A DNA stretch of 64,000 bases from Halogeometricum pallidum JCM 14848 (GCF_000337095.1 NZ_AOIV01000011.1:15594-79593), one strand, 5' to 3'. Shown: positions 1-64,000, counted from the first letter of the stretch. Notes: generated by a model from the sequence alone, not told the origin. Numbers and translations are program-made.

Positions 1-75
1 GTGGCACAGCCATCGACATACTTGTTCGACCGCGAGAGCGGGACGTTTCGCACGAGAGAACAAGTCGTGTCGTAG
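1..75 (+). CDS. tnpB: TnpB-like transposon protein, C-terminal end (partial)
   Basis: Frame 1 is open from the window edge and stops at 73-75. It reads VAQPSTYLFDRESGTFRTRE..., which I recognise as the tail usual in haloarchaeal IS1341-type TnpB proteins (similar to ...QPATFLFDRESG...REQV). The RuvC and zinc-ribbon parts lie outside the window, so nothing can be said about activity. The identification rests on this tail and on the typical right-end hairpin that follows. Confidence 0.6.
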   Translation: MAQPSTYLFDRESGTFRTREQVVS

Positions 76-137
76 ACCAGCAAATATCCCAACTGCGGTA
101 CGGGAAGCCCCGTCGTTTACGACGGGGAGGATGTCAC
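1..137 (+). mobile_element. Right end of an IS200/IS605-superfamily (IS1341-type) element
   Basis: Only the 3' part of the element is in the window. It carries the last codons of a TnpB-like gene (stop at 73-75). A subterminal perfect hairpin follows, CCCCGTCG (108-115) / CGACGGGG (120-127) with loop TTTA, preceded by GGGAAG. The tip is GGGGAGGATGTCAC, ending at 137. The same tip, base for base, ends the short element at 37920-38302 on the other strand, which supports the boundary. Host sequence resumes at 138 in the middle of a CPBP protease frame, so the element has replaced or displaced the 5' part of that gene. Confidence 0.75.
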
Positions 138-485
138 GGAGGGGTCACCGAGGAACTCATGCTCCGGTTCGGACTCATGTCCGTGCTCGCGTTCGTCGGG
201 TGGCGCGTTACCGGCCGTCGGACGGACGGCCCACGACCGGTTGTCATGTGGGCTGCAATCTTGGTCTCCGCCATCCTATTCGGCTTAGGTCACCTCCCCG
301 CACTCGCTCAATCGGTTGATCTCACCCCAGCACTGATCGCGCGGACGGTTCTCCTGAACGCGGTCGCAGGAATCCTCTTTGGATGGCTCTACTGGCGACG
401 GAGCCTCGAGGCCGCGATGGTGGCTCACGCCTCTTTTCACGTCCCCCTCGTCGCGCTCTCGCTCGTCCAAGTCGCGGTGGTCTGA
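138..485 (+). pseudogene. CPBP-family intramembrane protease, 5'-truncated by an IS
   Basis: The frame entering from the IS end reads GGVTEELMLRFG, the first conserved CPBP motif with its Glu-Glu pair. It continues through hydrophobic segments with FGLGH (second motif, catalytic-site His) and ASFHVPL (third motif). CPBP proteins are polytopic glutamic proteases of the Rce1/Abi family that cut or modify membrane substrates. The three catalytic motifs are present but the usual N-terminal 100 or so residues with 2-4 membrane segments are missing, because sequence left of 138 is transposon. An internal ATG at 159 would exclude the Glu pair. Probably dead unless read from within the element. Confidence 0.75.
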
Positions 486-862
486 GAGAGCGCTCTACGG
501 AGTTCTGATGCGAGGGCACTCGGATTTCACCGGCTTGAAACTGGTCTAGATCGACGCTCTCGAACTGGACAAACTACAACCGCTCTCGTTCCAAGACAGC
601 CGTTGTTGGAAGGGTCGGCCTATGGCGAGTTCGAACGAGGGTCACAAAATCGTTCGCATCGCTTCTCTGCGGCTGAACGATGTCCGGTACGACGAAAACC
701 GGACGGTTGATGACGAGTGCTTTCCCGCCTGAGCGCCGATTGCGAACACGGTTTTTTTGGTGCTACCCGATACCTCCAGCACGCCACGACTCGAACGGGA
801 TTGGGTCCGACCCGTCTTTATTGAGTACCGTGCTGAACGTCCTTGCTGAGGTTAGAGAACAG
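486..862. other. Intergenic, no gene seen
   Basis: 377 bases between the truncated CPBP gene and the hemG-like gene. No frame shows haloarchaeal codon bias. A TTTATTG stretch at about 816-822 is a possible TATA box for the downstream gene. A T7 run near 755 follows no clear stem. Confidence 0.5.
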
Positions 863-1444
863 ATGAGTTCCTTTCTGGTAACCTACGCAACGGGAGAAGG
901 CCAAACGGCGAAGATCGCAGATCGGATCGCCGCGACTATCGGAGAGCGCGGCCACGAGACGAGCGTTCTTGACGTGCGCGACCGACCAGAATCGTTCACG
1001 TTGGAAGGGTACGACGCCGCCATCGTGGGTGCGTCGATCCACGTGGGCAAACACCAAGACGAGGTCCGTGACTTCGTCACCGACAATCGAGAGGCCCTGT
1101 CCGAGATGCCGACCGCGTTCTTCCAGGTTTCGCTCTCCTCGGCGAACGAGGAGAAACACGAAGAAGCCGCAGGGTACGTCGAGTCGTTCCTCACTGAGAC
1201 CGGGTGGCATCCGGATCGAATCGGACAGTTCGGTGGCGCGCTTCGGTTCTCCGTGTACGGGTTTCTCAAACGCCTCATGATGAAGCGAATCGCGAAGGAC
1301 CTCCTCGTCGAGGATCGGAACCCGACGGGCGACATTGAGTTCACGGACTGGGACGCGGTCGATGCGTTCGCAGCGGATGTCGCCTCGTTTGTCGAAGGCC
1401 GTCTCGGCGTCGTGCCGGACACTCTGGAGGACTCGCCGGAATGA
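863..1444 (+). CDS. hemG: HemG-like flavodoxin, protoporphyrinogen IX dehydrogenase family
   Basis: 193 residues, one flavodoxin domain. The start ATG at 863 is chosen because it places the phosphate-binding loop TYATGEGQT at residues 7-15, as in flavodoxins; an upstream in-frame extension to 680 lacks coding character. IVGASIHVGKHQ and FFQVSLSS match the FMN-binding loops of the HemG subgroup, which oxidises protoporphyrinogen IX with menaquinone as acceptor. A general flavodoxin-domain redox protein is the alternative. The stop overlaps the next start (ATGA), so it is translationally coupled to the membrane protein at 1441. Confidence 0.75.
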   Translation: MSSFLVTYATGEGQTAKIADRIAATIGERGHETSVLDVRDRPESFTLEGYDAAIVGASIHVGKHQDEVRDFVTDNREALSEMPTAFFQVSLSSANEEKHEEAAGYVESFLTETGWHPDRIGQFGGALRFSVYGFLKRLMMKRIAKDLLVEDRNPTGDIEFTDWDAVDAFAADVASFVEGRLGVVPDTLEDSPE

Positions 1445-2307
1445 CCGCGGTGCGATCACCTCGACGCCTCACTCGGCCGTACTTGGTTTCGTCAACGATT
1501 ACCCTCCTTCTCACGGTTCTCGCGACGGTCGTCGGACTGTTCGTTCCCGAGTTCTACCGAGACGCCGAAGTCCTCCTCCCGCAGTTGTACGGGCAGGATC
1601 TGCTGACGCTCGTCGTCGCCGTTCCTGTGCTCGCCGGCGCCCTCTATTACGCATATCGGGGGTCGATCCGCGGCTACATCGTCTGGCTCGGTGTCACCGG
1701 CTACCTTCTCTACACGTACGCCTCGTACGCGTTGCTCACGGCGTTTAACGAGCTCTATCTCGTCTACGTCGCACTGTTCGCACTGACGTTGTTCACGCTC
1801 ATCGGCGGGGTCGCTCGCACCGATCCAACAGACCTGAAGGAAGCACTCGACGGTCATCCGATCCGTGGATACATCGTCTTCCAAGCACTCGTCGCCGGAC
1901 TCGTGGCACTGATGTGGCTCGCCGAGGTCGGCCCGGCGAGCCTCGCTGGAACGAGACCCCCCAGCATCGCCGAAACGACGCTTCCCGTACCAGTCATCCA
2001 GTCACTCGATCTCGGTATCGTCGTCCCGTCGTTCGCCCTTTCGGCGGTCTTCCTCTGGAAGCGGCGAGCGTGGGGTTACGTCTTCACCGCCGTCCTCCTC
2101 GTGAAAGGCACCACCCTCGGTCTCGCGGTGCTCGCCATGATTGCATTCATGCTCCAGAGCGGTCAATCCGTCCCTCTCCCCCAGATCGTGCTGTTTGGCG
2201 TCCTGAGTCTCATCGGTCTCGGACTCACGATTCGATTCATTCGCGCAATCACCCGCGGGTCCTCCAGAACCCAGACGCATGCCGGAACGGAACTACGAAC
2301 AGACTAA
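1441..2307 (+). CDS. Polytopic membrane protein of unknown function (about 8 TM)
   Basis: 288 residues. Hydrophobic segments can be placed near residues 16-40, 53-72, 78-100, 105-124, 143-166, 184-206, 211-238 and 247-266, giving about eight membrane passes with short, mostly charged connectors. The C-terminal tail is hydrophilic. No family motif is recognised. The start overlaps the stop of the flavodoxin gene by four bases, so the two proteins probably act together, for example with the membrane protein anchoring or feeding the flavodoxin; this is inference from arrangement only. Confidence 0.7.
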   Translation: MTAVRSPRRLTRPYLVSSTITLLLTVLATVVGLFVPEFYRDAEVLLPQLYGQDLLTLVVAVPVLAGALYYAYRGSIRGYIVWLGVTGYLLYTYASYALLTAFNELYLVYVALFALTLFTLIGGVARTDPTDLKEALDGHPIRGYIVFQALVAGLVALMWLAEVGPASLAGTRPPSIAETTLPVPVIQSLDLGIVVPSFALSAVFLWKRRAWGYVFTAVLLVKGTTLGLAVLAMIAFMLQSGQSVPLPQIVLFGVLSLIGLGLTIRFIRAITRGSSRTQTHAGTELRTD

Positions 2308-2624
2308 GCGAGGAGTACTGAGATCGCTCACACCATAAGGCGGGTATAGTGACCTCGTATGCCGTTTCGATCAACGACAATTGGTGTCCGGTCGTCTGGG
2401 CACTGTCGGGTACTATCGTTGGGCATGATACTACGATCGTTAATACGAGCGGATTCTCAGTGTGGTTTCGTCGAAGCTGTTGCGGAGGGGCTGACAGCGG
2501 AAGAGCGTTCAAGCCGGCGGCGACGGTGATCGTAGATCGAAGCAACGCGATGACGGTGGGTTCGACTGCCCGCAACGCCGCGTTTAATGGTCGTCCGCGT
2601 TCACGAACAGCCGAGACGACTTAA
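2308..2624. other. Intergenic, promoter region of the MFS gene
   Basis: 317 bases with no convincing gene on either strand. A TTTAAT sequence near 2583-2588 lies about 37-42 bases before the next start and may be its TATA box. Confidence 0.4.
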
Positions 2625-3932
2625 ATGGAGTTGAGCACGCACGTTCGGGAGCGTCGGTGGGTGACGGTAGCCGGGTACGGTCTCTTCGTCGCTCTGATGG
2701 TCGCCGGGTACTACTACAACATCACGTTCGTGCAGTTGGGGCTCATCGACCTCGGCACGCGCCTCGTTGGTATGTCCGAGACTGCCGTCTCGATGTGGAT
2801 GGCGGCGCTGGCGCTCGTGACGCTCGTTGTCGCAGCCGCGACTGGCATGACGATGGACCGACGCGGGTGGAGCACGAACCTCCGAACGAAGCTCCGACTC
2901 CTGTTCGGCGTCGTCTGCGTCCAGTTCGCGCTCACAGTCGTGGCTCCGATGATTCGAACCGTTCCCGCGTTCGGGGCGTGGATCATCTTCGCGTCGATAG
3001 GACTCGGCGTCGGATTTCCCGTCTCGTTCTCGCTCGCGATTGACCTCGTTCCCGTGCCGGACCGCGGGTACGTCGCCGCGGGGATCACGGCAATTGCGTA
3101 CTTTCTAGCGAACGCGATTCCGCTTTCTTGGTCTGTCGACGTCTTCAGCCAGTTGATGGTCGCCGCGATGGCGCCGGGCCTCCTCGTGCTCGGCGTCCTC
3201 TCGTTTACCAGCTTCAACCGCCTCGATGCGATACTCGACACTCTCGGGACGCAACACGAGACGTACGGCACTGGGCGGTTCTGTTATGGGGACCCGATTC
3301 AAACGCGGAGTCTCGCGTTCGCCGTCCCGGTCGTCTTGATGTTCGGCGTCTTTTTCATCGATAGCCTCGGCTTCCTCCGGATCATCGACACCCCATCGCT
3401 CCTTCTGAGTTCCTGGCAATCGACCGATCTCTCGACGCGGCTGTTCATCGCCGTTGCACACGTTATCGGTGCAGTGATGGCCGGCGTCATCTACGCGAAC
3501 TACTCGCTTTCGCGCGTCTTCCTGTGGACGTTCGCACTGTTCGCGCTCACACACGTCATGTACACGTCCGACCTCCGATTCGCAGCATTGTTCCCGACTA
3601 TTGCCGGCCAAGAGGCCTCTCCCTTAAATCCCGCTCTGTACGCTATTGCCGTGAGCTTCTACACGACGCTGAACTTCGCACTCTGGCCCGACCTCTCGAC
3701 GCCCGAGACGATCGGCACCCACTCCGCAATCGGAATCGGCGTCGCCGGATGGCTCGCCACGTTCTCCAGCACCGCACTCGCATTGTACTTCCAAGCGGTC
3801 GACCTCACGCTTCTCTCCCACCTGAACGTAGTGCAGGCGCTCTCCCTGCTCCTCTTGTTCGGGCTCGCCGTAGGGCTGTACGCTAGACGGATGATCGAAC
3901 TCGCTCGCGAGAACGGAGGTGCGAGTGGATGA
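2625..3932 (+). CDS. MFS-type transporter
   Basis: 435 residues with about 12 hydrophobic segments and a short charged N-terminus, the size and layout of the major facilitator superfamily. Between segments 2 and 3 is GMTMDRRGWSTNLRTK, which resembles the MFS motif A loop (G-x3-D-R-x-G-R/K). The second half begins after a hydrophilic stretch near residues 195-225. The substrate cannot be read from the sequence. Its stop overlaps the start of the bactofilin-like gene at 3929 (ATGA), so the two are co-translated. Confidence 0.7.
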   Translation: MELSTHVRERRWVTVAGYGLFVALMVAGYYYNITFVQLGLIDLGTRLVGMSETAVSMWMAALALVTLVVAAATGMTMDRRGWSTNLRTKLRLLFGVVCVQFALTVVAPMIRTVPAFGAWIIFASIGLGVGFPVSFSLAIDLVPVPDRGYVAAGITAIAYFLANAIPLSWSVDVFSQLMVAAMAPGLLVLGVLSFTSFNRLDAILDTLGTQHETYGTGRFCYGDPIQTRSLAFAVPVVLMFGVFFIDSLGFLRIIDTPSLLLSSWQSTDLSTRLFIAVAHVIGAVMAGVIYANYSLSRVFLWTFALFALTHVMYTSDLRFAALFPTIAGQEASPLNPALYAIAVSFYTTLNFALWPDLSTPETIGTHSAIGIGVAGWLATFSSTALALYFQAVDLTLLSHLNVVQALSLLLLFGLAVGLYARRMIELARENGGASG

Positions 3933-4801
3933 CTCCGACGGAAGCCATCCCGCTCCTCATCGTCGTCCTTCTCATGATCTCCATCGGGGGCAGCGACGTC
4001 CAGGAGATGTCGGTGACGTTCCAGGGTGACCACGACATCGAATCGCTCGCGGATGTCCACGTGGTTGCTGGTGGAGCTACTACCGTGCCCGAGAACGCGA
4101 CCGTCGACGGCAACGTCTACGTGATCGGTGGCACCACAGACATCGACGGGACGGTCGACGGCGACGTGACGCTCCTCGCCGGGAATCTCTCGGTCAATGA
4201 CGGCGCGACCGTAACCGGAACGTTGCAGACCTATTCGGGGTCTGCTACGGTCAGCTCCGATGCTTCGGTCGGGCAGATCTCGCAATTTGAGCCGCCAACC
4301 CGGTCGAGTTCGCCCGCTCAGCGGGTCGTAGGATTCCTCCTGCGGTTCCTCGTTCTCGGCGCGTTCGGGTGGTGGCTCGTCGAACGGCACCCGCTCGTTA
4401 TCGAAAACGTCGGCGCGGCTATCACCGAGCACGCTCTCGTCAACGCCGTTGTCGGCAGCCTCGGCGCAACGACCCTCCTCGTACTCTTCGTCTATATGGC
4501 GTTCACCCTCATTTTGCTCCCGGTCGCGATCGTCGGGCTCATCGTCGAGTTTTTCATCGTTCTCTACGGCCAAGCCGTGTTCGGGTACCTTATCGGGACG
4601 CGTCTTCCAATCGAGCGCGATGGAGTAGCGACGCTCGCCGGGATAGCTGCGTTTCTGCTCGTCCTCGAACTCCTCGGATTCGTACCGTACCTCGGCGGGA
4701 TCGCACAACTGGTCGTCGCAGTCGTCGGGTTCGGCGCCGTCCTGAACACGTACTTCGGTCTTCAGCGGTTCGAGCCCGTCACCATCTCGAGAGGAACCTG
4801 A
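3929..4801 (+). CDS. Bactofilin-like (polymer-forming) domain with C-terminal membrane segments
   Basis: 290 residues. A hydrophobic N-terminal segment (about 5-20) is followed by a right-handed beta repeat region (about 45-115) with the G-x-V-x-G-(D/N)-V pattern: TVDGNVYVIGG, TVDGDVTLLAG, TVTGTLQTYSG. This is the signature of polymer-forming cytoskeletal (bactofilin) repeats. From about 130 to 275 there are four hydrophobic segments, as in DUF8173/bactofilin-A membrane fusions. In such fusions the repeat domain faces outside and the helices anchor it. Coupled by ATGA to the MFS gene. Confidence 0.7.
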   Translation: MTPTEAIPLLIVVLLMISIGGSDVQEMSVTFQGDHDIESLADVHVVAGGATTVPENATVDGNVYVIGGTTDIDGTVDGDVTLLAGNLSVNDGATVTGTLQTYSGSATVSSDASVGQISQFEPPTRSSSPAQRVVGFLLRFLVLGAFGWWLVERHPLVIENVGAAITEHALVNAVVGSLGATTLLVLFVYMAFTLILLPVAIVGLIVEFFIVLYGQAVFGYLIGTRLPIERDGVATLAGIAAFLLVLELLGFVPYLGGIAQLVVAVVGFGAVLNTYFGLQRFEPVTISRGT

Positions 4802-4900
4802 GCATGCACACACCGCTCTATGACCTGAGCGCCCGAGCCCATGCACTACTATCGTCCCGGCGCGACGGAGGTCGCGCCACAAACCATCGAGGGTGACTGA

Positions 4901-5734
4901 ATGCCGCCCCGATCATACGCCACCGCTGTCGCAGACTGGTCGTCCCGAGCGACATTCCTCGGGTACACCGCCCTCACGTACACTATCTCGTGGTCGCTGT
5001 GGAGCGTGTGGGCGATTAGCGAGTCCGGGTCAACGCTCACAGGAACGGTCCTGTTCGTTCTCGGCGCGCTCGGACCGTTCGCCGCGAGTACAATCCTCGT
5101 TGGGGTCTCCGGTCGGTCACTGAAGGAGTGGCTTCGGGCAATCTTCGAGATTCACGTCTCGCTGCGGTATTACGTACTTTCGCTCACGTTTCCAGTCGCC
5201 CTGTTTCTGAGTGCCGCCGTGGTTCACGTCGTCCTCTTCGATGGCGCCGTGACGCCAGACGTGCTCCCCGGCGTTATCGAGTACCCGCTCTTCCTCGGCT
5301 TCATCCTCCTGTTCGGCGGCGGTCTGGAAGAACCCGGCTGGCGCGGGTACCTCCTGCCGGCGCTCCAAGAGGCGTACAGTCCGCTCACAGCGGGGCTCCT
5401 CGTCGGTATCGCCTGGGCCGGCTGGCACCTCCCGCTGGTAGTCATTCCGGGAACCATCCAGCACACGCTTCCGCTCGGCCTCTATCTGCTCCAGCTCGTC
5501 GAACTCTCGATTCTGTTGACGTGGCTCACGAACCGGGTCGAGGGGAGCGTCCTGCCGGCAATGCTTCTGCACGCGGGCGGCAACGCGCTCCTGAACTACT
5601 ATCCCGTGGGAGGCGTCGCGGGTGCGACGACATCCCTCGGGCTCGGACTTCTCGTCGCGACGCTCACCGCCGGCGTTCTCGCCCTCGTCGTCACCACTGG
5701 GACGTCGCTCGGCGCCGACCGTCCGGCTCGATAA
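4901..5734 (+). CDS. CPBP-family intramembrane metalloprotease
   Basis: 277 residues, about eight membrane segments. All three CPBP/Abi motifs are visible: GLEEPGWRGYLLPALQ near residue 139, WAGWHLPLVV near 178 and LLHAGGNALLNY near 226. The family comprises Rce1-like glutamic endopeptidases; many archaeal members sit beside peptide exporters and are thought to process or give immunity to peptides. It lies in a same-strand run with the 3929 gene (gap about 100 bases) and is the only apparently complete plus-strand member of the four CPBP copies in the first 10 kb. Confidence 0.85.
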   Translation: MPPRSYATAVADWSSRATFLGYTALTYTISWSLWSVWAISESGSTLTGTVLFVLGALGPFAASTILVGVSGRSLKEWLRAIFEIHVSLRYYVLSLTFPVALFLSAAVVHVVLFDGAVTPDVLPGVIEYPLFLGFILLFGGGLEEPGWRGYLLPALQEAYSPLTAGLLVGIAWAGWHLPLVVIPGTIQHTLPLGLYLLQLVELSILLTWLTNRVEGSVLPAMLLHAGGNALLNYYPVGGVAGATTSLGLGLLVATLTAGVLALVVTTGTSLGADRPAR

Positions 5735-5765
5735 CGCATTTGTCAGCGGCACGCCGACTTATCGT

Positions 5766-6419
5766 ATGGTAGCGTCGAATACGACCGGGACGATTGGTCG
5801 GATATCGAAGCGAGTTGGACGGTACGTCAATCACGATGACGTACTCGTCCGATTCGTCTCTCTTTGGATCATCGTCGCGAGTGTGTTCACGACGGCGTGG
5901 ATCATCAGCTACCATCTCCTCTCACAAGGGTTGTTACGCGGTGGGAATCCGGGCGTAACCGCGCGGTACGCGGGGAGTATCACTCGGGAATTCCTGTGGC
6001 TGTTCGGGTGGAACGCCGGCGTCTCCCTGATCGCTATCGGCGCGAACACGCTCCGGTCGGTGAACACACCGATGGGATACGTCATCGAGGTCGTCCAAGC
6101 ACCATGGTACGGGGCGGTCTGGGGGACCGGATCGCTCGCCATCGGAGGAGAACGGATAGCGCCGTCGCTGGCTGTGCTCGTCGAACGGAGCGGCCCGATG
6201 GAGATCACGGCGTTCATCGCAATCGTGGTCGCGACGCGGGGCGTGATGCTGTGGCATCAGGAGTCTGGACCTCGGTTGAAAGAGGAGTTCGAACGCGTAC
6301 GATCTCCCAGCGACTGGTCGCTGACGCGCCGAGAGTGGGTGCTCTTGGTCGGCGGGTATCTGCTGCTGGCGGTTTCGTGCTATCGGGAAGCCGTCGCGAT
6401 AGCACGGGTCGCGGGATAA
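5766..6419 (+). CDS. Membrane protein, possibly SpoIIM/DUF95-like
   Basis: 217 residues from the ATG at 5766, only 31 bases after the CPBP gene. Hydrophobic segments occur around residues 30-55, 80-100, 112-130, 140-160 and 190-210. The segment SGPMEITAFIAIVVATRGVMLW resembles the (H)G-x-E-I-P-A-x-x-(I/V)-A signature of SpoIIM-like proteins, but the match is weak and I do not assign a function. It may be co-transcribed with the CPBP protease upstream. Confidence 0.55.
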   Translation: MVASNTTGTIGRISKRVGRYVNHDDVLVRFVSLWIIVASVFTTAWIISYHLLSQGLLRGGNPGVTARYAGSITREFLWLFGWNAGVSLIAIGANTLRSVNTPMGYVIEVVQAPWYGAVWGTGSLAIGGERIAPSLAVLVERSGPMEITAFIAIVVATRGVMLWHQESGPRLKEEFERVRSPSDWSLTRREWVLLVGGYLLLAVSCYREAVAIARVAG

Positions 6420-6489
6420 TGGGTGATTGTGTCCCTCTGTTGGCTGGTTCCAGTGGTAGTCCCTTAATGTTCTCCCGACCGATGCTAGG

Positions 6490-6987
6490 TTACGGCTCCG
6501 TGTTCCAGTCCGGACTGACTCGGTAATCGTAAAGGCGGATGCCGGTCGTGACGACGACGAGCAGTACGACCGCCCATGTGATAATCGCGTGCGATCCGTT
6601 CAACGTGGCGAGCGTACTCCAGTCGATAGCGTCACCGACGAGGACGACGTCCGGATCGAGCGGAACCTGCCCCGTCGTCGCGTTGTCGGTTCCGTGCATT
6701 AGCATGGCTAACAGCACGCTCCCGTTCGATCCGTTGAACACCCACCCGAGGAGCACGGAGAACGCGATAATCCCCACGAAATAGGCGACGATAAGTTCGA
6801 GCGGCCAGTCGGCGCGGAATCCGCCAGGGATGAATTGGGGCAGGTGCCAGAGCCCCCAAAATACGCCGACGATGAGAGCCGCGGACAATCCGCCATACCG
6901 TTCTTGCAGTTCGGCTTGGACGACTCCGTCGAGAGAAACCGTTTCCTTCGGAAGACGGACGATTTGCATACTTTCGTTTGTCATCAT
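6490..6987 (-). pseudogene. CPBP protease remnant lacking the catalytic Glu pair
   Basis: 165 residues. From residue 27 on it reads like the second half of a CPBP protein: ELQERYGGLSAALIVGVFWGLWHLPQF and LAMLMHGTDNAT carry motifs 2 and 3. The preceding 26 residues (MMTNESMQIVRLPKETVSLDG...) are not the usual transmembrane half, and the EExxWRG motif is absent. Only 33 bases separate its start from the ABC permease gene, so the missing half is not nearby. It is probably an inactive fragment with a new N-terminus, last in the run 9744 to 6490 on the minus strand. Confidence 0.7.
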
Positions 6988-7020
6988 CGTGTTTGGTTTG
7001 TGGTGTTTCAGTAGTTGGCG

Positions 7021-7893
7021 CTACAGGTCTGCGGCGTTGAACCGGTAATACCCAACGAGGAACGGAACGACGAGCCAGAGGACGAGAACGACGATCCCCA
7101 CCTCCGGGATCAGGAAGAACGGGTCTGGCTCAACGGCAGTCGCTTCGACTCCAACGCTCGTCTGGGCGGGCGCTGCACCGGCAGTCTCTGCGAATCCAGG
7201 CAGGAGAGCGACGACCGTTGAGAGATACGCCGAAGACGGGGAAACCTGACTGACGAGGAAAACCCAGTCGGGCATTGTGGATGGAAGACTGAATCCGTTG
7301 ACTACGTAGACGAGCGCCATCGGGACGACGTCCCAGAGCAACTCGAAGACGACAAAGAATCCGAGTGCGAGTGTGGTCGCACGTGAAGTCGAACCCGTCG
7401 TGGCCGAGAGTCCGACCATGATTCCCGCGTAAATCGCCGCAAATCCGAGGGTCACGAGAGCGAATACGAGTGTAACACCAGGGCTGAGTGTCCCGAGCAG
7501 TACGGAGCCGAACCCTAATCCAACGAGGAGGCCGATACCGAGACCGAACACGAGAACGCCCGCTCGTCCGGCGACCTTTCCGGTGAAAACGTTCAGCCGG
7601 TTGGTCGGCAACGAGAGTAACAGCTTGATACTCCCGAGTTCGCGTTCGCCGGCGAGGGACTTGTAGCAGACCACAATCGCCGCAAGGGGCACGAACAGGC
7701 CGGTAAGGCCGACTGTGAAGAAAATGAGCCCGGCGAACGTCGCTCCCGTCGACTCACCAAGCATCTCGGGCACTTGGACGTACGCATACGTCGAAACGAG
7801 CGATAAGAGGACGAACACTGTCACGAGCGCCCAGAGCGCGCGTGACTGGACGGCATCTCGGAAGTCTTTCTTCGCAATTACCAGCCACGTCAT
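7021..7893 (-). CDS. ABC-2 type transporter permease
   Basis: 290 residues with six hydrophobic segments and the hallmark N-terminus of haloarchaeal ABC-2 permeases (WLVIAKKDFRDAVQSRALWALV). The cytoplasmic loop AGERELGSIKLLLSLPTNR is the typical ABC-2 coupling motif. It is the membrane half of an exporter; the ATPase is encoded immediately upstream and overlaps it by four bases. The substrate is unknown. The flanking CPBP proteases suggest a peptide or a lipid-linked compound (inference). Confidence 0.85.
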   Translation of the reverse strand: MTWLVIAKKDFRDAVQSRALWALVTVFVLLSLVSTYAYVQVPEMLGESTGATFAGLIFFTVGLTGLFVPLAAIVVCYKSLAGERELGSIKLLLSLPTNRLNVFTGKVAGRAGVLVFGLGIGLLVGLGFGSVLLGTLSPGVTLVFALVTLGFAAIYAGIMVGLSATTGSTSRATTLALGFFVVFELLWDVVPMALVYVVNGFSLPSTMPDWVFLVSQVSPSSAYLSTVVALLPGFAETAGAAPAQTSVGVEATAVEPDPFFLIPEVGIVVLVLWLVVPFLVGYYRFNAADL

Positions 7894-8810
7894 GCTCTGA
7901 CCTCCTGCTCGTCCTCAGTGTAGCGGACAAACAGGTCTTCGAGGGAGGACTCGACGACCGAGAAGTCCTGAATCGACGTTACGTGGGCGTCGATAGCTTG
8001 CAGAACGGCAAACTTCGAGGCATCATCGACGACGACTCGAATCCGACCGTCATCGATCGAAGCACTCCCGACACCGTCGAGTTCGGTGACTCGCTCGATA
8101 GTAGCTTCGTTGAGTTTAGAGACGTATATATACAGGACTTCGCCCGTTTCGGTCGCGTCGCGAAGGCCATCGATAGTATCGACGGCGACGAGTTGGCCGC
8201 GATTGATGATCGCCACCCGGTCACAGACCGCCTCGACCTGCTCCATGACGTGGCTGGAGAAGAACACCGTTGTTCCGCGTTCGTTCTCTTCTTGGATGAT
8301 CTCCCGCATTTCACGGGCTCCGTTCGGATCCAGTCCGGTAGACGGTTCGTCGAGGACGAGCAGGTCGGGGTCGCCAGCGAGCGCCATCGCGAGAACTAGC
8401 CGCTGCCGCATCCCTTTCGAATACCCGCCAGCTTTCCGGTCAGCGGCGTCGGCGATGCGAACCCGTTCAAGAAGTTCGTTCACGTCCTCGCTCGAACCTT
8501 TCATCTCCAAAACGAACTCCAGGTGTTGCCGGCCAGTCAACCGTTCGTAGACGTGGTAGGCATCCGGGAGAACGCCGGTTTTCCGCCGCACGGCTTCACC
8601 CTCTCGCTGAGCGTCGTGGCCGAGAACAGTCACGGTACCTGCTGTCGGACGGACAAAGTCGAGCAGAATGTCGATCGTCGTGGACTTCCCTGCGCCGTTC
8701 GGGCCGAGGAACCCGAAGATCTCTCCTTCCTCGACGCGCAAGTCAAGGTCGTTGACGGCGACGACGTCTCCGAACTGTTTAGTCAGACCATCGATATCGA
8801 TTGCAGCCAT
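7890..8810 (-). CDS. ABC transporter ATP-binding protein
   Basis: 306 residues. Walker A is FGFLGPNGAGKST (about residues 33-45), the signature is GGYSKGMRQRL (about 129), Walker B is LLVLDEPSTGLD (about 150-161) and the switch histidine is SSHVMEQV. A C-terminal extension of about 80 residues is typical of DrrA/CcmA-type exporters. It pairs with the ABC-2 permease that overlaps its stop. The upstream CPBP gene ends 58 bases before this start, so the three probably form one operon. Confidence 0.9.
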   Translation of the reverse strand: MAAIDIDGLTKQFGDVVAVNDLDLRVEEGEIFGFLGPNGAGKSTTIDILLDFVRPTAGTVTVLGHDAQREGEAVRRKTGVLPDAYHVYERLTGRQHLEFVLEMKGSSEDVNELLERVRIADAADRKAGGYSKGMRQRLVLAMALAGDPDLLVLDEPSTGLDPNGAREMREIIQEENERGTTVFFSSHVMEQVEAVCDRVAIINRGQLVAVDTIDGLRDATETGEVLYIYVSKLNEATIERVTELDGVGSASIDDGRIRVVVDDASKFAVLQAIDAHVTSIQDFSVVESSLEDLFVRYTEDEQEVRA

Positions 8811-8868
8811 CTCTATCGTCCCTCTATCGACCGCTCAGAGAGACGCTGCTCTGCCGCTGTATTCGTGA

Positions 8869-9744
8869 TCACGAGCCTCCACCACCAACGTCGGCCGTTT
8901 TCGGAATCGCACCACGAGCGAGGACTTTACGACCGTAGTACGCGACGATGGCAAGAGCGATGGCGGCGTATACGACTAAGTGAACGACGGTCACGATACC
9001 GACCGCACGCTCGTTGATCACCCCGTCGATGAGAATCTCGTTGGGAACGAGTGGAATGAGCACGTCCGCCGTGTTAGCCATTGCGTGGAGCACCATCACG
9101 ATGAGGACGCTCCCGGTGCTGTTGTACGCCCACGCGAGGATGACAGACAGGGTGAGGATTCCACCGACCCACCCGACCTGATTGACGAGGGGGAAACTCG
9201 AATGTGGAGTGACTGGTGCGAGAAAGTACGGGAGATGCCAGCCAGCCCAGACGACCCCGATAATGAGACTCGCGTTGAACGCCCCGTACCGTTCGTTGAG
9301 CCTAGCTTGAGCGAATCCTCGCCACCCAGGCTCCTCGTTTAGGCCGCCGCTGAGTACGAGGGTGAAGAGGAATAGCCCTACGAAGAGCAACGGTGACGGG
9401 AGCGCCCGTCCGAAATCGATGGGACCTCGAACTGCAAAGATACCGACCGCAATTAGCGCCGCCGCGACGAGCGGAAGGCCGAGAGCAACGAACCACCATT
9501 TCCATCCCACGCGCCACTTCGTGATTTGGCTCGCCCACTCTCTGACGTCGTCGCCCCGCAGCCACGTCACTACTGCCGCACTTACTGGAGGGCCAAAACT
9601 CCCGATATAAATGAGAATTGCCGCGGTCCAACTCGGCTCCATGAATACGGCGGGGGCAGAGATGATCCACGTATACGCGTACGCCCCGATGAAGAACGAC
9701 GCGACGGGATGTTCATCAATCAACGAGTGGCGGAGCGGGTGCAT
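8869..9744 (-). CDS. CPBP-family intramembrane metalloprotease
   Basis: 291 residues from the ATG at 9744. This start is preferred over one 57 bases upstream because an AT-rich box at 9769-9776 sits 25 bases in front, as expected for a leaderless haloarchaeal mRNA. Motifs: GLNEEPGWRGFAQARL, WAGWHLPYFL and LHAMANTADV, all conserved. About eight membrane helices. It leads the minus-strand operon CPBP - ABC ATPase - ABC-2 permease - CPBP remnant, an arrangement often seen with export of, or self-protection against, membrane-active peptides. Confidence 0.85.
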   Translation of the reverse strand: MHPLRHSLIDEHPVASFFIGAYAYTWIISAPAVFMEPSWTAAILIYIGSFGPPVSAAVVTWLRGDDVREWASQITKWRVGWKWWFVALGLPLVAAALIAVGIFAVRGPIDFGRALPSPLLFVGLFLFTLVLSGGLNEEPGWRGFAQARLNERYGAFNASLIIGVVWAGWHLPYFLAPVTPHSSFPLVNQVGWVGGILTLSVILAWAYNSTGSVLIVMVLHAMANTADVLIPLVPNEILIDGVINERAVGIVTVVHLVVYAAIALAIVAYYGRKVLARGAIPKTADVGGGGS

Positions 9745-9768
9745 AGCCGATTCTTCCCCGGAGACCGG

Positions 9769-9776
9769 ATAAATAT
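9769..9776 (-). promoter_or_regulatory. TATA box of the CPBP-ABC operon
   Basis: ATATTTAT on the minus strand, 25 bases before the ATG at 9744. The spacing fits a leaderless transcript. Confidence 0.55.
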
Positions 9777-9991
9777 TGTCATGTGGATTACAATTTGGCA
9801 AACAGATTACTCAAACACGTTTAAGTTGATAGATTGGGTCGAAGGCGTGTCAACTCCAACTCTCAGTCTACATCCACTGACAGGGTTGGGTTTCTCATCG
9901 CTCCATCACTCGCGTGCTGGTTACTCGCTGTAGAATACTGCTCTCTATGGAATCATACCCAGATTCGTCGGTGAGAGATCTCGCTTGCTCT

Positions 9992-10897
9992 CTATCGAAG
10001 CTCGGTCTTCTGTAGAACCGTAACCGAGAGCTGATGATCGACTGCTAACCTCATCTCCGTATCGTCGAGGATGATCTCGACTGAAGCAGCGAACGGCTCC
10101 TCTGCTCTCACAGTGGTGTTCCAGTTTTCTGCTGTCGTGTACTCGAATAGCTCCCAGAGAGGGGTATCGAGGAGGGAGACACCGTGTTGCCAGAAGGCTT
10201 CGATAACCACCGGGTGGAACGCAACGACGACGTCGATAGGAAGGGAGACGGTGAACCAACATCTGCGACATTCGTTAATTGAGACTCCCATGGAATGCTC
10301 TTCACGCTCTAACTGCTGGATAGTGGTTTCAAGCAGCCCATAGCATTCGGGACAGACGCCTCCTCGTACGAAGAGGTACTTCGCCCAGATACCGTAGCCA
10401 AAACTGTCGACGATTTCTTGCGTAGATCGCTCCTGAGCGATACTCTGCGGGAAGAGATCGGAGACGATGGGTGTTACGCACTTTCGGCACTCCACAGTGA
10501 ACCGACCCTCGGCTGAGTCTGCATTAAGTGCCCGCGCACCACAGTTTGGGCAGGCCCCTTCGACAGCCACAGGACCGAACACGTGAGACGGCTCGTAGAG
10601 CCCCGAAAAGAGGGCACGACGAACTTTGTCACCAGCGTACGTGAGCTGATATCCGTCTTCGGTTTCGATGATGAATCTGTCGACAAGCTGTTTGAGATGG
10701 TAAGAGAACTGCGACGTGCTCTGGCAACTCACGACGTCGTACAGTTGCGTAAAAGACATCGCGGACGTCTCCGCTTTACCATCGTATTTCCTCTCGGCCA
10801 ACGCGACGAGAATCTCCAGCCGCTGTTGATTGGCGAGGGCTTCGATGCTCTTGATAACGCTTTCGTCGATATCAGTTGCAGGGTCCTCTGAGTCCAT
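9992..10897 (-). CDS. ArsR-like winged-helix regulator with zinc ribbons
   Basis: 301 residues. The N-terminal 100 residues form an ArsR-type winged helix (IKSIEALANQQRLEILVALAE ... QFSYHLKQLVD ... YQLTYAG). Two Cys clusters follow: CPNCG...CRKC (about 115-140) and CPECYG...CRRC (about 190-220), suggesting two zinc ribbons, then an acidic C-terminal domain. The same architecture is seen in the gene at 16916, so the window has two paralogues. Likely a DNA-binding repressor responding to an unknown signal. It stands alone, with an upstream gap of about 190 bases. Confidence 0.7.
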   Translation of the reverse strand: MDSEDPATDIDESVIKSIEALANQQRLEILVALAERKYDGKAETSAMSFTQLYDVVSCQSTSQFSYHLKQLVDRFIIETEDGYQLTYAGDKVRRALFSGLYEPSHVFGPVAVEGACPNCGARALNADSAEGRFTVECRKCVTPIVSDLFPQSIAQERSTQEIVDSFGYGIWAKYLFVRGGVCPECYGLLETTIQQLEREEHSMGVSINECRRCWFTVSLPIDVVVAFHPVVIEAFWQHGVSLLDTPLWELFEYTTAENWNTTVRAEEPFAASVEIILDDTEMRLAVDHQLSVTVLQKTELR

Positions 10898-11087
10898 TAT
10901 CTACGTCGTCTGTCCCGGAAGCCGTGAACGTTTGGAACAGCCGTTTAGGGTCTCTACAGTTAATCTGGGAGTATCGCAGGATTGAGTCGACTGAGATCGA
11001 AGTATGTCGCTACAACCGTAACCCAAGGCCACGTTGATCTTCTCTCTTTGTTGTTAGAAGTGTTACTATCGCTCTCACTATTCACGC

Positions 11088-11466
11088 TTGGCCGTCGTCC
11101 ATACCGTCGACCATATCCAAGAAGGCCATTTCGGTCACGCGCCCGAGTCGCTCCACGAGAAGTCATATCAGCTGCTGCGACTCATTGCGGCGAATCGTCC
11201 ATTTGTCGATAGCAACAAGCGAACGGCGCTTATGTCGACCCGAATTTTCTACGCGTTGAATGGCCGTCGCTTTAACTACGACCGGGAGATCAAAGAGATC
11301 CTGAAAGCACTCGCGACAGATGAGAGCAGTGTCGATGAGGGCGACGTGATCAACCTCGACAAGCACGAGGAAATCTACGACGAACTCGCAACCGAATGGG
11401 ACGGAACACTTCGAGAAGGTCGCGGTCGAACTCCGGGAAAAAGCGGACGAGCAGTCCTGCGAGTAG
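11088..11466 (+). pseudogene. doc: Doc/Fic-family toxin remnant, truncated and frameshifted
   Basis: The frame from TTG 11088 gives VVHTVDHIQEGHFGHAPES and then RPFVDSNKRTALMSTR, the Fic motif (HxFxDGNKRT in active Doc). Here the catalytic His is Arg and the Gly is Ser. The N-terminal third of a Doc protein is absent. Near 11405 the expected ending (HFEKVAVELREKADEQ, stop 11464-11466) is in another frame, requiring one inserted base. Doc toxins are kinases that phosphorylate EF-Tu; this copy cannot work. No Phd antitoxin is visible beside it. Confidence 0.75.
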
Positions 11467-11511
11467 CTGTGTCGCCCTCGATGACATCCGCAGGTTCGAA
11501 GATCACGAGAA

Positions 11512-11750
11512 TTAGTTTGTGGCGCGGTCAGCCACGTTGATCCGCTGTTCGCGAGCGGCTTCGACATCCGAGTAGAGTGCCAACGCGTGCTTGATTAAGC
11601 GGCGGTCTTCCAGATTCTCCTCCCAGAGCGTAATTACGTCACGGCGTTCGTGAAGTTCGGCACTTGCGAGATCTTGACGCTCCTCCTCAATGATGTCGAG
11701 ACGTTCGAGTGCAAAATCTCGGTTTTGACGGAGACGAACTGGGGCAATCG
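11512..11750 (-). pseudogene. C-terminal remnant of a helical, charged protein
   Basis: About 75 residues of convincing coding sequence (RLRQNRDFALERLDIIEEER, then ELHERRDVITLWEENLEDRR) ending at 11512. Charge pattern and codon use suggest a coiled-coil C-terminus, as in several haloarchaeal HTH-domain regulators, but I do not recognise the family. Its upstream side collides near 11750 with an oppositely oriented fragment, so the 5' part is lost. Confidence 0.45.
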
Positions 11751-11755
11751 TATCG

Positions 11756-12088
11756 GATTCGCAGGCAGTCCGCGAACTGTGCGAGAACCATTGCTTCGGG
11801 AAGCTCAACTGGGAGACTACCGAGGAGGGTGAGCTCACTATCAGGGGCTATGATGATTTCGAGGTGTATGAGGCCCAAGAGAACAGCCTTCCAGACTACG
11901 AAGGTGGAATCGTGACCCACGAGTTCCTCCGGACACTCGCCAGCTATCTCGAACCAGATGAGGAATTCGATATTCAGACGGCTGGGTTCACGAAGTGTCG
12001 GTTCCCGGTGCTAGCCAAACGGCACGTCGTTCGCAACGATGAGGTCCTCCACGCAGACCTCAGTTCCCACGAGCCGATTAAGCGGTAG
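11756..12088 (+). pseudogene. C-terminal fragment of an accessory-region protein
   Basis: An open frame with good codon bias runs from about 11756 to the stop at 12086-12088 (QAVRELCENHCFGKLNWETT ... EVYEAQENSLPDYEGG ... RFPVLAKRHVVRNDEVL). No start or N-terminal half is present; the frame fades at the junction with the minus-strand remnant. The family is unknown to me. It precedes a hairpin leader and a DUF6735-like gene, as in plasmid-derived haloarchaeal clusters. Confidence 0.5.
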
Positions 12089-12091
12089 TTG

Positions 12092-12121
12092 TTTTTCATC
12101 CCCCAAGAGGGGGTGTGGGGC
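12092..12121 (+). promoter_or_regulatory. Conserved leader hairpin, copy 1
   Basis: T5 run (12092-12096), then stem CCCCA (12101-12105) / TGGGG (12116-12120) closing a 10-base loop AGAGGGGGTG. It sits 38 bases before the ATG at 12159. It matches the elements at 20204, 21553 and 42226 in loop sequence but not in stem sequence. Confidence 0.6.
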
Positions 12122-12158
12122 GATCCAGCATGAGCATCGTCCCGTGAGGTGACTGAAG

Positions 12159-12347
12159 ATGGGACATCGCGCACTCATTGCGTACGAACGTATCGATGGC
12201 ACGTACACGCTCCACTACTCCCACTGGGGAGCTGCGAACCTCAAACTGAAGCACCGCATCACAGCGGAGACGCCGTTCAGTGGGCGGTTTATACTAAACG
12301 TCGTCTTGGTCCGCCATACAACCCAATACGGCGGAATTCTTTTGTAA
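12159..12347 (+). pseudogene. DUF6735-like protein, 3'-truncated
   Basis: The first 42 residues (MGHRALIAYERIDGTYTLHY, then SHWGAANLKLKHRITAETPF) are the conserved start of a haloarchaeal family I know as DUF6735, usually about 200 residues long. After about 12284 the reading continues with unrelated codons to a stop at 12345-12347, giving only 62 residues. Function unknown. The gene keeps its leader hairpin, so the break is at the 3' side, probably a deletion joining it to the MntA gene. Confidence 0.65.
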
Positions 12348-12368
12348 CGATACGCCGTCGATTCACGT

Positions 12369-12800
12369 ATGAGCAAGGGCGACGGGGATTCGGCACTGTT
12401 CGCCTCTCTTGAAGAGTCGGCGTGCTCCGACCCGGATGTCAAGTTCGCGGTCGCATTCGGGTCCCAAGTCACCGGAGAGGCGACTCGCGCATCCGATCTC
12501 GATATTGCCGTCAAATTTTTCGACGATCTCTCGGACAGCGAACGGTTCGAGAAGCGGTGTTTCCTGTCGGGAGATCTTCAGCAAGAGGAATGGCCCTTCA
12601 TCGACATCTCGGACATTGAAACGCTTCCTCTTGACATCGCACACGACGCTGTCAACGGGACGTTTGTCTGCGGTAATAAGGACGCGTTTGAGCAGTTCAA
12701 GGTGGACATCGAAGCGACATTCGGTGACCAACGTGACGACCTTCGCCGCCAGCAGCGTGCCGTGATCGACCGGATCGCGGAGGATGGACTGCGTGGCTGA
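12369..12800 (+). CDS. mntA: MntA-type nucleotidyltransferase antitoxin
   Basis: 143 residues. The minimal nucleotidyltransferase motif GS-x10-DxD is exact: FGSQVTGEATRASDLDIAV, with a third carboxylate likely in FIDISD. Family members (type VII antitoxins) use ATP to AMPylate the partner HEPN toxin on a tyrosine. The gene is followed, with an 8-base overlap, by the HepT partner, the classical order. The start ATG at 12369 is preceded by an AT-rich stretch around 12340. Confidence 0.85.
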   Translation: MSKGDGDSALFASLEESACSDPDVKFAVAFGSQVTGEATRASDLDIAVKFFDDLSDSERFEKRCFLSGDLQQEEWPFIDISDIETLPLDIAHDAVNGTFVCGNKDAFEQFKVDIEATFGDQRDDLRRQQRAVIDRIAEDGLRG

Positions 12801-13219
12801 TACGCGAGTCGTCTCGATCAAACTCGAACATATCGAGCAGTACCACGGCGAACTGATTGAGAAACAGGAGACGCTATCTCGCGACGAATTTTCTCCGGAA
12901 CACAACTGAACAGCGTGCTGTTGAGCGGATGTTCGAGAACGCTATCCAGGCATGTTCCGACCTCGCCCAACACATCGCAACGCGCGATTTCGGATACGAC
13001 GGGAGTACCGCTAAGGAAGCGGTTCGCGTTCTGTACCGGGAGGGCGTTATCGAGGAACAGACGATGACGACGCTCGTCGCCGCGGTCGGGTTCAGAAACG
13101 TCCTCGCACACGAGTATGGGCATGTCGATGTGGAAGAAGTGTACGAAACGCTTCAGACAGGACTCACGGTGTACGATACATATAGCCGGCAAATCGCATC
13201 ATGGGTTCGAGACGAGTAG
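12793..13219 (+). pseudogene. hepT: HepT-type HEPN ribonuclease toxin, frameshifted in a T4 run
   Basis: GTG 12793 opens VADTRVVSIKLEHIEQYHGE ... TLSRDEF. Reading is lost at a TTTT tract (12889-12892): as given it runs to a stop at 12904-12906. With one T fewer it continues LRNTTEQRAVERMFENAIQA to 13219. The active-site motif RX4HXY is present downstream as RNVLAHEY. HepT toxins cleave RNA or tRNA ends. Either the toxin has been inactivated by a one-base insertion while the antitoxin stayed intact, or the T tract is a sequencing error. Confidence 0.8.
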
Positions 13220-13325
13220 ATATACGCAGAAGTTGAGGTTACGGGCTCTGCTGAAATCCTCTGTCGCTGAGAGTTTATTGAGGCCGTGCTGAATAGAAGG
13301 CACGTATGTATAACAGGTATCCGAA

Positions 13326-13808
13326 TTAGTCGGCCGGACGAGAATCATGACGACGGCAAAAAGGGGTCGAACCGTCGGGCATCTTGATTCGCCGCCGACC
13401 TGCACAGCGAGATTCAGTCGCTCGTGACCTTAGCCGAGGCAGTCCTCGTCTGTTCGCCGATCGGAGGTAGCGCCCGAAGACGACCCACGCGAGTCCGTAC
13501 AACAGGAACGACCCTGCCCACGGGTCGGCGCCCTCTCCCATCACGTAGGTCGTGAAGGCGATGGCGAACGGCAAGCCGACGGGCAGTGCCGCGACCAGTA
13601 ACCAAGCGCCGAACCGTGGCGTCGTCGCAACGTCGCTCCGAAGTATCGCGACACCGAAGACGAGTGCTCCGAGAAAAGCAACGAGCCATCCGAGTAGGGT
13701 CGGGATAAAAGCTACTCCGGGGCCGTATTCCGCTATCGGGAGCGCCACTGTCGCGATGACCGCACCTACATCGAGACCGCGAAATCCGTCGAATTTCGCG
13801 GTGTCCAC
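13326..13808 (-). CDS. Small membrane protein, possibly 5'-truncated
   Basis: 160 residues with four hydrophobic segments (about residues 14-33, 36-55, 66-88 and 97-112) and a basic tail. The start lies in sequence that, on the other strand, still encodes the end of a SnoaL-like protein, so the N-terminus may be the product of a rearrangement. The family is not recognised. Confidence 0.45.
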   Translation of the reverse strand: MDTAKFDGFRGLDVGAVIATVALPIAEYGPGVAFIPTLLGWLVAFLGALVFGVAILRSDVATTPRFGAWLLVAALPVGLPFAIAFTTYVMGEGADPWAGSFLLYGLAWVVFGRYLRSANRRGLPRLRSRATESRCAGRRRIKMPDGSTPFCRRHDSRPAD

Positions 13809-13892
13809 GTCTTCGACTTCGAGGACGAGAAGATCGTTCGCTGGACGTCCTACGCCGATACGGCTCTGTTCAATGCGGCTACAGAGAGCTGA
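13779..13892 (+). pseudogene. SnoaL/NTF2-like protein, C-terminal remnant
   Basis: The plus frame reads AKSVEFRGVHVFDFEDEKIV then RWTSYADTALFNAATES and stops at 13890-13892. VEFRGVHVFDFEDGKI-x-x-W-x-x-Y is the typical last strand-pair of SnoaL-like ketosteroid-isomerase-fold proteins. Everything before about 13779 is missing. Confidence 0.6.
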
Positions 13893-13929
13893 TCGACCGA
13901 TTCGACTCCAGATCCAGCGTACGGATTCA

Positions 13930-14733
13930 TCACAGTGACTCGATGAAATCGCTCAGGACCCGATTGAACCGGTCGGGCTCTTCAACGGTGATACAGTGCC
14001 CGCTCCCCTCGAAGAGTTCGAATCTCGCGTCTGGAATGAGTTCCGCAGCGTACTTGACTGAAGCAACGCTTCGCCATTTCTCATCAGCGCCCGCACAGAC
14101 GAGAGCGGGGATATCGACACTCCGTAGCAACTCGCGGTAGTCCCGAATGAATGACAGCCCGAAGAGTAAGGCTCCCTGAATCGGCGGTGGCGTCCGGGAT
14201 CCTTCGTCAAGGATGAGGTTCCGGAGTTCTCGGGTCGGCGGGTCTTTCAGTAACGCCTCGGCCTCCTCGTCAAGAAGGCCAATGGGGTCCTGCTGGATTG
14301 CATCGATCGCCCCTTCGAGATCCTCGGTCCCGTACGTCCCGTACTCGTAGTCCCCTCGTTTCACTGGAGACGGCTCCATGTCGATGTCTACGATCGCCCG
14401 AAGCCGGTCGGTTCCGAACTGATGGATATACTCCCACGAAATGAGGGCACCCATCGACCACCCCACGAGGACGATTCGGTCGAGATCGAGCTCTTCGAGG
14501 ACGGTCTGTACGTCGCGGGTGTATTGGCCAAGGGTGTGACCGAGTTCCGATTTCTCCGACCGGCCGTGTCCTCGGAAATCGACGGCGATCGTCCGATACT
14601 CGTTCGAGAGCCCCATCAGCTGCGGCTCGAAGTACCGGAGGCCAGCCGTTGCACCATGGAGAAAGACGATCGGTTGCCCCTCACCGTGGTCCTCGTAATA
14701 GAGATCGGCTCCGTTGCACTGGATGAGGGGCAT
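13930..14733 (-). CDS. Alpha/beta hydrolase
   Basis: 267 residues from ATG 14733 (MPLIQCNGADLYYEDHGEG), a normal start for this family; a start 48 bases upstream adds an unrelated segment. The oxyanion region is VFLHGATAG, the nucleophile elbow GWSMG (Ser about 97), the acid probably Asp in VCAGADEKW and the His in GSGHCITVEEPDRF. The family includes esterases, haloperoxidase-like enzymes and lactonases; the substrate cannot be assigned. Single gene. Confidence 0.85.
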   Translation of the reverse strand: MPLIQCNGADLYYEDHGEGQPIVFLHGATAGLRYFEPQLMGLSNEYRTIAVDFRGHGRSEKSELGHTLGQYTRDVQTVLEELDLDRIVLVGWSMGALISWEYIHQFGTDRLRAIVDIDMEPSPVKRGDYEYGTYGTEDLEGAIDAIQQDPIGLLDEEAEALLKDPPTRELRNLILDEGSRTPPPIQGALLFGLSFIRDYRELLRSVDIPALVCAGADEKWRSVASVKYAAELIPDARFELFEGSGHCITVEEPDRFNRVLSDFIESL

Positions 14734-15202
14734 ATGACTGAGATAGTATGGGAGTTCGGATAGCTGTTCGTATGAACTCACCCTCTGTATCCGTCGCAGA
14801 AATGCTGAGAGAGGGCTGAGTAGTCATACCGGTGATGGACTCGACGCAGCGCATCAGCCGTTCTGTCCCCGAGATACGGCTGTATTTTTGTGCAGTCGCC
14901 AGATCGCCCCACCCTAGTAGAGTTGGGGGCAGCACCGGGGCGACGCCTTTGTACGCGTAGCTACCGGCGGCGGTGGCTCGCAGACAGTGTGGATAGACCC
15001 GAAAGGTTTGCCTCGCTCGCGACAGCCTGCACTCATCTATTGATTGTTGACTGTGACGGGAAATCCATCGTAGCGGTTGGCAAAGCGTTCAACATACAGT
15101 TCCAACTGAAGTGAGAGATCAAACGGAATGAGCCGAGCCAAAGCCCTCGGCGCAAAGAGACGATTGCACATCCGACGACATCGGCCCCCGGAGCCACTCA
15201 GG
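14734..15202. other. Intergenic, no supportable gene
   Basis: About 470 bases. Short open frames on both strands (for example 14890-15114 plus) lack codon bias and do not resemble a family I know. An AT-rich stretch near 14880 is the only obvious feature. Confidence 0.4.
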
Positions 15203-16435
15203 TTACCGCACACAGGTGACTGTAACCTCAGGAGCGACTCCGTCGCCGGCGGTCGCCTGGCGCTCAATCTCAGTGCTGACCGACGCGACGGTCGACGCCG
15301 AACAGGGGCGGTCGACGAGGAAGTGCAACTCGATCGAGACGCCAGTGGCGGTAAATGAGACAACAGTCGAACCCGCGATGACCCGCTCGACGACGATGCT
15401 AGCGGAGTCCAGCCCAACGATTGTCCAGTCGTGGTTCCCGAAGACTCGCACGTCGCGGAGCGTGGTGTTCCGAGCGTCGACGGTCAGCAGCCCGGCCGTG
15501 CGTTCGACGCCGACAGCGCCGGGATCGCCGACCGTGTTCGAGATGGTGCTGTCGGCCACAATCACTCCGTCGGCCCGCAGAACCGCGATGCCGGCGATCG
15601 AATTCCGGTCAAGCGTGCTTGCGGTCACGGTAGTCCCGTCGGCAGCGATCACTAGAATCCCGACGGCGTTGTCGGAGGCGACGAGTCCCACAGTGACGAC
15701 GTCGGTGCTGTCGGTGACGAACAGCCCGTCGCCGTGGTTTCGGCTGACGGTCGTCGCCTGGATGGACACGCGGTCGGACCCATTGACGACAATCCCAGCC
15801 ATCCAACTGGCGTCGACGGTCACGGCGTCGATTGTGACGTCGGTCGCGTTCTGGACCACCAGACCGTCCCCAGCGCTGTCAAGGATCGTGGTCGACATCA
15901 CACGGACGCGAGAGACGCCATCGATAACGACGCCAGTGACAGCATTCGTCCCGGTGACGTTGACGACCGAGAGGTCAGCGCCGCCGGTCGCTCGGATGCC
16001 GCTATCGAACCCCTCGAACGAGAGGTTCGCGATCGTGACGTTCGAGCGGCCGCCGGTGACGACGACCGCCTCGCCGAACTGGTCGGGCGTCGGCATACCG
16101 AGGGCCGCGCCGTACGCCCGGGTGCTTTCAGCGACGGTCAACGCGTGGCCCCGGCCGTCGAGAACGACGCTGTCAGCCTCGACGTCCAAGCAGGTGTAGG
16201 TATGGCTCACGAGGTCCGCGACGAGGTGGTATCGCCCCTCCTCAGCGATCGTTCGACACGAATCGATCGGAGAACTCGCTCCTGCAGTCACGGGAGCGGA
16301 GATTCCTGCGAACTGCGCGGGATCGACAGTCAACTGTACCGACGCAGGCGCCGCGCCCGCGGGAGTGAATTGGACGACGAATACCGTCGCAACGACGAAA
16401 GCGACAGACAGGACCTGATTGGGTGTGGGTGACAT
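15203..16435 (-). CDS. Secreted NosD-like right-handed beta-helix protein
   Basis: 410 residues from ATG 16435, which puts a Sec-type signal at the very N-terminus (VLSVAFVVATVFVVQFTPAG with Ala after it). Then follow about ten repeats of 20-25 residues of the type (G-x-x-V-x-x-S-T-x-x-x-N), for example ATDVTIDAVTVDASWMAGIV and DGVIVADSTISNTVG. This is the parallel beta-helix of NosD/CASH proteins (periplasmic copper-binding or carbohydrate-binding). No C-terminal PGF anchor is seen; it ends EVTVTCVR. Probably an extracellular binding protein. Confidence 0.75.
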   Translation of the reverse strand: MSPTPNQVLSVAFVVATVFVVQFTPAGAAPASVQLTVDPAQFAGISAPVTAGASSPIDSCRTIAEEGRYHLVADLVSHTYTCLDVEADSVVLDGRGHALTVAESTRAYGAALGMPTPDQFGEAVVVTGGRSNVTIANLSFEGFDSGIRATGGADLSVVNVTGTNAVTGVVIDGVSRVRVMSTTILDSAGDGLVVQNATDVTIDAVTVDASWMAGIVVNGSDRVSIQATTVSRNHGDGLFVTDSTDVVTVGLVASDNAVGILVIAADGTTVTASTLDRNSIAGIAVLRADGVIVADSTISNTVGDPGAVGVERTAGLLTVDARNTTLRDVRVFGNHDWTIVGLDSASIVVERVIAGSTVVSFTATGVSIELHFLVDRPCSASTVASVSTEIERQATAGDGVAPEVTVTCVR

Positions 16436-16915
16436 GGTTGTGTGAGCGACCAATGGGCGCGGTCGTGTTCGCTGGCCGACCAGTGTATCCACTACTCAGC
16501 GTGAGTGATCGCCGCGCTCTGGAGACCGAGGAGTGATCGTCCCGACAGTCGGAAACGACCAGCATCGGCCCACTGGCGCTACTACAGAAGAGGTCGCATC
16601 AGGCGATAAATGTAATTAGAATAATATTTCTATGAGGTCGACAGTAAGAGGTTCGGTCGACGGGTTATCCGGTCGACAGCCTCCGAACGACCGGGTCACT
16701 ATCAGATTTGTACCGCGGTTCTCGGCACCCTGAACTTGATCCAGTCCGCTCAACCAGTGTCTATCGGTGGCGAGTGCGCTTACAGAACTGCGAGGAGACG
16801 CCTACGACCGTTAGTCGGAGGAGATGGTCATTAAACCGGCCAGCCGACCGAGTACAACCGGACGTTTTCGGTCGGGCGCAGCAAACGCTTTGCCCGTATC
16901 GCGCGTGTATATCGC
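16436..16915. other. Intergenic, divergent promoter region
   Basis: 480 bases between the minus-strand beta-helix gene and the plus-strand regulator. AT-rich around 16606-16635 (ATAAATGTAATTAGAATAAT). No gene seen. Confidence 0.5.
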
Positions 16916-17929
16916 ATGTCTCGGAATCGTGTGGGTGAGAACCCGGAGAAGAGTATCGATGAGGGAGCTCCCAAAGAGGGTTCTGGGCTGTCGTTCTCCG
17001 AGACGGTGGCGACGGCCATCGCCAGTCTGGCCAGCGAGACACGACTCAGAATCCTGCTGGTGCTCTGGGACGCACAGGATCGGCCGCTGCGGTTCGGCGA
17101 ACTCCGGAAGCGCGTCGGCGTCGCAGACCCCGGTCAGTTCAGGTACCACCTGCGGAAGCTCGAAGACCAGTTCGTCAGGAACACCGCAGAGGGATACGAC
17201 ATCACGAACGCCGGCGTGAACGTCGTGTGGGCCGTCCGATCCGGGGACCTGACTTGGAGTGGGGACGTCGATCCGTTTCCCATCGACAGCGTCTGCCCAG
17301 CCTGTAGCGCGGGACTGTCGCTCCGCTACGAGGAACAGATGTTCTTCGTCATCTGTCCCGACTGCGGCCGGACACACGAGATGGCGCCGTTTCACCCGAG
17401 CGGTCTGGTCGGTCGAACTAACCGGGAGATACACGCGGCGTTCGAGCGGGTGAGCCACGGTCAGTTCGAGCTTGGGGCACACGATATCTGTCCCCGGTGT
17501 TACGGAACGGGGTCGTTCACGCTCGTCACCGACGAGAACGCCGTCCCGACCGATCTGCGCGAGGAACTGTCGGCAGCCGAACTGGCTGACCTCACCCGCT
17601 ACGATCTCCAGGAAGGAATCGCGTCGGTCGTCTGGACGTGTTCGCAGTGTGGGCTGTGGATGGAGTTCCCGCTCGCAGTGTTGCTGTGTCACCGGACAGC
17701 CGTCGCCGAGTTCTATCGCGATCACGGAGTCGACGTCGACGCAGTCCCGGCGCGGGACCTCCCCAACCACCTTGGCGACGTCGCGATTACTGTGACGGAA
17801 CTCGATCCCCTCTCAATGCTGGTCACCATGACCAAAGACGACGAGACGCTAACCGTCTCTATCGACGGCGGGTTCGCCGGGGTCGCGACCGAACGAACGC
17901 CAGCCGACTACGGTTCTCCAGCGTCCTAA
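16916..17929 (+). CDS. ArsR-like winged-helix regulator with zinc ribbons
   Basis: 337 residues. The winged helix is at about 25-110 (SETVATAIASLASETRLRIL ... FGELRKRVG ... QFRYHLRKLED ... YDITNAG). Cys pairs are CPAC...CPDCG (about 125-150) and CPRCYG...CSQCG (about 190-245). Same domain order as the gene at 9992, with which it shares about the same length and spacing of Cys clusters. It is divergent from the beta-helix protein gene and may control it (inference from position). Confidence 0.7.
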   Translation: MSRNRVGENPEKSIDEGAPKEGSGLSFSETVATAIASLASETRLRILLVLWDAQDRPLRFGELRKRVGVADPGQFRYHLRKLEDQFVRNTAEGYDITNAGVNVVWAVRSGDLTWSGDVDPFPIDSVCPACSAGLSLRYEEQMFFVICPDCGRTHEMAPFHPSGLVGRTNREIHAAFERVSHGQFELGAHDICPRCYGTGSFTLVTDENAVPTDLREELSAAELADLTRYDLQEGIASVVWTCSQCGLWMEFPLAVLLCHRTAVAEFYRDHGVDVDAVPARDLPNHLGDVAITVTELDPLSMLVTMTKDDETLTVSIDGGFAGVATERTPADYGSPAS

Positions 17930-18314
17930 CCACGAGTTCAGGATCGTACGCTGGGCCGATACGGTGCGTTCGGGAGGGCCATCGACACCTGTGTGATGTA
18001 TAGCCGACGGTGCATACAACAGCGAACCGACCGGATAGAGGACAAAAGTGCTGGGGTGTTCGTGTAACGGGCTATCGACGGGCCGTACGACAGGTTCGAA
18101 ACCACGGAGACGACCGGTGATTTCCAACCCACCCGCATCAGGGTCAACCTTTCACTTTGAGGACTCTGTGCACTTCGTATGAGATGACCTGATAGAATAT
18201 CGATAGTTCGGTCGTAGCTCTGCACGACACACTGCACGTATCCGGCACATGTCCTCTATTTCACTCACTTACACCCAGAGACCCTTTCAGATTCCCGTCT
18301 CAGCGCTAAGTGCG
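17930..18314. other. Intergenic, nothing identified
   Basis: 385 bases, mixed composition, no frame with clear coding character on either strand. Confidence 0.4.
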
Positions 18315-18902
18315 CTAGCCCCGTGTCCGGACCCAGGCGTCCCTGACGCTCCGAGATAGTTCGGACCACTTGACCACAAGGAACCCTCCGAAGATCACCA
18401 GAAACCCGGCTAACGTGACCACGGGCAAGTGCTCTCCCAGCCACGCCCACCCGACGATCGTGGCGACGATGGAGACGACGTAGACCACGAGGTTTGCTTG
18501 GTGGGGTCCCACCTGGTCGAGCAGCGAGAAGTACGCCACGAAGGCCATCGTGGTGGCGACCACCGCGAGGTAGAGGTACGAGCCGACGAACGTCGAGGCC
18601 AGAGTGACTGCCTGTGGTTCGCCCGACAGGATACTCCCGGCGTGGAGTACCGCGCCGCCCAGGGCCAGCAAGAGGACCGTCGTCGTCGCTGCGGGCATAT
18701 GCGATCCCGCTCTTTCGGATCGCAATTGACCCGAGTGTGACGCCCGTGATGGCCGTCAACACCAGCAGCTTTCTCCGGAAGTCGTCGCTGAACAGCGCCT
18801 CGGGAGTGGGGCGAACGACGAGGGCGACCCCCACTAGGCCGATGAGGACGCCGACCAGTGCCCGCCGAGAGAGACGTGGGCCGATGCCGTGGAGTTTAGA
18901 AG
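18315..18902 (-). pseudogene. DMT (EamA) transporter, 5'-truncated and frameshifted
   Basis: From about 18902 the minus strand reads SRRALVGVLIGLVGVALVVR, the end of the first EamA repeat. The frame is lost near 18720 after GVTLGSIAIRKS. The second EamA repeat follows in another frame (PAATTTVLLLALGGAVLHAG ... LASTFVGSYLYLAVVATTMA ... VVYVVSIVATIVGW) to the stop at 18315. The first 90 or so residues are missing and replaced by an FAD oxidase fragment on the opposite strand. A drug/metabolite exporter relic. Confidence 0.75.
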
Positions 18903-18911
18903 ATATCACCT

Positions 18912-19969
18912 CAGAAAATCGAGATACTCGCAGAGTTCGACCACGAGGCACAGGCGTTCGGCCTCGCCACGCCCGTCGGATACAATTCGACGACGGGAAT
19001 CTCCGGCTTGACGCTCGGCGGGGGTTTCGGCTGGCTCTCCCGTCGATACGGTCTGACCGCCGACAATCTCCGCAGGGCGGACGTGGTCACGGCCGACGGT
19101 CGTCTCGTCCACGCCAGCGAGGACGAGAACTCCGACCTCTTCTGGGGGCTCCGGGGCGGCGGCAACTTCGGTGTCGTCACGTCCTTCGAGTTCGACCTCC
19201 ACGAGGTCGGTCCCGAGGTGCTCTCGGGCCTGCTTGTCCGTCCGTTCGACGATACGGCCGAGGTGATGGCCGCCTACCGCGAGTTCGTCGCCGATGCCCC
19301 TGACCAGATCACCGCTTGGATGGTCATCAGGCACGCGCCACCGCTATACCGTTCATTCCGGAGGTGTGGCACGGCGAGAAGGTGCTCGTCATCGCCGTCT
19401 ATTACGACGGTGCTCTGACCGACGGCGAGACAGCCCTGCAGCCGCTACGGGAGATCGGCAAACCCATCGCCGACGCCATCGGCCCCCACCCGTACGCTGG
19501 CTGGCAGCAGGGGTTCGACGGCTTGCTCACCCCCGGGTCACGGAACTACTGGAAGTCCCACAACTTCGCCGAGTTCACCGATGGGATGATCAACACCTTC
19601 GTCACGTACGGTGAGTCGCTGCCCACACCGGAGAGTGAGAGTGCCATCGCCTAACTCGGCGGTGCGATCAACGACATACCCGTGGACGCGACGGCGTACC
19701 CCCACCGGAACGCGGAGTTCCTCATGAACCTCCACACGCGCTGGACCGATCCGGCCCAAGACGACGAGTGCATCGCCTGGACCCGTGAGCTTCACGAGGC
19801 GATGGCTCCTCATGCCACCGGCGGCGTCTACGTCAATTTCATTCCCGAGGAGGCGGGCGAGGAGCGTGCTGCCTACCGCGAGAATTACGACCGGCTCGTG
19901 GAACTGAAGCGGAAGTACGACCCGGACAACCTGTTCCACCGGAACCAGAACGTCGCGCCGACAGCCTGA
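18912..19969 (+). pseudogene. FAD-linked (BBE-like) oxidoreductase, triply disrupted
   Basis: Recognisable from AEFDHEAQAFGLATPVGYN and TTGISGLTLGGGFGWLSRRY, the FAD-binding PCMH region of berberine-bridge-like oxidases. The LRGGGNFGVVTSFEF motif follows. Three lesions are visible: loss of the N-terminal FAD segment at about 18912; a frameshift near 19350 between APPL and PFIPEVWHGEK; and an in-frame TAA at 19651-19653, where LGGA follows and a Gln codon is expected. The berberine C-terminal motif YDRLVELKRKYDPDNLFHRN is intact. Clearly a decaying gene. Confidence 0.85.
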
Positions 19970-20203
19970 CCCAGTCACCGAACTGGTCATCATCGGCCGT
20001 CTTATCTGCTGAATACACCCTCTCAGCCTTGTTTAGACGCAGTACAGATGGTCTTCTACTGTCAGTATTAGAACAACGGAATTGGGCCAAGAGGTACTCA
20101 CAGGCTGGTTTTGTTCTTCCGGCATAGCCACTAAAACAGAGCCAGATTTCGGTACTGCAGTCGAAGTGCCCCACAGAGCATCAGCATCGGTGAGAGTCTA
20201 TCG

Positions 20204-20224
20204 GCGCTGTGAGCTGTGCAGCGC
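20204..20224 (+). promoter_or_regulatory. Conserved leader hairpin, copy 2
   Basis: Perfect 6-bp stem GCGCTG (20204-20209) / CAGCGC (20219-20224) with 9-base loop TGAGCTGTG, 24 bases before the ATG at 20249. Loop pattern TGAGNNGTG as in the copies at 21567 and 42243; the stem sequence differs from those by paired changes. The T run seen before the other copies is reduced to TCTATC here. Confidence 0.55.
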
Positions 20225-20248
20225 TGCGTACAAGCGCTGAACTCACCG

Positions 20249-20665
20249 ATGGATCAACTACTACCCGCAGATTTCGAGCCGACGAATCGTGTCCTCAAAC
20301 GAGCACAGTACGAAGCCTTCGCGTTTTCAGTTCTCGACGGTGACATCCGCGTTCGCAACGAGAGCCACGAGAACCCAGCAACCCACGAGTACCTCGTTAC
20401 CGCTGTCGACGGTATTCCGGTCATTTGTGAGTGCCCTGCCGACGCGACGTACGAAGGCCCGTGCAAACACCGGGTCGCTGTCGCGATTCGGCCTCGAATC
20501 CTCGAGTTCGTGACGAAAGTGCAGGTCGTGGCAGACGGCGGAACCACAGCTACTGACCACTACGAACCTGCTGAGTCGGATCGGTGTGAGTGCGAGGAAC
20601 TCAACGACGGATTTCCCTGCTGGAACTGCGTTCGGACTGGTCGAAAAACGCTCCCTGAGACGTAG
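20249..20665 (+). CDS. SWIM zinc-finger protein
   Basis: 138 residues from ATG 20249. The SWIM motif CxC-xn-CxH appears as CECPADATYEGPCKHRVAVA at about residues 58-77. A C-terminal Cys cluster (CECEELNDGFPCWNC) may bind a second metal. Small stand-alone SWIM proteins are common on haloarchaeal plasmids; SWIM domains bind DNA or protein. An upstream in-frame start at 20216 would sit inside the leader hairpin, so 20249 is preferred. Confidence 0.75.
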   Translation: MDQLLPADFEPTNRVLKRAQYEAFAFSVLDGDIRVRNESHENPATHEYLVTAVDGIPVICECPADATYEGPCKHRVAVAIRPRILEFVTKVQVVADGGTTATDHYEPAESDRCECEELNDGFPCWNCVRTGRKTLPET

Positions 20666-20739
20666 GTATACACGCGCTGGTCGCGTCACCTTCTGTACAA
20701 CTGATATCGTATTGAACCGATTGTGTATTCGCTCCTACC

Positions 20740-21174
20740 TTACTCTGGCTGGTAGGGATCCGTCGCCGTGTCGAGGCGATACACCTCCGTGGCGGCGTCG
20801 AAGTCATCGTCGAATGCGTAGAGATATCCGAGGCCTTCAGTCTGCATGTACGCGACAATACAGGCGTCGACGAATGAAAACCGCTCGTACTGCCGGAAGA
20901 GTGCCTTCCCAGTCGCGAAGGCGTCGCCAGTCAACGAATCGATGTGAAAGTGGGTGTTCTCTTCGACACGATCCAGAAAGTCGATAGCAGCTTCGTGACC
21001 AGCGTGTGTCGTCAGTCCGTTCAGTGTCTCGGCAAGAACGTAGTCAAGAATGACCGCTTCTGGAAGCTCAGCAGCATCAATGCCTTGGAGAATGGGAAGT
21101 GCGTCATCATGTGCGCCATCGCGGCGATATGCTGCGGCGAAGAGAACAGATGTATCGACGAGTGCTCGCGGCAT
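20740..21174 (-). CDS. vapC: VapC-type PIN-domain toxin
   Basis: 144 residues. PIN carboxylates: Asp7 in ALVDTSVLFAA, Glu in LAETLNGL (about 49), Asp in FSFVDACIVAYM (about 103) and Asp in YAFDDDFD (about 121). VapC toxins are Mg-dependent RNases cutting tRNA or rRNA. The ATG follows the vapB stop without a gap (TAAATG), so the two are coupled. All catalytic positions are intact. Confidence 0.9.
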   Translation of the reverse strand: MPRALVDTSVLFAAAYRRDGAHDDALPILQGIDAAELPEAVILDYVLAETLNGLTTHAGHEAAIDFLDRVEENTHFHIDSLTGDAFATGKALFRQYERFSFVDACIVAYMQTEGLGYLYAFDDDFDAATEVYRLDTATDPYQPE

Positions 21175-21426
21175 TTAGTTGATGTCGACGCCCCACGCAT
21201 CGTGATCGGTTGTCACGTCGGTTTCTTGGCTGCCGTCGTAGCCGGTGAAGTCGCCAAATGTCCCGCTTCGCTGCTGAACGATTTCGACGCGGAGAGTACC
21301 GTCGCTTTCGATGTGCCAGCGGAGCGTATCACCATCGTCAATATCGAGTTCTCGACGAATTCGAGCAGGGATATTCGCTTGATTCCCAGAGACCTTACTT
21401 TCGGAGTCGACGCTGTCACTGCTCAT
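21175..21426 (-). CDS. vapB: VapB-type AbrB/SpoVT antitoxin
   Basis: 83 residues. An AbrB/MazE-like swapped-hairpin DNA-binding domain covers residues 8-50 (SKVSGNQANIPARIRRELDI ... GDTLRWHI ... GTLRVEIV). The acidic C-terminal tail should wrap the toxin. The start at 21426 is set by a TATA box 25 bases upstream and by lack of coding bias further up. Expected to repress its own operon through the adjacent palindrome. Confidence 0.85.
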   Translation of the reverse strand: MSSDSVDSESKVSGNQANIPARIRRELDIDDGDTLRWHIESDGTLRVEIVQQRSGTFGDFTGYDGSQETDVTTDHDAWGVDIN

Positions 21427-21450
21427 ATTCCAACTGATGAGACCGCGCTG

Positions 21451-21476
21451 TATAAACGTAGTGTGCATGCACACTA
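21451..21476 (-). promoter_or_regulatory. vapBC promoter with 18-bp perfect palindrome
   Basis: TATAAA-type box at 21451-21456 (TTTATA on the minus strand), 25 bases before the vapB ATG. Directly upstream, at 21459-21476, is a perfect 18-bp palindrome TAGTGTGCATGCACACTA. It would overlap the TFB recognition element, so a bound VapB dimer should block initiation. Confidence 0.65.
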
Positions 21477-21552
21477 ACGCCTGAGACGAACGATCGTCGT
21501 CCGGAGCGACGGGTTGGGAGTTAAACAGAATCACACCAGTACGTCCGCGGTC

Positions 21553-21581
21553 GTTTTTCTGCCCCCTGAGGGGTGCGGGGT
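21553..21581 (+). promoter_or_regulatory. Conserved leader hairpin, copy 3
   Basis: T5 run at about 21554-21558, then CTGCCCCC - loop TGAGGGGTG (21567-21575) - CGGGGT. Four C-G pairs plus a G-T pair flank one mismatch next to the loop. The ATG at 21609 follows 28 bases later. A possible TATA (TTAAAC, about 21520-21525) would start transcription shortly before the hairpin, so it may lie in the mRNA leader. Confidence 0.6.
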
Positions 21582-21608
21582 GCAGACAACGTGCCTCGCG
21601 GATTACCG

Positions 21609-22112
21609 ATGGCAACGAGCGACATCTACGACAGTGGCTTCGACGAAGACGTATCGACACACGACGACGCATTGGCCACCGGAAGGACGGTGTTCGACCG
21701 ACTGGTCGGCTCAGACCTATGCTCCTGCGCCGTGTTCGACTACTACGTGACGTTCGAGGAGGGAGATACGACAGTCGCAGGCAAAGCGCGGTGGGGCGAC
21801 CTCCCAACTGCGGTCCCTGTTGACTCCGACGACGGCCAAGACTTGCTCGAACGTGGCTGGGAGGCGACGAAGCAGGAGTTCGAACACAATCTCGAACGAG
21901 TCGAGGAAGCCATCAACGAACTCTCTGACAAGGAGATCATGCGCGATGAGGATCTCGCCCGGCACGCGTTCCACCAGGTCGGCGCCTACGACGGGCCGAC
22001 AGTGTTCCTGTACAACGAGTACGCGAACGGAATTCGCCACCACGAGCAGTTGGATCGAATCATCGAGGAGAGCAAGGAGCTCTGGATCGTGCCTGCTGAC
22101 GTCCATTTCTAA
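21609..22112 (+). CDS. Accessory-region protein of unknown function
   Basis: 167 residues, acidic. It has no membrane segments and no recognised domain. A helical stretch lies around 75-115 (LLERGWEATKQEFEHNLERV ... INELSDKEI), and the C-terminus has DGPTVFLYNEYANGI. ATG 21609 is preferred to 21573 because the latter would start inside the conserved leader. It is followed after three bases by a zinc-ribbon protein gene; this pair is frequent in haloarchaeal plasmid-like regions (recollection, not verified). Confidence 0.6.
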   Translation: MATSDIYDSGFDEDVSTHDDALATGRTVFDRLVGSDLCSCAVFDYYVTFEEGDTTVAGKARWGDLPTAVPVDSDDGQDLLERGWEATKQEFEHNLERVEEAINELSDKEIMRDEDLARHAFHQVGAYDGPTVFLYNEYANGIRHHEQLDRIIEESKELWIVPADVHF

Positions 22113-22115
22113 GCG

Positions 22116-22438
22116 ATGCCGCTAATCACCAACTGGCGACGCAAGAGCCGGTCGCCGACGCTCGCATATCGGAACACCGAAACCGATGCGCGAGCCATCC
22201 TGCATCGATCGCTAGACCTGTACCGGTTAAGTGGTGTGGGACAATTCTCGTCGACGGCTACCCTGTGTGGTCGCGGGGGTACGAGACGAAAGGCTCAACG
22301 TCCTTCCATGACGTGTTCCGGCAGCCGTCGGCTTCGGAACTCAGCTGTCCGGCATGCTCGAGCGACGACGTCCTCATCGGCGAGAAGTCAGCAGACGGTT
22401 CGAAGGTCCAGCGGTGGTACGACTGGCCCCGACTGTAG
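22116..22438 (+). pseudogene. Zinc-ribbon accessory protein (DUF7568-like), frameshifted
   Basis: It starts MPLITNWRRKSRSPTLAYRN, the hallmark of a small haloarchaeal family I remember as DUF7568. At about 22233 the reading jumps frame: the continuation WCGTILVDGYPVWSRGYETK ... LSCPACSSDDVLIGEKSADG is in the +1 frame. A second shift near 22425 is implied because the final CPDC-x-YE element is again in the first frame. The family has one zinc ribbon and unknown function. Confidence 0.65.
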
Positions 22439-22495
22439 GTATGAATTCCTCTCTCACGCATTGTCTACGGCGCCGCACGGTGAGTGGGTGAGGGC

Positions 22496-22836
22496 CTACT
22501 GGGCCCTGTTTTTCGGCCGGGCAGAAGATGGTAGCTCGGTACAGCCGAAGCATCGGAACGCCGCCTGTGAACTTTGAGAACCGGTGTGACCGTAGGCGTG
22601 ACACGTCTGACTCGTGTCCGCTGGGCGAACCGTACCGAGATTCCCGCTTCGAGGGCTTTGTCCTCGATGCGTCCGGTGAGACGGGCGAACGCCCAGTTGT
22701 GGAGACGGCGGTTCATCCATTTCCCGTAGTCGAGATGTTCGCGGATGTACGACAGGTCTTCGAGGACAATAACCGGCGTCTCGAACTGTCGGGCGTACTC
22801 AACGGCTTCGCGGGATGTCTTCTCCAACTTGAACAT
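22496..22836 (-). pseudogene. tnpB: TnpB RNA-guided nuclease-like fragment
   Basis: The minus strand reads ETPVIVLEDLSYIREHLDYG (RuvC-II region with the catalytic Glu), then WMNRRLHNWAFARLTGRIED. After ISVRF the frame changes to ADTSQTCHAYGHTG, the first half of the zinc ribbon. The second CxxC, the RuvC-III Asp and the right end are missing. Both ends are lost, so this is a relic of a TnpB different from the one at 29466. Confidence 0.75.
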
Positions 22837-23114
22837 CGAGTGAGCGAGGAAGAGTACGGCTGACTAAGCAAAGTAAAAGACGCACACGGTCTGACGGGGC
22901 GTGGACTCGTCATTCAGGGCGAAGACGTTGGATACCGAGGTACGAACGCGATTCCTCCCCGCCGTTCACATCCATATCTCTCTCGACAGGCCTTGAAGAC
23001 GAGATGACAGAGCGAATGTAGGACACCACCAGCACTCTGGACTGGCTGAAGTCAGGAGGCCTCTACCCCGTATTTATACTCCAGCATCGATATAATACGA
23101 TTGGTGTTTGATCT

Positions 23115-24977
23115 GTGACTGCTGGGGGCGAGCTTCTCTCTCTCGTTGTAATCATCCTCGGTCTCGGTGTGGTTGCTCAAATCCTCTCTGACCGACTTGA
23201 GATTCCGAGTGTGTTGTTTCTTATTCTAGCCGGGATCGCCGTCGGTCCAGAAGGGCTCGACCTCGTCGGCTTGAAATCATTCGGCGGACCCGAATCACTC
23301 TCAGCTGTCGTTGGGCTCTCGGTCGCAATAATCATTTTCGAGGGAGCGTTTCACCTGAAACTCGATAAGCTACGTCAGGCCCCGCGTGAGGCCTTTCGCC
23401 TGGTGACGCTCGGGGCAATGTTCACATTCGTTGGAACCGCTGCTGTCGTTCGATTTGCCCTCGATGTCCCATGGTCGTTATCTTTCCTGGTCGGAGCGCT
23501 CCTCATCGCAACTGGTCCGACGGTGATTACACCAATTTTGACTGTTATTTCTGTCCGCGACCGAGTCGGAGCCGCGCTCGAGACAGAGGGGATCGTCAAC
23601 GACGTCACGGCTGCGATTCTCGCCGTTGTTATCTTTGATTTAGCTGTCGCCGGAGGGACCAGCCTTCGGCAGCTTCTCGAGTCTTTTGTGTCCCGACTCG
23701 GGATAGGTGTTCTCGTAGGTGTCGTCACAGCAGCAATAATTTGGTACCTTCTCAAGCACGTCGACCTGTCGCCGTCGAATGCGGTTCAGAATGCTCGATT
23801 GGTGGTGTTGATCGGCGCGATTGCGACGTTTGGCATTGCTGAAGCGCTCGCATCAGAAGCGGGGATCGCTGCAGTTGCGACTGCCGGTGTCCTCCTCGGA
23901 AATGCAGATCTTCCGTACGAAACAGAGATTGAAGCGTTCAAGGGTGATATCACGCTGATTGTCCTCTCGTTCGTGTTCATCTCGCTAGCGACCCTGTTGA
24001 CCTTCGACGAACTTGCCTCGCTTGGGGTGGGTGGAGTCATCGTTGTCGTGGCTGTGACGCTGTTGATTCGACCGATAGCTGTCGTGATCTGTACTTACGG
24101 AACGCGGTTCACGTTCCGTGAACAGCTGTTCATGAGCGCAATCGGGCCGCGTGGAATTATCCCTGCGAGTGTGGCGACGCTCTTCGCACTCGAGCTTCAA
24201 TCGACGAATCCCCAACAGGCGACGGTTCTCGTCGGGACGGTGTTTCTGGTCATCCTCGCGACGGTCGTGGTCGAAGGTGGCTTTGCCCGACACATCGCAC
24301 AAGCACTCAACGTACTACCCATGCGAGTCATCATAGTTGGCGCTGGCCGCGTCGGACGCGGCCTCGCCGAACGACTGGAGGACCGAGGCGAAAACGTCGT
24401 CATCATCGATACCGATCAGCAAGCCGTTGAAACAGCACGGAGTGCTGGATTCGCTGCCCATCAGGGTGATGGGACTGATACGAGTGTTCTTCAGAGCGCC
24501 GGGATCGAGAACGCGAAGATCGTCGCGGCAGCGACGGCCAACGACGACGCGAACCTGCTCATCGCACAACTCACGAACTCGAAATTTGATGTCGAGACAG
24601 TCATCGCCCGAGTGAACACGCCGGATAACGTCGAAGCATTCGAGGAGCTCGGTGTCCGCGCGATTTCAGCGAACGATGCGATCGCTCACGAAATGGACAA
24701 CGCGATCGAGAGGCCTGCACTCTCGGAATGGATGACGGAACTCGGTCGGAGCGGTGACGTCCAAGAAACCGAAGTGACCGCGGATAAGCTGATTGGAAAA
24801 TCTATCCGCGAACTCGATGAGTACCTCCCGGATGGCGTCTTGATCGCACTCGTCAGTCGTGATGGAGATTCGCAAATTCCCGAACCAGATCTGACGCTTC
24901 AGCACGGCGATCACCTAACGTTCGTCGGACGGCGTGACGCCGTTCACAGCGCAATTGAACAGTGCCATCCCCAATGA
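23115..24977 (+). CDS. CPA-type cation/proton antiporter with TrkA_N and TrkA_C domains
   Basis: 620 residues. Residues 1-390 hold about 12-13 membrane segments with LILAGIAVGPEGLDL, the GATLIATGPTVITPIL-type antiporter core and EGIVNDVTAAIL (acidic transport residues). Residues 402-520 form a Rossmann RCK (TrkA_N) domain, MRVIIVGAGRVGRGLAERLE with IIDTD for NAD binding. Residues about 535-618 are a TrkA_C (RCK_C) domain. Such proteins export Na+ or K+ in exchange for H+ and are gated by nucleotides or, in some families, c-di-AMP at RCK_C. GTG start with TATTTATAC about 40 bases upstream. Confidence 0.85.
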   Translation: MTAGGELLSLVVIILGLGVVAQILSDRLEIPSVLFLILAGIAVGPEGLDLVGLKSFGGPESLSAVVGLSVAIIIFEGAFHLKLDKLRQAPREAFRLVTLGAMFTFVGTAAVVRFALDVPWSLSFLVGALLIATGPTVITPILTVISVRDRVGAALETEGIVNDVTAAILAVVIFDLAVAGGTSLRQLLESFVSRLGIGVLVGVVTAAIIWYLLKHVDLSPSNAVQNARLVVLIGAIATFGIAEALASEAGIAAVATAGVLLGNADLPYETEIEAFKGDITLIVLSFVFISLATLLTFDELASLGVGGVIVVVAVTLLIRPIAVVICTYGTRFTFREQLFMSAIGPRGIIPASVATLFALELQSTNPQQATVLVGTVFLVILATVVVEGGFARHIAQALNVLPMRVIIVGAGRVGRGLAERLEDRGENVVIIDTDQQAVETARSAGFAAHQGDGTDTSVLQSAGIENAKIVAAATANDDANLLIAQLTNSKFDVETVIARVNTPDNVEAFEELGVRAISANDAIAHEMDNAIERPALSEWMTELGRSGDVQETEVTADKLIGKSIRELDEYLPDGVLIALVSRDGDSQIPEPDLTLQHGDHLTFVGRRDAVHSAIEQCHPQ

Positions 24978-25337
24978 GTGTAGTGTCTTTAAAAAGGTCG
25001 AGAGCCACAAAGACAGCCCCCTCTTATCGAATCCCTCGAGAGCGGACGTACTGACAAACACAACAAAATATGCGACCGCCAGCGCATCAGCGACGAGGGA
25101 CCGGTTCAGAGGGCTAGCCGAGCCAACGTGTACATCAACCTGTGTGGTTTCGTCATCAGCTAACATCTCCGTCAGTGTCTCGCCGGCGTTCAGCACCAGA
25201 CAACCGAACTCGTCGGCGCCTGGTTCGCCTGTCTTTTGTCGCATCCAATGGCGACTACTCCGCTGCCCGACAACCTCGCGATGTCGATAAGTGGGCTTCC
25301 AATATTGTGACCTCGGGTAGAGATGATATCATTGTGA
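24978..25337. other. Intergenic; weak minus-strand frame only
   Basis: 360 bases between convergent genes. A minus-strand frame up to 25244 (MRQKTGEPGADEFGCLVLNA...) has some coding character but overlaps the antiporter gene end and matches no family I know; I do not call it. Confidence 0.4.
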
Positions 25338-27617
25338 TCATACCTCTAGTCTCTGCAAGAGGGCCTGCCGAACAGACATCGGCGACTCCTCGGGACCTCG
25401 TGCCATCACAACCGTCTGACTGACTTCTTCGCCAATGGTCTCTGGGAGAGACCCGAACACGGCTTGAGAGATTGCACCGGACCGGGTCGCACCGACACAG
25501 ATCGTGTCGTACTCCTCAGCCGCCTCGAGGATCGTTTGTTCGGTATCTTCAGCAACCGCAACCCGAGTTTCGTACGACATATATTCGATTCCAGCGCGTT
25601 CGACTAACTCCGAAATCACCGCTTCACCACGCTTGGTGGGAGACACATCCTCGTCACCATCCGTTTCCGGAGACTGTACGTTGAAGAGCGTTAGCGAGGA
25701 CTCGTCGTCGGCTGCGGCGACGAATTCAGCAGCACGCCGCGCCGCAATAGGCGCGTGGGGTCCCCCACCGGCGAGGACCATAATATCTCCTTCACCGCGT
25801 CCATCCTCGGGACCGAGTTTGACGAGCGTCGCATCACACGGCGCGCGTCCGATAACCGGGTCAATCGTCGACCCAAGGATGTGTTCATGCCGGCTTCGAG
25901 TACCCTGCCACCCGAGAACGACGTGATCTGCGTTTTCCTCTTCGATGACGTCCAAGATGGCGGGACCAGCATTACGGCCGGCAATCGCTCGTGTCTGGAG
26001 CCCGATATCGAGGTCCGCAGCAATATTACGAGCGGTATTCAGTAGTTCCCGTTGGCGTTCGACTCGCTCTTCCTCGAAGGCGAGATCCTGCGAGAGTGAG
26101 GTCTGGCGAGGGACTTCGATAACGTTCACAACAATTATCTCCGCATGTACGTCTTCGTGGGCATGTGCGCTGGCTGCAGCCATTCGGAGGAGGTCGCGTT
26201 CCGTTTCCGGGTTCGCGACCGGCACAACCACACGGTAACCAACTTCCCTACTTGCCATCGGGGTGGGCTTAGGCGCGATGGCCTCTCCAACGAGGCTCTC
26301 GCTCAGTGCTCGGTCACGTGCGTAGAAAAAGTACCACAGTACGCCGAAAACGATGATAACGGACCCAACAGCCTGGACAATGAAGCTCATCTGGACGAGA
26401 ATCGCCAGACAGGCCACGAATCCTAGAATCGGGACGATGGGATAGAGAACGCTCGGAATTTCGAACGCTGGATTGTATGTCTCCGGATCCGCCCGACGTA
26501 ACACGACGACAGCAATGTGAACAAGGGCGTACGTTACGAGATACATGAAGCTCGCCACTTCGGCGAGAGTCCCGACTCCGACCCCGACCGCTATCAGAAC
26601 TAAGGTAACCACGCCGGTCGCCGAAATCGCACGATACGGCGTCCGAAATCTATTGTGAACCTCATTGAGCCAGTTGACGAGAATTCGGTCCCGCCCCATT
26701 GCGAAGTTGACGCGAGCGGCCGAGAGGATGCTTGCGTTAGCGCTCGAGACCGTCGCGAGGACGGCGCCGACGATCATTAGCAAGGCACCGAGCGATCCCA
26801 TGAACTCAGTGGCGACATCGGCGACCGGAATCTGCGAAGTGGCGAGTGCGCCAATCGAGAGCGTCCCGGTCGAGACGTACATCACACCGACATACATCAG
26901 CGTCGGTGTCACCACAGCAGCGATCATCGCCAGCGGGAGGTTTCGACTCGGGTTCTTGATCTCCTCCGCACTGGTCGCGATGACCTCGAACCCGATGAAC
27001 GTCACGTACACCGTCCCGATGGTCGCTGCGACAGCGGGCCAACCGTTGGGATTGAAATTCTGGATGGTCGGTTCACTAACGATCCCTAATCCGAGGAACG
27101 CGAGAATGAGACCGACGAGTGTGAGGACGATAACGTTCTGGAGCGCTCCCGTCTCTTTGACCCCGTAGTAGTTCACACCGGTCAACAGTGCGGCCATCAC
27201 GAGCGCAGCGACGGTTATCCCGAGCTGACCCCATCCGGAGAGGAACCCCACGTACTGTCCGAGCCCGGGGAGGAGATACTGACCGAACCCGATCATATAG
27301 AATGCGCTCGCGAACGTCAATCCGGCCCACATCCCCCAGCCGACGATACTCCCGAAGAACGGTCCGAGCGCCCGATTGACGTAGTAGTAACTACCGCCGG
27401 CCTTCGGCATCCCCGTCGCGAGTTCGGACAGCGAGAGCGCAGCCAGCAACGAAACTAATCCCCCTGCGAAGAACGAAACCATGCTTGCGGGACCGGCCTG
27501 CTCGGCGGCGATACTCGGGAGGACGAAGATCCCCGCGCCGATCATCGTCCCGAGACCGATCGTATAGGCTTCGAGGAAGCCGAGGTCCCGTGCGAGTTCT
27601 TGTTCGGAATCGCTCAT
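25338..27617 (-). CDS. APC amino-acid permease fused to tandem UspA domains
   Basis: 759 residues. The N-terminal 440 residues are an APC-superfamily transporter with 12 membrane segments ([60 protein letters not shown]). Residues about 465-605 and 615-755 are two UspA-like domains; the first has [20 protein letters not shown], close to the G2xG9GS ATP-binding pattern, and the second [20 protein letters not shown]. Cytosolic UspA domains are thought to sense ATP and tune transport. Its start overlaps the free UspA gene by four bases. Confidence 0.85.
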
Positions 27618-28051
27618 TTTCTCGTCTCCTTTTCGTCCTCACTCGGGGGATTGGGTAGTGCGATGACGGGGCGATCCGCTTCGGTGATCAGTCGGAGCGA
27701 CTTGTCCCCTGAGAGAAACTGCACGATGCGCGACCCGCCACGAGGCCGAAAGACGATTGCGCTCGCATCGATACCAGATGCGACATCTAGGATTCCATCG
27801 ACGACATCTCGCCGATACGCCACTTCGACGTCTGCCCTTGGGAATTTCTCGTGGAACGTGGCGAACGACTTGTCGGCCATACGCTCGGACTGCTCGACCG
27901 GTGTTTTGTCCGGGACCCCCTCGCCTTTTTCGATCACGAAGAGGATAGTGACGTGCTCGATATCGTACGGTTCGAGGGCGCGTGCCGTCTCTCGAGCGTC
28001 CTCCTCGTTGGCAACTGGTACGACGATCGAATCGGTGAATGCTCGGCTCAT
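27614..28051 (-). CDS. UspA-family universal stress protein
   Basis: 145 residues. A single Usp alpha/beta domain starts [20 protein letters not shown]. The C-terminal nucleotide region reads [20 protein letters not shown], where the canonical G2xG9G(S/T) is only partly kept (GGS then SGD), as in transporter-associated Usps. It is translated just before, and overlapping, the APC-UspA permease, so it likely works with that transporter. Confidence 0.8.
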
Positions 28052-28055
28052 CGGT

Positions 28056-28205
28056 TTACTCTAGTTCGTAGCAACTGATTTCGTCTGATTCACACAGCGG
28101 ACACACGACTGCATCGGGGTCGAGTGTGTTTCCGCAGCTTCGGCATTCGTACACCGCAGAATCTCGTGTGATGAAACGCCGGACGCGTTTTGTGATCGAT
28201 GTCAT
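28056..28205 (-). CDS. Small zinc-ribbon (rubrerythrin-like) protein
   Basis: 49 residues, [20 protein letters not shown] followed by CRSCGN and CPLCES: two CxxC knuckles 15 residues apart, a one-domain zinc ribbon. The basic N-terminus could bind nucleic acid or membrane. It lies four bases before the UspA start and eight bases after the Lrp-type regulator's stop, so it is inside that operon. Too short for many gene finders. Confidence 0.75.
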
Positions 28206-28213
28206 AGGGAGTA

Positions 28214-28993
28214 TTACTGTCCGGTAATTTCGGACTGCAGCCCGCGGAATGCTTCCAGCTCTGCTTCGGTGTTGGTGGTCCGGGAGAGAACGGTGACGAT
28301 GTCGTCTGACCGAATGACGGTATCTCCGTGGGGAGTGATCTCTTGGTCATCTCGTTCGATTCCGATGACGAGCGTGTCCTCGCCGAGAACGCCTCGACTG
28401 CTCGCTTCTTCCAACGAGTGATTCACGATCGGAGCGTCGCTGTTGACGGACATCTCGACGATGTTCGCTTGTCCTGTGAGTGCGATGAAATCGTTCGGAG
28501 CGTCAGTTTGTCGGTGTCCGTTCGGATTGAACGGGGTATAGGGACTGAAGAACTCGTCTTCGACGAGGTTTTCGTCTTCGATTTCGATACCGAGTTGTGA
28601 GAGCCGTCGAGAGACCCGTTGAAGGTCGTCAGTGTTGTCCCCGACTGCGACAACGTGGAGATTCTGACGCCCAGTCATCAGCGTCCGTACGTTGACGACT
28701 CCCGAAATCGCCCGCGCTCTCTGAGCAAGCGCCTCGCGTTCGGGAATCGGTACGTTGCAAATATAGAGGTTCGTGAGTTTTCCTCCCGCTCGCTCGAAGT
28801 CGACGTGTGCGGTATAGCCTCGAATTATCCCTTGCTCTTCGAGATTCTGGATCCGATTTCGGACGGTAGCACCAGATACGCTGACGGTATCCGCGATCGC
28901 TGCGGCGGTCGTCTTTCGTCCCTTCCGCATGAGTACATACAGGATCCGACGGTCGATTTCGTCGAGTCGATAGTCCGTATCTGAGTAAGGCAT
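28214..28993 (-). CDS. Lrp/AsnC-type regulator with C-terminal TrkA_C domain
   Basis: 259 residues from ATG 28993. N-terminal HTH: YRLDEIDRRILYVLMRKGRK ... SVSGATVRNRIQNLEEQGII. The middle (75-145) is an RAM/AsnC ligand-type domain. The C-terminal 80 residues are TrkA_C (IVEMSVNSDAPIVNHSLEEA ... LVIGIERDDQEITPHGDTVI ... DDIVTVL). This fusion links a DNA-binding domain to the RCK_C fold that binds small ligands, so it is a plausible potassium or c-di-AMP-responsive regulator. GTTATACA at 29018-29025 is its TATA box. It leads the operon with the zinc ribbon, UspA and APC-UspA. Confidence 0.85.
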   Translation of the reverse strand: MPYSDTDYRLDEIDRRILYVLMRKGRKTTAAAIADTVSVSGATVRNRIQNLEEQGIIRGYTAHVDFERAGGKLTNLYICNVPIPEREALAQRARAISGVVNVRTLMTGRQNLHVVAVGDNTDDLQRVSRRLSQLGIEIEDENLVEDEFFSPYTPFNPNGHRQTDAPNDFIALTGQANIVEMSVNSDAPIVNHSLEEASSRGVLGEDTLVIGIERDDQEITPHGDTVIRSDDIVTVLSRTTNTEAELEAFRGLQSEITGQ

Positions 28994-29450
28994 GTTCACT
29001 CACCGAACCCCGTTTCGGTTATACAAACTAACGTGTGACAGGTTCACTTAATAGTTGCTAGGTTGGGATGGAAATTCGTTTTCCAAATTCACCCATGTTC
29101 ACAGATGAGATTTAATCCACCCTCATAGTGGAAAAATTTAGACTCATCCAGTTGCAAACACATCCCGATGACCGACGGAGATGCGGAAGAAGTCAGCTGG
29201 ATCTCAGCGAAAAGATCCAGATACGCCGAACTCTTGGTCCTCTCTTCGATCTGAGATTATCGGGATTCACCTCGCGTTGGTACCTCCTATCGCGTACATC
29301 TTCAGACAACTAGGAATCGTGTTTGGAGAGCACCCGTCGTCATCAAAATGGCGTATTGCGTGCAATTGCTTCTTCTCGAGGCGAGACACTCTCCCTCGAC
29401 TTGATCCTTCTCTAGGAGTTGTGCTGTTGAACGTGTCGGGTGTATCGGAC
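28994..29450. other. Promoter region and IS flank, no firm gene
   Basis: AT-rich around 29030-29150. A plus-strand frame from ATG 29181 (MRKKSAGSQRKDPDTPNSWS ... GIHLALVPPIAYIFRQLGIV) could be the start of a small membrane protein cut by the tnpB element whose right end begins at 29451. The evidence is too thin for a call. Confidence 0.4.
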
Positions 29451-29520
29451 GTGAACTACCCCGCTCTACTCAGCAACGCTTCGCGTTGCTTCCTTGAGAG
29501 CGGGGCTTCCTGCTTCTGTG
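29451..29520 (-). ncRNA. Predicted omega/reRNA scaffold at the tnpB 3' end
   Basis: Nested stems overlap the last codons of tnpB: outer 9-bp AGAGCGGGG / CCCCGCTCT (29497-29505 with 29459-29467) and inner 8-bp AGCAACGC / GCGTTGCT (29472-29479 with 29483-29490). In studied TnpB systems the guide RNA comes from this position and its guide is the sequence just outside the right end, here the bases below 29451 read on the minus strand. Inferred by analogy; no expression evidence. Confidence 0.4.
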
Positions 29521-30758
29521 ACGCGACTTGCATCCACGACGATGGACGAATTCTCGTCACCATCGGTAGACCCAGCGGTCGCAGTCTCCACAGGCGTTAC
29601 TTCGGAGTGAACCACTCCTAGTTTCCGTAGTCCCCTATCGAGAACGTTCAGAGCTGCGTTCCAATCCCTACCAAGTTCGAACCCACACGCCGGGCACGAA
29701 TGCTCTCGAACCCACAACGGCTTCTGAGTCTCCACACCACACGACGCGCACTCCTTGGTCGTTCCACACGGGTCAACCTGCACGACGTGACATCCGTTCT
29801 TGTCACCGTGGTGTTCGAGTATAGTGATGAAGTCGCGCCAACCCACTTCAGCCTTGTTCTGCGCGTTCTCCTGAGATTCGAGCATCCCCTTCACGTTGAG
29901 GTTTTCGACGAACACGGCGTCGTACTCTCTCGTGTAGAAGTGCGCGAGCTTGTGTTTGAAGTCGCGCTTCTTGTTCGACATCCGATCGTGGACAGCCGCA
30001 ACGCGACGCCGTTGTCCCTCCCAATTGTTCGACTCGTACTCTTTTCGGGAGAGTGAGTGTTGCTCGCGTTCGAGTCGGTCTCGGGCGTCAGACAAGTTGA
30101 GTCGTCCTATCGAACGTCCGTCAGAGTCGTGAATGAAGTTAAGTACCCCGAGGTCAAGCCCCACGGTGTCCTCAGCGTCGACGTCTTCAGCATCCGGTTT
30201 CTCGGGTTCTTTGGTCTTGATACAGAACGAGGCGTACCACGCTCCCGTGGGTTCTTTCTTGAGCGTGACTTCTTTGATTTGCTTGTGGTCTGGAAGGTCC
30301 CGGTGAAGACGGATGGGAATCTCGCAGGTTTCTTCCTTGAGCTTCTTGAGTATGAGGAGGCCTCGACCGTTCGGACCACTCTTCTTGTCGAGTTCGAAGC
30401 CCGATTGCCGGTACGTGAAGCTCCGGTACTCACGCGGTTTCTTCCAGTTTAATGACCCCGCTTTGTAGCCCTTGGCTTTGAGTTTCCCAAGATTCTGGAT
30501 GTTGTCTCGGATTCGCTCGATGGCCTTCTGGAGGACTGTGGAGTAGACCTGTTTGAGGTCTGGCCACCAGTCTTTGAGCGCGGGGAGTTGGTCTCTGACC
30601 ATCCAGACGCGCTGGCGGAGCGTTCCTTCGTTTTCAGGTATCTGGTTGAACTCGCGGAGCGCGTGGTTGTAGGTTTGTCGCACGGTGTTTCGCGTCCAGT
30701 CCATCGCGCCGCGTTGCTCCGTAGTGGGGAGTAAGCGGAAGCGAGGGCTGTACATCAT
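29466..30758 (-). CDS. tnpB: TnpB-family RNA-guided nuclease
   Basis: 430 residues from MMYSPRFRLLPTTEQRGAMD, the usual TnpB start; 23 codons further upstream lie in the left end. RuvC residues: Asp in DTVGLDLGVLNF, Glu in DAVFVENLNVKGM, Asp in FELGRDWNAALNVL. The zinc ribbon is CASCG...CPACG. Family members cut DNA next to a target motif under guidance of an RNA transcribed from the element's right end. All catalytic positions are intact. The last 15 or so codons overlap the right-end hairpin. Confidence 0.9.
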   Translation of the reverse strand: MMYSPRFRLLPTTEQRGAMDWTRNTVRQTYNHALREFNQIPENEGTLRQRVWMVRDQLPALKDWWPDLKQVYSTVLQKAIERIRDNIQNLGKLKAKGYKAGSLNWKKPREYRSFTYRQSGFELDKKSGPNGRGLLILKKLKEETCEIPIRLHRDLPDHKQIKEVTLKKEPTGAWYASFCIKTKEPEKPDAEDVDAEDTVGLDLGVLNFIHDSDGRSIGRLNLSDARDRLEREQHSLSRKEYESNNWEGQRRRVAAVHDRMSNKKRDFKHKLAHFYTREYDAVFVENLNVKGMLESQENAQNKAEVGWRDFITILEHHGDKNGCHVVQVDPCGTTKECASCGVETQKPLWVREHSCPACGFELGRDWNAALNVLDRGLRKLGVVHSEVTPVETATAGSTDGDENSSIVVDASRVTEAGSPALKEATRSVAE

Positions 30759-30887
30759 GCGACGTGCCAACCCGTACGAATTGAGTCGTAATGATATTGA
30801 TAGGGTATATGTGACTCGTGCGGGCACTGTATCCCCGCCCTACTCGCTCGGCTTCGCCTCGCTCCTTGAGGACGGAGACTTAGCGCC

Positions 30888-31239
30888 CTCTCTTTCAGCT
30901 AATTCGGGGGGAGAATCCTCCGTTCTTTTTCGTCCTGGTGTCCGTTCCCGTCGGTTCACAGCCGGTCTGTTCGGGGACGGACCCGAAGACGAGGCGGCTG
31001 AGCAGTCCTCGGACCGCGCCGTCGGCGACGAGGTCATCGTCACCTTGCAATCGGCGATAGTACGAATCTGTCCCTGCGCTGTTCTTCGTATCGAGTCCGT
31101 ACTCTTGAGTTCGGCGACCGTCGCAGCGAACTCAGAGTACCGTCTCGCTCTCGGAGGTGGTCGATTGGTATCGAACCAGCAGTTCCACGCTGCTCGGGCT
31201 TGCGAACGGACTTGGAGCCTCGAAAGGCTGTAGAGCGAT
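30888..31239. other. Intergenic between IS left end and permease stop
   Basis: About 350 bases, GC-rich, open in several frames but none with a recognisable protein. Confidence 0.4.
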
Positions 31240-33675
31240 CTATAGCAGACCGCCGAGCTTCGAGGTGAGTCCGATGTTCTTCTTCGCCATGATGACCGTT
31301 CCGTCGGAACCCCAACCGATTTTCTCCGGCACGGAGCCGAAGACGAACTGGTTGAGTATCCCCTCTCGAGTCGCCCCGACCATGACAATATCGTAGCCGC
31401 CGGTCTGCGCGTTGATGGTGTCGACTACGCTGTCTCCCTCGAGTATCTCGGTGTCGACGGAGAGATCGTCGATCTCTGCCGCGGCTTCGTCGAGTATTTT
31501 CTGGGCTTCCTTCCGGTCGGTATCACTCGCTCCGGGATCAACGACGTGGACGATGTCGATATGGCTACCGTGTTGGTCGCCGATGTCGTCGGCGAGGCCG
31601 GCGGCGAACTTGGAATGTTCTCCGCCCGCGACGGGGAGGAGTATATCGTCGGCTTCGCCGGTGGCGTCGGGACCGATGCGCTCGACGAGCACGTCTGCAT
31701 CGGCGTCGGTCGCGACGGTATCCACGACGCTGCCGAGTACGATGTCGCGGCGCTGACTCTTGCGCTGACCTTCCCAGCCCATCAGCACCATCTCGCTGTC
31801 GTACTGGTCGACGGTGTTGAGGATGGCGTTGGAGACCTTGTGCCCGACGCGGACAGTACCGTTCACGGGCACGTCGGCGTCGTGGGCAACCTTCATCGCC
31901 TCGTTCACGACCTCGCGTTCCTCATCGACGTACTTTCGGCCCTCCGACGGCGGCGTCTGCTGGGGGACCGTCACGACGCTCATCACTCTGAGCACCCCGT
32001 CGTTCTCCTTCGCGATGTCGATCGCAGTCCGCATCAGCTGCTTGACGTTGTCGGTATGACCGATAGGAACGAGGATTTCGTTCTCAGCGGTCGTCGGCTC
32101 GCTCTCTTCGATAACTGTGGGCGTCTCCTCTTCGATCTTCTTTTCCTCTTGCTGGACGGAGTAGCCGTAGTAGATCACGAGGCCGAGGATCATCCAGACC
32201 GCCGAGGTGACGAGCGCCACGAGACCGTGGTTGCTGGTCCCAATGCCGATCGCTTCGAGACCTAGCGTATAGATAAGGAACGGCGTGAGCAGGAACTGGA
32301 GTACGATGCCGATCAGCGGCGGCCACGGCATGTACGGTATCGTGTAGGTACGGGGCAGGTCGGGGTGCGTCTGACGCATCTTGACGACGGTCCAGTTGAC
32401 CTGTATGAACAGCAGGATGAACATGATGTCCGCCGCGGCGGCTACCGACTCGATGGGCAGCACCACCGCCATGGCGACGATGAGCGCCGCCGAGATCCAG
32501 ATGGCGAACGAGGGCGTTTTCTGACGGTCGGAGATACTGCCGAAGATGGCCGGGAGCGCGCGATCCCGACCCATGGCGAACGACACCCGACTCGAGGAGT
32601 ACACCGTGGCGTTCAGCGCGCTCATGGTCGCCGCGAGACCCGCGAACAGCAGGAGCGGCACGCCGTAGGGGACGAACTGTCCCGCCGCTTGGATGATACC
32701 CATCTCGCCGAGGGCGCCCATAATCTCCCATGTGGCGACGTTCTGCTGACCGCCCAGACCCGCCATTGAAATGAGGTTTTGCGTCACATTGATACCGCCG
32801 ATAGAGGCGAACGCGACGAGAATGTAGATGGGAACGACGACCGCCATCGAGTAGAAAACTGCTTTCGGGATGTTCTTACCTGGGTTGACGACTTCTTCAC
32901 CGGACTGGACGATGATCTCGTAGCCCTCGAACGCGATGTAAGTGAACCCCATCGCGCCCACGACGCCGAAGAAGCCGTTGGGCATGAACGTGGGGTTGCT
33001 CACGAACTTCTGAGCCCAGTTGGGGTTGTTGAGCGTCGCCATGATACCGAAGCCGATGTAGAGACCGAGGACGACCACCTTGATCCCGGTGACGATGATG
33101 CCGATGGTCCCTGTTTCCTCGGCACCTCGGTAGTTAATGAATGCGAAGAGGCAGACCATCGCCACGGCGGCGAGTTTCTCCAAGTTGTGGAGTCCAAGGA
33201 GTCCCATTCCGAGCAGCGAGAAGTGGCCGCCGCCCGCACCGGGGGCAGGTAAGTATCCGGCGTAGTGAATGAGTTCGATCAGGAACGCACCGAAGGTGAC
33301 CGCGTAGAGCGAACACGCGACGGCGTGTGCGAACCAACTCATCCACCCTGCGTAGAACCCGTTGGGTGGCATGAGCGCTTCCTTCACCCAAAGATAGCCG
33401 CCACCAGCCTCGGGGAACGCTGCACCAAGTTCCGCGTACGACACGGCGGTGAACATCGCGACTATTCCGTTGAGTAGGAAGGCGAGTGTGAGTGCCGGTC
33501 CTGCCAGTCCAGCGGCGAAACCGGTCAGTGCGAAAACACCCGCGCCGATCATGGCACCAACGCCGATGAACGTGACGTCCGCTAAACTCATGTCCCGAGA
33601 CAAGTCGGTGTCGACGTCTCCACCATTATCTGTGGTGGAGCCCCCAGCACCCTCTCTCGAGCCGTTATCTGCCAT
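31240..33675 (-). CDS. APC amino-acid permease fused to tandem UspA domains
   Basis: 811 residues. After a 25-residue Gly/Asp-rich N-terminus comes an APC transporter with 12 membrane segments (FIGVGAMIGAGVFALTGFAA, AAFPEAGGGYLWVKEAL, AFEGYEIIVQSGEEVVNPGK). UspA domain 1 (about 525-665) has VLMGWEGQRKSQRRDIVLGS, and domain 2 (about 672-805) MVGATREGILNQFVFGSVPE. It parallels the 759-residue protein at 25338 but has a longer linker. Probably an amino-acid or polyamine importer under energy or stress control. Confidence 0.85.
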   Translation of the reverse strand: MADNGSREGAGGSTTDNGGDVDTDLSRDMSLADVTFIGVGAMIGAGVFALTGFAAGLAGPALTLAFLLNGIVAMFTAVSYAELGAAFPEAGGGYLWVKEALMPPNGFYAGWMSWFAHAVACSLYAVTFGAFLIELIHYAGYLPAPGAGGGHFSLLGMGLLGLHNLEKLAAVAMVCLFAFINYRGAEETGTIGIIVTGIKVVVLGLYIGFGIMATLNNPNWAQKFVSNPTFMPNGFFGVVGAMGFTYIAFEGYEIIVQSGEEVVNPGKNIPKAVFYSMAVVVPIYILVAFASIGGINVTQNLISMAGLGGQQNVATWEIMGALGEMGIIQAAGQFVPYGVPLLLFAGLAATMSALNATVYSSSRVSFAMGRDRALPAIFGSISDRQKTPSFAIWISAALIVAMAVVLPIESVAAAADIMFILLFIQVNWTVVKMRQTHPDLPRTYTIPYMPWPPLIGIVLQFLLTPFLIYTLGLEAIGIGTSNHGLVALVTSAVWMILGLVIYYGYSVQQEEKKIEEETPTVIEESEPTTAENEILVPIGHTDNVKQLMRTAIDIAKENDGVLRVMSVVTVPQQTPPSEGRKYVDEEREVVNEAMKVAHDADVPVNGTVRVGHKVSNAILNTVDQYDSEMVLMGWEGQRKSQRRDIVLGSVVDTVATDADADVLVERIGPDATGEADDILLPVAGGEHSKFAAGLADDIGDQHGSHIDIVHVVDPGASDTDRKEAQKILDEAAAEIDDLSVDTEILEGDSVVDTINAQTGGYDIVMVGATREGILNQFVFGSVPEKIGWGSDGTVIMAKKNIGLTSKLGGLL

Positions 33676-33843
33676 ATTTGGTTCCTTGCACGGACTATTG
33701 AAAAATTAATTGGCCGAGGGATAATTGAGGAATAAGTAATCCTAGAACACATATATCGGCAATCGAGAGCACGATCGAACTTTGGGTCCGCGGTAGTCTA
33801 TTGGTGCGTTTCGAACGAAACCGAACTCAGACGAGCGGAGTCG

Positions 33844-34071
33844 ATGCTCCACAACCTCATCGAGACGACGACCTACCCATTCGAGAGACACGTCGCTTGG
33901 TAATCCGTCGAGGAATTTCTCGGCGAAAAGAGCAGTCGGTACGATCTCGTGTTCCTCGGAGCGAGCACCGACAGGAGTCCGGCATCCCGGTTCCTCTCCC
34001 GCCCGACCTTCGAACGGGTTCAAGAATGCGACAGCGACCTCGCCATCGTTCATCGCGGGAGCTTTTCCTGA
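33844..34071 (+). pseudogene. UspA-like C-terminal remnant with an in-frame stop
   Basis: The plus strand reads LIETTTYPFERHVAW-stop (TAA 33901-33903), then SVEEFLGEKSSRYDLVFLGA, then STDRSPASRFLSRPTFERV to the stop at 34069-34071. YDLVVLGASTDRSxASR is the typical tail of UspA domains in haloarchaeal transporters. The rest of the parent gene is gone. Confidence 0.65.
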
Positions 34072-34093
34072 CCGACTGCGGTTCTTTTGCGCG

Positions 34094-34312
34094 CTACACG
34101 CCAGAATCCGTACGCCGAAGACCCTTGAACAGCGTGTAGCCGACGAAGGCGAGGAGATACCCTCCGGCGAGCGCGGTGGTCACGACCGACCGTCCGAGTA
34201 ACGCGACGAGAACCACGAGCAACGGACCGACGACCAAGAGCAAGTCGAACACTCGATCGTCTGCGCCGGTTCGGATTATCTCCCGGACGAGCGGAACGTC
34301 TTCTGGTTTCAC
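34094..34312 (-). CDS. Small two-helix membrane protein coupled to TrkH
   Basis: 72 residues from a GTG that overlaps the TrkH stop (GTGA). The cytosolic N-terminus KPEDVPLVREIIRTGADDRV is followed by two hydrophobic segments (DLLLVVGPLLVVLVALLG and VTTALAGGYLLAFVGYTLF) and a short basic tail. The conserved position and translational coupling suggest a subunit or regulator of this Trk system; the function is unknown. Confidence 0.7.
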   Translation of the reverse strand: MKPEDVPLVREIIRTGADDRVFDLLLVVGPLLVVLVALLGRSVVTTALAGGYLLAFVGYTLFKGLRRTDSGV

Positions 34313-35847
34313 CGGTACATCCCTCCTCGAATGAACGCCGCTCGGATCAGGACGATGACGGGGATTATCTCGAGCCGGCCGATCCACATGTTGAACAGGA
34401 ACATCACCTTCGTCACGGTCGGCATCGACGGACCCGTGATTCCCGACGAGAGTCCGACGTTCCCCTGCGCCGACGCCACCTCGAAGACGACGTTTGCGAG
34501 CGTGAATCGCTCCGGAAGTGCCGCGAGGAGAACGAACACGCCGAGACCGAGGAAGATGACCCACAAAAACGAGATGATTGCGGCCTCGGTGAACTCCCGA
34601 TTGGCCTCGGTCTCCGTCATGTCCCGACCGTTCAGTTTGAAGTGACGAATCGCTGAATCGGGATAGAAGACGTCACTGATACGGAACGCGGTGCCCTTCA
34701 CGAGCGTAAGTGCGCGGACGAGTTTGATCCCTCCCACAGTCGATCCCGCCGCACCACCGACGACCATACCGAGTGAGACGGTGAGTTGCGCTTCGGCGGG
34801 CCAGCGCTGACCGAGCGACCCCGCCGTCTGGAAACCCGTACAGGACGCGGCGGAGACGAACTGAAAGACTCCGTACCGGAGTGCCTCGAACGCCGAATCG
34901 TACGTATTGTTCGCGAGTAGCATTCCCCACAGCGCGACGGTTCCGAGCGCAAAGAACCCGAACACCCACCGCGTCTGCAAGTCGGCGTAGAGGTTTCGCA
35001 ACTCCCCGTTGAGCATGAGGTAGTGGATGGGAAAGGCGATGCTCCCCAGAATCATCACGGGCAGGAGCGCGAAATCGATGACAGCGCTGTCGTAGGTGGC
35101 GATGCTGTTGTCGGTGATAGAGAATCCGCCGGTCGCCAGTCCCGTCATCGCGTGATTGATGGCGTCCCACAGGGGCATCCCGGCGAGCCAGAGAACGAAG
35201 ATGGAGACGAACGTGAACAACAGAAATATCCACCAGATAGTCCGTACCGTAGAGACTATACTCGGGTGTATCTTCTCCGAACGGGCCTCCGACTCATAGA
35301 GCGTGAGCGACCCGCTTCCCTGCCGTGAGAGAATCGCCGTCGTGAGCACGATGACGCCGACGCCGCCGACCCACTCGGTGAACGACCGCCACCACTGCAG
35401 CGTCGCCGGGAGGACCGACTCGTCGTCGGTCATCGTCAGCCCGGTTCCGGAAAATCCGCTCATCGACTCGAAAACTGCGTTCAACGGATTTCGGAATGCT
35501 GCTAGCGTCGCCGTGTCGACCGACGGCGGAACGGCGAGAACGGTGGGATCGAGAGACGCCGTCCACGCGATGAAGAGAAACGGAAGCGCTCCGAACAGCG
35601 CGACGGAGAACCATCCAGCCGCGGCGATCATCATCCCGTGTAGCTTCCCCGGTTCGGGGGCGTCGGCGAAGTACGTCGAGAGTCCTCGACCGATGAGGAA
35701 GGGGAGCACGCCCGCCAACAGTAACGACGGTATCGCCCAGAACTCGCGCCAGATGAGCGGCACGAGAGTCGAGAACAGAACCATCCCCGCGAGGGCTTGT
35801 AACATCCTGCCGAGGTCGCGTGCGATGGTCTGTAGGGTCGTGTTCAT
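34309..35847 (-). CDS. trkH: TrkH-type potassium uptake membrane subunit
   Basis: 512 residues from ATG 35847. Four pore repeats can be seen, each with a selectivity Gly: FSGTGLTMT (about 128), TGLATGGFSITDNS (about 225), SCTGFQTAG (about 330) and SAQGNVGLSSGITG (about 450). The GGAAGSTVGGIKLVRAL intramembrane gate loop lies at about 350-366. TrkH conducts K+ inward and is gated by ring-forming TrkA. The trkA gene is upstream with a gap of 18 bases. Confidence 0.9.
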   Translation of the reverse strand: MNTTLQTIARDLGRMLQALAGMVLFSTLVPLIWREFWAIPSLLLAGVLPFLIGRGLSTYFADAPEPGKLHGMMIAAAGWFSVALFGALPFLFIAWTASLDPTVLAVPPSVDTATLAAFRNPLNAVFESMSGFSGTGLTMTDDESVLPATLQWWRSFTEWVGGVGVIVLTTAILSRQGSGSLTLYESEARSEKIHPSIVSTVRTIWWIFLLFTFVSIFVLWLAGMPLWDAINHAMTGLATGGFSITDNSIATYDSAVIDFALLPVMILGSIAFPIHYLMLNGELRNLYADLQTRWVFGFFALGTVALWGMLLANNTYDSAFEALRYGVFQFVSAASCTGFQTAGSLGQRWPAEAQLTVSLGMVVGGAAGSTVGGIKLVRALTLVKGTAFRISDVFYPDSAIRHFKLNGRDMTETEANREFTEAAIISFLWVIFLGLGVFVLLAALPERFTLANVVFEVASAQGNVGLSSGITGPSMPTVTKVMFLFNMWIGRLEIIPVIVLIRAAFIRGGMYR

Positions 35848-35865
35848 GATTGGGGATTCAACCAC

Positions 35866-36558
35866 TCAGGATAGTTCTGTGTGATCTTCGTAGTGACCGA
35901 ATATGTCGGTCACGTCCGGTGTCGCGCCTCGAGCGGAGTAGACCGTAACTATGTCTCCCACGTGGATCACCGTATTTCCTCGCGGGGTAATCGGGCCGTC
36001 TGCGTCCTCGCGTGCGATAGCGACGACGAGGGTATCGTCGGGGAGTAAGCCTTCCTCCGCCGCTTCGGAGAGACGTCTGTCGACGATCGGCGCTGACTCG
36101 GTGACTTCGATCTCGAACACCTCGGCCTGGTCGCCGACGCGCATGTAGTCGACGATAGTGGGGCGCTGGACTGCACGGAAGAGGTGGTCGGCGATGAGGC
36201 GAGAGGGGTTCTCCATCGTGTTGACGCCGATACGGCGGAAGATGTCCATATGCTCGGGGTTGTGGACCACCGAGACGATCGATGGAATGTTGAGTTCCTT
36301 AGCGAGCAGCGAGATCATGATATTCGTCGCGTCCTGGTCGGTCGTCGAGATGATCGCATCGGCGCGGTCGGCACCGGCGTCCTGCAGCGTCTCTTTGATG
36401 GTCGCGTCGTCGTGGATGACGAGACAGTCGAACTCGCTGGCGACAGCTTCCGCCTTCTCGCGGTCGCGTTCGACGACGACGACCTCGTTTCCCGCGGTAC
36501 TGGCAATGTGAATGAGCGGCGTCCCGATGTCGCCGGCCCCGACGATGATGAGATACAT
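35866..36558 (-). CDS. trkA: TrkA-type potassium uptake regulator (RCK_N + RCK_C)
   Basis: 230 residues. Rossmann motif MYLIIVGAGDIGTPLIHIAS with acidic VVVERD for NAD(H), ISTTDQDATN, and then TrkA_C at about 140-220 (VFEIEVTESAPIVDRRLSEA ... VVAIAREDADGPITPRGNTV). It is the first gene of trkA-trkH-small membrane protein. A box TTTTAAAA at 36580-36587 lies 22-29 bases before the ATG, indicating a leaderless transcript. Confidence 0.9.
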   Translation of the reverse strand: MYLIIVGAGDIGTPLIHIASTAGNEVVVVERDREKAEAVASEFDCLVIHDDATIKETLQDAGADRADAIISTTDQDATNIMISLLAKELNIPSIVSVVHNPEHMDIFRRIGVNTMENPSRLIADHLFRAVQRPTIVDYMRVGDQAEVFEIEVTESAPIVDRRLSEAAEEGLLPDDTLVVAIAREDADGPITPRGNTVIHVGDIVTVYSARGATPDVTDIFGHYEDHTELS

Positions 36559-36579
36559 AGCCTTGGTTTCTGAATCGTT

Positions 36580-36587
36580 TTTTAAAA
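36580..36587 (-). promoter_or_regulatory. TATA box of the trkA-trkH operon
   Basis: TTTTAAAA on the minus strand, centred about 25 bases before the trkA ATG at 36558. Confidence 0.55.
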
Positions 36588-36657
36588 CCCTGCCGTTTTG
36601 CTTATTGCACAGAGATAGGATCCATGATTACGTCTGGAGTAATTCAGTGAGGGAGAG

Positions 36658-36664
36658 TTAAATA
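36658..36664 (+). promoter_or_regulatory. TATA box of the DUF6788-like gene
   Basis: TTAAATA, 23 bases before the ATG at 36687; fits a leaderless start. Confidence 0.5.
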
Positions 36665-36686
36665 GGAGCGGCGATACCGACGTTGT

Positions 36687-37058
36687 ATGGGAGACGGTTC
36701 CGTGGAGCGAGATTGGCCAACACTGAGCGAAGACCTCACCACCCAACTGGATGGCCTAACGGCGCAACAACTCCGTGAAGTCATTGAATACGCCCAGTGG
36801 CGACTTCGCGAGATGCACCAACCCGTCTCCAGGCAGATCGAGGCAGGACCCGGCGAAGAAATACTCTCCGTCGAGGATCGACCGGAGTACACGAAAGTCG
36901 TGAAACGTGAACCGTGCGGCGATGACTGTCCGGACTGCCCTCACGGTCCCTATCTCTACCATGTCTACGAGGAAATTCACCCAGATAGAGAGTCTTCGCT
37001 TCATTGGGTGTTCCTCGGTCGTCTTTACGAACCTCCCTCGAAGAACTCGCCGGACTAA
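36687..37058 (+). CDS. DUF6788-like small protein
   Basis: 123 residues. A helical N-terminus (LTTQLDGLTAQQLREVIEYA) is followed by a Cys cluster CGDDCPDCPHGPYLYHVYEE. The C-x3-C-x2-C-P-H-G-P-Y-x-Y pattern is that of DUF6788-like proteins, a family with unknown function often found with mobile DNA. Divergent from trkA, with its own TATA box. Confidence 0.6.
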   Translation: MGDGSVERDWPTLSEDLTTQLDGLTAQQLREVIEYAQWRLREMHQPVSRQIEAGPGEEILSVEDRPEYTKVVKREPCGDDCPDCPHGPYLYHVYEEIHPDRESSLHWVFLGRLYEPPSKNSPD

Positions 37059-37144
37059 CCCGATCGATGCCATCTCGAGAGAACACACTCTCGAACCATC
37101 TCCGATAACCAGCAGTACTGAACGAGAGAAGTCAGTGATCAGCC

Positions 37145-37895
37145 CTACTGGAGGTCACCGCTGAACGCAGCAATCGTCTCTTCCGGAAAGCCGCCGCGTG
37201 CGAAGAGGGTAACGAGGTCGTCAGCCCGAATATGGGTGTTTCCCCGCGGTGTGATGATATTTTCGTCACGCTCCACCGATACGACGAGAACTTTCGGTGC
37301 GATGACGCTGCGTTCGTTCGCTTCTTGGAGAGTCATACCTTCGATTTTCGCGTCGTGAGTGACGCTTACTTCGACTACTTCTGCTCCCCCGGATAGAGAC
37401 ATGAAGTCGGCGATAGACTTCCTCCCCCGCCGTCCATCCGGGCCAAAAGTATGATTGGGTCGACACTCTTCGTGTTGGAGCAAGTGTTCGTCCTCGATTT
37501 CGAGGCCCAACTGAGAGATGTCTCGGGTGATCCGTGAGAGCTCCTGTGCGTCTTCGCCGACCGTGGTGATGTGGATGTTTCCGGTTCCGCACATGAGTTG
37601 TCGAACGCTCACAACACTGGGGATATCCGCAATTTGTTTCGTGATACGCTCTCGAACGCCGATATCGGCAGTGCCGACGACGAGATTAGCCAGTCGTCCT
37701 TCCGCCTGCTCGTAATCGATGTGTGCGTGATAGCTGCGGATGACGCCGTCCCCCCTCCAACTGATTGATACGGTTCCTAATCGTTCCTGCGGAGACGCTC
37801 GCCTCCTCGGCCACCATCGGGGCGGAGACGTTTCGTGCGTCGCGGGCGAGGTAGTAGAGGATGCGCTTGTCGACTTCGTCCAGTCGGTCGACCAT
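37145..37895 (-). pseudogene. Lrp/AsnC-type regulator with TrkA_C domain, frameshifted in a G6 run
   Basis: Starts MVDRLDEVDKRILYYLARDA ... SVSAGTIRNRINQLEG (HTH). At the G6 tract (C6 on the plus strand, 37750-37755) the reading fails; with five G it continues DGVIRSYHAHIDYEQAEGRL and a TrkA_C domain (VVEVSVTHDAKIEGMTLQEA ... VVSVERDENIITPRGNTHIR) to the stop at 37145. Same architecture as the intact protein at 28214. One-base homopolymer difference, so either a recent mutation or a read error. A short transposable element sits 25 bases before its start. Confidence 0.8.
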
Positions 37896-37919
37896 ACTGT
37901 CTTTTCGTTCACGACACCT

Positions 37920-38302
37920 GTGACATCCTCCCCACCCTACTCGCGCTTTCGGCGCTCGTTGAGGGTGGGGCTTCCCACGAAGTCGGTCTTCGCTGGTTTG
38001 GGAACCTCGGGTTTGTATCCCGTCGTAATACAGGGAGTGCCACGCCCCCGTTATCCCTATCCTCGTTGGATTCGGGAGTACCTGAGTTGTTTTCTGACGG
38101 TATCCACAGCGGGCGAACCGACGGAGATACCGTCGAACGACCGAGTGGAACTCCCGATACAGTCTCATTACATCGGGCGGATGGACCGCCTCGGTTGTAT
38201 CACAGACGGGCTGTACCTCGGTGAATCTACCGATGACGGCGCTGTATCTCCACCCTGCTCGCTCCCTGCGGTCGCTCGCTGAGGATGGGGTCTTAGCGCC
38301 TG
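37920..38302 (-). mobile_element. Non-autonomous IS605-type element (MITE-like), about 380 bp
   Basis: Right tip at 37920 (minus strand GGGAAGCCCC ... GGGGAGGATGTCAC), with stem AGGGTGGGG / CCCCACCCT (37962-37970 with 37930-37938); this tip is identical to that at 124-137. The left end at about 38250-38302 (GGCGCTAAGACCCC ... GGGTGGAGATACAGCGC) matches the left end of the tnpB element at 30887. No tnpA or tnpB between. It lies directly upstream of the Lrp-like gene and must have displaced its promoter. Confidence 0.7.
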
Positions 38303-38591
38303 TTCAGCCAGATAACTGGACCGTCGTCGTAGAGTTGACCGATAGCCGCCGCAACTTGGACGTACACTCTCGCTCTGACGGGACGTTCGATGAGGACGAG
38401 TATCTGAGACAGGTCCTCGTCGATCTCCTCAAGTTCGGGAATCTACTTCCGTTTCTTCTCCGGCATCGATGTGTAAACTCGTGAGAAGTCGTGTTGAAAG
38501 AGTTCGGTGAAAGTCTCTTTCTATTTCGGATACTGTCATGGGGAATAGAAAGCGATGGCTTTTCACTCGCACCACCGGCAGGGGTAATCGA

Positions 38592-39275
38592 ATGTACATC
38601 ATCGTCGTCGGGGCGGGGAACATTGGTACCCCTCTCATCGAAATCGCAACGCGGGGCGGTAACGAGGTCGTCGTTATCGAACGCGACGAGGTGAAAGCCG
38701 AATCCGCCGCCAGCAATTTTGACTGTTTGGTTATCAACGACGACGCAACTGCGATGGGCACGCTTGAAGAGGCGGGCGCCGACCGCGCGGACGCGCTCAT
38801 CTCGACCACCGATCAAGACGCGACGAACGTCATGGTCTGTTTGCTCGGCCAGGAACTGGAGATTCCGTCCATTGTCTCGGTCGTCCACGATGCAGAGCAC
38901 ATGGACCTCTTCCGACGAATCGGCGTCAATACGATGGAGAACCCCTCCCGACTCATCGCCGATCACCTCTACAGGGCAGTGAGGCGCCCCTCCATCATCG
39001 ACTACATGCGCATCGGCGAACGGGCGGAGGTGTTCGAGATAATAGTTGACGAGGAGGCGTCCATCGTCGGGAAGACTATCGAAGAAGCGGCGTCAGAGGG
39101 GTTGCTGGGCGACGAAATGCTCATCGTCGCCGTCGAACGCGAGGATTCGAAGAATCCGATCACGCCCCGCGGGAACACGCGAGTGGAGGCCGGCGACCTC
39201 CTGACGGTGTACTCCGCCGAGGGTGCGACCCCGGACGTGACCGACGTCTTCGGCCACTTCGAGGATCACGAATGA
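38592..39275 (+). CDS. trkA: TrkA-type potassium uptake regulator (RCK_N + RCK_C)
   Basis: 227 residues from ATG 38592, chosen because the Rossmann strand MYIIVVGAGNIGTPLIEIAT begins there. NAD-binding acidic residue in VVIERDE; TTDQDATNVMVCLL; TrkA_C from about 140 (VFEIIVDEEASIVGKTIEEA ... IVAVEREDSKNPITPRGNTR). Very similar along its length to the product at 35866, so the two Trk systems are paralogous. trkH follows 40 bases later. Confidence 0.9.
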   Translation: MYIIVVGAGNIGTPLIEIATRGGNEVVVIERDEVKAESAASNFDCLVINDDATAMGTLEEAGADRADALISTTDQDATNVMVCLLGQELEIPSIVSVVHDAEHMDLFRRIGVNTMENPSRLIADHLYRAVRRPSIIDYMRIGERAEVFEIIVDEEASIVGKTIEEAASEGLLGDEMLIVAVEREDSKNPITPRGNTRVEAGDLLTVYSAEGATPDVTDVFGHFEDHE

Positions 39276-39315
39276 GACGGCCGGACCGTCCCGACGAACC
39301 GTCGAACGGAGAAAT

Positions 39316-40998
39316 ATGAGACGACCGACCGTAGACGGATGGTCCGCGGATCTGGCGACGATCTCCCGCGACATCGGGTCGCTCCTCGCGATGGAATCGG
39401 CGCTCATGGGGTTCTCGGTGCTCGTCGCACTCCTCTTCGGCGAGTGGTACCCCGCGGCGGGGTTCCTTCTCGCGGGCGTGATCACCGCATCCGTCGGTCT
39501 TTCCGCCCGGCTGCGGTTCGAGGACGCGCCGGCCCCGCAGATGAAACACGGGATGATCATCGCCGCGGCAGGCTGGTTCTCCGTCGCCGTCTTTGGATCG
39601 ATTCCGTTGATATTGGCCGCGCACCTGACGCCGCCGTCAGTGATGGCGACGTACGTCCCCGCCGACGTCGACACGACGGGGTGGGAGGCGATCGCAGTCG
39701 GTAGCACGACGACGGTTTCGAGCCTCGCGTACTTCCAGAACCCGCTGCACGCCCTGTTCGAGAGCATGAGCGGGTGGACAGGGAGCGGCCTGACGATGGC
39801 GATTCACGAACCATCGCTACCGCGTTCAATGCAGTGGTGGCGGTCGCTCATCCAGTACGTGGGGGGCGTCGGGGTGATCGTTCTCACGGTGTCGATTTTA
39901 GCGCGACCGGGCAGCGGGAGCTACGCGCTCTACCGCAGCGAAGCCCGCGAAGAGCGGATCCATCCGAGCGTTATCTCGACCGTCCGGACGGTGTGGAAGA
40001 TTCTCCTCCTGTACACGGGGGTCTCGATACTCCTGCTTTTCGTTGCCATCTGGGCGAGCGACTACGGAAAGACGCTTCCGCTGTGGGAGGTCGGCTGGCA
40101 GGCGCTCAATCACGCGATGACCGGACTCACGACGGGCGGGTTCTCGGTCACCGACAACTCGATCGCGACGTACGACTCGCCGCTCATCGAGACGGCCCTG
40201 TTGCCGATCATGACGCTCGGTGCGATCGCCTTTACCGTCCACTACGGCGTGCTGTGGAACGACGAGGTCGACCTCCTGTACGAAGACCTCCAGACGCGCT
40301 GGCTGTTCGTCCTGCTCGCGATCGGTATCACTGTGCTGTCGGTACAGAACTTCGTCGCGACCCCGACGGAAGCGGACGCCTTCGTCGGAGACTGGTTCGG
40401 TCTCGCGGCGCTCTTCGGCGAACGCCACGTCGTCGTGTTCCGCGATTCGCTGTTTCAGTGGGTGAGCGCGCTGACGTGTACCGGATTCCAGTCGGCGCCG
40501 ATCAACCGGTGGAGTTCGGGTGGCAAACTGATCGTCTCTGTGGCGATGACTCTCGGCGGCGCCGCCGGGAGCACCGTGGGAGGGATCAAGATCATCAGAG
40601 GATACACCATCAGTCGAGGCATCCGCTGGCAGTTCGCGCGCGTGTTCCTGCCGGCGAACGCGGTGGTAAACCTCGATATCGGCGACCGGCACCTCGACCG
40701 CGAGGAGATGGAACGGGAGTTCAGCGAGGCGGCGATCATCTCGCTGCTCTGGATATTCCTATTGATCGCTAGTAGCATCGTTCTCGTGAACCTCGCGGGA
40801 CCGGAGTACGGCTACGCTGACGCCCTCTTCGAAATCGCCAGCGCGCAAGGCAACGTCGGACTCTCGTCGGGTATCACTGGTCCGTCGATGCATCCGTTCG
40901 CCGAAGCGATGTTCCTATTCAACATGTGGATCGGCCGCTTGGAGATCATTCCTGTGCTGGCGTTCATTCGGTCGATCCTCTACGGACTCGATCCGTGA
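39316..40998 (+). CDS. trkH: TrkH-type potassium uptake membrane subunit
   Basis: 560 residues. Pore-repeat Gly motifs: GWTGSGLTMA (about 155), TGLTTGGFSVTDNS (about 272), TCTGFQSAP (about 392) and SAQGNVGLSSGITG (about 513). Gate loop GGAAGSTVGGIKIIRGYTIS. About 48 residues longer than the 34309 protein, mainly by inserts near 115-135 and 345-370. Same strand as trkA at 38592. It ends where a damaged accessory segment begins. Confidence 0.9.
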   Translation: MRRPTVDGWSADLATISRDIGSLLAMESALMGFSVLVALLFGEWYPAAGFLLAGVITASVGLSARLRFEDAPAPQMKHGMIIAAAGWFSVAVFGSIPLILAAHLTPPSVMATYVPADVDTTGWEAIAVGSTTTVSSLAYFQNPLHALFESMSGWTGSGLTMAIHEPSLPRSMQWWRSLIQYVGGVGVIVLTVSILARPGSGSYALYRSEAREERIHPSVISTVRTVWKILLLYTGVSILLLFVAIWASDYGKTLPLWEVGWQALNHAMTGLTTGGFSVTDNSIATYDSPLIETALLPIMTLGAIAFTVHYGVLWNDEVDLLYEDLQTRWLFVLLAIGITVLSVQNFVATPTEADAFVGDWFGLAALFGERHVVVFRDSLFQWVSALTCTGFQSAPINRWSSGGKLIVSVAMTLGGAAGSTVGGIKIIRGYTISRGIRWQFARVFLPANAVVNLDIGDRHLDREEMEREFSEAAIISLLWIFLLIASSIVLVNLAGPEYGYADALFEIASAQGNVGLSSGITGPSMHPFAEAMFLFNMWIGRLEIIPVLAFIRSILYGLDP

Positions 40999-41002
40999 TT
41001 GA

Positions 41003-41282
41003 TTATGGAAGAATCAAGCTGACGCCAGCGGCGAGAAGTCCGTAAGCAGCTAGTCGCCCACCGACCACACACCCTCTTCGACGAGTCACGGTTCCAAGCC
41101 ATGCTCCAAAGACGAAGAGAGGTGTCACTCCAAGAACGAGAGCAATTACCGTCGCGAGAGCAGGAGAGAGCAACACCCCCTGGAAAGTGAACGAGGGCCA
41201 TCGTAGACAACTGACTGAGAGCGGCCACGACTTCCGCTCGTCTTGCTTCCTCAGTGGTTCGTTGGATCTCTTGGAAACTCAT
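41003..41282 (-). pseudogene. Two-helix membrane protein, frameshifted near a C5 run
   Basis: From ATG 41282: MSFQEIQRTTEEARRAEVVA ALSQLSTMA. Near the CCCCC tract at about 41176-41180 the frame changes and continues PALATVIALVLGVTPLFVFG, then a basic loop, then LAAYGLLAAGVSLILP and stop at 41003. The two hydrophobic segments and clean end argue for a real gene of about 90 residues with a one-base indel. Function unknown. Confidence 0.5.
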
Positions 41283-41297
41283 GAACCCTGCCAGCGT

Positions 41298-41501
41298 ATC
41301 ATCTCGGTTGCGGCGCTCGCGTTCATCACGTTCTTCGGCTTCTCGGCGATCGCCGCCAGCGCCGGCGAAATCATCGAACCGCGGAAGGCGGTTCCGAAGG
41401 CGATCGCGGTCAGTATGATCACCGTGACCGTACTGTACACGTTCGTCATCATCGCGATGGTGAACGCGCCGGTTTCTGACAGCGTTCTGCAGGTGGGTGA
41501 G
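41298..41501 (+). pseudogene. Internal fragment of an APC transporter
   Basis: About 68 residues: ISVAALAFITFFGFSAIAAS AGEIIEPRKAVPKAIAV and a further helix. FFGF-x-x-IA-x-x-(A/G)-E-x-x-x-P-x-(K/R)-x-(I/V)-P is the TM6-TM7 motif of APC permeases. Both ends are missing; at its 3' side it runs directly into the duplicated HhH segment in the same frame region. Confidence 0.7.
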
Positions 41502-41742
41502 CTTGCTCGTCGAGACGACCCGGCTCGTGACGCTCGGCGCGAGTTCGGCCACCGCCGACCTCCTCACACGGCTCGGCAAGACCGGTCGGACGATCACAGG
41601 AGCGGATCCCGAGGATCTCCTCAAGCGGATCCGAACGGGGATTACCGAGGGCGAGCTCCCGGAATCGGACGGCTTTGACCCGGCGATCTCGGAGTTAGGG
41701 CCCCTCGTTGCGAACGCCAATCGGTTCGGAACCCATGACTAA
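41497..41742 (+). pseudogene. C-terminal copy of the HhH/beta-sandwich protein
   Basis: About 80 residues (LVETTRLVTLGASSATADLL ... FDPAISELGPLVANANRFGT) nearly identical to the end of the protein at 47442. It lacks the HhH core and N-terminal domains, and is a duplicate tail stranded beside an APC fragment. Confidence 0.75.
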
Positions 41743-41838
41743 TGGAGGGCGGTTATCGGAGTGGCCACCAATCAAGATCGTCGCAACGAACTGGCCCACT
41801 AGGGTGACCGTCGTGGTCGACTGCGATCCGAAGAGAGG
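41499..41838 (+). repeat. Segmental duplication, copy A (of 48371-48707)
   Basis: About 340 bases aligned to 48371-48707 with scattered substitutions, mostly at third codon positions of the HhH-protein tail, and one 3-base length difference near 41805. Copy A carries only the 3' end of the HhH gene plus the following small ORF. Confidence 0.85.
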
Positions 41839-41872
41839 TGCGAGTGGGATGGTTATTTTCGACGACACGTAG
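41735..41872 (+). CDS. Small ORF following the HhH tail, copy A
   Basis: 45 residues, MTNGGRLSEWPPIKIVATNW, then a Val-rich strand and DCDPK. The paralogous ORF at 48607 begins with the same 13 residues. The length difference between copies is exactly one codon, which favours a real protein over chance. The start overlaps the end of the preceding frame (CATGACTAA). Function unknown. Confidence 0.45.
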   Translation: MTNGGRLSEWPPIKIVATNWPTRVTVVVDCDPKRGASGMVIFDDT

Positions 41873-42292
41873 GGAGAAGTATATACGCGTGGGTCGCCTC
41901 TATATTTCTGAGGGGCACCCCCCACATCCCCCACCCCCGATACGCCCCTCACTCTTCCTGTTGGCTAATTCTGCAGTAGATTTTAACCCGAGTCGCGGCA
42001 GCGATTACTCAGCACTCATTCAGGAGTAGGGTCATATTCTACTGTCTCGTGTCGCCAGCATCTGGCCATCGTGTTCTAGGCAATAGTCAGTGCTAAGGAG
42101 TACTTACTCCCGGTCCCGGTAGCGAGTATCGGAAAGCGACTGAGCCTCTGCTCCGCCGGATTCACTCACGAAACTGGATTCAACACCGTGGTCGAACCCC
42201 CGTGAGTTACACAGCTGTTGAAATGCTCTTTTTTTTGCGCCGTGAGAGGTGCGGCGCATTCTGGTCTGACAGAAAGCGTCGTGGTGAATTCA
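41873..42292. other. Intergenic with C-rich tract
   Basis: 420 bases without a gene. It contains a C-rich stretch at 41918-41939 and, at its end, a leader hairpin for the metallopeptidase gene. Confidence 0.5.
42228..42258 (+). promoter_or_regulatory. Conserved leader hairpin, copy 4
   Basis: T8 run (42229-42236), then perfect stem GCGCCG (42237-42242) / CGGCGC (42252-42257) plus an outer T-A pair, loop TGAGAGGTG (42243-42251). ATG at 42293, 35 bases after the stem. Best-formed of the four copies. Confidence 0.65.
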
Positions 42293-43219
42293 ATGGCAAC
42301 CAGTGACTCATCGGCCTCCTTCGAGGAGACCGACACGCGACACGACGAGATGCACAGTACGATCGAAGCATGGATCGATGACCTCGTTGACGATATCGAT
42401 GCGGCGCAGGCCAGCGACGAGTTCCAAGAGTGGTTAGACGTCCAGAGTCGCTTCCACGACTATTCGCACCGAAATACGCTGCTCATCAAACGCCAGTGTC
42501 CTCAGGCAACGAAGGTCGCCGGCTACAACACGTGGCGGAACGACTTCGATCGGCACGTCCAAGAAGGCGAACAAGCGATCTGGATTTGGGCGCCGATCAT
42601 CACCAAGCGATGTCCCGAGTGTGAGAACTCGCCCAGCTACCACGAGAATACTGATTGTGAGTACGACGAGACACCATCCGAAGAGTGGTCGAAAGGCCTC
42701 GTCGGATTCAAACCAGCACCAGTCTTCGACGTCTCCCAGACTGAGGGGGAACCGCTTCCCGAACTGGAGACCGCAGCGTTTGGCGATACTGAGGACCTGG
42801 TGCCAGCGCTCACAAGGGCAGCTGATGAGCTCGGTGTGACGGTCCGCATCGTCGACGCTGACGAGTGGGAATACGGCGACGCGAAAGGCGTCTGCAAGCA
42901 GCGAAGTTTCCACGATCTCACACCAGTCGTTGAGGTGAAAGCCCGTCCGAACCAAGCGGACCTTGCGGTCACGCTAATTCACGAGTACGCTCATACACTG
43001 CTTCATTTCGACCTTGATGACAAGGACAAACGGTCGAAACGTGAGGTCGAAGCTGAGGCCATCGCGTACATCGTCGGTCGGTATTTCGGACTCGATACAA
43101 GCGGGTCTGCATTCTATCTTGCCGCGTGGCAGGAAGATAACTCTCAAGAGATCCAAGATCGTCTCGGGTGGATCAGTTCGACCGCTCAAAGGATCATCGA
43201 AGCAGTAGCCGAGGGGTGA
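42293..43219 (+). CDS. ArdC/ImmA-like zinc metallopeptidase
   Basis: 308 residues from ATG 42293; the in-frame codons before it overlap the leader hairpin. Residues 15-150 resemble the ArdC-type ssDNA-binding domain (FQEWLDVQSRFHDYSHRNTL, VAGYNTWRNDFDRHVQEGEQ), with a Cys insert CPECEN...CEYDE. The peptidase part has HEYAHTLLHF (zinc HExxH) and a distal Glu in EVEAEAIAYIVGRYFGL. Members act against restriction systems or cut repressors (ImmA/IrrE) on mobile elements. Likely a plasmid or integrative-element gene. Confidence 0.75.
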   Translation: MATSDSSASFEETDTRHDEMHSTIEAWIDDLVDDIDAAQASDEFQEWLDVQSRFHDYSHRNTLLIKRQCPQATKVAGYNTWRNDFDRHVQEGEQAIWIWAPIITKRCPECENSPSYHENTDCEYDETPSEEWSKGLVGFKPAPVFDVSQTEGEPLPELETAAFGDTEDLVPALTRAADELGVTVRIVDADEWEYGDAKGVCKQRSFHDLTPVVEVKARPNQADLAVTLIHEYAHTLLHFDLDDKDKRSKREVEAEAIAYIVGRYFGLDTSGSAFYLAAWQEDNSQEIQDRLGWISSTAQRIIEAVAEG

Positions 43220-43500
43220 AATATAGATATAAAAACAAATTAGGCCCCACTAATTCTATTTTCTCGGGTTGTATTTGTATGTCTAACGAGAATGGATATA
43301 TTTTCGGGATATAGATAATACTCAATGTATATTCAAGATGACGCTCAGTTAAAAATCCGAAAGAAGTTACAGAGATAGCGGACGGCTTCGGTTCTCTCAG
43401 CGTTAGCTCACGGATCGATACACACGTCCACCTCTCATAGCAACTATTCCCTTGAGTTCTCCTCCTCGACAGACATCTCAGCAGAGAGGCTTTGAGGAGA

Positions 43501-43860
43501 CTAGTCGAGCGAACCGTCCGTCTCTGTCGCCCATTCGAGTAGCGGTTCGAGACGCCTGCGGACTTCGTGACCATTCTCTGTCAGCGCATACTCTACACGC
43601 GGTGGAATCTCATTATACTGCGTGCGTGAGATTAGTTCCGCTTCCTCGAACTCGTCCAACCGTTTTGAGATAGTTGAGGTACTCGCACTCGTAAGGTGAG
43701 CTTCGATTTCGGCGAAACGAAGGAAGTCGTGAGCACCGATGATGCTCACCAATTGCATCGCGTACTTCCGACTGAGCGTATCGATTACGCCCGTTAGCGG
43801 ACAGTAGCACGTCCCGTCTACGTCGCACGTCGGCTCCGGTGAGGAAGTAGCGTCTGCCAT
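43501..43860 (-). CDS. HxlR-family winged-helix regulator
   Basis: 119 residues. The N-terminal Cys cluster C-x4-C-x-C (CDVDGTCYCPLTGVIDTLSR) is followed by the HxlR winged helix (KYAMQLVSIIGAHDFLRFAE ... STSTISKRLDEFEEAELI ... YALTENG). HxlR proteins often sense redox or electrophiles through the Cys. Divergent from the MerA-like gene, with 78 bases between starts, so it probably regulates it. Confidence 0.8.
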   Translation of the reverse strand: MADATSSPEPTCDVDGTCYCPLTGVIDTLSRKYAMQLVSIIGAHDFLRFAEIEAHLTSASTSTISKRLDEFEEAELISRTQYNEIPPRVEYALTENGHEVRRRLEPLLEWATETDGSLD

Positions 43861-43904
43861 TACTTTGAGGCCTCCAACCTACTCCATAGCTTTGGACTTC
43901 ACAG

Positions 43905-43912
43905 TATAATAA
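43905..43912 (+). promoter_or_regulatory. TATA box of the MerA-like gene
   Basis: TATAATAA, 27 bases before the ATG at 43939, in the divergent region shared with the HxlR gene. Confidence 0.55.
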
Positions 43913-43938
43913 CTTCGTGTTGCAAACCATAGACAAAC

Positions 43939-45276
43939 ATGACGAATCTGCACTCGTATGACCTCGTGATTCTCGGCGGTGGCGCAGCGGCCTTCGCGGC
44001 TATCACGGAGGCCGACCGGCGGGGCCTCTCAACCGCGATGGTGAACACTGGACTGCCACTCGGCGGGACGTGCGTGAACGTCGGCTGTGTGCCGAGCAAG
44101 CACCTCCTCGAAGTAGCGAAAACGGCCTACGAGCCGCCGCACAACCCCTTCGACGCGGTCGAATACGACGATGACCAGCCCACCACGGACTGGGCTGCGG
44201 CCATCGACGAAAAGGACGAGATAGTCGCATCGCTGCGCGAACAGAACTACGTCGACGTGGCGGAACACTTCGACACGGACGTCTACGAGGGATACGGCCG
44301 CTTCGTCGATGATGCGACCATCGGAGTCGTTGAGGGCGCCGACGCCGGCACGACGATTACCGGAGAGAAAGCGCTCGTCGCGACCGGTAGTTCTCCGGAT
44401 ATCGCACCTATCCACGGCATCGACGCGGTGAGTTACGAAACCAGTGAGAGCATCCTCGACCGCCGCGACCTCCCTGAGAGCGTCGTGATGATTGGTGCCG
44501 GATACGTCGCGATGGAGTGGGGCCAGATCCTCCACCGCATGGGAGCGGACGTGACGATACTCCAACGGTCGAGCCACGTCTTGTCCAGTATGGAGGGGCT
44601 GCTCGGACGCGAACTCCGGCGGTGCTTCGAGGTAGAGGGAATCGCTGTCGAGACGGACGTGGACGTCCAGCGCGTCTCCGAGGGCAGCGAGACGGAAGAG
44701 GGTGTCACTGTTGAGGCCGCCGTCGACGGTATTTCGCGGACGTTTGCGACCAGCGACCTCTTCGTGGCCACTGGCGTCAGCCCGAACACCGACGATATCG
44801 GACTAGACGAAATCGGCGTCGAGACCGAGGTGTCGGGCGCAGTCGTCGTTGACGATGAGTTCCGGACGGCGAACCCCGACGTGTACGCCGCGGGCGACTG
44901 CATCGGAGAACCGATGCTGGAGACCGTCGCCGCCAAGGAGGGCAACCACGCAGTGAGGAACGCGTTCGGAGAGAAGAGCGCGACCGTCGACTACCACGTC
45001 GTCCCGAAGGTGGTGTTCACGAGCCCGGAGGTGGCCGCCGTCGGGACGACGGAACTCGAGTACATGGACGAACACGGAATCTGCACGTGCCGGACGGTGG
45101 AGATGGAGGATGTCCCGAAGGCGAAGGCCGTTGAAGACACTCGTGGGTTAGTGCAGGTCGTCAAACACCACGAGACCGACGAGATCGTCGGCGTCCACAT
45201 GGTCGGGCCGCGGGCCGCCGACATAATTCCCGAGGCGACGCTGGCAGTCAAATTCGGTCTCGCCGTCGACACGTGA
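43939..45276 (+). CDS. MerA-like pyridine nucleotide-disulfide oxidoreductase, short C-terminus
   Basis: 445 residues. FAD motif YDLVILGGGAAAFAAITEAD; redox-active disulfide GGTCVNVGCVPSKHLLE (Cys about 47 and 52); NADPH motif VVMIGAGYVAMEWGQIL; second FAD motif VYAAGDCIGEPML. The order and the residues before CVNVGC are those of mercuric reductases. The dimerisation domain stops at LAVKFGLAVDT; about 35 residues with the aromatic or His-Glu element and the terminal Cys pair of MerA are missing. No N-terminal HMA domain. Possibly truncated and inactive, or a different disulfide reductase. Confidence 0.75.
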   Translation: MTNLHSYDLVILGGGAAAFAAITEADRRGLSTAMVNTGLPLGGTCVNVGCVPSKHLLEVAKTAYEPPHNPFDAVEYDDDQPTTDWAAAIDEKDEIVASLREQNYVDVAEHFDTDVYEGYGRFVDDATIGVVEGADAGTTITGEKALVATGSSPDIAPIHGIDAVSYETSESILDRRDLPESVVMIGAGYVAMEWGQILHRMGADVTILQRSSHVLSSMEGLLGRELRRCFEVEGIAVETDVDVQRVSEGSETEEGVTVEAAVDGISRTFATSDLFVATGVSPNTDDIGLDEIGVETEVSGAVVVDDEFRTANPDVYAAGDCIGEPMLETVAAKEGNHAVRNAFGEKSATVDYHVVPKVVFTSPEVAAVGTTELEYMDEHGICTCRTVEMEDVPKAKAVEDTRGLVQVVKHHETDEIVGVHMVGPRAADIIPEATLAVKFGLAVDT

Positions 45277-45418
45277 ACGGTGGATGACTCGGCGTGTCGG
45301 GCCATCAGGTATCGCTCGTTACGACCGCTAGGCGCCCGCAGCCCCGGACTGTCCCTCAGAATCAACAGTCCGGTATTTATCAGATATGTTATTATACTAT
45401 AGTGATGTTTGTTACCTG

Positions 45419-46513
45419 ATGGCACTAACCGCGGGACAGGATCTGTACGCCTCAGTCGGCGAGGAGGGACTCAATCGGTTCGTTCGGCATCTGTTCCGTC
45501 AGCGTCCCTCTCTGTTCACCTTCGCAACGCCGGGCATCGCCGCGTACGCGGACGAGTTTCTCGATCCAGCGGTTCCGCTGTCGGGCGCACAGGTCGCGCG
45601 GAGCCAGCCCCGCGTCAGCGAACTGTCGAGGATTCCCGTGCTCGGGACAGACGGCCCCGTCGAACTGGAGTACTGCGTGCAGCTGACGGCTTTCGAGTTC
45701 GACTTCCATCCCGGCGACGAGTTCGAGCTCCCCGTGGGCGGAGAGCTGGAGGCACAGCAGTTCGGCGTGCACGCGGCGTTCGCCGTGGGGCTCGGCTGTC
45801 CAAAGGATGCTGCCCCAGATTTCAGACGACGGATCCGTGACCGGTCGATCTTCGAGGGAAATGTCCTGAGTGTCCTCCAGTCCCGAGGAGTCGAAACGCC
45901 CCCCGGTCAACGGTCGGTCGACCGCGGGGAGGCCATGGACGGATTGACGGGCGGACGCCCGCTCGCTGACGGCGGCCGAGCGTCGGGGTCGGCGTCGGTA
46001 GCGCGGTTCGGCTTCTTCCCCGCCGGACCGGGGCGGGACCGGTTCGGCGGCGGCGACCAGCGAGTCCTCGCCCCGCCGGACGTGGAGTTGATCAGGAAGC
46101 CGGACGTCACGATGCACCGCTTCGAGCTGCACGCGTTCCTCGTCGGCGGCGTCGACATCGGAACCGACGGGGACGAGGACGGAAACGGGGACGCGTTCGC
46201 GTTCGAACTTGACCACCTCGAACTCGGCGGGGGAGACGACGGCTCGGCGATCGATCTTCCGACCGGCCTGAAGAACAGCATCGAGTGCTACGTCGACCTC
46301 TACGTCAGGCACGTCGTCCTGCCGAGCGTCTCGGAGATGATCCAGAGCACCGTCGCGAGCGTCCTCGACAACGACCTCCTGAAGACGGAGCTCACGCCGG
46401 AGGATCCGACGGCCCGCTTCCCGGAGACGGATGCGATTCCCGACAACCCGAACCTCGCGGACGACCGGCTCGAAGTGTATGTCGACCTCGACATCACGGG
46501 AGACGGGCAGTGA
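45419..46513 (+). CDS. Unknown beta-rich protein A of a four-gene operon
   Basis: 364 residues from ATG 45419; TTATTATA at 45389-45396 lies about 25 bases upstream, fitting a leaderless start. No signal peptide or membrane helix. The N-terminus LYASVGEEGLNRFVRHLFRQ is matched by VAVSEDGLNEQLQAV in the next protein. The rest alternates polar and hydrophobic residues as in long beta strands (VELEYCVQLTAFEFDFHP, RFELHAFLVGGVDIG), with a Gly/Asp-rich linker at about 155-220. The shape hints at a lipid-binding TULIP-like or similar fold (weak inference). Overlaps the next gene (GTGA). Confidence 0.65.
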   Translation: MALTAGQDLYASVGEEGLNRFVRHLFRQRPSLFTFATPGIAAYADEFLDPAVPLSGAQVARSQPRVSELSRIPVLGTDGPVELEYCVQLTAFEFDFHPGDEFELPVGGELEAQQFGVHAAFAVGLGCPKDAAPDFRRRIRDRSIFEGNVLSVLQSRGVETPPGQRSVDRGEAMDGLTGGRPLADGGRASGSASVARFGFFPAGPGRDRFGGGDQRVLAPPDVELIRKPDVTMHRFELHAFLVGGVDIGTDGDEDGNGDAFAFELDHLELGGGDDGSAIDLPTGLKNSIECYVDLYVRHVVLPSVSEMIQSTVASVLDNDLLKTELTPEDPTARFPETDAIPDNPNLADDRLEVYVDLDITGDGQ

Positions 46514-47445
46514 GCCAGCTGACCGTCGCCGTCTCGGAGGACGGCCTGAACGAACAGCTGCAGGCTGTCCAGGAGAACGTCGCCGTCGAGATCGAGGGGA
46601 CGTTCGGGGAGGGCGGGTTCGAGGTGGCGTACGAACTGGGCGTCAGACTGGAGGAGGGGACCGTCGAACTTCGGCCCGACCGGTTCGACCTGGACGAACT
46701 CGATGTCGTCTACGACCCGGTGCGCTTCGAGGTCCGGTTCGATATCCCGGAGCTGTGTACCCCGTCCGTCTGCATCCCCGGCTTCCTGGGCCTCGGCGAG
46801 ACGTGCCTCCCCCAGATATGCTTGTTCGAGACCGACCCCGACCTCTCGTTCGTCCTGGACCTCGGTGGCATCGTAGAGTCGGAGGTGTCGGCACTGCTGG
46901 CGGCGCACGTCGAGTTCTTCGAGAACCCCGACCGGACGCCCGGGATGACCGACCTCGACGCGTACGACGACGACGTGCTGGACGCGTGGCACGTCGTGAT
47001 CGAGCCGGTCACGTTCGACATCGACATCGTGGACTTGGCGGACACGGTCGGGAACGCTCTGGAAAAGCGACTGGGCGACGAGATCCAGTCCCTCATCGAC
47101 GCGATCCCGGGCGCCTCGCAGGTGATTTCGGCCGCAGCCGTCTTCGACTTCCTCCGCGACACCTTCGACATCTTCGACGACCTCCAAGAGGCGATCCACG
47201 ACGAGTTCGAGACGGGAGCCAGCCTCGGCGGGACGATCCTCTTCGAGCTGGCCGAGCAGTTCGCCCGCACGAAGCCCATCACCATCCCGACGCCGTTCCC
47301 CGCCGCGGAGGACGACCCCGAGACGGCGGCGGAGGAGGGTCGGGACGTCGTACTCGTGCCAGTGCTCCTCCCGCTGGAGCGCCCGCGGGTGGAGGTGACC
47401 GACGAGGAACTGATCGTTGGCCTGGACGTGGGGGTGGAACAGTGA
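46510..47445 (+). CDS. Unknown beta-rich protein B with two CX4C pairs
   Basis: 311 residues from GTG 46510 overlapping the stop of protein A. It begins SQLTVAVSEDGLNEQLQAVQ, then repeated long strands (FEVAYELGVRLEEGTVELRP, YDPVRFEVRFDIPELC). Four cysteines form two CX4C pairs (CTPSVC and CLPQIC, residues about 82-107), rare in haloarchaeal cytosolic proteins and possibly a metal site or disulfides. A helical region at about 175-250 (LGDEIQSLIDAIPGASQVIS) precedes a final strand-rich part. Related to protein A in start motif and layout. Overlaps the next gene (GTGA). Confidence 0.65.
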   Translation: MSQLTVAVSEDGLNEQLQAVQENVAVEIEGTFGEGGFEVAYELGVRLEEGTVELRPDRFDLDELDVVYDPVRFEVRFDIPELCTPSVCIPGFLGLGETCLPQICLFETDPDLSFVLDLGGIVESEVSALLAAHVEFFENPDRTPGMTDLDAYDDDVLDAWHVVIEPVTFDIDIVDLADTVGNALEKRLGDEIQSLIDAIPGASQVISAAAVFDFLRDTFDIFDDLQEAIHDEFETGASLGGTILFELAEQFARTKPITIPTPFPAAEDDPETAAEEGRDVVLVPVLLPLERPRVEVTDEELIVGLDVGVEQ

Positions 47446-48614
47446 CGCTACGAGCCAACCGGCACGTCCTAGCAGCGACCCGTGTAGACAGCGGTGCGCT
47501 GACTCAGGTCGGCGTCGTGCTCCACCGGTTCGACGAACCCGGGACGTACCAGTGCCGGGTCTTTCGCGGCGAACGGCTCGCGGGCCGCTGCTTCGTCGTC
47601 GTCGACCCCGACGCCGGGGCCTCGGACGCGACCGTCGACCTCGCCGAGGTCGGACACGACGGCTCCACGCCGTCGACGGGCGCCATCGAGGCGGACGACC
47701 CGACGTACCGCGTTCACCCGAACGGGGTCGTCATCTTCCACGTCTCGCGCGGTCCGGGTAGTTACCACGTGGTCGCCAGCCGACCACGGGACGGCGGCGA
47801 GGGGTTCGAGACGGTGTTCGACAGCACCAGCCTCGGCACCGACGACGTCTTCCTCGCCCGACCGGTACGACCGGGCCGCTACACGGTGACGAACGCTCAC
47901 TCGAACGCGGAGGGCGAACTGGTGGTGACCCGTCCCGAGGAAGGTGACCTCTTCACGCCGCGAGTGCCGGTGTCCGCGACGATCGGTGGTGCTGTCGACC
48001 CCGAACGCGTCGAGACGGTCGCCGCGCAGGGCGTCGCGTACCGCGTCGAGCGCCGCGCTCGCGTCGTCGTCGAACACGAGGCGGACCTCGAGTCCGACCG
48101 CGAGGACGAGAACCGGGAGCCAGTACGACCCCGTCCTCGGCCTCGTCCCGGCCGATCAATCGTCGGACGGCGGCCGTCCGACGACCGCTTCACGCTCGTC
48201 CACCCCGAGATCGGGGAGCGTTCGGACGCGATCCCGGTGGACGTGATCGAGTCGATCGGCGAGGCGAACGCTGGGGGGCTGGCGAGCGTGGGCGTCAGGT
48301 CGGTGGCCGACCTCGCCCGGATGAACCCTGCATCCGTCGCGCGTGCGATCGACGCGAGCCCCGAGCGGGCGAGCCGGCTCGTCGAGACGGCCCGGCTCGT
48401 GACGCTCGGCGCGAGTTCGACCACCGCCGACCTTCTCACACGGCTCGGCGAGACCGGTCGGACGATCGCGGGAGCGGATCCCGAGAATCTCCTCAAGCGG
48501 ATCCGAACGGGGATTGCCGAGGGCGAGCTCCCGGAATCGGACGGCTTCGACCCGGCGATCTCGGAGTTGGGACCTCTCGTCGCGAACGCTAATCGGTTCG
48601 GAGTCCATGACTAA
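47442..48614 (+). CDS. Beta-sandwich/HhH protein C of the unknown operon
   Basis: 390 residues from GTG 47442. Two beta-sandwich-like repeats lie at about 10-75 (ALTQVGVVLHRFDEPGTYQC RVFRG) and 88-165 (VIFHVSRGPGSYHVVASRPR). A disordered Arg/Pro/Asp linker (about 215-250) follows, then a helix-hairpin-helix module (VIESIGEANAGGLASVGVRS, VADLARMNPASVARAIDASP) as in DUF4332-type domains, and a conserved tail of 80 residues. The gene is visibly GC-rich: 47 of 60 bases at 48001-48060. The tail is duplicated at 41497. Function unknown; the HhH could bind DNA or protein. Confidence 0.65.
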   Translation: MTLRANRHVLAATRVDSGALTQVGVVLHRFDEPGTYQCRVFRGERLAGRCFVVVDPDAGASDATVDLAEVGHDGSTPSTGAIEADDPTYRVHPNGVVIFHVSRGPGSYHVVASRPRDGGEGFETVFDSTSLGTDDVFLARPVRPGRYTVTNAHSNAEGELVVTRPEEGDLFTPRVPVSATIGGAVDPERVETVAAQGVAYRVERRARVVVEHEADLESDREDENREPVRPRPRPRPGRSIVGRRPSDDRFTLVHPEIGERSDAIPVDVIESIGEANAGGLASVGVRSVADLARMNPASVARAIDASPERASRLVETARLVTLGASSTTADLLTRLGETGRTIAGADPENLLKRIRTGIAEGELPESDGFDPAISELGPLVANANRFGVHD

Positions 48615-48707
48615 TGGAGGGCGGTTATCAGAGTGGCCGCCAATCAGGATCGTCGCGACGAACTGGCCCGCTATCGTAATCAAGCTCGACTGCGATCCGA
48701 AGATAGG
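48371..48707 (+). repeat. Segmental duplication, copy B (of 41499-41838)
   Basis: The parent copy, continuous with the full HhH gene. Alignment with 41499-41838 starts in the middle of the HhH gene tail and ends inside the small ORF. Confidence 0.85.
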
Positions 48708-48771
48708 TGGAGGCGAGACAGTTAGACACGCCGACGTCCCCCGATTCGCCGATAGGTTTAGCCAACGATAG
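48607..48771 (+). CDS. Small ORF D of the unknown operon
   Basis: 54 residues starting inside the end of protein C (CATGACTAA), MTNGGRLSEWPPIRIVATNW, then IVIKLDCDPKIGGGETV. Conserved in the duplicate at 41735 with only in-frame length change. Too small for domain assignment; overlap suggests co-translation with protein C. Confidence 0.45.
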   Translation: MTNGGRLSEWPPIRIVATNWPAIVIKLDCDPKIGGGETVRHADVPRFADRFSQR

Positions 48772-48962
48772 AGTCGAGAAGTTAACCAACAACGGGTAGG
48801 CGCGACGTCCCTGACGACCCGGAAGCCCGACGTGAGGAGCTACCTCCCCAAACGGAATCGAGTCTCACGACTACCTGAGCGACTGGCAGAGAATCAACGA
48901 CGTGAGCGAAGGATCGAAGCCATCGTGCGAACGTTGATTGCCTCGGCAGTTCACATAGGATC

Positions 48963-49391
48963 ATGGCCGAGTTTCCAGACGAACGACAGCTCGTACTACG
49001 GGCGCGCTCTCAGTTGGATCAGTGGACGAAACATGCCCGAATGGAGGCGTACGCTGAGCTGTTCGAAGGTGACGATCCCGTCCTCTCCCGGGATGAGGTT
49101 CGATTGCTCGATGCGCTCGACTCCGAACTGGAGCGAGAGGGTGGCGATGGTGTCTGGGGGACCGATCAGTACGGAATCCACACGGCTGGGACCTCAAGTT
49201 CGGATACTTCTCCCGGAGTAGTCTGCGTGTACCACCCACAGATCACCAAAGACTCCGTCCTTCGTGGGGCCGACGATCTCGACGACGAAACCGAAGAACG
49301 ACTCAACGCTGCACTCTGGAGGTACAGTGAGCGCGTCGCGACACTCATCGAAAGAGAACTCGACGAGTTCATCCGTCACACACAGGGTTAG
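48963..49391 (+). CDS. Haloarchaeal conserved hypothetical (DUF7539-like)
   Basis: 142 residues, acidic and soluble: MAEFPDERQLVLRARSQLDQ ... AELFEGDDPVLSRDEVRLLD ... LEREGGDGVWGTDQYGI ... VVCVYHPQITKDSVLRGADD. This matches a family I recall from many haloarchaeal genomes as DUF7539 (name from memory). Single-domain, no metal motif; function unknown. Confidence 0.65.
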   Translation: MAEFPDERQLVLRARSQLDQWTKHARMEAYAELFEGDDPVLSRDEVRLLDALDSELEREGGDGVWGTDQYGIHTAGTSSSDTSPGVVCVYHPQITKDSVLRGADDLDDETEERLNAALWRYSERVATLIERELDEFIRHTQG

Positions 49392-49728
49392 GCCCCAACC
49401 GGCACCCACGAGGTGCTGCTCGGGACCGACGGGCTGTTCGCGAACTTCTGGCGGGTGCAACCGGAGATATCGCGTCACTGTCCCGGGAGTTCCTCGAACG
49501 CGCTCTCCGTCGGCAGGCGGTCGTCGACCTCGCGGACGGAGAACCCGAGGAACGGTCGGGCTGAGCAGACACTCGAACGGGGCCACGACGTGGCCGTTCG
49601 GACCAATCACCCGAGCGGGTCCCGTTCGACGGCGGCTGGCTGACCGTCATTGGCGTCTCTACGCGGAGACGGTCCGAAAGAAACTATCTGCTCCGCCGAC
49701 GACTCGTGAACCGGGACCGGGAACACTC
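49392..49728. other. Intergenic with weak remnants
   Basis: 337 bases. A plus frame ending near 49563 (LSREFLERALRRQAVVDLAD then GEPEERSG and stop) has coding-like composition and may be the end of a lost gene. The long frame running through this region into the antiporter lacks a convincing start before 49729. Confidence 0.4.
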
Positions 49729-51006
49729 ATGTCGTCGGCCACCGCGCTCGGAACGACGCCGAAGTTTCTCGTCTTGGTAGCGCTGTTGCTGGTCGTCGCG
49801 CGAGCTCTCGGGAGCGTGACCGAGCGCCTCGGACTCACCCGCGTCGTCGGCGAACTCGGGACCGGATTCGTCCTCGGTCCCTCGGTGTTCAGTCGTCTCC
49901 TCCCTTCGATGTACGACCCGCTGGCCCCGGCGGTCGCGTCCACGTTGTTGAGCGACCTCTCGCTGCTCGGGCTGGTGTTACTCTTGACACTGGCCGGCCT
50001 CGAGACCGACGTCGAACTCGTTCGGTCGTACGCCCGCGACGTGATCACCATCGGCTCCGTCGGCGTCGCCGTCCCGTTTGCGTTCGGGCTCGCGTTCGGG
50101 TTGGTTATTCCGGCGTTTCTCCTGACCGATACGACGCCTCGACTGGTATTCGCACTCTTTCTCGCGACGTCGCTGTGTATCTCCGCGATTCCTGTGATCG
50201 TCCGCATCCTCATCGACCTCGAGGCGTTCGACAGCACGTTCGGCCAGCGGACGGTGGCGACGGCGATGTACACCGACGTGGTCGGGTGGCTTCTGCTGAG
50301 CGTCGTGGTCGGGGTCGCCCGCGTCGGCCGGCTCGACCTTCGGGCGGTCGGTGCCGTACTGCTCACGCTCCTGAGCGTCCTACTCGGAGCGGTCTTCCTG
50401 GGTCAGCGCGTCGTCGACGCGGCCCTCGCGCATCTCGACGAAGCCGACGTTCGGAGCCACCTCGTCGTCGTGGTCGCCGCAGCGGTCGGGGGGAGCGCAC
50501 TCACGTACGCCGCCGGCATCGAACCGGCGCTGGGCGCGTTCGCGGTCGGACTGTTGTTCGCCCGAGCCGGCGGCATCCCCGAGCGGGCACGGGCGGCGCT
50601 CGAACGGGTGACGTTGGGAGTGTTCGCGCCCCTGTTCTTCGGCGTCGCCGGCCTGAACGCCGACCTGGGCCTGCTGTTCGATCCGACGGTCGCTGTCGTC
50701 GGCACGGCGACGTTCGTCATCGCGACGGTCGGAAAGATCGGCGGCGTGTACCTCGCGGCCTCGTGGCTCGGGTACGACGGACCGGAGGCGGTCGGGATGG
50801 GAATCGGACTGAACGCCCGTGGAGCCATCGAAATCGTCGTCGCGACGGTCGGGTTGGAGTTGGGAATACTGAGCACTCGGATGTACACGGTCGTCATCGC
50901 CGTGGCGGTCCTGACGTCGGCGATGACGCCTCCGTTGCTCCGGCGAGTGCTCCGGGGAATCCCGGGCGACTCGACTCCCCGGCGGGCGCCTGAATCGGTC
51001 GAATAG
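49729..51006 (+). CDS. CPA2-type cation:proton antiporter
   Basis: 425 residues from ATG 49729; the frame is open for 465 bases upstream but codon use there is unlike coding DNA. About 12-13 membrane segments with GTGFVLGPSVFSRLLP, LLTLAGLETDVELV, YTDVVGWLLLSVVVG (transport Asp) and MGIGLNARGAIEIVVATVGL, the Kef/CPA2 core. No TrkA tail, unlike the protein at 23115. Na+ or K+/H+ exchange is expected. Confidence 0.85.
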   Translation: MSSATALGTTPKFLVLVALLLVVARALGSVTERLGLTRVVGELGTGFVLGPSVFSRLLPSMYDPLAPAVASTLLSDLSLLGLVLLLTLAGLETDVELVRSYARDVITIGSVGVAVPFAFGLAFGLVIPAFLLTDTTPRLVFALFLATSLCISAIPVIVRILIDLEAFDSTFGQRTVATAMYTDVVGWLLLSVVVGVARVGRLDLRAVGAVLLTLLSVLLGAVFLGQRVVDAALAHLDEADVRSHLVVVVAAAVGGSALTYAAGIEPALGAFAVGLLFARAGGIPERARAALERVTLGVFAPLFFGVAGLNADLGLLFDPTVAVVGTATFVIATVGKIGGVYLAASWLGYDGPEAVGMGIGLNARGAIEIVVATVGLELGILSTRMYTVVIAVAVLTSAMTPPLLRRVLRGIPGDSTPRRAPESVE

Positions 51007-51107
51007 GTCGCGATCCGGGTGGTTCACGGGGATGCAACGCAGAGCGCTGGCTAGGTCGTCCGGTCGGCCGCCGTCGAACGAGCTATCCGGGATACAGAAC
51101 TCGGAAC

Positions 51108-51398
51108 TCACGCCCCGAGCCAGTCGTTGTCGCTGACTTCGTAACCGCTCTTCTGACAGAACTTCCGGCCCCGTTGACGGACCGCTCGGGAGCTCGGTCG
51201 CTCACCCGTCGACCGCATCTGTTCGACGATCCAGTCGGTCACCACCGCCACTCCCTCGTCGTCGTCGTCCGGGGTGATGTCCTCGAGCGCCCGGAACGTC
51301 CGCTCGTAGGCTTCGTACTGATCGCCTCGGTCATCGTCGCGCAGGCCCTCTTTCGACTCGGCCTCGCTGATACGCTGCATCGCAGTGTCGATAGACAT
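51108..51398 (-). CDS. Small acidic haloarchaeal protein
   Basis: 96 residues from ATG 51398 (MSIDTAMQRISEAESKEGLR ... FRALEDITPDDDDEG ... GRKFCQKSGYEVSDNDWLGA). Helical, acidic, no motif I recognise. Convergent with the antiporter. Confidence 0.55.
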   Translation of the reverse strand: MSIDTAMQRISEAESKEGLRDDDRGDQYEAYERTFRALEDITPDDDDEGVAVVTDWIVEQMRSTGERPSSRAVRQRGRKFCQKSGYEVSDNDWLGA

Positions 51399-51845
51399 AG
51401 CCCACGATAGGACGCGAAGCGATGTAAAGAAGAGGTGTCCCCAATCGGAATGCGAAGGTGCGACCACGGCCCGGAGCACACGGTTCCGTGAGTCGTCGTC
51501 GGAGCATCACGAGCCGTGGTCGCTGCGCTGGGAACGGACGCCGGAGCTCCGACTCACGATGAACAGAAGTCATTACAGGAATATACTTGTAACGAGATAC
51601 TCGTTTCTAAGGCGGTGTGTTTAACAGGGTGACAACAACGGCGAGTCGGTCGGGGTTTCCAACCAATGCGAGGCTGGAGTGCCACGGTCGAGCGACGGTC
51701 AATCGATGTCTCGCCGCGGGTCAGAGCCCAAGCCAACCGGAAACCGCTACAGCACGCGTCAACTTCCCACCGATCTCGGACACTTGTTGTGATAAAACGG
51801 GTGAGAAACTCCACGGGTTTTCACCGCCCAGCACCACGTAGCACT
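51399..51845. other. Intergenic, nothing identified
   Basis: 447 bases. GATAAAAC near 51790 might be a TATA for the HalOD1 gene. No gene seen. Confidence 0.4.
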
Positions 51846-52151
51846 GTGGAGTACGAGATTGAGGGCGGTGAATCTATCAGTATGGCCGTTGTGCGCGCGG
51901 TGAGCGTAGTCGAAGGTCGCAACCCGTCCTCCCTCCGAACGCTGACGGAGGTCGTCGATCCGGATGCGTTAGATGCGTTGTGTGCCCCGCACTACGGCGG
52001 AGTAGCTCGAACGGGTGGACGCGTCTCGTTCGTCTACAGCGGTTGCCACGTCACGGTTGACAACGGCGAGTATCTCACTGTTCAACCGCTCGAAGACCGC
52101 CTCTACGACGAATCCGATCCGGGGCCTACCGACGGACGGGTGAGCCGATGA
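51846..52151 (+). CDS. HalOD1 output-domain protein
   Basis: 101 residues from GTG 51846 (VEYEIEGGESISMAVVRAVS ... EVVDPDALDAL ... GRVSFVYSGCHVTVDNGEYL). This is a complete stand-alone HalOD1 domain, a haloarchaeal output module usually found with sensor proteins. Longer upstream reading lacks codon bias. Downstream, the TrmB gene is convergent. Confidence 0.75.
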   Translation: MEYEIEGGESISMAVVRAVSVVEGRNPSSLRTLTEVVDPDALDALCAPHYGGVARTGGRVSFVYSGCHVTVDNGEYLTVQPLEDRLYDESDPGPTDGRVSR

Positions 52152-52166
52152 CCGCGTCTCTGCGGT

Positions 52167-52970
52167 TCACTGCTTGGGATCGTGAACGGTCAACAACCCT
52201 TGAGCCATGAGTCGCCGGGCGATTACGACGAGGCCGTTTCCGAACCCTTCGCCGAAAATCGCTTGTTCCTCTTTGCTGCCGGGCATGATCGAACTCACGA
52301 GGATCGTCGACCGGTCTGTCAGAAGAAGTCGGCCGATGGCCGTCTCGCTTTCAGTAGCGTGCTCGCCGTGTAACCACTCTAAGCCAGAGATGAACGTCGT
52401 GGCGTCCGGTACTGCCGTTTGAATCTGGTCTTGCAGCGACTCCGTCAGCGCCCCGATGAGAAGGTCGACTCCGTTGCCAACGTCGTTAAGGCTGGCAACG
52501 AGATCCTTCGTCAAGAGTGACTCGTCGCCGACGACCAGAACGATCTCCTCGGACGCCCCCTTGACGAGCAGATTCGTGCGATTTTCTATCCCGTCTCGCC
52601 CGGACATCGCCCAGACCTGCTGGACGGGCGTCTCGTCGTCTTCGTCGACGATTTCGATCGTATCCAACGCATCGTGGAGTCGCTCAACGCGGGCCTCGTA
52701 CTGGTCGCGCAGGGTCTCCGTCGCCTCATCGAGCGGAACAGCCCGGAACTGCTGTGGGCTCGAATGTTGAATCTCGACCAAGCCCTGCGCCTCCAGCACC
52801 CGAATCGCATCGTACACCCGCGTTCGGGGAACCTTCGTCGTCTCGCTCAACTGCTTTGCCGTTCCCGTGCGGAGGCGAGACAAGCCGACGAAGCAGCGCG
52901 CCTCGTATTCTTTCAAGCCGAGTTGTTGGAGGACTTCGATCGCTTCGTCCAAACTGTCAGTAGTATTCAT
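52167..52970 (-). CDS. TrmB-family transcriptional regulator
   Basis: 267 residues from ATG 52970. The TrmB winged helix is at 5-75 (EAIEVLQQLGLKEYEARCFV ... TTKVPRTRVYDAIRVLEAQG LVEI), followed by a coiled stretch (QYEARVERLHDALDTIEI) and a PLD-like effector domain from about 110. Many haloarchaeal TrmB-like proteins control sugar or redox metabolism; the glycosidase genes 9 kb away might be targets, but nothing here proves it. Confidence 0.8.
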   Translation of the reverse strand: MNTTDSLDEAIEVLQQLGLKEYEARCFVGLSRLRTGTAKQLSETTKVPRTRVYDAIRVLEAQGLVEIQHSSPQQFRAVPLDEATETLRDQYEARVERLHDALDTIEIVDEDDETPVQQVWAMSGRDGIENRTNLLVKGASEEIVLVVGDESLLTKDLVASLNDVGNGVDLLIGALTESLQDQIQTAVPDATTFISGLEWLHGEHATESETAIGRLLLTDRSTILVSSIMPGSKEEQAIFGEGFGNGLVVIARRLMAQGLLTVHDPKQ

Positions 52971-53397
52971 GTGTCCCAACCTCACGGGGTATTCCCCAAT
53001 GATTGTCTGGTAATTCACCCCCGGCACGGATAGGTATTGTCACTCAAGTCATGACGGGAATCGCCGGGAGGACGTGATACGACCCTCTGATGGTCCGACG
53101 TCGGTGTCCAACCGACGCCTCTACTCTTCTGTGATAGCTATACTGACAGCCGAGTGCTACACTGCGTGCCGCCTCGGCCACGGGAACGGGTCGTAGAGTT
53201 CTCCGCGAGTGCAGACGGCGAAATCGCCCATCCGGTCCGATCCGCGGTCGGAGACCGCGGTCTGGGTCGAGGGGGCCACGGATAGTCCGGTCGTGGTTCT
53301 CAGGGTATTCTTCACGTGGGAACTCGGTACGAACGACGCGGACTCACGGCGAGACGGACTCCGTCTCTCGTCCTCTGAGACGTTCGATGTAGTCGCC
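52971..53397. other. Intergenic, no convincing gene
   Basis: 427 bases. An inverted pair around 53231-53263 (GGTCCGATCCGCGGTCGGAG / ACCGCGGTCT) is GC-rich but not followed by T residues. Confidence 0.35.
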
Positions 53398-53736
53398 TCA
53401 GACGTGCTTTCCGGCCACCGGTCTGTCAGCGGGGAGTGAGTCCAGTATCGCCTCAACCCGATTGTTGGGCTGATACCGGACGATTCCGCTTTCGCGATCG
53501 TATTCGACGACACCCTGTTCCGCTAACTTCGGCAGTGAGATGTGGGAGAGATGGATTGCGAGTTGTTCTCGGTCCATACTTCGGTCATCGGACTGCAGTT
53601 CGTCGCCGTGCATCCGATCTACGAGGTCGCCGATTACCGTCTTACCAGCGGTCTCGTGCCGTAACTGCTGAATGAGTCGTCGCCGATAACGATCAGCGAC
53701 GAGTTGCAGACAGTCGTCGAGGTCTTGTCCCCTCAT
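53398..53736 (-). CDS. DUF7344-like winged-helix protein
   Basis: 112 residues. DDCLQLVADRYRRRLIQQLR opens the domain, followed by REQLAIHLSHISLPKLAEQG and VVEYDRESGIVRY: a wHTH domain of the type annotated DUF7344 in haloarchaea, typically small one-domain regulators. It shares an upstream motif (53800-53815) with the MscS-like gene at 58539. Confidence 0.75.
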   Translation of the reverse strand: MRGQDLDDCLQLVADRYRRRLIQQLRHETAGKTVIGDLVDRMHGDELQSDDRSMDREQLAIHLSHISLPKLAEQGVVEYDRESGIVRYQPNNRVEAILDSLPADRPVAGKHV

Positions 53737-53799
53737 AGTAGACGTATCGACTACTCGTCTGATAAACAGATAACCTCTTCACGCCAGGATGCTTTTTTT

Positions 53800-53815
53800 A
53801 TTATGTGAGTTACAG
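53800..53815 (-). promoter_or_regulatory. Shared upstream motif, copy 1
   Basis: Minus strand TGTAACTCACATAATA followed by an A-rich run. The related TGTAACCCACATAATG occurs at 58574-58589, also upstream of a minus-strand gene. Only one base differs within 15. Possibly a regulator site. Confidence 0.35.
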
Positions 53816-54030
53816 GCCGATCAGGAGATGGCCGAGGACGGTGTCGGTAGAACCGGTTCCGCACTCCGAGAGCGGTCGACTTCCTACGCCAGCGGTGAAC
53901 CCGAAGGCTGCCGGCGTTCGGTTCCTCACCGAACGGAGTCGAGTGGATGGGTATCTGTCGAGGAGTACGCCCTCTTCGCGCGATTCCGGTAACGGTCCTT
54001 CGAAGACTCCGACCACCTTCTTCGGAATCG

Positions 54031-54210
54031 TCAAGCGATGCTCCCGAGGTCCCATACGTACTCTTTTTCGATGGTGATCCAGTGTGTCGTGGGTTCGCGT
54101 TCCGGATCGAAGACCGTCACTTCGGTTGGAGAGTCCTCGTCGTCGAACGCCCAACAGAGCGTGAAATCGGGAAGCTCTGCGGAGCGGGATTCGCGGTCGT
54201 TCGTAGACAT
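54031..54210 (-). CDS. DUF7511-like small protein
   Basis: 59 residues: MSTNDRESRSAELPDFTLCW, AFDDEDSPTEVTVFDPEREP, TTHWITIEKEYVWDLGSIA. The pattern (DDD..PTEVTVF.P......T.WI..D...V.LE.) fits the short haloarchaeal family I recall as DUF7511. Excellent codon bias. Function unknown; often near signalling genes. Confidence 0.75.
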   Translation of the reverse strand: MSTNDRESRSAELPDFTLCWAFDDEDSPTEVTVFDPEREPTTHWITIEKEYVWDLGSIA

Positions 54211-54533
54211 GTATTTAGTAGACGCAGATGGTCGATTCGGGCCCGCGCTGGACGTCGACCGCAGCAGATTTCGTCCTCTGACTCGCTCGTTCCTCGAATC
54301 GAGTACGAAGGTACTCGAACTCGACCCTCTTCAAGGAGCAACGTTTTCATCACACGCGTTGTACTGATTACCCGAGTGAATCTCTCCGATACTGCGCGGC
54401 GTGCGCGTCCGCCGACAACGGGGTTCGGGTAAGGGAGACCCGGAGGGGGCGTTCACCCGGTTACTCAAAACAGAATCTCATTTGGAAATCCAGCGCTACT
54501 ATCACCGTGTCAGTCCTACATGGCAGTAGTGAG
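54211..54533. other. Intergenic before the diadenylate cyclase
   Basis: 323 bases. No gene. A GC-rich stretch at about 54440-54465 precedes AT-rich sequence near 54467-54485. Confidence 0.4.
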
Positions 54534-55091
54534 ATGAGTGAGCTGTCCCCTAGCTCTGTCGCATCAGAGCTGAAATCTACTAGTACAGATATCGACGCAG
54601 TGCTCGAACGGATCGAGGCATGCGTTGCGGATATCAGCCACGGGTTCGAACGGTGGGACGACCCCTACGCTCGTGGACCGGGCCTCTACTTCGTCGTCGA
54701 ACGTGATTCCATGGCCGAGTTCGCGGCTCCGATGGGGACGAACCGCTGGCCAGTCGAGGACTGTAGGAGTGTCTTCGCCGAAACCGACGTGTTCCTTGAA
54801 ACCGCACAGAAGGTCGCGTTGTCGTGCGACGGTGCAGTCGTCGTTCGCAACGACGGTACAATCAGAGAGGAGATGGTCCGAGTAAAGCAACTCTCTGCGG
54901 ACGAATATCGGCGGATTAACGACCTTCCCTATGCAGAGTGGATGGGTACCCGTCACATGAGTGCACTGGAGACCTCGGTCCGCGAAGAGGTGATCGCTGC
55001 GGTCACACTCAGCGAGGAGAACGGACGGGTAACGGTCTTCATCGACGGCGCGTTCGAGGATTCCCCGGCGGCATTCCGGGTGACGGACTGA
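54534..55091 (+). CDS. DacZ-like diadenylate cyclase (DisA_N domain)
   Basis: 185 residues from ATG 54534. A helical N-terminus (ASELKSTSTDIDAVLERIEA) is followed by a DisA_N-type domain: VALSCDGAVVVRNDGTI (DGA motif, about 103) and WMGTRHMSALETSVREEVIA (GTRHxxAL, about 143), then VTLSEENGRVTVFIDGAFED. DisA/DacZ enzymes make c-di-AMP from two ATP; in haloarchaea c-di-AMP is linked to osmotic balance. The canonical RHR triad reads RHM here. It lies near many RCK_C proteins, the usual c-di-AMP receptors. Confidence 0.75.
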   Translation: MSELSPSSVASELKSTSTDIDAVLERIEACVADISHGFERWDDPYARGPGLYFVVERDSMAEFAAPMGTNRWPVEDCRSVFAETDVFLETAQKVALSCDGAVVVRNDGTIREEMVRVKQLSADEYRRINDLPYAEWMGTRHMSALETSVREEVIAAVTLSEENGRVTVFIDGAFEDSPAAFRVTD

Positions 55092-55263
55092 CCAACCGGC
55101 GTGAGCACACTCGCGTCCGCTACCGCGTTCCTCGTACTTGCGCCCTTCATCGTTTTCCGTAACCTCCCTTCGAACGTCTCCGGCGTGCTCTGCTTCCGCT
55201 TCTGCGGATTCCGCTTCGTTTTCGGTCGCACTGACGGGGGTTACGTCACCGTCGAGAGTCTCA

Positions 55264-55473
55264 CTATCGACGAGTGCGGTCTCGACGGGCGTACCACCCG
55301 ATCTGGGTCTGTCGAACTTCACTCTTGAGCACCCGCCGTCGATTGAGACACGTTCGAAGGATGTCGTCCTCGTGGAACTCGCTCTCGATAGCCTCCTCGG
55401 CGTTCGTCTCGGTTTCGACGAAGCGACCGCGTCCTTTGTCGTACCCGGGACGAACGCCGACGAACGTCCACAC
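55264..55473 (-). CDS. Small charged protein of unknown function
   Basis: 69 residues from GTG 55473: WTFVGVRPGYDKGRGRFVET, ETNAEEAIESEFHEDDILRT, CLNRRRVLKSEVRQTQIGWY. Codon bias is typical for the window and the composition is balanced, which is not expected of a shadow frame. Divergent from the DUF5789-like gene. No known family. Confidence 0.45.
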   Translation of the reverse strand: MWTFVGVRPGYDKGRGRFVETETNAEEAIESEFHEDDILRTCLNRRRVLKSEVRQTQIGWYARRDRTRR

Positions 55474-55506
55474 AGTTATCCGAATCGGGCGCCTATCTCG
55501 ACAACG

Positions 55507-55821
55507 ATGACAGACGAGAACGTAAACGACGACCAGCAAGAGCAGTCGGAGCGGAAGCGAGAAGACGTGCGCGACCGCACCCGCGAAGACCGCGCGATGG
55601 GCGGTGACCCCGAGGGGCGGCTCAGTGGTCTCGACGACGCACTCGAATCCCAGACCTATCCGATCACGACGGATGAACTGGTTGAGGCGTACGGCGACTA
55701 CGAGATCGAAGCCCAAAGCGGGACGAAATCACTCGAAGAAGTGCTCGCTCCGACCGATAACCAAACGTACGACTCCGCCGACGATGTCCGAAGCCGGGTG
55801 CTGGGACTGATACACCGATAA
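55507..55821 (+). CDS. DUF5789-family protein
   Basis: 104 residues. A highly charged N-terminus (EQSERKREDVRDRTREDR) is followed by a DUF5789 domain (GRLSGLDDALESQTYPITTD, ELVEAYGDYEIEAQSGTKSL, TYDSADDVRSRVLGLI). A second member is at 57150. Function unknown; frequent in haloarchaea. Confidence 0.75.
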   Translation: MTDENVNDDQQEQSERKREDVRDRTREDRAMGGDPEGRLSGLDDALESQTYPITTDELVEAYGDYEIEAQSGTKSLEEVLAPTDNQTYDSADDVRSRVLGLIHR

Positions 55822-55876
55822 CCGTTGTCGTCTCGGTCCTCTCTCGACACTCGCCGATTGCCGCGTTTAGGAGTCC

Positions 55877-56962
55877 TTACTCCCGAACGGGGGCGTTCTT
55901 CCCATTCGATTCGCCGTCCTTGACCGCCTTGGCCTGTTGTTCCAACTCTTCGACATTCATCTCAGCTGCTTCCTCTATTTCGCCGAGGATCTGCTTGATG
56001 TCGTCGAGTCCGATCAGTTCGCGCGTCTCCTCGTCGAACTGCAGACTGTCCAACCGCTGCCCGTCGGTCGCGACGTCGCTCCCCGTGAGGTGTTTGCCGT
56101 AGCGTCCGACCAGCGAGGTGAGTTCCTGCGGGAGGACGAACGTCGTCGATTCCCCTCGACCGATGGCTTCGAGCGTGTCCATCCCTTTGTCGATGATCGC
56201 GCGTTCGCCCATCGACTCCGCGGACTTGGCTCTCAGAACGGTCGAAATCGCGTCACCCTGTGCCTCGAGGATCTGGCTCTGTTTTTCGCCCTGCGCGCGG
56301 ATAATGTTCGACTGCTTGTCCCCTTCCGCTTGTTCGACTGCGCTCCGGCGCTCCCCCTGCGCTTCGAGGATCGTGGCCCGTCGTCTCCGCTCCGCGCCGG
56401 TCTGCTGTTCCATCGCGTGTTGGACCTCCTGGCTGGGATTGACCTCTCGGACTTCGACGGACTCGACGCGAATTCCCCATTCATCGGTCGGTTCGTCGAG
56501 TTCCCTCCGGATACGGGCGTTTATTTCTTGGCGTTTGTTCAGCGTGTCGTCGAGTTCCATGTCGCCGAGGACCGCTCGGAGCGTGGTTTGGGCGAGGTTC
56601 GAGACGGCCGTTTTGTAGTCTTCGACCTCCAAGAACGCCTTCTTCGCATCCATCACGCGGAGATAGACGACGGCGTCCGCCGTCACGGGCGAGTTGTCCC
56701 GCGTGATCGCTTCTTGTCGGGGGACGTCCATCGTCTGCGTCCGCATGTCGAACGTGTACGTGCGCGACACGAACGGGGGGATGAAGTTGATGCCCGGTTC
56801 GAGCAGGCCGCGGTACTCGCCGAACACCGTGAGCGCCTGCTTGTCGTAGGCGTCGACGAACCGCACCATCTGCCAGACCGTTACCACCGCCAGCACCAGT
56901 ACGAGCAGCCCACCTATCGTGAGTCCGAGAGCGGGAACCTGTAGCGAAACTAAATCGTACAT
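55877..56962 (-). CDS. SPFH/stomatin-like membrane protein
   Basis: 361 residues from ATG 56962, which places one membrane helix at residues 8-31 (LGLTIGGLLVLVLAVVTVWQ). The SPFH domain follows (GEYRGLLEPGINFIPPFVSR, TMDVPRQEAITRDNSPVTAD, LRAVLGDMELDDTLNKRQEI, WGIRVESVEVREV), then a coiled coil rich in Glu/Ala/Lys (RRRRATILEAQGERRSAVEQ). Prohibitin/stomatin relatives form rings in membrane microdomains and affect proteases and channels. No NfeD gene adjoins it. Confidence 0.9.
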   Translation of the reverse strand: MYDLVSLQVPALGLTIGGLLVLVLAVVTVWQMVRFVDAYDKQALTVFGEYRGLLEPGINFIPPFVSRTYTFDMRTQTMDVPRQEAITRDNSPVTADAVVYLRVMDAKKAFLEVEDYKTAVSNLAQTTLRAVLGDMELDDTLNKRQEINARIRRELDEPTDEWGIRVESVEVREVNPSQEVQHAMEQQTGAERRRRATILEAQGERRSAVEQAEGDKQSNIIRAQGEKQSQILEAQGDAISTVLRAKSAESMGERAIIDKGMDTLEAIGRGESTTFVLPQELTSLVGRYGKHLTGSDVATDGQRLDSLQFDEETRELIGLDDIKQILGEIEEAAEMNVEELEQQAKAVKDGESNGKNAPVRE

Positions 56963-57149
56963 CTGCTTCAGATTCGCTCCACAACTGTATGAAGAGTCGA
57001 CGTTTTCACGCGGGCCGAGTTTTTGATTATATGAGAGACACAGCTGACGGCGTTCGAATCGATCCGACCGGAACACGAATTCCGTCGGCGCTCCGAACGC
57101 CCCCGACTCGCGGCTTTTCAGTCACCCCGTGTGTAATCCGTCGACCTCC

Positions 57150-57455
57150 TCAGAACGAGACGTCGGCTTCGTCCGTGGGTTCTAACGCCGCTTCGAAGGA
57201 GTTCCCGCCGCGGTCGTCGTAGAACTTGCGTCCGATGTACTCGTCGTTGACGTTCCCGATGATGGTCGTGAACAACTCGTCGGCCGACGCGTACGTCTCC
57301 TGTCCGACGGAGCCGATGATCGTGGAGATAGTCTCGGTTTCCTGTGCGTCGGGGGCGTCGATTTCGACCGCTCCGACCTGTCTGATGACCGACTCGTGAT
57401 CAATCGGAAACGTGAGTTCGTCTTCGAGAGAGGCGAGTACGTTGCTTATCTTCAT
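57150..57455 (-). CDS. DUF5789-family protein
   Basis: 101 residues: LTFPIDHESVIRQVGAVEID, ETISTIIGSVGQETYASADE, NDEYIGRKFYDDRGGNSFEA. Same family as the product at 55507 but without the charged N-terminus. Single gene on the minus strand. Confidence 0.75.
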   Translation of the reverse strand: MKISNVLASLEDELTFPIDHESVIRQVGAVEIDAPDAQETETISTIIGSVGQETYASADELFTTIIGNVNDEYIGRKFYDDRGGNSFEAALEPTDEADVSF

Positions 57456-57726
57456 AGGATGGCTAAACTACCGTCCTCCTGTCACTTCAAGTGGTCTCAT
57501 TTTGATGGATCCCATCTGTTTTGATTAACCGAGTTACCGGGCCTCAACGTCGCTGGCGGTGACGTTATTCACCGAACGTCGCATGTGGCCGTTGCCGGCC
57601 GATCAGCCAAAGCGCCGTGGCTTGGCGCAGGGCGGCAATGCCGAACGAGGGTCGTGAGGAAGAGGCCAACAAAATAGTGATCCGAACGGTGACGCCCCGG
57701 ACGCCGGTGGGGCGGATAGCTACGTA

Positions 57727-58539
57727 TTACTCTCCGCCGTCGGACTGGATGTCCGACGAGGTTCGACTCGCCTCGCCCGTCTCACCGCCGTCGGCCTGCG
57801 GCGAGTTGTGCGGTGCTGGCGTCCCGGCGGACGCGCGTCCCATCCAGCGGTCGACGTTCTCCGCGACGTAGGTGTGGCCACCCCATCCCACGGCGACGCC
57901 GACGCCGATTGCGACGGCCGCGGCGAGTCCCCACGCTAACGCGTTGGCGAAGACGAACAGGATGCCGACGTCGACGCCCATCGTGTCGAGTCCGATCACG
58001 ATCGCGGTGAAGTAGAGGAACATCCGCGTGCCTCTCGCGAACCACGAGGTGTATCCGGTACGGGTGGCCGTCCGGGTCCGCATGATGGCGTCGCCGATGA
58101 AGTCCGCGACGACGAATCCGAGGACGATCACCAACAGTCCGGCGACGAACGCCGGAAGATACGAGACCGCCGTCGAGATCCACTCCGACAGCAGCGAAAT
58201 CGCGAGCACGTTCGCGGCGGCGAGAATCGCCAGCGCGTAGACGAACAACTTCGCGAGCGTCCCGAACGCGTTCGAGACGGCGTCTTCGGTTCCTCCGAGG
58301 ATGCGTCCGATCGGCGTTTCGAGTACCATCCGGTCGATCTCGACCCGGTCCGCTACTCTCCGAACCACCTTGGCGGCCGCGACGCCGAGGACCCAGCCGA
58401 TCAGGAGAACGAGGAGGGCCCCGACCAGACGGGGGAGAAACGAGACGATCTCCGCAACCGTCTCCTCGAGGAACGCGGGAACATTTATCTGTAGTACATG
58501 CGGTTGTAGCATAACTCGGATGTCACCCGTCAGCATCAT
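57727..58539 (-). CDS. MscS-like membrane protein (TM-helix repeat family)
   Basis: 270 residues. Two related blocks of two to three helices: PRLVGALLVLLIGWVLGVAA AKVVRRV...RVEIDRMV and PAFVAGLLVIVLGFVVADFI GDAIMRTRTA, the conserved TM_helix repeats found in the MscS superfamily. A final helix pair (ILFVFANALAWGLAAAVAIG) ends the membrane part. The beta domain and gate of true MscS are missing and the tail is a disordered 45 residues. Start 58539 or, 27 bases in, 58512. May act in osmotic adaptation. Confidence 0.75.
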   Translation of the reverse strand: MMLTGDIRVMLQPHVLQINVPAFLEETVAEIVSFLPRLVGALLVLLIGWVLGVAAAKVVRRVADRVEIDRMVLETPIGRILGGTEDAVSNAFGTLAKLFVYALAILAAANVLAISLLSEWISTAVSYLPAFVAGLLVIVLGFVVADFIGDAIMRTRTATRTGYTSWFARGTRMFLYFTAIVIGLDTMGVDVGILFVFANALAWGLAAAVAIGVGVAVGWGGHTYVAENVDRWMGRASAGTPAPHNSPQADGGETGEASRTSSDIQSDGGE

Positions 58540-58573
58540 GAACGGACGACATTTTCACATCTCTCGGATTTTC

Positions 58574-58589
58574 CATTATGTGGGTTACA
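58574..58589 (-). promoter_or_regulatory. Shared upstream motif, copy 2
   Basis: Minus strand TGTAACCCACATAATG, 35-50 bases before the MscS-like start; see the copy at 53800. Confidence 0.35.
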
Positions 58590-58776
58590 TGCTGAGCGCA
58601 GAAGCGTTCACCGGCGTAGTTTACTCACCTTCCCGAGCGAGATAGAGAAAAATTTCGTCTCAGCGGGTCTTCTCGTTGGTTCTTCGCCAGCACGGTATAC
58701 GGGGCTCAGGGCCGCGTCGACAGACGGTACCCGTGCCGGAAGTCGAGTACTCGTCCGTCCGTCGGCACCGACCGGA

Positions 58777-59985
58777 TCAGCCGCCGAGCCACCAACCGTA
58801 GAGCGGTGCCTGCTCATCCGCGTCCGAACGCTTCTTCGATTGGCCGTAGGTCTTCCCCTTGAGGAGTTGGCGCTCAACCGCGTTCGCCGCAAGTCGAAGG
58901 GCGTGCGTGGCACCGAACCCCTCCCCGTCGGCCGTGAAGTATCCGCGGTCGGTGACCAGTCGAATCCGTGCCAACACCAGCGGTACACCCCGGCTTCGTT
59001 CCTTGTGCTCCTGCAGTTGAATGCTGGCTTTGATCACGCTCATCTCTCCGTACTTCGAGGTCATCTCCTCGATCAGCGCGGAGACGTCGTCGTAGTCCAT
59101 CCCCTCCAGTAAGTCGAGTCCGAACACCTGGACGGCGTTCCGGTCCTCGCGCTCCCAGGTGAGCGCCTCGATGACATCTGTTTTCGTGATGATACCGACC
59201 GGCTCATCCGAGTCGTCGGCCGTGACGACGAGCGAGGAGATCTCACGATCGAACATCGTCTCGACGACCTCGTCGAGCGGTGCGTTCCGCTCGATTGTCA
59301 CGACTGCATCGGACATCAGGTTCCGTATCGGCAGGTCGAGCATCCGGTCGGCGTCGCCCTCGCGCGCGCCGAACCCACCACGGTTCTGTCGCCCGCCACC
59401 GCGGCGACCGGAACCACCCGACGACCCGCCCTGACTCTTATTGCCGCCTCGCGTCGTGAACTCGATGACGTCGTACAGACTCAACATGCCGACGAGAGCG
59501 TTCCCGTCGACGACCGGGAGATGGGCGATACCGGCCTCTCGAAGCGTATTGAGCGCTTTTCCGATCGTGGTTTCCGGGGTTGCGCTGACCAGTTCTGCCG
59601 TGTAGGCGTCGTCGACAGTCGCCGCGTCGAGGAACGGACGGACCGCCTCGAGGACGGCATCGGCGGTCACGACGCCGACGACACGGTCATCGTCGAGCAC
59701 GGGGAGCGTCTTGGCGTCGCTTCCGATCATGAGCCGCGCGACCTCACGGACGTCCTCGGTGCGGTCGACAGTCGGGACGTGCTGTACCTGTGAGCCGACC
59801 TTCGCAGACGGCTGGTTGGACGAGGACGCCAGCTGTCGGCGACTGACGACGCCGCGATACTCGTCGCCGTCTGTTACGACGACGGCATCGAGTTCTTGAT
59901 TTTCGAATGCCCCCGTGACCTTCGAGAGCGGTGTGCCGATGTCGAACTCGGTGAATTTCGGTGAGAGGATTTCAGAAATATCCAT
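58777..59985 (-). CDS. Four-CBS protein with HPF/RaiA-like C-terminal domain
   Basis: 402 residues. Two CBS domains occupy about 1-180 (TPLSKVTGAFENQELDAVVV, TVDRTEDVREVARLMIGSDA, and a second pair to VIEFTT). A Gly/Arg-rich linker (SQGGSSGGSGRRGGGRQNRG) is followed by another CBS pair (LPIRNLMSDAVVTIERNAPL ... GIITKTDVIEALTW). The C-terminal 110 residues (YGEMSVIKASIQLQEHKERS ... RIRLVTDRGYFTADGEGFGA THALRLAANAVERQL) resemble hibernation-promoting factor domains. CBS domains bind adenosyl ligands, so it may couple energy charge or c-di-AMP to ribosome inactivation (inference). Confidence 0.75.
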   Translation of the reverse strand: MDISEILSPKFTEFDIGTPLSKVTGAFENQELDAVVVTDGDEYRGVVSRRQLASSSNQPSAKVGSQVQHVPTVDRTEDVREVARLMIGSDAKTLPVLDDDRVVGVVTADAVLEAVRPFLDAATVDDAYTAELVSATPETTIGKALNTLREAGIAHLPVVDGNALVGMLSLYDVIEFTTRGGNKSQGGSSGGSGRRGGGRQNRGGFGAREGDADRMLDLPIRNLMSDAVVTIERNAPLDEVVETMFDREISSLVVTADDSDEPVGIITKTDVIEALTWEREDRNAVQVFGLDLLEGMDYDDVSALIEEMTSKYGEMSVIKASIQLQEHKERSRGVPLVLARIRLVTDRGYFTADGEGFGATHALRLAANAVERQLLKGKTYGQSKKRSDADEQAPLYGWWLGG

Positions 59986-61043
59986 GGGTAACCCTCTAGT
60001 GTGAGGGACGCAGGCCGGTTATGCCTGTCCCTCCCCCGATTGTAGAGGGAGAGACGCGCGAAGCGATGATTTCGCGATGTACTATCACTAACATACATTC
60101 AATGTCGGTACTGATTCGTTCTTCAACTGTGTTTCCGCTGCGTGCAAAAGATGTCTATCACACTTTGCTTTGTAGTGAACAACGGTTTTCTATATCGGCG
60201 TCGGACCGAGAGAGGAGAGAACCATCACCGCTACGGGCGACGACAGCGAGGCAACCGTTGATCGACTCGTCGAACTGGTCGAGAACGATTTCGAGTTGAG
60301 CGACGAAGAGTCGTAGTCCGGTTCGTCGAAGTCGGATGTAGCCCAGTTCTTCCGTAGATGCTTTCGTACTGATGGTAGACGGTCGTTCCCGAAACTATGT
60401 CACTATGGCAATTCTTCGACTTGTCCGATGTTTCACAGACCCGGATTACTGCATTACGACTCTATTACCCCATGTTTAGAATTATAATTTGCCAATCTAT
60501 AGTCAAATATTCGCTCATTTTTCTCATCACCTGTACCACTACTGCCTAGCATTCATTTCTGGCTCCAATTGATGGCTCTATACTGACTAGATGACTCCAT
60601 CCCACCATTGTTGTAGATAACTCACAGATAACATCTATCCCCTGAAGCTGTGCTATTTCGGTTCCGTCGAGGGTTCACCCGCGAACGCAAACCTCTTTAC
60701 GGCAGTTTACCTTGTAATTGTGTTCAGCGTACTCTCGCTCAGCGTCAAGATGCCGTCCGCGTCGCAATAGCGGATATTGACGACGGGAGGGCTCATTCTC
60801 TCGTCAACCGAGACTGGCGAGGCACATATCGATACGTGGGACGAATAAATCTCCCGCCCGAGCTGTGTCGATTGCGCTATCTAGGCGCTGCGGGAATCCG
60901 AGGAGTGGGACTCACATCTGCGATAAACTGGGATCCATTATCGATGCGCTCGCGGTGTCGGCGGCGGGTTTCGGAACCGAACTAGTGGTCGGACGAGCTT
61001 TCATCCGACCCTCTGGCGAAAGCCGCTGACGAGACGGAGTCGG
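59986..61043. other. Long gene-poor stretch
   Basis: 1,058 bases. An inverted repeat TCCCTC / GAGGGA lies near 60029-60051. A plus-strand frame ending at 60314-60316 (REERTITATGDDSEATVDRL, VELVENDFELSDEES) looks like the tail of an HPr-like phosphocarrier but has no start. 60440-60650 is markedly AT-rich. No complete gene on either strand. Confidence 0.5.
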
Positions 61044-63068
61044 CTACACTCCCTCGACGACGTCAATCTCGTGTGACGGTGCGCCGACGACGGCGAGATC
61101 GTGGGCTCCGATGGTCGTCTCACCGAGCACCAAAGTTCCGTTACCGGGGTCGATTTCGATGGGATCCGGTTTGAAGTTCATAACCCAGGTGTAGCCGTCA
61201 CGTTCGGTGATCCGAACGAACTCGGGGAGGCGTTCGCCGAACGGAACGTCGGCCCGTTCGAGGAGAGACGTCGTGATCGCATCGGCGAGTTCCGCTTCCG
61301 GCCAGACGCCGGCGTACGTGACGTGTCCGTTCCCGCAGTCGTTTCTGACGATAGCCGGTTCGCGTTCTGCGACACCCGTTTCGTGCCGACCGACGACGGT
61401 CGCGTCGTCGGCGGTGAGCCACTCTCCCCACGTTCTGTACTCGTAGCTCTCGCCGTCGTAACTGACTCGCGTCTCCAAGCCGGGTGCCAGACTCTCGTGT
61501 TGCTCGACGCGAGCACCCAGCGGTTCCGCCAACGGACCGGGGGCGAGTTCGTCTCTCAGTTTGTGATACTCGTCTTTCATCGCGGTCCGAATCGTCAAAA
61601 GCAGTTCACCCCCGTCGGAAACGTACTCGGTCAAGCGCTCTGCGAGTCCCCGATCGAGGAGGTGCAGCGACGGTGCGACGACCGCGGCGTAGTCGCTCAA
61701 CTTCCCGCTCGTGGACACGAGATCCACAGTCACGCCCCGGGAACGAAGCGCCCGATAGTACGTCCGAAGGTGCGCGAAGTAGTCGAACTCCGGCGTATGA
61801 GGTTCGGTTTCGAGCGCCCAGAGACTCTCGTAGTCGACGAGCATCGCCACGTCCCCGGACGGGGCACCGAGATCGGGCAGTTTCTCGAAGTCCCGGGCGG
61901 TGTCCGTCGCCTCCGGGAGGCCCCGGTCTGGTGACCCGTCGTAGTTATTCAACCCGCCCCAGTACTGCTCCTGTCCGAAGCGGCACCGTCGCCAGCGGAA
62001 ATACGAGACGACGTCGCAACCGTGCGCGACCGCTTGGTGGGACCACAATCGCACCATCCCGTCGGCGGGTTCCGCCGAATACGGAAACGCCCGGATGTCT
62101 CCGGACTGGCTCTCCATCACCCAGAACGGCCCCTCGCTCACACCGCGATAGAGCGCGTGATTCATACCGACCATATCGGGGTCTCCGACCCGCTGGTAGT
62201 CGGACCCGGCATCCGACGCAGGGTCCGGCGTATCCGACGTTCGCTGGCTAAAGAGCGTGGGATAGCAGTCCCAGCTCGCGAAGTCCAAATCCTCGCTCAC
62301 CGAGAAGGCGTCGATATCCGAGAAGTCGGACATGAAATTGTGGGTGATGAACCAATCGGGGTTCGCCTCACGTAGAATCTCCGTCTGAAGTCGGTTGTAT
62401 TCGACGACGCTATCGGACGCGAACCGATCGTAATCTAACAGGCGCGACGGGTGGTGTTGGTCTTGTGCTGGCGTCGGCCCCGGAACGTCAATCTCGGCGA
62501 AGGAGCTGTACTCCTGGCTCCAGAACGCGTTTCCCCACGCCTCGTTGAGAGTCTCTATCGAGCCGTACTTCTCCCGGAGCCACGTTCGGAATGCCGAAGC
62601 GCAGTCGTCACAGTAGCAACGCGTCGTATCGTGACAGCCAAATTCGTTGTCGGTCTGCCATCCGGCGACGGATTCGTTCTCGGCGAAGTTGCCCACCATC
62701 TCCGCTATGATTCGCCGACTTTCCCGCCGGTACTCCGGCGAATTAAAGCAGTAGTGCCGGCGGCTTCCGAACTCGCGGGGCGTGCCGTCCCGCTCTTCTT
62801 GGCGGATACCAGGGTACTCGTCGACGAGCCATTTCGGCGGCGTCGCCGTGGGCGTACAGAGCACCGCCTGCATCCCGTGGTCGCCGACGAGATCGACGGC
62901 CTCTTTCAGCCACTCGAACTCGTAGGTCCCGGGTTCGGGTTCCATCCGGTTCCAGGAGAACTCGGCCATGCGGACGTACTCGATTCCCGCCTCTGCCATC
63001 CTCTCGATGTCGGTTTCCCACCGCTGACGGTCCCAGTGTTCGGGAAAGTAGCAGACTCCGGTATTCAT
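61044..63068 (-). CDS. bgaH: GH42 beta-galactosidase
   Basis: 674 residues from ATG 63068 (MNTGVCYFPEHWDRQRWETD), the normal N-terminus; 13 extra upstream codons do not belong. The TIM barrel has acid/base Glu in VAGWQTDNEFGCHDTTRCYC (about 143) and nucleophile Glu in FWVMESQSGDI (about 309). A GH42 zinc cluster is formed by CHDTTRCYCDDC. A trimerisation and C-terminal beta domain follow (VSDGGELLLTIRTAMKDEYH). It hydrolyses beta-1,4-galactosides. Upstream on the same strand (gap 129) is a GH3 gene, suggesting a glycoside catabolic operon. Confidence 0.9.
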   Translation of the reverse strand: MNTGVCYFPEHWDRQRWETDIERMAEAGIEYVRMAEFSWNRMEPEPGTYEFEWLKEAVDLVGDHGMQAVLCTPTATPPKWLVDEYPGIRQEERDGTPREFGSRRHYCFNSPEYRRESRRIIAEMVGNFAENESVAGWQTDNEFGCHDTTRCYCDDCASAFRTWLREKYGSIETLNEAWGNAFWSQEYSSFAEIDVPGPTPAQDQHHPSRLLDYDRFASDSVVEYNRLQTEILREANPDWFITHNFMSDFSDIDAFSVSEDLDFASWDCYPTLFSQRTSDTPDPASDAGSDYQRVGDPDMVGMNHALYRGVSEGPFWVMESQSGDIRAFPYSAEPADGMVRLWSHQAVAHGCDVVSYFRWRRCRFGQEQYWGGLNNYDGSPDRGLPEATDTARDFEKLPDLGAPSGDVAMLVDYESLWALETEPHTPEFDYFAHLRTYYRALRSRGVTVDLVSTSGKLSDYAAVVAPSLHLLDRGLAERLTEYVSDGGELLLTIRTAMKDEYHKLRDELAPGPLAEPLGARVEQHESLAPGLETRVSYDGESYEYRTWGEWLTADDATVVGRHETGVAEREPAIVRNDCGNGHVTYAGVWPEAELADAITTSLLERADVPFGERLPEFVRITERDGYTWVMNFKPDPIEIDPGNGTLVLGETTIGAHDLAVVGAPSHEIDVVEGV

Positions 63069-63197
63069 CGCTCTCTCGAACGTGAGGGAGGGTAGTAAAT
63101 CCCACACATTTTTTCGAGCGAATCGGCGACTCTCTGTCGAGCTATCGAATCAGCCGTACAGCCGCCGCAGTAGAGAATTTGATGGGGGACCGGACCG

Positions 63198-64000
63198 TTA
63201 CTCCGCGTCGGTGATCCGCGTCTTAGTGAAGTACGTGCGACCGGTGGACGGCACTCGCTTCGTTCCGGTCACCTCGAACGACGCAGTCGTGACGATGTCA
63301 CTCGCTGAGTGCCCGACTCGGAGCTGGTACGGGCCCTCTTCGACGGTGAGGTCGAAGTTCCGGTCGTGGTAGGCGAGTTGCGACGCGTCGATCTCGAAAC
63401 TGACGCGGCGGGCGTCGCCCGCGTCGAGCGATACCCGCTCGAATCCGACGAGTTCTTGGACCGGACGGGCCTGACTCGGATTCTCGGCGCGGACGTACAG
63501 TTGGACGACGTCGTGGCCCGCCCGCTCACCGGCGTTCTCGACGGTAACCGCGGCGGTTATCGTCCCGGCCGGTGGAATCTCGTCGTCGGACAACGCGAGG
63601 TCACCGTACTCGAAGTCGGTGTAACTCAGGCCGTGGCCGAAGGGGTAGAGCGGGTCGCTGTCCACGTAGACGTGGTCTTCGTTCGCGGAGTTGGGTTTTC
63701 GGCTGTAGTGGACCGGAATCTGCCCCACGGTTCGCGGGATGGAGACGGGGAGGTGGCCGCCGGGGTTGTGTTCGCCGAACAGCGTCGCGGCGATGCCTTC
63801 GCCGCCGCGTTCGCCGGGAAGCCACGCCTGCACGACGGCGGGAACCGCCTCCGAAATCGCCTCGATAGAGTGCGGTTTGCCGCTCACGACGACGACGACG
63901 AGCGGTGTTCCCGTCTGGTCGACGCGTTCGACGAGTTCCTGCTGGACGCCGGGGAGGTCGAGGTCGACCACGTCGCACCCCTCTCCGCTGGTGGGAACGG
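63198..64000 (-). CDS. GH3 beta-glucosidase, C-terminal part (cut by window edge)
   Basis: The last 267 residues are in the window; the 5' part lies beyond 64000. The GH3 C-terminal sandwich reads TGTPLVVVVVSGKPHSIEAI, AWLPGERGGEGIAATLFGEH NPGGHLPVSIPRTVGQIPVH and YPFGHGLSYTDFEY, followed by a fibronectin-III-like domain (PPAGTITAAVTVENAGERAG ... GFERVSLDAGDARRVSFEID). The nucleophile Asp domain is outside. Typical beta-glucosidase/beta-xylosidase; co-directional with GH42. Confidence 0.9.
   Translation of the reverse strand, partial: VPTSGEGCDVVDLDLPGVQQELVERVDQTGTPLVVVVVSGKPHSIEAISEAVPAVVQAWLPGERGGEGIAATLFGEHNPGGHLPVSIPRTVGQIPVHYSRKPNSANEDHVYVDSDPLYPFGHGLSYTDFEYGDLALSDDEIPPAGTITAAVTVENAGERAGHDVVQLYVRAENPSQARPVQELVGFERVSLDAGDARRVSFEIDASQLAYHDRNFDLTVEEGPYQLRVGHSASDIVTTASFEVTGTKRVPSTGRTYFTKTRITDAE

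Follow-up and report, generated by a model that had tools for sequence, protein, structure and literature searches.

A horizontally mobile three-gene operon of haloarchaea, Pseudonocardiales and a phage, tentatively interpreted as encoding a TULIP-like pair and a beta-rich partner

What does a compact block of overlapping genes encode when none of its products belongs to a catalogued family? This question is raised by a locus of Halogeometricum pallidum JCM 14848, lying within a 64,000-nucleotide stretch (referred to as a whole as the window) that forms part of the 280-kb contig C11 within a 4.38-Mb genome. The initial annotation described four overlapping genes, from 45419 to 48771, as a single translational unit resembling no described system. 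Three of them, all on the plus strand, prove to be real genes at the place claimed: gene A (45419..46513; 364 aa, N-terminal motif DLYASVGEEGLNRFVRHLFRQRPSLF), gene B (46510..47445; 311 aa, N-terminal motif LTVAVSEDGLNEQL, conserved cysteines at residues 83, 88 and 104) and gene C (47442..48614; 390 aa), the last encoding a conserved beta-rich core of about 230 aa, an Arg/Pro-rich linker and a C-terminal HHH module. The three are open frames with a successive frame shift, and two 4-base GTGA overlaps join A to B and B to C. Their third-position GC (0.82 in A, 0.91 in B and 0.83 in C) is of the coding type, and dN/dS values relative to the sister genome G063 (0.16–0.19 for A, 0.016 for B, where a single amino-acid change contrasts with 20 silent ones, and 0.19 for C) indicate that all three are selected as proteins, with the strongest selection on B. 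Gene A is taken to start at 45419 rather than 45386, because its homologues start at the corresponding methionine (MALTD/MGYTDH). An AT-rich candidate promoter (45374..45401, plus strand; TATTTAT and TTATTATACTATA), recognized by inspection only, is found at a suitable distance upstream of A.

The fourth ORF (D; 48607..48771, plus strand) was left out of the unit. Similarity to the sister plasmid of G063 stops at 48712, inside this ORF, the 3' half of which is altered, and no counterpart of D is present downstream of C at the other A-B-C loci; only A-B-C recurs. The view that the block matches no described system was upheld for these three genes, as searches of Pfam, NCBIfam, PHROGs and PADLOC gave no family above chance for A, B or the C core. 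None of the three proteins had a match in a direct sequence search of the PDB. Neither A nor B has a signal-peptide-like segment, as originally stated, or a membrane segment.

The same A-B-C order was found in two other haloarchaeal genera (G033, with the operon at L003/L011, and G226, with the operon at L010), two Pseudonocardiales MAGs (L015 and L016) and one phage contig (L045), at 24–43% identity to the window or to one another. The identity of the G033 and G226 proteins to those of the window is 30–35% for A, 35–36% for B and 29–31% for C, and the G226 operon is carried by a 404-kb replicon on which ParA-like and Cdc6 genes are also present. At all of these loci, as in the window, the three genes are adjacent and on one strand, and the intergenic gaps within the operon range from -4 to +12 bases (window, G033, G226, L015 and L045); one copy in G063 is broken by a deletion. 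The genes also stay together across genomes, a check that had been proposed with the initial annotation: in an even sample of Halobacteria, A, B and the C core are each present in 3/394 genomes, and these are the same three. B is present in 2/250 genomes of the order to which the MAGs belong, these being the two MAGs only, and A in 1/17 genomes of the G033 genus and 1/18 of the G226 family; this rarity applies to the sampled groups, the scans of large collections having used short patterns. Homologues occurring separately, which had been put forward as an argument against a fixed set, were found for C only, in two Phyllobacterium records (L009:8986-9786 and L017:5986-6669) in which it lies beside formylmethanofuran-dehydrogenase genes, with neither A nor B found nearby. 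C can, thus, have another role; no such separate homologue was found for A or B. The plasmid and phage collections yielded no match to A or B, and matches to C in Phyllobacterium only. On the L009 plasmid, the deposited annotation gives a hypothetical protein on the opposite strand at the C homologue.

Several of these loci preserve traces of gain, decay and movement. In G063, a complete copy of the operon spans the ends of a 153-kb contig, and a second copy, in a context matching that of the window, has an internal deletion that begins inside B and extends as far as the end of C. The block common to the window and G063 starts at 45263-45365 and ends at 48712-48724, with no convincing transposon-type terminal repeats around the operon. 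The window itself contains the remnant of a second copy (41495..41844, plus strand), 350 bases that are 90% identical to 48367-48712, a segment that comprises the 3' end of C and extends past it. On the phage contig, the operon lies on the strand opposite the phage structural genes, between the terminase and the head-tail joining/portal genes, a position resembling that of accessory cargo. Operon gain, decay and movement are, thus, supported by the context of the G063 copies, the window remnant and the placement on the phage contig. The initial annotation had inferred transfer from base composition. The contrast on which it relied is real, with a GC of 0.680 for the operon against 0.593 for its surroundings, but it fails as evidence of transfer because four other contigs sampled from the same genome have a GC of 0.68–0.70, matching the operon, whereas the window contig (0.59–0.61) is AT-rich and looks plasmid-like. 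It is, therefore, the contig that departs from a chromosome-like composition, and at L011 and L045 the GC of the operon equals that of its surroundings. Horizontal mobility of A-B-C is nevertheless supported, on the basis of distribution and context rather than GC.

The proteins themselves were approached through sequence motifs and structure models. A and B have in common an N-terminal motif of the form strand-(S/H)ExGxN-helix (for example, QDLYASVGEEGLNRFVRHLF in A and SQLTVAVSEDGLNEQLQAVQ in B), which had been noticed at the outset and withstands statistical scrutiny: the best 20-residue ungapped score between the A and B families is 15.7, a value reached by 0/2000 shuffles (mean -0.7, sd 3.0, maximum 13.2), and hhalign, comparing the A and B profiles, picks the same stretch only (P 0.019). 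The motif supports a distant kinship or a common structural start, and not more; it sits at what we take to be the place of the strand-helix start of BPI. AlphaFold models were obtained for B of the window (pLDDT 64, pTM 0.52) and A of the phage contig (pLDDT 58, pTM 0.55), from separate alignments, and both consist of an N-terminal helix followed by long strands and then long helices. In searches of 350,542 PDB chains, the best four matches of the B model were BPI (E 0.007, prob 0.84), Der p 7 (two hits) and OrfX2, and OrfX1-OrfX3 ranked seventh. Those of the A model were BPIFA1 (two hits), LBP and SPLUNC1; BPI ranked seventh here, and thirteenth was a salivary BPI-like protein with oleate. 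Given the weakness of the models and their poor superposition (query-normalised TM-score ≤0.27, rmsd mostly >10 Å, no match below E 0.001), the TULIP structures are matched by local pattern. A search of a viral structure library with the B model returned no coherent family, and no A or B sequence matches any of the TULIP families of Pfam; the known TULIP families themselves often lack a sequence-profile match to one another (PMC6791001). Since the single matches are weak (best E 0.007; query-normalised TM-score ≤0.27), the TULIP-like fold modelled for A and B is graded as likely only. The suggestion that A and B are related, beta-rich proteins of a lipid-binding type is supported by the motif together with the TULIP structures drawn by both models. 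The low confidence of the models and the quality of their matches could instead mean that the fold has been misread, and that A, B and C, with no role involving lipids, form another beta-rich assembly, for instance a structural or adhesive complex. This seems rather unlikely, given that two models from separate alignments draw the same rare fold at the top and that the common motif occupies the presumed position of the BPI strand-helix start.

TULIP domains form a tube for hydrophobic molecules and often work as pairs (PMC5507252, PMC6791001), and the genes adjoining the operon in the Pseudonocardiales, the one neighbourhood to prove informative, provide an indication of what such a tube might hold. 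In the two related MAGs, C is followed by genes for an indole-prenyltransferase-like protein, a terpene-cyclase-like protein and a P450, with spacings of 9, -4 and 176 bases. The first of these proteins (358 aa) is weakly similar (26% identity over 87%, E 6e-3) to a protein from Streptomyces labelled "tryptophan dimethylallyltransferase family protein"; the Pfam Trp_DMAT model has no match in the two MAGs, so the prenyltransferase label derives from this one weak pairwise match. The next is squalene/hopene-cyclase-like (PF13243, E 1e-9). Among the TULIPs, Takeout and JHBP are carriers of isoprenoids and juvenile hormone (PMC5507252), and the Pseudonocardiales neighbours point to an isoprenoid-type ligand here too. 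No terpene-type genes adjoin the archaeal and phage operons, and the archaeal carrier genomes have neither the cyclase nor the prenyltransferase-like protein; the ligand in archaea might, speculatively, be a native isoprenoid lipid.

The explanation that we tentatively prefer, which may well be correct but falls short of being probable, is that A-B-C is a mobile operon encoding a pair of cytoplasmic TULIP-like carriers of hydrophobic ligands, possibly isoprenoids, and a beta-rich partner, C. A and B would each be a single TULIP-like tube of the BPI/LBP type and would probably be paired, as if the two halves of BPI were produced as separate, translationally coupled chains; the existence of two coupled genes for two TULIP-like proteins suggests a heterodimer resembling a two-chain BPI. 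We infer that the internal channel of the pair would accommodate a hydrophobic ligand, most likely a lipid of the isoprenoid type, for transport through the cytosol, and that C, with its beta-rich core and swappable C-terminal tail, would dock the pair to a membrane, an enzyme or another target. The fuller version, in which this operon encodes a cytoplasmic heterodimeric "split BPI" lipid shuttle of archaea, actinobacteria and phage, and thereby provides the first archaeal TULIP pair and a prokaryotic example of pairing, with isoprenoid-type cargo, is doubtful.

The chief rival explanation is that A-B-C is an anti-phage or inter-phage conflict system travelling as cargo and acting at the membrane via lipid-binding proteins. 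It would account for the location of the phage copy amid the terminase and structural genes, the very patchy distribution and the mobile, decaying copies in sister genomes, and it is in line with the ArdC-like gene 2.2 kb upstream in the window and with a separate neighbour of the operon in L016, a complete Kiwa pair (KwaA-KwaB, L016:1695-3415; PADLOC E 3e-20 for KwaA and 1e-16 for KwaB) lying ~0.8 kb upstream. However, Kiwa was seen at a single locus (the contig of the other MAG stops at A), PADLOC has no match to A, B or C among the window and L015 proteins, the operon has no effector enzyme and its tight downstream neighbours in the Pseudonocardiales are biosynthetic, and we regard a conflict system as unlikely. 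A functional relative of the clostridial-type orfX/P47 operons, the cytoplasmic TULIPs of which would chaperone or accompany a secreted protein, is very improbable: these operons have the same style, with several TULIP-type proteins each (OrfX2/OrfX3/P47, PF06597), they occur in scattered bacteria (PMC7020563), their products have been shown to bind lipids (PMC7020563) and the B model draws OrfX2 and OrfX1-OrfX3 as structural matches, but A-B-C has no match to PF06597 (the Clostridium P47 superfamily) and a different third protein, no toxin-like family was found among the neighbours scanned (window, G033, G226, L015/L016 and L045) and the literature cited contains no archaeal report of such operons.

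The preferred carrier-pair reading can be set against the TULIP proteins already described. A and B resemble BPI, LBP and PLUNC, their best solved-structure matches, in the strand-helix start, long strands and long helix of their models, but they have no sequence-level match to them and are archaeal and bacterial; BPI has two TULIP domains in one secreted chain, whereas A and B are two separate cytoplasmic proteins from one operon. Takeout and JHBP, with isoprenoid-type ligands, provide an analogue for the proposed A-B ligand (PMC5507252), and the family member Der p 7 matches the B model, but these proteins are secreted animal (arthropod) monomers with no sequence similarity to A or B. Bacterial TULIPs are already known, namely P47/OrfX, YceB, DUF4403, DUF2140 and DUF2993. 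YceB/DUF1439 and the three DUF families are, like A and B, prokaryotic, belonging to the bacterial envelope (PMC6791001); YceB is lipid-anchored and DUF4403 and DUF2140 have N-terminal hydrophobic signals (PMC6791001), whereas A and B have neither feature and no Pfam match. Should the modelled fold hold, A-B-C would be new relative to these proteins. TULIP proteins are lipid movers in eukaryotes and their origin is debated. A review from 2017 proposed that TULIP pairing began in prokaryotes, noting that there was as yet no evidence, and expressed hopes for archaeal sequences (PMC5507252); the word "archaea" is absent from the main text of this review (PMC5507252) and from that of the 2019 survey of bacterial TULIPs (PMC6791001). 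If the reading is correct, the occurrence of an operon with two TULIPs in both archaea and bacteria would open the question of a prokaryotic origin of pairing to direct testing, and would suggest that soluble carriers can serve as a mobile accessory to terpenoid biosynthesis. Three uncatalogued protein families gain a working hypothesis.

The C-terminal part of C is variable. The HHH module reported by the initial annotation is present in the window (48246..48395, plus strand; residues 269-318; PF14520, E 9e-6, just under the cut-off), where it is the sole domain recognized in the three proteins, but it is not a constant part of C, being found in the window and the sister genome only. In the other archaea, C has a different small helical tail, and the bacterial C ends after the core; the tail is, thus, lineage-specific, and the HHH module is weakened as a clue to a role involving DNA. 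A further 107 or so matches to C in Halobacteria were rejected, as they cover only profile positions ~201-291, and the two that were inspected proved to be the N-terminal module of EtfA-like proteins. In G226 and G033, the C-terminal tail of C is similar to this helical module of haloarchaeal EtfA-like proteins (L021, L022), a likeness hinting at a small shared interaction module.

Some minor features of the surrounding DNA were also observed. On the phage contig (L045:48-7990), the large subunit of the terminase is split over two overlapping frames, 6805-7212 and 7070-7990, and the stretch preceding the head-tail joining and portal genes carries an insertion, on the other strand, of A-B-C and a gene for a 329-aa protein. 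Within the window, an apparent transporter fragment runs into the remnant of the 3' end of C (41420-41844). The gene at 42293-43219, 2.2 kb upstream of the operon, combines an ArdC-type N-terminal domain with an IrrE-like peptidase domain, and the flank of this gene follows the complete operon copy of G063 (L013). The left edge of the mobile block lies at the 3' end of a mercuric-reductase-like gene (43939-45276; 439 bits with the MerA model, against a cut-off of 454), the product of which reaches only profile position 430 of 465; a gene for an HxlR-type regulator (43501-43860) diverges from it. Farther upstream (34376-40937), nested inverted similarities (75–87%) between 34.4-36.6 kb and 38.6-40.9 kb suggest the presence of two diverged homologous genes in opposite orientation.
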